Assembly (NCBI GenBank): GCA_003554235.1
Contig: PWFY01000024.1
Coordinates: 1-16,539 of the forward strand
From: Candidatus Aenigmatarchaeota archaeon
GTDB lineage: Archaea; Aenigmatarchaeota; Aenigmatarchaeia; PWEA01
Direction: 5' to 3'
DNA: 16,539 nucleotides
Of this stretch, positions 1-16,539 are shown piece after piece. Both the position numbers and the translations under genes were made by a program. The notes under the pieces are model-generated. The model saw only the letters and a program-made list of their open reading frames with translations, made no database searches and was not told the DNA's origin. Position 1 is the first letter of the stretch, and each line of letters starts with the position of its first letter.

Positions 1-958
1 AGATGTGGTGGAAGATATAGACAGTCTTGACGATGAAGCAAAGGAGAAGCTGTTTGAGAAGGACGGTCTGGTTATCCGAAGAAAGGACTTCGAAGATGTG
101 AACAGGCCCAAACCAAGAATAGTTGTGAACAACCACGAGGGAAGAGAAGAGCTTCATGTATCCGACTTCACAGAGTTCTACCTTGAAAGGTTCGAGTTTC
201 TTAAAGACGAGGTTAGAAACAGGCTGGACGGCGAAGAAATATCATCTATAAACAACGTTTCTTCAGGCAAGACATCTGTAATAGGGATGGTCAGAAAGGT
301 AGATGATGGAAAAGTTTTGCTTGAGGACAAGACAGGTGAACTTATACTTAAAACAGACAAAAAGTTTCTAGAGGATGAAGTTGTCGGTGTAAAGGGAAGG
401 GTCATAAGGAACGAAGATGTGACGATGAGCCCTGAAAAAATTATCTACCCCGACGTTCCTCTAAGCAAGGAAGTCAGGACACTCGACGATGACCTAAAGG
501 CCTTGTTTGTATCTGAGGTAAATGAAAAAATAGAGAATCTTGTGGAAGAGAAGGAAATTGACTATGTCTTTTCTACATCCAAGGACTCTCCGGATAATGT
601 TGTCCATATATCCAACGAAGCAGGCGAGCTCTCTGATATAGACCCTGTAAGATGTGACCTTGGAGAACTGAGAATTCTAATCCACAACGGCGATTCCGTA
701 AAGAAGGCAGAGGATTCCCTGGACTTGGACAGAAGAGAGGCCCTTATATCCATTCTAAAAAGAAGACATCTCGATCCTATAGAGATGCATTCTCTCAACG
801 ACAGATATCTCCTGAGAAAGGTGCCGGATATAGTTCATGTCTCAGACGATGAAGGTATTTCGGTGAACTACAAGGGTGTTACTCTAGTCTCAACAACAGA
901 AAACAGGGCATACATCATTAACCTAAAAACAAGGGATGTAGAAGAGGTTGAGCTTTGA
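1..958 (+). CDS. PolD small subunit (DP1)-like B-subunit, phosphoesterase motifs lost; 5' end cut by window
   Basis: The frame is open from the window edge; a GTG at 5 is the first candidate start seen, but the true start is probably upstream. Numbering from that GTG gives 317 residues. Residues ~50-75 resemble the DP1 linker (DFTEFYLERF), 85-150 look like the OB fold ending in YPDVPLSKEV (a DP1 hallmark before the phosphoesterase domain), and 165-317 align with the phosphoesterase domain: NVVHISNEA, ELRILIHNG, ILKRRHLDPI and VPDIVH match DP1 landmarks. The metal-binding motifs are gone: SDIHVGS reads SEVNEK, the segment holding the GD motif is collapsed, GNHD is not found, and GHVH reads SDDEG. 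Family knowledge: DP1 is the 3'-5' exonuclease subunit of PolD and homologue of the catalytically dead eukaryotic B-subunits. Inference: a non-catalytic structural subunit, possibly for the polB that follows 83 bases downstream. It could instead be a decaying PolD paralogue, but the frame is intact. Confidence 0.8.
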   Translation, partial: DVVEDIDSLDDEAKEKLFEKDGLVIRRKDFEDVNRPKPRIVVNNHEGREELHVSDFTEFYLERFEFLKDEVRNRLDGEEISSINNVSSGKTSVIGMVRKVDDGKVLLEDKTGELILKTDKKFLEDEVVGVKGRVIRNEDVTMSPEKIIYPDVPLSKEVRTLDDDLKALFVSEVNEKIENLVEEKEIDYVFSTSKDSPDNVVHISNEAGELSDIDPVRCDLGELRILIHNGDSVKKAEDSLDLDRREALISILKRRHLDPIEMHSLNDRYLLRKVPDIVHVSDDEGISVNYKGVTLVSTTENRAYIINLKTRDVEEVEL

Positions 959-1010
959 ACTATTGGGAGTTTAATAACTGTTTCCGTATATTAGTCTCAG
1001 TGAACAAATG

Positions 1011-1020
1011 TATTTTATTA
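1011..1020 (+). promoter_or_regulatory. Putative TATA box of polB
   Basis: TATTTTATTA is centred about 26 bases upstream of the ATG at 1042, the spacing expected for an archaeal leaderless transcript. It lies in the 83-base gap after the DP1-like gene, so polB may have its own promoter as well as read-through from upstream. Confidence 0.5.
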
Positions 1021-1041
1021 AAGAAGAAGAATGTTGGTAAC

Positions 1042-3774
1042 ATGAAGATTCAAATCCTCGACGTCGACTATAAGATGGTAAACAGCCATCCTGTGGTGAG
1101 GATTTTTGGTAAGACGGAGGAAGGCGAGCCCGTGTGTGTCCTCGACAATGACTTCAGACCCTATTTTTACTGTCATCCTGAAAACACAAACGGATCCAAG
1201 GACGAGATTCTTGAGCTTATAGAGGAGGAGTTTTCCGGCGCAGTAGAGAAAATAGAGGAGGTTGAAAAATATTCTCCTATAAAATACGACCCCGAAAAGA
1301 AAAAAATACTGAAGATAGTTCTAAGAAACCCTTCCCATGTCAGGGAGATGAGGGAGTATCTCAGAGATAAGCCTCCTGTAAAGGATCTTTACGAGACGGA
1401 CATACTCTATAAATATAGGTATCTGATAGACCATGATTCCGGAGGGATGCGCTGGGTTGAGGTAGACGGTAAGTACGTCGATACAGATGTGGTGGACTGT
1501 AAGGCCATAGAGGCCGAAAGCATCGAGCCTCTGGACATGAAAAAAAATGTCGACCTGAGATATCTTTCCTTTGATATAGAGTGTATAGCACAGGAAGAAG
1601 GTAGAATGGTAGACGCCAAAAAAGATCCTATAGTTCTTATATCATGTTCTTTCCAGCCTGAATACAAGGGGAATAAAAACATGGTCCTTGTTGCCAAACC
1701 AGGCAGTACAACAGGACGGCATTTTAGCGACGAGAAGGAGATGCTCGAGGAGTTTCTGGAAATACTCGACGACTTCGATCCGGATGTAATAACAGGCTAC
1801 AATGTAGAAGACTTTGATCTTTCCTACCTCCTTGAAAGACTTGATAAGCATGATCTCAAAAAGAACTTCGGCAGATGTGAAAAGAATGTGTATGCCAACA
1901 AATATGGCAACAACACGGACATCAAAATAGTTGGAAGGATTGTGGCAGACCCCTACATAATACTAAAGAACGATGTCTACCATAGGATGATGCGCTACGA
2001 CCTAGACACAGTGTCCGAGGAGCTTCTCGGTGAGAACAAGGAGGATGTTGAGTACGACGAGATGAAGGAGCTCTGGAGATCAAGCGGGAAGGACCTCCAA
2101 CGTTTTGTGGACTACTGTGAAAAGGACGCAGAGTTAGCACTCTCACTTTTGACAGAAAAAAGCCTTTTGGATAAGTTTTTTGAGCTTGCCAAGACCTCCA
2201 GACTTGTTCTAAACGACTGTTTTGGAGGCCAAACACAGCGTGTAAGTAACATGCTCCTTTATGAGTTCAAACAGAGGGACTTTGTTTTCCCTGAGAAACC
2301 AACAGGCGACGAGATGGAGAGGAGAAACGAGAGGAGACAGAAGGAGGCGTTGAAGGGAGGTCTGGTGCTCGAGCCAGAGAAAGGGCTCCATACCGACTAC
2401 TGTATATCTGTGCTCGACTTCAAGTCTCTGTACCCGTCTATAATGAGTACCTACAATATATGTCCCACGACCCTTGTCGAGAGTCTGGAAGAATACGGAC
2501 TTACGGAGGATGATGTGCACGAGGCTCCTGCCGGAGGTTACTTTGTAAAGGAAGAAAAAAGGAAGGGAATACTTGCAAAGACCGTCGAAGATCTCATAGA
2601 TGCGAGAAGCGAGGTTAAAAAAGAGATGGCTAAAGCAAAGGATGAAGGAGATATGGACGAGTACAACCGCCTGGATGCAAAACAGCTTGCTATAAAGATA
2701 ATGACAAACAGCTTATACGGTTACACAGGTTACTACAGGACAAGACTGTACAGACTGGAGATAGCCAATGCCATTACTGCATGGGGCAGAGAAACCATAG
2801 AGAAGACCGAAAAAATGATAGAGGATGAGTTCGGATACAGGACAGTGTACGGTGATACAGACTCTGTGATGATAGACGCCGAAACAAAGAATCTGGACAA
2901 GGCCCATAAAATTTCCCAGGACGTATCAGAGTTTATAACGGAGAAACTTCCCGGAAGGTTGATACTTGAGCCCGAGAAGATATACAGATCCTTCTTGATC
3001 TTAACTAAGAAAAGGTATGCAGGATGGGCCTTTGAGAAAAGTGGTGATGAATGGGAAGAGAAGATAGATATGAAGGGCATAGAGACGGTCAGAAGGGACT
3101 GGCCTTCTATAGTTTCAAAGACCATGGAGGAGGTCATTGATATAATCCTAAAGGAGGGTGATATAAACAAGGCCATAGAACATGTGCAGACAGTAGCAGA
3201 AAGACTTTCAAAAGGCGACGTTCCACTTGAAGAGTTGGCCGTAGTCAAGTCAATAACAAAAAGGCTTGATAGGTATGACGGCGTGCTTCCTCATATAGAG
3301 CTTGCAAAAAAGATCAAGAGAAGGGATCCTGCAAACCCACCTTCCCCGGGAGACAGGATACCGTATGTAATAATCAAAGGCAACCAGATGCTATCAAAGA
3401 GGGTCGAACATCCCGACTACATAAAGGAAAAGGGTCTGGACGTGGACTCCAGTTACTACATTAATTCCCAGCTTCTTCCTCCGTTGGAGAGAATATTTGA
3501 AGTTATAGGCGTTGATAAACAGGAGCTTCTCGGCGGTGGCAGACAGAAGACCATGGACGAGATAATAAACGGCAATTCAGTTGAAAGGGAAAGAGATGTT
3601 ACTGTGGACAGGGACCCTCACAATAAGACAGTCGAAGAACTAAACGGATTTCAGTGTAAGGAGTGTAGAAAGGAGTTTAGAAGGGTCCCGTTGAAAGGGC
3701 GATGTTCCTGCGGCGGCGATATATACTGTGTTGGAAACGGTTCTATAGGCAAGAAGGTAAATATGGATGATTGA
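1042..3774 (+). CDS. polB: B-family DNA polymerase with C-terminal Zn-type module
   Basis: Replicative-type DNA polymerase with 3'-5' proofreading, 910 residues from ATG 1042. I chose this start because a TATA box lies 26 bases upstream and the protein then begins with MKIQILDVDY, a typical PolB N-terminus; the frame is open back to a TTG at 955, but that stretch is unlike the family. Exonuclease motifs: DIE (D178, E180), NxxxFD (N254, D259), YxxxD (Y358, D362). Polymerase motifs: A, DFKSLYPS (D459); B, KxxxNSLYG (K552, N556); C, YGDTDS (D605, D607). All catalytic residues are present and no intein is seen. The last ~45 residues hold C872, C875, C888, C890 and C896 within FRRVPLKG and CGG, resembling the C-terminal zinc finger of the PolD large subunit and the C-terminal domain of eukaryotic PolBs. 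Most archaeal PolBs end before this with a PIP-like tail. The stop overlaps the PAP2 gene by 8 bases. Confidence 0.96.
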   Translation: MKIQILDVDYKMVNSHPVVRIFGKTEEGEPVCVLDNDFRPYFYCHPENTNGSKDEILELIEEEFSGAVEKIEEVEKYSPIKYDPEKKKILKIVLRNPSHVREMREYLRDKPPVKDLYETDILYKYRYLIDHDSGGMRWVEVDGKYVDTDVVDCKAIEAESIEPLDMKKNVDLRYLSFDIECIAQEEGRMVDAKKDPIVLISCSFQPEYKGNKNMVLVAKPGSTTGRHFSDEKEMLEEFLEILDDFDPDVITGYNVEDFDLSYLLERLDKHDLKKNFGRCEKNVYANKYGNNTDIKIVGRIVADPYIILKNDVYHRMMRYDLDTVSEELLGENKEDVEYDEMKELWRSSGKDLQRFVDYCEKDAELALSLLTEKSLLDKFFELAKTSRLVLNDCFGGQTQRVSNMLLYEFKQRDFVFPEKPTGDEMERRNERRQKEALKGGLVLEPEKGLHTDYCISVLDFKSLYPSIMSTYNICPTTLVESLEEYGLTEDDVHEAPAGGYFVKEEKRKGILAKTVEDLIDARSEVKKEMAKAKDEGDMDEYNRLDAKQLAIKIMTNSLYGYTGYYRTRLYRLEIANAITAWGRETIEKTEKMIEDEFGYRTVYGDTDSVMIDAETKNLDKAHKISQDVSEFITEKLPGRLILEPEKIYRSFLILTKKRYAGWAFEKSGDEWEEKIDMKGIETVRRDWPSIVSKTMEEVIDIILKEGDINKAIEHVQTVAERLSKGDVPLEELAVVKSITKRLDRYDGVLPHIELAKKIKRRDPANPPSPGDRIPYVIIKGNQMLSKRVEHPDYIKEKGLDVDSSYYINSQLLPPLERIFEVIGVDKQELLGGGRQKTMDEIINGNSVERERDVTVDRDPHNKTVEELNGFQCKECRKEFRRVPLKGRCSCGGDIYCVGNGSIGKKVNMDD

Positions 3775-4228
3775 GTCCATTTTTTTCGTACTAACTGAAG
3801 CAACCAGAGTTGTAGTTTTTGTTTTAATTCCTGCTCTTTTTTTCTTCAAATACAAAGACAGAAGGAGGCTTTTGTCGTATATTTTTTCTCTTGTAGCTGT
3901 CCTTATCATAACATACAGTCTCAAGTATGCCTTCTCCGTTCCACGGCCACCGGGTGCCCTTATACAGACAATGACTCCAAGGTTTCCGTCCGGACATACT
4001 GCTATGGCATTTGCACCCCTTCTCTTTCTAAGAACTTGGAAAGAGAGATCCGCTCTACTTATATATGCACTTATCGTGGCCTACACAAGACTATTTTTCA
4101 ATGTACACCTACCTGTGGATCTGTTTGTGAGCTTCCTTATTTCGGTTTCCACAAGCTACATTGTATTGGCCAAGGAAGAGACAGTCGTGGAAACTATTCA
4201 AAAAATAGCGCACCGTTTCATGCCATAA
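3767..4228 (+). CDS. PAP2-superfamily membrane phosphatase
   Basis: Small integral membrane phosphatase of 153 residues. The three PAP2 signature motifs are visible: KX6RP (K53 to R60-P61), PSGH (74-77), and a variant of SRX5HX3D reading T107-R108...H114...D118, with Thr in place of the usual Ser. The general acid/nucleophile histidines H77 and H114 and the aspartate are present. About four to five hydrophobic segments are seen (10-27, 38-52, 78-90, 97-110, 117-134). Family members remove phosphate from lipid phosphates such as phosphatidic acid or polyprenyl diphosphates; the substrate cannot be read from sequence. At 153 residues it is short for the family but complete in motifs. The ATG overlaps the end of polB, suggesting co-transcription, and the 3' end overlaps the convergent permease gene by 11 bases. 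Confidence 0.88.
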   Translation: MIESIFFVLTEATRVVVFVLIPALFFFKYKDRRRLLSYIFSLVAVLIITYSLKYAFSVPRPPGALIQTMTPRFPSGHTAMAFAPLLFLRTWKERSALLIYALIVAYTRLFFNVHLPVDLFVSFLISVSTSYIVLAKEETVVETIQKIAHRFMP

Positions 4229-5399
4229 AGATTATCACAGGAAGAAGTACGGAGCCCATGAGGTAGCTTCTTCTTGATCCTGAGAGAAGGCAGGAGAGGC
4301 CTATGGAAGATGAGACAAGAAGTATTAGGATGCCTCTGTAGCCCGTGAGAACCAGCGTCATAACTGATATAAAGAAAACTACAAATACACATACCTTACT
4401 GTAGTCTATCCTTCTGAACAGACCCAGGCTTTTTCTGGCAAGCTGCAGTGTAGCATAGGCACCTATCCCGGAGGCTATAAGCCCGACAATAACAAATATA
4501 CCTGTTTCTTGGAGGGACACTTCTCTCATTATATTTTGGACTGATACAGCCACACCACTCCTTCCAGTGCCTATAAGATATATCGCCAATAGCGATACAA
4601 GTATATTGGATGTGTTTACGCCACCGATTGCTACCATGAAGCCCCTGTCGCTTTCTTCATCTGAAACCTCCCTTGTCAGATAAGTAGCCTGTGCAGATCC
4701 CACGCCCGGCAACAGGCCCACGACCATCCCGGCCACGGAGCCCAACAGGCCTTCCCTCAAGGCCTCCCTCCTGTCTATAAATCTTATGGACCTGTCCTCT
4801 CTTGGTATCTCAGGCTTTTTTCTGAAAGAGTGTATCAACATCGGAATACCGAAAAGTCCTGCAAGCGGAGGAAACAGGTCATGTCTTGTTCCTATGAAGT
4901 TGTATTCCAGCACAATATATCCCACAAGGCCTGATAGCATGAAGAAAAACAACGAGTCGATCCTCCTGTCTTTCCATATCATATATCCTACAATCCCAAG
5001 CAGAACGTACGGTATAAAACCTTCTATCGCTCCGTATGCCAGGTCTATTCCAAGGAGAAGGACCGGGAACAGAACTACCACAATAACAACTGAAACCAGA
5101 CCACCCACAACCGTTAATCTTATTGCCTCGTATCCTCTTCCCTGAAGAAGCATTTTATGGCCAGGGAGCACGGAAAGGGCCGTCGAAGCCGACGGGGCGC
5201 CAAGATATACCGCAGGAATGAAGTTTACAAAAGTGTTTGTTACACCGGCGGACACCAGAAGAACAGACGAGTTCAGAGGTGAAAACATAACATAGCTTGC
5301 AGCCAGTGTTGCCAGCAGGTTTGGGTGGAAACCCGGCACAAGCCCTGTTGCTATTCCAAGGACAGACCCTACCAAAAGAAACAGTAAGATTTCGAACAT
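4218..5399 (-). CDS. TctA-family (COG1784-like) membrane permease
   Basis: Polytopic membrane protein of 393 residues with roughly ten hydrophobic segments. Two pseudo-repeats are seen: GLVPGFHPN (19-27) recurs as GLLPGVGSAQ (228-237), and GVTNTFVNF (52-60) recurs as GGVNTSNIL (259-267). Duplicated GxxPGxG hairpins are the hallmark of the TctA family, the large permease of tripartite tricarboxylate transporters. No TctB-like small permease or TctC-like binding protein lies next to it, as is usual for archaeal members of this group, so the substrate and the need for partners are unknown. It is transcribed divergently from secF. The start at 5399 gives a hydrophobic N-terminus matching the first repeat closely, with no room for an upstream extension before the divergent promoter region. 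Confidence 0.82.
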   Translation of the reverse strand: MFEILLFLLVGSVLGIATGLVPGFHPNLLATLAASYVMFSPLNSSVLLVSAGVTNTFVNFIPAVYLGAPSASTALSVLPGHKMLLQGRGYEAIRLTVVGGLVSVVIVVVLFPVLLLGIDLAYGAIEGFIPYVLLGIVGYMIWKDRRIDSLFFFMLSGLVGYIVLEYNFIGTRHDLFPPLAGLFGIPMLIHSFRKKPEIPREDRSIRFIDRREALREGLLGSVAGMVVGLLPGVGSAQATYLTREVSDEESDRGFMVAIGGVNTSNILVSLLAIYLIGTGRSGVAVSVQNIMREVSLQETGIFVIVGLIASGIGAYATLQLARKSLGLFRRIDYSKVCVFVVFFISVMTLVLTGYRGILILLVSSSIGLSCLLSGSRRSYLMGSVLLPVIIFMA

Positions 5400-5488
5400 T
5401 CCGACATCAAAACCTTATATTTCTTTAGTGGTATTGTAGAGTTGTTTCCGCTTAATTTTTAAAGCGTTGAGATATAAAAGGGGATAGT
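5400..5488. promoter_or_regulatory. Divergent promoter region, TctA permease / secF
   Basis: An 89-base AT-rich gap between divergent genes. For secF, AATTTTTA at 5454-5461 is centred ~30 bases before the ATG, and AAGGGGAT at 5478-5485 is a weak Shine-Dalgarno-like stretch 4 bases before it. CGCTT (5449-5453) and AAGCG (5462-5466) form a 5-bp inverted repeat around this TATA box. On the minus strand, the AT-rich run at 5414-5427 could hold the permease TATA box. Confidence 0.45.
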
Positions 5489-6385
5489 ATGTTCGAGAAT
5501 ATGATAAAGAAGCTTCAGGGCTGGTATAGCCGTGCAGACGGACGTGTGTTGTTCTCTGTTTCCCTTGTTCTACTTCTACTTTCCTCCGGATTCCTTTACT
5601 ACAACATGGGAAGGGAGAGGGGCGCTAAAGAAGAAGGTGAATGGTTCCTCAAGGGACTAACACTCCGGGGTGGAAATCAGCTTACTGCTGAGGTTCCCTT
5701 GGACATGGAAATAGTCCCGCGGGAGATAGAAAGTGAGTTTAGAGACAGGGGAATAGAATCAGAGGTCAGAGAATCCAGATCAGCCACCGAAAGGAGACTT
5801 GAGATCAGGACCGGTGTAGATACCACAGAAGATGATATAATTAACGTTTTGGGTGACATCGGCATAGAGATAGAAGATTATAGCTTTAACAAGGTCAGCC
5901 CTGCCCTTGCAGAGGGATTCTGGGAACAGTCTCGTTTGGCCCTTGTGGCGGCCTTTGTGTTTATGGGAGTCGTGGTCTTTTTTGTTTTCCGTGAGGCTGC
6001 GCCCTTTATAGCAATAATATATGCAGTCAGCGTCGATATGATAGCGGTCCTCGCTATAATGCAACTACTGCAGATACCTCTTACACTTGCATCCTTTGCA
6101 GGTTTACTTCTGGTCATAGGTTACTCGGTTGACTCGGATGTCGTTCTGGTCACACGTGTAATGAAGAGAAAGAAGGGGTCTATAGACGAAAGAACCTTCT
6201 CGGCCATGAAAACCAACGTGGCGATGATGATAACCACATTCTCGGCACTTTTCGTATTGTATATAGCAACTACTGCACAGGCCCTACGGGAAGTAGCCAT
6301 AGTCTTAATGATAGCTCTTGCCATAGACTTCCTGTCTACATGGTTTGGAAATGCTTCAATAATCAGATGGTGGGTGGAAAGATGA
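5489..6385 (+). CDS. secF: Protein-export membrane protein SecF
   Basis: RND-type accessory subunit of the Sec translocon, 298 residues, expected to work with SecD in the membrane to drive late steps of protein export. TM1 is at ~20-39. The external domain begins with LKGLTLRGGNQL (54-65), a variant of the SecF G-D-F-x-G-G element. Five further membrane segments follow from ~147 to 288. The diagnostic TM4 motif GYSVDSDVVL is at 211-220, followed by a basic loop (RVMKRKKGSIDER), as in archaeal SecF. Length is normal for archaea. The stop codon overlaps the secD start as ATGA, and secF-first order is the usual archaeal arrangement. Confidence 0.95.
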   Translation: MFENMIKKLQGWYSRADGRVLFSVSLVLLLLSSGFLYYNMGRERGAKEEGEWFLKGLTLRGGNQLTAEVPLDMEIVPREIESEFRDRGIESEVRESRSATERRLEIRTGVDTTEDDIINVLGDIGIEIEDYSFNKVSPALAEGFWEQSRLALVAAFVFMGVVVFFVFREAAPFIAIIYAVSVDMIAVLAIMQLLQIPLTLASFAGLLLVIGYSVDSDVVLVTRVMKRKKGSIDERTFSAMKTNVAMMITTFSALFVLYIATTAQALREVAIVLMIALAIDFLSTWFGNASIIRWWVER

Positions 6386-8073
6386 TAGACACGATAAAGA
6401 GTCTGCTAGACGAATGGAGAGTCTGGGTACTGATAATAGTCTTGATCCTTTCATTGGTTGCCTTGTTTTCAAGTCCCTTTGCAAGCGGCGCCGTGATAAC
6501 CACAATTGAGGAAGGCTCTCCCTTTGAAGGAAGGATTGAAGTAGGCGACAGGATAATAAGCATAAACGACCGGACTATAGACTCACCGGAAGACCTCTTG
6601 GAGTTTGAGGATTACGAGGGAACCATGAACGTTCATACTTCAGATGAGTTGGTGATAGTCGAGGCCGACGGAACGGGTCTGGGCCTGGTTACAGAAGAGG
6701 TCAGACTTGTAAATCTAGACCTTGGAATGGATCTTATAGGTGGTACAAGGGTTCTTCTGGAGCCACAGTTCGAGGAAGATCTAAACGAGACCGAGAAGGC
6801 AGAGGTTATACGAGAAACTATAACCACTCTGGAGACAAGGCTGAATGTTTTCGGATTGGATGAGATGGAGTTTGAACATCTCAGCGGCCCTGCCGGGAAC
6901 TTCATACAGATAGAAGCTGCAGGCGTTGGAAGAAGCGTTGTAGAGGAGCTACTGGAAAGAACAGGTGAGTTCGAGGCCTATATACCCAGGGAACTGTCCT
7001 TTAACAACCAAACCGAGGCCGAGTTTACAGTCGGAGGCGAGGTACACATAATAACAAGGGAGGATGGTGACTTCTACTACAAAAACAAACTCTTACAGGA
7101 AAACGAAACCTTTGAAGTTACTGTGGAGGAGACACATATAGGAGTCGAGGACGTCAACATAACCTTCGAAACGTGGAATATAACCGAGAACAGTATAACT
7201 ATATCCGGGAAGGTATACGACTCAGAGGACATAAGACATGTTTACAAGACAGGTGCAGATGCAAGGGTGTTTCAGAGCAGAGAAACCGGTCTTTTTGAGT
7301 TCAACTTCAGGGTTCTTATATCAGAAGAAGGTGCTTTGAGGTTTGCTGTTCTTACAGAAGGCCATGAAGAACCCATTATGCACCTATTTTTGGACGGCGA
7401 ACCCGTTACGGAGCTTTCTATACAGCCTACGCTTATAGGGGAAACCGAACGAGAGCCTATGATAACGGGAAGAAGGGAGACAAGAGAGGGAGCCCTTGAA
7501 GAAATGAGTAGGCTGCAGTCCGTACTGGACAGTGGGAGACTGCCCGTGGAACTTAAACAGGTTCAACTGGATTCCATAAGCCCGAGACTAGGCGAGGAGA
7601 TGATAAGGTCTTCTCTGATAGCAGGCATCGGTGCACTTATAGCAGTTACGGCCCTTGTTTTCATAATTTTCAGGAAGAAGGAGATAATAGCCCCGGTACT
7701 TTTCACATCCTTCTCAGAAGTGGTGATAATCCTTGGAGTCGCTTCCATAATAAACTGGACAATAGACCTCCCGGCCATAGCCGGTATAATAGCAGCAATC
7801 GGTTCTTCCGTCGACGATCAGATCGTCATAACGTCCGAGACCTTGATGAGGAAGGATGAAGAGAAGAGCAGGTATTCGATGAAAAGAAGGATTAAGAGGG
7901 CATTTTTTATAGTATTTACGGCCGCAGCCACCACTATAATGGCAATGACCGTCCTTGGGTTCGTCGGTGTAGGGATGATGAGAGGCTTTGCGATCACAAC
8001 CATAATAGGAGTTCTTGGCGGTGTCCTAATCACAAGACCGGTCTACGGAAAGATACTTGAAAAAGTCCTTTGA
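6382..8073 (+). CDS. secD: Protein-export membrane protein SecD, with N-terminal PDZ-like segment
   Basis: Partner of SecF, 563 residues. The ATG at 6382 was chosen because it forms an ATGA overlap with the secF stop, a GGTGGGTGGA Shine-Dalgarno-like run lies just upstream at 6369-6378, and the protein then starts directly before TM1 (~15-33); an in-frame ATG at 6340 lies well inside secF. Residues ~36-95 look like a PDZ-type fold: ITTIEEGSPFEGRIEVGD, then IISINDRTIDSPEDL, the carboxylate-loop and GD/IxxINxxxI pattern of PDZ domains. The SecD D1 motif LDLGMDLIGG is at 112-121. A large external domain runs to ~405, followed by TM2-6 (~410-560) with the TM4 motif GSSVDDQIVI (474-483). The 3' end is 3 bases from the convergent secreted-protein gene. 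Confidence 0.95.
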   Translation: MIDTIKSLLDEWRVWVLIIVLILSLVALFSSPFASGAVITTIEEGSPFEGRIEVGDRIISINDRTIDSPEDLLEFEDYEGTMNVHTSDELVIVEADGTGLGLVTEEVRLVNLDLGMDLIGGTRVLLEPQFEEDLNETEKAEVIRETITTLETRLNVFGLDEMEFEHLSGPAGNFIQIEAAGVGRSVVEELLERTGEFEAYIPRELSFNNQTEAEFTVGGEVHIITREDGDFYYKNKLLQENETFEVTVEETHIGVEDVNITFETWNITENSITISGKVYDSEDIRHVYKTGADARVFQSRETGLFEFNFRVLISEEGALRFAVLTEGHEEPIMHLFLDGEPVTELSIQPTLIGETEREPMITGRRETREGALEEMSRLQSVLDSGRLPVELKQVQLDSISPRLGEEMIRSSLIAGIGALIAVTALVFIIFRKKEIIAPVLFTSFSEVVIILGVASIINWTIDLPAIAGIIAAIGSSVDDQIVITSETLMRKDEEKSRYSMKRRIKRAFFIVFTAAATTIMAMTVLGFVGVGMMRGFAITTIIGVLGGVLITRPVYGKILEKVL

Positions 8074-8076
8074 GAA

Positions 8077-9810
8077 CTATAATCCTAAAAAGTCAAGGAA
8101 CCTTCCAAAAATCTCTTGTAGTGCCGTTGGACTCTCAAAAGTTCTTTCTGCTTGTTCGCTCTCTTCCTTCCAGTCCTTTTCTTGACTTTCCGTAATATTC
8201 TCCCCACTTTCTCCAGTTTCAACAACCTTAACTTCCTTTGTGAAGTCTTTCCTTTCATCTTCTTCTATTCTTATCCTATATGAGTAATTACCTGGTTCAG
8301 TTTCACTTTCTATCCTGTTTTTGAAACCAAGTGACTTATTTTCCCCTGGTTTTAGTTTAACTTTTCTTTCGTTGCCAGACCAACTTTCTTTGTTTACAGG
8401 CTGCTTGTCCTCGTATACATACGATCTGGCGGTGAAATTTTTACTCTCTTCATTTTTATTCCTCACCAAAAACAAAGATTCTAATTTCTCTCCCGCCCTC
8501 ACCTTTTCATCGTATTCAAAGATTTCAAATGCCCTTTCTTTATCTTCCTTTATCTTGTCATCATTTTTCACCTCTTCTATAGTTTCTCTGAAACTGTCTG
8601 CATCATCAGCCTTGACTTCAAAACTCCGATCCATGAACTCTACTTCCTCTAGCTCAACTTCCTCCACATCTTCATCATCTGTTTCTTGACAGAACATATC
8701 GCTTAAATCCCAATCATCTTCAGGAGGAACAACATATGCCTTTCCCTCTTCCATTATCTCTGTAACGGTTTTCGCGCCCAGGTCCTGAACCTCTGTCAGC
8801 TGGACAAGCGTGTAGAACTCATCATGATCCTCGACTATCCTCTTGGCTATTATTTCGCCTATGTTAATTATCTCAGTCAGCTCCTCCTTATCCGCTTCGT
8901 TTATGTTGATTCTTTGTACTTCCTCCTTACCACCTTCATCTTCTTCTGATTCTTCAAAGTGTGCCATAACGCTTTTGTTTTCGCCTATGGTTACTTCCAC
9001 CACCTCTTCATCACTATCGATATTTCCTGACCATCCATCAAACTCCCAGCCTTCATACGATTCAGCTTCAAGTTCTACGTTTTCACCCTCCTCGTATAGG
9101 TGCTCACCTTCCGAAGGGCTTGTGTTTCCTCCTCCGGAGACGGATATTTCCAAAATATACTCCTCAACATCTTCTCCGTTGTCGTCATCGTCTTCTTCAA
9201 CAGGCCAGTCTTCGGGCGGCTCTTCAGTTCCTAGCCAGGCAGAGCCTACTAGCAAATCTACTTCCAACTCACCCACATCGTCTTTTAAATTTCCACCTTC
9301 ATTTTCTGCCGTTTCATTGTCTGATGTGGTATAAATCACAAACTCTCCATATGGATCGCCATCATCTTCTTCAGGGGTAGTGGTATATTCATGGCTGATC
9401 TCTGTCCACTCATCTGTGTCAACAGTATACCAGTCTCCGTAGTCCCAGAAAAAACCGCCCTCCTCTCGTATACGAACTGAGGTATACCCAGTTCCTTTTA
9501 CCTTCAGTTTGGCATAGTAGGTTACTTCTTGGTCGCGGCCTCCTTTATGACTGAATTTTTGTCGCTCTTCATAGGGTCCCTTAAATGTATGTGGACCCAA
9601 CTTGAGCGCGTAATCACTGACTAGACCTTGTCCAGAATCTGACTGATCTGCTTGTGCACCTACTGTCCAGTTTTTAGGTACATCATCTTCCCACTTCTCA
9701 AAGAACTCGTTTTCGAGAAGATTGTCTCCATCCTCGTGTTTTGCCTGGATAGGAGAAGATAATAGTAGAAATACAGATAGAAGTGTGAGCACGGCTACAC
9801 CCTTCTTCAT
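8077..9810 (-). CDS. Secreted acidic multidomain protein with InlB-like repeat and ComEA-like HhH domain
   Basis: 577 residues. Residues 1-23 are a Sec signal peptide (KK, hydrophobic core, cleavage near IQA/K). Residues ~28-190 (NLLENEFFEKW...PKNWTV) resemble carbohydrate-binding-type jelly-roll domains. An Asp/Glu linker (195-217) follows. Residues 218-286 match the divergent InlB B-repeat pattern (ISVSGGGNTSPSEG, then YEEGENVELEAE, then GWEFDGWSG, ending MAHF). Residues 298-358 match ComEA: ININEADKEEL, a first hairpin INIGEIIAKRI and a second VQDLGAKTVTEI. An acidic segment and a CARDB-like beta domain (~428-530) follow. There are eight N-glycosylation sequons (N47, 165, 229, 278, 458, 491, 508, 538) and one Cys. 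No C-terminal anchor or sorting motif is seen, only an amphipathic FGRFLDFLGL end. Inference: an exported cell-surface or extracellular protein able to bind DNA and perhaps glycans. Exact function unknown. Confidence 0.75.
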   Translation of the reverse strand: MKKGVAVLTLLSVFLLLSSPIQAKHEDGDNLLENEFFEKWEDDVPKNWTVGAQADQSDSGQGLVSDYALKLGPHTFKGPYEERQKFSHKGGRDQEVTYYAKLKVKGTGYTSVRIREEGGFFWDYGDWYTVDTDEWTEISHEYTTTPEEDDGDPYGEFVIYTTSDNETAENEGGNLKDDVGELEVDLLVGSAWLGTEEPPEDWPVEEDDDDNGEDVEEYILEISVSGGGNTSPSEGEHLYEEGENVELEAESYEGWEFDGWSGNIDSDEEVVEVTIGENKSVMAHFEESEEDEGGKEEVQRININEADKEELTEIINIGEIIAKRIVEDHDEFYTLVQLTEVQDLGAKTVTEIMEEGKAYVVPPEDDWDLSDMFCQETDDEDVEEVELEEVEFMDRSFEVKADDADSFRETIEEVKNDDKIKEDKERAFEIFEYDEKVRAGEKLESLFLVRNKNEESKNFTARSYVYEDKQPVNKESWSGNERKVKLKPGENKSLGFKNRIESETEPGNYSYRIRIEEDERKDFTKEVKVVETGESGENITESQEKDWKEESEQAERTFESPTALQEIFGRFLDFLGL

Positions 9811-9869
9811 ACCTCTAGTTAAGAGGCTGAGAAATTTAAATATTATGCTTATAGGCCTTCTTTAGGATC
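9811..9869 (-). promoter_or_regulatory. Promoter of the secreted protein gene
   Basis: On the minus strand TATTTAAATTT (9832-9842) is centred ~27 bases before the ATG, giving a near-leaderless transcript. A GAGGT touches the ATG directly, too close to act as a normal Shine-Dalgarno site. CCTCT (9812-9816) and AGAGG (9822-9826) form a 5-bp inverted repeat between the TATA box and the start, possibly an operator or chance. Confidence 0.5.
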
Positions 9870-11858
9870 CTAACAGTTGTAACCAGGTATCTTCTGTGGT
9901 CCGTTATAATCTACCTTTTCTGCGAGATCTTTTAGGCAGTCTGGATTCTTGGCTGTCCTCATGTCTCCGAGCTCCTCGTCCTCCAGCAACGAACGTAGGA
10001 ACCTCCTTATGACCTTACCAGATTCCGTTTCTGGACATTCCTCTACAAAAAATATTTTTCCAGGCGTAGCCACCGGTCCAACCTCCCTGCGGACGGACTT
10101 CACTATATTCTTCTTTAGTTCGTCAGATGGCTCTGCGCCGTCAATCAGTATTACAAATAGAGCTGGAACCTCTCCCTTTACGTCGTGCGGCTTTCCAACT
10201 ACAGCGACTTCAGCAATTCCGTCCACCATCTGCACTGCGTCCTCTATTTCCGCAGTTCCAAGCCTGTGGCCTGCGACTTCGAGTAGGTCGTCCATCCTAC
10301 CTACAATCTTTAGCAGGCTCTGTCCTCCTATCTCATGCTCAGTTTTTATTCCTTCATCTCCGGAGAAGTATATCCTGTCGCCGTACCTACTCCAGTACTC
10401 CTCCCTGTACTTGTCAGGATTCTTATAGACTCCCCTCAACATTCCAGGAGAGAAGGGCTTCTTTATGACTACTGCGCCTTTTTCGGTTGTTTTACCATCC
10501 TCGTCCAAGATATCGTAGTTAACAGGCGGCAACGGAACCCCTGCCACACCCGGAACAAAGGGCCCTATTCCAGGTAACGAGGTCAGAAGTATTCCACCTG
10601 TCTCGGTTTGCCAGTATGTATCAACTATAGGACATCTTCCACCACCAACCTTCTCGAAATACCATTCCCATGTCTCCGGGTCTATTGGCTCACCCACGGA
10701 ACCTAGAACACGTAACGTTGATAGATCATGTTTATCCGGAAGATCCTTTCCGTGTTTAATGAGCATTCTTAAGGCGGTGGGTGCCGTGTAAAACTGATTA
10801 ATTTTGTTTTCCTCTATAATCTGCCACCACCTTTCCAGGTTGGGATGGTCGGGTGAACCTTCGTACCAGAATGTCGTTCCTCCGTGAATCAATGGACCGT
10901 ATAGCGTATAGGTATGTCCTGTTATCCAGCCTATATCTGCTGTGGAGAAGAAAACATCGTCTTCGTGGAAGTCAAAAACCCATTTCATGCTGAGTGCAGC
11001 CTGAACTAGATAACCGCCAATGGAGTGTTTTATTCCCTTTGGCTTGCCCGTTGTTCCAGATGTGTATAGTAGGAAGCCCACATCCTCTGCATCGAGTTTC
11101 TCTGGTTTGCAATTATCATCTACTTCGTTCATCAAGTCTTCTAGAAAGTGGTCTCTGCCATCAACCATCTCAGGGTCTGCATCAGCTCTATTCACCACGA
11201 GGCATTTGTCCGCGTCAACTTTATCCAGCGCTTCGTTTATATTGTCTTTTAGCTCCACCACCTTCCCACGCCTGTAGAAACCGTCGGCCGTTATGAGTAT
11301 ATCTGAATCGGCGTCGTCCATCCTCTTCCTTACTGCTTCAGGTGAAAAGGCAGTGTAAACAATAGAATGCCAGGCCCCTATCCTTTGGCAGGCTAAAGCC
11401 GCGATAGCCGTCTCCGGGATCATGGGCATCCAGAAAGTTACGGCGTCTCCCTTTTCCACGCCCATTTCCTTCAAGACGTTTGCGAACTTCTGGACCTCTT
11501 CATGGAGATCACTGTAGGTCAGAACCCTTTGTTCCTCGTCCGTTGGTTCAGGCTCCCATACTATAGCAGGCTTGTTTTCTTTGTCTTCTATATGCCTGTC
11601 TATGCAGTTGTACGAAAGATTGGTTTTACCTCCCTCGAACCAGCGAAAGAACGGAGGTTCCCATTCCTGTACTTCTTTCCAGTCGTCGTCGAACCAGTCT
11701 ATCAGCTCCTTGGCTTTGTCTGCCCAGAATTTTTCGGGATCCTTCTTGGCCTTTTTGTATATACTAGGATCGCTTACAAAGGCCTTTTCCTTCATCTTTT
11801 CCGACGGCCAGTATATACCGTCCTCCTCCTTTACCCACTTGGTTCCTTTTTCTGACAT
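9870..11858 (-). CDS. acs: AMP-forming acetyl-CoA synthetase
   Basis: Converts acetate, ATP and CoA to acetyl-CoA, AMP and PPi in the cytoplasm. The 662 residues are normal full length. Adenylate-forming motifs are present: A3 YTSGTTGKPKG (265-275), A5 DTYWQTETGG (413-422) including the Trp that restricts the pocket to acetate, A7 YFSGDEG (497-503), A8 GRMDDLLEVAGHRLGTAEIE (520-539) and A10 PETESGKVIRR with the catalytic lysine K615. The N-terminal ACS domain (EDGIYWPSEKM, then FWADKAKELIDW) and the WYEG and TGHTY elements distinguish it from other acyl-CoA ligases. It stands alone, with its own TATA box upstream. K615 lies in the context normally controlled by lysine acetylation, but no acetyltransferase or deacetylase gene is in the window. 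Propionate use as a side activity is possible. Confidence 0.96.
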   Translation of the reverse strand: MSEKGTKWVKEEDGIYWPSEKMKEKAFVSDPSIYKKAKKDPEKFWADKAKELIDWFDDDWKEVQEWEPPFFRWFEGGKTNLSYNCIDRHIEDKENKPAIVWEPEPTDEEQRVLTYSDLHEEVQKFANVLKEMGVEKGDAVTFWMPMIPETAIAALACQRIGAWHSIVYTAFSPEAVRKRMDDADSDILITADGFYRRGKVVELKDNINEALDKVDADKCLVVNRADADPEMVDGRDHFLEDLMNEVDDNCKPEKLDAEDVGFLLYTSGTTGKPKGIKHSIGGYLVQAALSMKWVFDFHEDDVFFSTADIGWITGHTYTLYGPLIHGGTTFWYEGSPDHPNLERWWQIIEENKINQFYTAPTALRMLIKHGKDLPDKHDLSTLRVLGSVGEPIDPETWEWYFEKVGGGRCPIVDTYWQTETGGILLTSLPGIGPFVPGVAGVPLPPVNYDILDEDGKTTEKGAVVIKKPFSPGMLRGVYKNPDKYREEYWSRYGDRIYFSGDEGIKTEHEIGGQSLLKIVGRMDDLLEVAGHRLGTAEIEDAVQMVDGIAEVAVVGKPHDVKGEVPALFVILIDGAEPSDELKKNIVKSVRREVGPVATPGKIFFVEECPETESGKVIRRFLRSLLEDEELGDMRTAKNPDCLKDLAEKVDYNGPQKIPGYNC

Positions 11859-11880
11859 AGCATCAAAACTTTGTTGTGAA

Positions 11881-11893
11881 GGATTTAAAAAGT
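11881..11893 (-). promoter_or_regulatory. TATA box of acs
   Basis: On the minus strand CTTTTTAAATCC is centred ~28 bases upstream of the ATG at 11858, giving a transcript start at or within a few bases of the ATG. No Shine-Dalgarno sequence precedes the start. Confidence 0.6.
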
Positions 11894-11910
11894 TTCCTAT
11901 ACGTTATCGC

Positions 11911-11924
11911 AGGCTTTTAAGCCT
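11911..11924 (+). promoter_or_regulatory. TATA box of the C/D box sRNA, inside a palindrome
   Basis: AGGCTTTTAAGCCT contains CTTTTAAG centred ~25 bases upstream of 11942, where the sRNA terminal stem begins. The element is an inverted repeat of AGGCTT and AAGCCT around TT. Confidence 0.6.
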
Positions 11925-11941
11925 TGAATATAAAATAGTAT

Positions 11942-12010
11942 GCGGGCAATGAGCACACCGCCCCAGTCCGACCCTCGGGAATGAGGACAACGGGTAGCTA
12001 GTGAGCCCCC
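11942..12010 (+). ncRNA. C/D box guide sRNA (23S P-loop 2'-O-methylation)
   Basis: About 69 nt with its own TATA box and a downstream T run. Terminal stem GGGC (11944-11947) pairs with GCCC (12005-12008). Box C ATGAGCA (11949-11955), D' CCGA (11968-11971), C' ATGAGGA (11981-11987), D GTGA (12001-12004). Both box pairs make kink-turns: an AAT bulge followed by GA opposite GA. The C'/D' turn is capped by CC-CTCG-GG and has a Watson-Crick stem GTCC/GGAC. Spacers are 12 nt (11956-11967) and 13 nt (11988-12000), the canonical archaeal guide length. The first spacer is complementary to ACUGGGGCGGU, the conserved 23S P-loop sequence; the nucleotide paired five bases upstream of D' is G2251 in E. coli numbering, a site methylated across life. 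The second spacer has a weaker candidate site. The boxes are variants of consensus, but two kink-turns plus an exact conserved target make the call strong. Confidence 0.85.
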
Positions 12011-12016
12011 ATTTTT
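12011..12016 (+). terminator. T-run terminator of the sRNA
   Basis: ATTTTT directly follows the C run of the sRNA terminal stem, matching archaeal oligo-T termination. Confidence 0.5.
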
Positions 12017-12025
12017 CCCAATAAA

Positions 12026-12034
12026 GTTTTAAAC
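12026..12034 (+). promoter_or_regulatory. TATA box of the 77-residue protein gene and tRNA-Trp
   Basis: GTTTTAAAC is centred ~34 bases before the ATG at 12064, giving a leader of about 8 nt. No separate TATA box is seen before tRNA-Trp, so this promoter probably drives both. Confidence 0.5.
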
Positions 12035-12063
12035 TAAAGGGACGTATTGAGTACGGGATTAAC

Positions 12064-12297
12064 ATGGTAGATTTTGAAACATTGGAAGGAACCGAAGTTG
12101 AGTTCGGAAACAACGACTTTATACAGGTCGCAAGGAAGAAGGCCGTTTCGGAGGACGGCGAGAACGTCTTCCTTTCTCTTTCACGTGGATTTTTCGGCGA
12201 CGACGATGAAAGAGTTTGGAAGAAGAACTTCTCGATTCCGGACGACGACGAGGTTCTTGACGAGATTATAGAAGCACTGAAAAAGCTCAAAGAGTAA
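12064..12297 (+). CDS. Small acidic protein, possibly PC4-like
   Basis: 77 residues, family not firmly recognised. Predicted order is an N-terminal strand (TEVEFG), strands DFIQVARKKAV, VFLSLSRGFF and VWKKNFSIP, then a long C-terminal helix DEVLDEIIEALKKL. Four strands followed by one helix is reminiscent of PC4/p15-type single-stranded-DNA-binding modules, whose pattern of a basic KK after the third strand and a helix of similar length is present here. This is fold-level resemblance only. The gene has its own TATA box and lies 5 bases before tRNA-Trp. Codon use matches its neighbours and the frame is well formed, so it is likely a real gene. Confidence 0.7.
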   Translation: MVDFETLEGTEVEFGNNDFIQVARKKAVSEDGENVFLSLSRGFFGDDDERVWKKNFSIPDDDEVLDEIIEALKKLKE

Positions 12298-12302
12298 ATA
12301 AG

Positions 12303-12460
12303 GGGGCCATAGTCCAGTCAGGCCTAGGACGGCGGACTCCAGATTTTTGGAGTTTTGACCAGGTCTAAAAGGAATTTTTCCTGGGATGATATAAGTTCGG
12401 ATGTATGGCTACATGCTAAGGTGACATCCGCAAGCCCCGGTTCAAATCCGGGTGGCCCCA
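12303..12460 (+). tRNA. trnW: tRNA-Trp (CCA) with an 83-base intron
   Basis: Exons 12303-12342 and 12426-12460. Acceptor GGGGCCA/TGGCCCC with A73, D stem GTCC/GGAC, anticodon stem GCGGA/TCCGC, anticodon loop C-T-CCA-G-A, T arm CCCGG TTCAAAT CCGGG, variable loop AAGC. CCA is not encoded. The intron (12343-12425) interrupts after position 37, the canonical archaeal site. The bulge-helix-bulge is formed by C32-T33-C34-C35 pairing with GGTG (12420-12423, one U-U mismatch), with bulges A36-G37-A and AC-A38. The tRNA starts 5 bases after the upstream protein gene with no promoter of its own in between, implying processing from a mixed mRNA-tRNA transcript. Its 3' end is 4 bases from the convergent antiporter gene. 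Confidence 0.96.
12343..12425 (+). ncRNA. tRNA-Trp intron with C/D guide elements
   Basis: D'-like box TTGA (12355-12358) and C-like box ATGATAT (12386-12392) flank a hairpin: CCAGG (12359-12363) pairs with CCTGG (12380-12384), capped by AAAA-GGAA-TTTT. They form a kink-turn: bulge GAT, GA opposite GA, a U-U pair and an A-U pair where consensus has G-C. The bases before TTGA (12347-12354) pair with G30 to G37 of the 5' exon, and the fifth falls on C34, predicting Cm34. CGGATGT (12398-12404) is complementary to ACATCCG (12424-12430) across the 3' splice site and U39, the second methylation site known for euryarchaeal tRNA-Trp, but no good D box follows it. Confidence 0.8.
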
Positions 12461-12462
12461 TC

Positions 12463-12472
12463 CTTTATTTTT
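12463..12472 (+). terminator. T-rich terminator after tRNA-Trp
   Basis: CTTTATTTTT follows two bases after A73. It overlaps the last codons of the convergent antiporter gene on the other strand. Confidence 0.45.
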
Positions 12473-14117
12473 CGAAGTCGTCTATATTTCTCTTCAGTTT
12501 TCCGAGCATCTCCCCTCGCATCCTTTTCACAGTTTCCTTGTCGCCGTAGATAGCTTCCTCGACGTAGTCTATCAGCTGCTCCGACGCCAGGAGGTCGGGA
12601 ACCATGACGTAGTCCGCGCCTCCTTCTATAAGCTTCCGGGCGATATTAAAGCTGTTGGAGCGCACGACCTTCCTCGCATCTGTGTCCAAAGACAGGATTT
12701 TCTCGGAAACATGTTTCTGTGGAGGAGTTGATATTATAAGCTTCGCGTCTTTGTAGTTTGCCTTCTCCCAGGACTCGTTGTCCATGGCACTTTTGAATAC
12801 ACAGTTTTCCAACCCATCAGCTTCTTCCAACATCTCCGGATTCAGCTCTATGACTACAAATTCCTCTCCCTTCTCCTTTAGGAAATCACCTAATCTACTA
12901 CCCTGGACATCGTAACCCACGATTATTACATGGTCCTTGAGATTTGTGTTTATTCTGGTATGATATCTCTTGATTTTCTCGGGTGTCTCAAAGGGAAGTC
13001 TATCCGCTATAATGTTCTGTATCTTGTCCGAATATCTATCGGTGTAAGACGTGGTTATCATCGTTACAGTGGTGGCTAGTATTATTCCCTGGAATACAGG
13101 GGCAGCTATTGCACTTATCAGGTAGGCCTGTACGGCTATTATTAGAACAAACTCACTTACCTGGTCCAATGTAAGTGCACACCTGTAAGCCGTCCTCTTA
13201 TCGTAACCGTAGTGCATCAGTGAAATAGCAGTTAGCAGGGGCTTTACGAAAACAGTTACGAGTATGATGAGAAGTGCTATACCCAGGGTTGCGGCATCCG
13301 GAACTGTAACTAGAGCTCCTAGAGAGAAGAAGAAAACTGCGGCAAAAAAGTCTTTCAGCGACTCCATGCTTTCTACCAGTTCTATGTTGTAGGGGAACCT
13401 TGAGAAGGCGAGTCCTGCAAAGAAGGCACCTACAACTATGGATATCCCCGCGAGCTGTGATATTGCTATCATCACGGCAAGCAGCGAGATCCCGGAAAGG
13501 AGCATCAGTTCCTCGGAATGATCGGAAAGCTCAAAAAGCCAGGGAAATAGGAATCTTCTGAAAGCCAAGGAGAGAACAAGCATTCCCCCGCCCACGGCCA
13601 GGGCGTAGCCTATGCCTACGCTGAAGAGAACAGGGCTTAACAACAAAATAAGAACTATCGCCAGAATATCGTGTATAACGTCCGTAGCTTCTGCAAGCCT
13701 TCCGTAGAGGAGTTCTATGGTGGCGTACTTTTCCGATAGCTCCGTTCCTGTCAGAGAAGAGCTGAATACAAGAGCGGCGCTTATGTATATCGAGTTCAGT
13801 GTTCCAAAACCCGCAAGATACAGCGCCCCGAAAAATCCTAGTCCTAACCCGGTTATCTGTGCACCCGTGCTTAGCAGGCTTCCACCTATACCGTGCTTGA
13901 GTTTACCGGGCTCCAACTTGGCTCCGAAGATAAATACAACGAAGGCTATACCCCACTGGAGTAGTTCCAGCAGTCCCTCCTCCGTTAGGAAGATACCGCC
14001 TATAAGGCCTGCTATTATGTATGCCGGGATGGTGAGCTTGAAGAGCTTGTGGAATACAAACAACAGTATAGCCGAAAGCATGAAAACAGCCGCGAAGGTG
14101 TATATGACTCCTATCAT
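12465..14117 (-). CDS. CPA2/Kef-type cation:proton antiporter with TrkA-N-like domain (second of pair)
   Basis: 550 residues. Residues 1-375 are about 12 membrane segments of the monovalent cation:proton antiporter-2 fold. The TM-embedded acidic residue is D150 in EATDVIHDILAIV; other family elements are GAFFAGLAFSRFPY (230-243) and the TLDQVSEF loop (316-323). Residues ~394-520 are a TrkA-N/RCK-like Rossmann domain starting DHVIIVGYDVQGSR. The glycine-rich loop is altered (GYGxxG becomes GYDxxG), and the GD that normally follows the fourth strand is missing, so nucleotide gating may differ. No TrkA-C domain is present. Expected role: K+ or Na+ exchange for protons at the membrane. The ATG overlaps the stop of the upstream paralogue by 4 bases, so the two are translationally coupled. 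Confidence 0.85.
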   Translation of the reverse strand: MIGVIYTFAAVFMLSAILLFVFHKLFKLTIPAYIIAGLIGGIFLTEEGLLELLQWGIAFVVFIFGAKLEPGKLKHGIGGSLLSTGAQITGLGLGFFGALYLAGFGTLNSIYISAALVFSSSLTGTELSEKYATIELLYGRLAEATDVIHDILAIVLILLLSPVLFSVGIGYALAVGGGMLVLSLAFRRFLFPWLFELSDHSEELMLLSGISLLAVMIAISQLAGISIVVGAFFAGLAFSRFPYNIELVESMESLKDFFAAVFFFSLGALVTVPDAATLGIALLIILVTVFVKPLLTAISLMHYGYDKRTAYRCALTLDQVSEFVLIIAVQAYLISAIAAPVFQGIILATTVTMITTSYTDRYSDKIQNIIADRLPFETPEKIKRYHTRINTNLKDHVIIVGYDVQGSRLGDFLKEKGEEFVVIELNPEMLEEADGLENCVFKSAMDNESWEKANYKDAKLIISTPPQKHVSEKILSLDTDARKVVRSNSFNIARKLIEGGADYVMVPDLLASEQLIDYVEEAIYGDKETVKRMRGEMLGKLKRNIDDFEK

Positions 14118-15811
14118 AGTCTCGCCTCCCAGTCTATTATCTGTTTGTCGCCTTCTACGGCTTCGTCGAAGGTTTCAGGATCCTCAAGGAATGATTCGAT
14201 GTACTCCGTCATTTTTTCAGCTGACAACAGCCTCTTTATTATTACAAAGTCTGCGCCCAGGTCGTAAAGCCCCGCAGCATCGTCTCTGTCCTTTGCCCGG
14301 AGGAATGTTATGGCATCTTCCTTCTTATCACTTAGTACCCTCCTGTTTACGGCGTCTTCCATTGCCATACTGACTATTACATTTGCTCTCTTAAGGCCTA
14401 TGGATCTTCTCATTTCCTCGTGTTTCAGATCGCCGAATACGAACTCTGCGCCGGATTCCCTCAGCATCTCCACATACTCCGGATTTTTATCTATAACGAC
14501 GACGTCGCCGTACCTTTCCTTTAGGACCGGAACCAGCCGACGTGTTATCTCGTTGTAACCAACAATAATAGCGTGGTCCTCTAGTATCTTTATGTCCACA
14601 TCGCCTTTCTCCTCTGACTCCATAAATTCAAAGAGATGTTTTACACGGTCGTATATCTCATGGTTGTACTTTATTATATAGGCCGAAATACCCATAGTCA
14701 TGATCGCCATAAGGCTGAGGTAACCCAGGATTTCATTTCCAACCAATCCTCTGCTTACTGTGAGAGCTCCGACTACTAGGGAGAACTCGCTGACCTGTAC
14801 CATATTTATGCTTCCTAGGAAGGAGGTTTCAGGGCTGAACTTCTCCCTGTCTATTAGGTATAGCATTATAATGAAGTTACCCACCATCAGTAGACTTGAA
14901 GCTATTATAGCTTCCTTCCAGTAAACGGTCAGGTATTCTGGTGCCAGTCCAAGTCCTATGGTGGCGAAGAAAACCATCATAAAGAAGTCCGTCAAGGGCT
15001 TGACCTGCTGCTTTAGCTCATCGCTATAAGGGCTCTGTGCCAGACCGAGTCCTGCTATGAATGCACCGACCTCTACCGGTACATCAAGTGCCAGGGAAAC
15101 TCCGATGAACAGAAATGCCCACGCCGCGCCGTTTATGAAAAGAAGGTGTTTGTTTTTGCCCACTTCTCTCACAACCTTCGGCACCATCCATCTGGATACA
15201 GCATATGAAAATACACCAAGAACTGCCATCACACCCATTACCTGGAAGAAGTTTATGGCTATAGGCACAGGGTTCGTGAGATCGGGCGCACTGAACAATG
15301 TCAGGTAAACAACCAGTATTATGTCCTGTACTATGAGCACGCCTACATCTATTTTACCCGGAAGAGAGGTTATCTCATCTTTTTCGTCCAACAGTTTAAC
15401 AATAACGGGTGTCGCACCGAATACTGTACATAATGCCATGACGATAACTTCAACCATGGCGAACCCAAGAAAGTAGTATATCACGAATGCCAGGGAGGTC
15501 TGCAGAACGGTCTGCCAGAAGGAAATCTTCAGTATGGGTTTCAGTATATTTTTTATAGCATCAAACTTTAACTGCAGTCCCAGAAGAAATAGAAGGAATG
15601 CCAGGCCCAGTTCGGACATGAGCTCGAGGAGCGCAGTTTCCTGCACAATGTTTAGAAAAACAGGACCGAGAACCAGTCCAGTAATAAGATATGCTATCAG
15701 GTTAGGCTGGTAGGTCTTGTGTGCTATGTAGCCCAAAACGGTCGCGACCGTAATCAACAACACGAAGTCCCATGTTATGAATAGACCTTCTGTTATGGCT
15801 ATGTCGAACAT
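14114..15811 (-). CDS. CPA2/Kef-type cation:proton antiporter with TrkA-N-like domain (first of pair)
   Basis: 565 residues, paralogous to the next gene. Membrane domain ~15-380 contains GLVLGP (45-50), the TM hairpin LLFLLGLQLKFD, the Q162-D163 pair in VLIVQDIILVV corresponding to the KefC ion-binding QD site, and VGAFIAGLGLAQSPYSDEL (248-266). The Rossmann domain (~411-540) starts DHAIIVGYNEITRR, again with a broken glycine loop, but the downstream GDLKHEEMRRSIGLKRAN segment is canonical for TrkA-N. No TrkA-C domain. It leads a two-gene operon (ATGA overlap). The paired, diverged paralogues suggest a heteromeric transporter, as CPA2 proteins are dimers. Ion specificity and polarity cannot be read from the sequence. 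Confidence 0.87.
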   Translation of the reverse strand: MFDIAITEGLFITWDFVLLITVATVLGYIAHKTYQPNLIAYLITGLVLGPVFLNIVQETALLELMSELGLAFLLFLLGLQLKFDAIKNILKPILKISFWQTVLQTSLAFVIYYFLGFAMVEVIVMALCTVFGATPVIVKLLDEKDEITSLPGKIDVGVLIVQDIILVVYLTLFSAPDLTNPVPIAINFFQVMGVMAVLGVFSYAVSRWMVPKVVREVGKNKHLLFINGAAWAFLFIGVSLALDVPVEVGAFIAGLGLAQSPYSDELKQQVKPLTDFFMMVFFATIGLGLAPEYLTVYWKEAIIASSLLMVGNFIIMLYLIDREKFSPETSFLGSINMVQVSEFSLVVGALTVSRGLVGNEILGYLSLMAIMTMGISAYIIKYNHEIYDRVKHLFEFMESEEKGDVDIKILEDHAIIVGYNEITRRLVPVLKERYGDVVVIDKNPEYVEMLRESGAEFVFGDLKHEEMRRSIGLKRANVIVSMAMEDAVNRRVLSDKKEDAITFLRAKDRDDAAGLYDLGADFVIIKRLLSAEKMTEYIESFLEDPETFDEAVEGDKQIIDWEARL

Positions 15812-15879
15812 GTTATCAGTGGGGGTGCTCAGGCTTCTTAATCCATAACTTTAATTAGCTTCTATTTAAATATGGTATT
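15812..15879. promoter_or_regulatory. Divergent promoter region, antiporter pair / HIT protein
   Basis: A 68-base AT-rich gap. CTTTAATTA (15849-15857) is centred ~27 bases before the HIT ATG. On the minus strand GGATTAAGAAG (15833-15843) is centred ~27 bases before the antiporter ATG. A palindromic TATTTAAATA (15863-15872) lies too close to the HIT start for a TATA box and may serve the other strand with a ~30-nt leader. No Shine-Dalgarno sequence precedes either start. Confidence 0.4.
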
Positions 15880-16503
15880 ATGCCTCAACAGTGCCCCTTT
15901 TGCCACTTTATAAACAATAAGCCCGGCGACCTCTGGGTGGTTGGAGAAACAGAGAACTTTTATGCTTGGCTTGAGTACCCGGAGCCCAGGGCGAAAGGAC
16001 AGACGAATATAGTTCCAAAGGAGCACAAGGAGAGTCTGTTGGAACTCAGTGAAAAGGAGTGGGAAGAGGCCATGTTCCTATTAAGGGAAACAGTTCAGAG
16101 GATCATGGAAGGACTGGATGCAGACGGCGTTTCGGTTACGATGAATGTCAAAAAAGCAGGAGGCCAGGTGGTTCCACATGCCTACATACAGATATTTCCA
16201 AGGTTTATGGAGGACGAAAACGCAGGAACACCAACGGGCGCTATCTTCCCTAAAAGAGAGGAACTGCAGGATGAAGACATCTTTCAAGAGGTCCAGAGTT
16301 CAATAAAGAGCGCAGATATAGGTTCTGGTAAACCTCCGAAACAGAGGCCGGCCATAGCTAAACGGGATGTGAAACACGATTCTGGCGACGAGGAAAAGGA
16401 CGAAGAGGAGGAGGAAAAGGATGAAGAAGAGGAAGAGGAAGAAGACAAAAGAAATAAAAGTGCTGCTGACCAATGGGAGAGAATGAAGAGAGGAGGCTAC
16501 TGA
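15880..16503 (+). CDS. HIT-fold protein with altered active site and acidic C-terminal tail
   Basis: 207 residues. Residues 1-~112 are a HIT domain: a Zn-type CPFC (C5, C8), TNIVPKEHKESLLEL (42-56, with H49 as the usual third Zn ligand), a helix EWEEAMFLLRETVQRI and the motif region GGQVVPHAYIQIFPR (94-108). HIT hydrolases and transferases need HxHxHxx; here it reads H100-A-Y102-I-Q104, so the middle nucleophilic His is Tyr and the third is Gln. H100 may remain as a Zn ligand. Residues ~113-165 are an unassigned linker, 168-190 are nearly all Glu/Asp, and the end is DQWERMKRGGY. The fold is preserved but nucleotidyl transfer or hydrolase activity is doubtful; a nucleotide-binding or protein-binding role is possible. 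It starts near-leaderless and ends 17 bases before a tRNA. Confidence 0.82.
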   Translation: MPQQCPFCHFINNKPGDLWVVGETENFYAWLEYPEPRAKGQTNIVPKEHKESLLELSEKEWEEAMFLLRETVQRIMEGLDADGVSVTMNVKKAGGQVVPHAYIQIFPRFMEDENAGTPTGAIFPKREELQDEDIFQEVQSSIKSADIGSGKPPKQRPAIAKRDVKHDSGDEEKDEEEEEKDEEEEEEEDKRNKSAADQWERMKRGGY

Positions 16504-16520
16504 ACAAAATCATTATATGA

Positions 16521-16539
16521 GCGGCCGTGGTCTAGTGGC
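16521..16539 (+). tRNA. 5' end of a tRNA cut by the window edge, isotype not readable
   Basis: GCGGCCG TG GTCTAGTGGC fits acceptor positions 1-7, U8-G9, the D stem and the start of the D loop (AGTGG) of an archaeal tRNA. The anticodon is outside the window; Gly or Asp would fit the style of the D loop. It begins 17 bases after the HIT gene with no TATA box at the expected distance, suggesting co-transcription. Confidence 0.7.

Follow-up and report, generated by a model that had tools for sequence, protein, structure and literature searches.

A locus in an archaeon bears on the question of how eukaryotes came to replicate with PolB catalytic subunits that are coupled to a dead subunit of the PolD type. 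The window, i.e. the whole analysed stretch of 16,539 nucleotides, is the entire contig PWFY01000024.1 of a Candidatus Aenigmatarchaeota genome (G000) that is 77% complete and whose nearest named record is Aenigmatarchaeota B1Sed10_69 (82%). At its start, a gene for a protein resembling DP1, the small subunit of PolD, lies directly upstream of a B-family polymerase gene on the same strand, and the question is what the two products do together. The main replicative polymerase is very likely built from these two products as its subunits; in it, a DP2-derived zinc finger on the PolB would dock the DP1-like protein as a scaffold, a reading drawn from comparative sequence analysis.

The combination of PolB with an inactive DP1 is not a new idea. 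Kazlauskas et al. 2020 (PMC7544198) describe the PolB group B6-aenigma1 together with an inactive DP1 and the loss of DP2 in Aenigmarchaeota, and the window is a further case of this group. What is added here are counts of gene adjacency, a gradient of nuclease decay and an Arg-Asp covariation between the two proteins; wording on gene adjacency, neighbourhood, operons or coevolution is absent from the main text of that paper.

Domains and motifs of the gene pair

The features of the two genes are collected in Table 1. As the window is the entire contig, the DP1-like reading frame is open at its 5' end; a full-length copy of the protein (P0011) has 337 aa, 19 residues more than the window copy. 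Its stop codon is separated by 83 bp from the ATG that is the likely start of PolB, with a TTG at 955 as a possible alternative.

Table 1. Features of the DP1-like and PolB genes in the window.
Feature	Position	Strand	Remarks
DP1-like, PolD small-subunit-derived, predicted nuclease-dead B-subunit candidate	2-958	+	318 codons, 5' end cut
Segment matching PolD small-subunit model positions 88-234 (OB fold and following part)	131..520	+	NF003118
Asp144 codon (P0011 numbering), OB aspartate covarying with second Arg of PolB finger	374..376	+
Decayed phosphoesterase (PDE) domain	521..955	+	0/8 active-site ligands kept
PolB, B6-aenigma1 type	1042..3774	+	910 aa from ATG; PF00136, PF03104, motif residues
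3'-5' exonuclease domain (PF03104)	1384..2013	+	D178/E180 and N254/D259
Third exonuclease motif, just downstream of PF03104 match	2113-2127	+	Y358/D362
Polymerase domain (PF00136)	2221..3507	+	D459, D605, D607 present
PIP-box-like RQKTMDEI between core and finger	3541..3564	+	putative PCNA binding
C-terminal Cys4 zinc finger, DP2 Zn-III-like	3655..3711	+	C872, C875, C888, C890
Docking motif R880-R881-V-P (cf. KxRRxP of DP2)	3679..3690	+	R881 codon 3682-3684

The PolB core is matched by PF00136 (1.2e-111) and PF03104 (4e-35). Against the PDB, the PolB profile gives nearly equal scores to archaeal PolBs (594 bits) and Pol delta (590 bits). Gln835 of the PIP-box-like peptide is invariant (28/28). 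A single Cys4 motif is found in the window PolB, the tail ending 20 residues past it, and this tail resembles the C-terminus of DP2: it matches the DP2 C-terminus among the NCBIfam models (1.4e-4 and 2e-4), and at E values up to 1 its PDB matches are exclusively DP2 chains (three hits, 0.0036-0.0089). A profile built from 18 tails of the window type matches DP2 at 2e-10 to 8e-10, followed by adenylate kinase at 2e-4, and gives no hit to Pol alpha or epsilon at E below 1. In PolD, the Arg-Arg pair of DP2 enters an acidic groove between the OB and PDE domains of DP1 (PMC6355029).

The DP1-like protein has no Pfam match at an E value of 0.001; the NCBIfam PolD small-subunit models match it with a best E of 2.8e-22. 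With the family profile A2 (41 rows), solved DP1 chains are hit across both the OB and PDE domains (6knb_A, 2.4e-43, profile positions 11-322 of 340), and Pol epsilon subunit 2 gives a weak match (1.5e-5). The mean column identity in A2 is 24%, with conserved OB and C-terminal motifs. By sequence alignment, none of the eight active-site ligands listed for DP1 (PMC10721889) is kept in the window copy, whereas all eight are present in the five DP1 proteins examined from the PolD-bearing family f10. Of the 47 DP1-likes that allow a judgement at motif III, 46 have lost its essential His; these 47 are a set of 49 (G050, where no such PolB was found, included) minus two fragments that stop short of the motif (L087 and L109), and 20 of them show a gap at this column. 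The sole protein with a His there, L091, is poorly aligned in this stretch and has no other PDE motif in place. The loss of single ligands is not confined to DP1 paired with PolB, since one or two are also missing in three out of eight reference DP1s from unexamined genomes.

The first-pass annotation had proposed an inactive B-subunit next to a PolB with a C-terminal domain, and this is borne out by the OB fold and decayed PDE domain of the one and the intact motifs and DP2-like finger of the other. Its suggestion that the nuclease was lost because a proofreading PolB made it dispensable agrees with the ligand counts, in f10 on the one hand and in the other DP1-likes and Baldrarchaeia (His lost in 3/3) on the other. 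A fused DP1-PolB gene in genome G008 was considered and rejected as an apparent assembly fault: the L118 frame passes from DP1-like to PolB at about residue 112, lacks the PolB N-terminus and is broken again further on.

Co-occurrence of the two genes across the class

The census covered 156 genomes of the class, of which 11 belonging to f10 were set apart and the 145 others counted. DP2 was found in ten of the 156, all in f10; the profile search recovered none in the 145 remaining genomes, including the 38 that are at least 90% complete, and among 14 control genomes it detected DP2 in three euryarchaea. Outside f10, PolB occurs in 130 genomes, the DP1-like protein in 126 and both in 123, so that the gene pair of the window is not a chance association. 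Within the 38 more complete genomes, 36 encode both, one the DP1-like protein alone, one neither and none PolB alone, as expected from the co-occurrence that the annotation had predicted. PolB without a DP1-like partner, which it had named as contrary evidence, is seen in seven genomes, all at most 84% complete; the DP1-like protein without PolB is found in three genomes outside f10 and neither in twelve, among them G085 (96% complete). The other contrary case, a DP1-like protein pairing solely with DP2, is disfavoured because DP2 is absent.

The DP1-like gene lies directly upstream of PolB on the same strand in 76 of the 145 genomes, adjacency being defined as less than 700 bp between the profile matches. 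The other 47 of the 123 pairs are found elsewhere on the same contig (36, of which 31 on opposite strands) or on different contigs (11). Many families of the class encode an additional PolB, roughly 780-850 aa long. Each of the six genomes of the window's genus has one PolB and neither DP2 nor a second PolB, the B6-aenigma1-type PolB being the sole B- or D-family core found. The PolB list omits seven genomes outside f10 whose sole match scores at most 607 bits (G050, G063, G067, G078, G120, G126 and G108, the last at 3.5e-107 and possibly a fragment) and retains G008 from fragments with a stand-in score, while the DP1 list omits G088 (4.8e-6). Weak NF003118 matches (e.g. G156, 4.7e-5) were not counted as DP1, since this model also matches two control bacteria.

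Finger-OB covariation and competing explanations

The second Arg of the finger (R881) and Asp144 of the OB fold are concordantly present or absent in 107 of 114 genomes (p 1.1e-19). These 114 are the pairs, out of 123, in which both residues could be read; those dropped have no tail in the assembly (G119, G061, G064, G124 and G109) or a gap at the Asp column. In the 46 genomes on which the hypothesis was formed, 36 have both residues, none Arg without Asp, one Asp without Arg and nine neither; in the 68 collected once it stood, the corresponding numbers are 42, two, four and 20. Some of these 68 had been present earlier under other names, but they had no part in the scan that gave rise to the hypothesis. 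An initial scan of acidic columns had given 34/34 (two further gaps) for fingers with the Arg versus 1/10 for those without, with two pairs set aside by motif reading; these counts were later redone by fixed position. Five weaker columns besides Asp144 also appeared in that scan.

Scans over all 114 genomes, the discovery set included, rank Asp144 first of 255 DP1 columns (-log10 p 18.95, followed by 5.09) and the finger Arg first of 865 PolB columns (18.2, followed by its neighbouring Arg at 9.4 and then 7.1), and the two are thus reciprocal best partners. On a quick tree, each residue changed at least 19 times, and 15 supported independent contrasts go the same way in approximately 10.5 cases, the opposite way in none and are undecided in 4.5 (sign p ~0.001). 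In the eight families that hold both states, 63 of 68 genomes are concordant (CMH p 3.5e-9). The Arg was lost in 34 of the 114 genomes, five of which keep the Asp, and kept in 80, two of which lack it; because of these 34 losses the contact is not indispensable. The covariation is good evidence that the finger docks directly on the DP1-like protein, and thereby lends support to the docking role which the first-pass annotation assigned to the C-terminal domain of PolB.

From the combined evidence we infer a physical complex in which the PolB subunit would perform polymerisation and proofreading, with its finger, of DP2 Zn-III descent, inserted in the groove between the OB and PDE domains of the DP1-derived subunit and R881 facing Asp144. 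The DP1-like protein would act as a non-catalytic scaffold, as the eukaryotic B-subunit does, while the PIP-like peptide probably tethers PolB to PCNA. PolB would have taken the place of DP2 and brought proofreading with it, after which the DP1 nuclease would have decayed. The predicted Arg881-Asp144 contact makes the presumed complex testable by a mutant pair.

Other explanations for the two genes can be weighed against the same data. The DP1-like protein could be a decaying leftover of PolD that binds no polymerase, PolB working alone and using its finger otherwise, e.g. for DNA contact. The loss of all eight ligands in the window copy and the fast drift of the family fit such a remnant, which is nevertheless very unlikely given its retention in most of the 145 genomes, often directly upstream of PolB, its conserved OB and C-terminal motifs and, above all, the residue-level covariation, which already disfavours it. 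That it still serves a DP2 missed in incomplete genomes, with PolB as a repair enzyme, is extremely improbable: the window genome is indeed only 77% complete, but the DP2 search detects three control euryarchaea and stays negative in the most complete genomes outside f10, and the window's genus shows no other B- or D-family core. A pair that does form, yet works in repair or translesion synthesis while another polymerase replicates, could be accommodated in the many families with a second PolB and in the three of four Baldrarchaeial genomes where other PolB matches, some 790-815 aa in length, are seen; the lack of a second PolB in the window's genus and the intact exonuclease and polymerase motifs make this quite unlikely as well.

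Baldrarchaeia and relation to known polymerases

The PolB of Baldrarchaeia (L156 and L213-L217), a class of Asgard archaea, is the sister of the Aenigmatarchaeial B6 group (joint support 99 in a quick tree free of eukaryotic rows) and probably corresponds to B6-aenigma2 of Kazlauskas et al. 2020; Baldrarchaeia are absent from the main text of that paper. It is carried by all four genomes analysed from the class, and this, together with Baldrarchaeia proteins that are 96-97% identical, led to the rejection of the idea that the Odinarchaeota-labelled L156 is a single contaminating contig. A wide distribution in Asgard archaea was likewise rejected, with PolB in 4 of 227 genomes at an E value of 1e-130. 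Two zinc motifs are present in its tail. The four genomes show no DP2; DP1 was found in three, where it lies on a separate contig from PolB (3/3) and keeps six of the eight ligands, motif III being the part that is lost. Joint transfer of DP1 and PolB was rejected, weakly, as a tree uniting Baldrarchaeial DP1 and DP1-likes in one clade has an AU p of 0.039 with long branches, while a clade of DP1-likes and f10 DP1 is compatible (AU p 0.363); we lean towards a different descent of the Baldrarchaeial DP1, and the class would then be a second case in favour of the proposed pairing. If confirmed in closed genomes, the two-zinc version sits within an Asgard lineage.

The tails and B-subunits of eukaryotic Pol alpha and epsilon might themselves descend from a B6-type archaeal pair. 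B6 has been placed in a Delta-like clade with Pol alpha, delta and zeta, and its tails cluster with those of DP2 and Pol epsilon/alpha (PMC7544198), while the two-zinc Baldrarchaeial tail aligns to that of Pol epsilon (E 0.017 for the single sequence, 0.006 for the profile). Baldrarchaeial tails, however, match DP2 far better (9e-10), and the missing Pol alpha/epsilon hit of the window-type tail profile, the rarity of the PolB in Asgard archaea and its equal likeness to archaeal PolBs and Pol delta also argue against common descent, with independent capture or viral sources as possible alternatives; such descent is therefore rather unlikely. A more specific scenario, in which a B6 PolB with a DP2-derived tail entered at least two lineages (Aenigmatarchaeota and Baldrarchaeia), each time displacing DP2 and keeping the resident DP1 with its nuclease off, and in which the Baldrarchaeial form, with its two zinc motifs and a DP1 altered at motif III alone, is a surviving Asgard stage towards the tail and B-subunit of eukaryotic Pol alpha/epsilon, is an unlikely one too. 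Whatever its history, this swap extends over the greater part of the archaeal class, where intermediate stages of nuclease decay are also seen.

Compared with known systems, the window pair shares with B6-aenigma1 an exonuclease-bearing B-family core, one DP2 Zn-III-type motif, an inactive DP1, the lack of DP2 and the phylum, and no difference was found that sets it apart. B6-aenigma2, probably the Baldrarchaeial kind, is the sister clade and resembles it in the absence of DP2 and presence of DP1, but differs in its second zinc motif, less decayed DP1 and unlinked genes. With archaeal PolD (DP1-DP2) the pair has in common the small subunit of OB and PDE domains, the Zn-III finger and the Arg-Arg docking motif; it differs in having a catalytic PolB instead of DP2, its exonuclease in PolB and lost PDE ligands. 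The plan appears to resemble that of the eukaryotic replication polymerases alpha, delta and epsilon, in which a PolB with a metal-binding tail goes together with an inactive DP1-derived B-subunit, as the window pair, judged by sequence, would do; the eukaryotic tails have two metal-binding motifs (CysA and CysB), as many as the Baldrarchaeial tail, and the window tail one.

The DP1-like and PolB genes and their co-occurrence

The window constitutes an entire contig of a 560,609-bp genome (77% complete) and encodes a protein derived from the PolD small subunit (DP1-like) together with a PolB. No Pfam match to the DP1-like protein is found at E 0.001; PolD small-subunit models match it, and solved DP1 chains are matched by its family profile A2 (41 rows) over positions 11-322 of 340 (6knb_A, 2.4e-43). 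The exonuclease and polymerase residues of PolB are invariant in 28/28 aligned relatives, and this protein carries a PIP-like, Gln-led peptide as well as a four-cysteine tail. When searched alone against the PDB, the tail yields only DP2 (three matches at E up to 1, aligned to DP2 Zn-III), and a profile of 18 PolB tails matches DP2 at 2e-10. The closest named record by PolB is Candidatus Aenigmatarchaeota archaeon B1Sed10_69 (82% identical). A PAP2-family gene forms the next frame and overlaps the last PolB codons.

Coordinates of features in the window and at two loci in other genomes
Feature	Locus	Position	Strand	Remarks
DP1-like	window	2-958	+	first gene; 318 residues encoded versus 337 in the full copy P0011
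PolB	window	1042-3774	+	second gene; begins at ATG; 910 residues
Protein with divergent InlB-type repeat and ComEA-like helix-hairpin-helix	window	8077-9810	-	
Tandem pair of Na+/H+ exchanger plus TrkA-N (CPA2-type) proteins	window	12465-15811	-	genes overlap four bases
DP1-like frame continuing into PolB	L118 (genome G008)	2183-5432	-	PolB without its first ~110 residues; further frame break
Related PolB (41%)	L156	4989-7949	+	two zinc motifs in tail; MAG labelled Odinarchaeota

A census was made of 156 genomes of the class, searched for DP2, the window-type PolB and DP1. Each of the six genomes of the window's genus contains one PolB match, and DP2 was not found in any of them. DP2 is present in ten genomes, all belonging to f10 (11 genomes; L002-L007, L062-L070), the only family of the class where it was found. 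Among the 145 genomes outside f10, PolB occurs in 130, DP1-like in 126 and both in 123, with PolB alone in seven, DP1-like alone in three and neither in 12. The co-occurrence of tail-bearing PolB and DP1-like, proposed as a check in the first-pass annotation, is borne out, including in 36 of the 38 non-f10 genomes at least 90% complete, none of which contains DP2; the remaining two encode DP1-like only (G050) or neither gene (G085). In the latter, with a stated completeness of 96%, no match to B6 PolB, DP1 or DP2 was obtained, and G056 (87% complete) contains a divergent PolB only.

The gene pair as noted in the window is likewise confirmed, and DP1-like lies directly upstream of PolB on the same strand in 76/123 genomes with both. 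A further 36 pairs share a contig in another placement (31 on opposite strands, most of these 1.4-5 kb apart), and 11 are split between contigs. The joined frame of L118 is probably an assembly fault.

Several other PolB forms occur in the class. The f10 PolBs are mostly 772-783 aa in length (500 in G025, 1203 in G031), and two group with Thermococcus-type rows. Many genomes (e.g. L130 and L162) encode a second, tailless PolB of about 780-850 aa, which was not found in the window's genus; two such rows fall with the f10 and Thermococcus rows in the PolB tree. In G024, G054, G103, G111 and others, the B6 PolB frame extends to about 1250-1400 aa, and its polymerase domain is interrupted as by inteins. 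The B6 PolB of L138 (JAHIRU010000006.1), from a MAG labelled Nanoarchaeota, is placed among Aenigmatarchaeial rows, and this label is probably wrong.

Decay of the DP1 nuclease site

Eight DP1 active-site ligands were scored, following the residue list in the available text of PMC10721889. All eight are retained in 5/5 f10 DP1s examined, while the DP1-likes of other families keep between seven (two of three in family f16) and none (the window among others). The motif-III histidine is absent in 46/47 DP1-likes outside f10 that could be judged; it is kept in 8/8 reference DP1s (other proteins, from genomes outside those examined), three of which miss one or two other ligands. According to the same source, replacement of this histidine by alanine was used to make an exonuclease-dead P. 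abyssi PolD. At the level of sequence, the interpretation of the window genes as a PolB paired with an inactive DP1-derived subunit is supported.

Covariation between the PolB finger and the DP1-like protein

In PolD, as described in the available text of PMC6355029, a Zn-III loop bearing R1131 and R1132 inserts into an electronegative groove that lies between the DP1 OB and PDE domains; nanomolar binding to DP1 is reported for a 20-residue peptide of Zn-III. The finger of the window PolB has R880-R881 at the same place. A scan of a first set of pairs indicated that the column of the OB aspartate Asp144 (P0011 numbering) always holds Asp when the finger retains the second Arg, and hardly ever when this Arg is missing. 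With residues counted at fixed positions, this set has Asp in 36/36 pairs with Arg versus 1/10 without; among 68 further pairs, fetched after the scan, Asp occurs in 42/44 with Arg and another residue in 20/24 without. Over all 114 pairs the covariation has p 1.1e-19, and the column in the 34 genomes without Arg holds Gly (19), Asn (7) or Asp (5), among others. Asp144 ranks first by far among 255 DP1 columns (-log10 p 18.95 versus 5.09), and among 865 PolB columns the second Arg ranks first (18.2), followed by its neighbour Arg (9.4) and a column at 7.1. Asp is also found here in 5/5 f10, 3/3 Baldrarchaeial and 8/8 reference DP1s.

Mapped onto a quick tree built from the PolB core with the tail excluded, both traits show at least 19 changes each. 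Of 15 supported independent contrasts, the two traits shift in the same direction in about 10.5 and in opposite directions in none, and in about 4.5 they do not both differ (sign p about 0.001). Stratification by family gives p 3.5e-9, with 63/68 pairs concordant within eight mixed families. A coordinated change in a third partner might produce such a pattern as well; the covariation is good evidence, although not proof, of direct contact between the PolB finger and the DP1-like protein in this pair.

The Baldrarchaeial lineage and previously described systems

The closest named homologues of the L156 PolB are labelled Candidatus Baldrarchaeia, an Asgard class. PolBs of this type are encoded in 4/4 genomes of its class examined (L156, L211-L217) and in 4/227 genomes of the phylum at E 1e-130; in two of the four, the polymerase domain contains an intein-like insert. 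DP2 was found in 0/4 of these genomes and DP1 in 3/4, each lacking motif III and keeping the other six ligands. An Orc1/Cdc6-like gene (named by eye) adjoins each of these DP1 genes. The Baldrarchaeial PolB tails give a DP2 match at 9e-10 and a weaker one to Pol epsilon at 0.006. In a quick tree the Baldrarchaeial PolBs are sister to the Aenigmatarchaeial B6 proteins (joint support 99), and a clade uniting the DP1s of the former with the DP1-likes of the latter is weakly rejected (AU p 0.039). The loss of DP2 and of the nuclease thus appears to have accompanied the same PolB on two occasions.

The window PolB is a member of B6-aenigma1, and the idea of a PolB paired with an inactive DP1 is already in print. 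In the available text of Kazlauskas et al. 2020 (PMC7544198), group B6 includes aenigma1 with a single zinc motif and aenigma2 with two, most Aenigmarchaeota lack DP2 and their DP1 is inactive, an activity loss presumed to be afforded by the exonuclease of PolB itself. Aenigma2 comprises nine metagenomic sequences, where named assigned to Aenigmarchaeota or Thermofilum, which we suspect to be Baldrarchaeial. No later work on the pair appears among the matches listed in the open-access literature. The census with adjacency, the gradient of decay, the Arg-Asp covariation and the Baldrarchaeial case are new. The Pol epsilon-like PolB discussed in a 2025 paper (PMC12395588, available text) is from Hodarchaeales, a different group.
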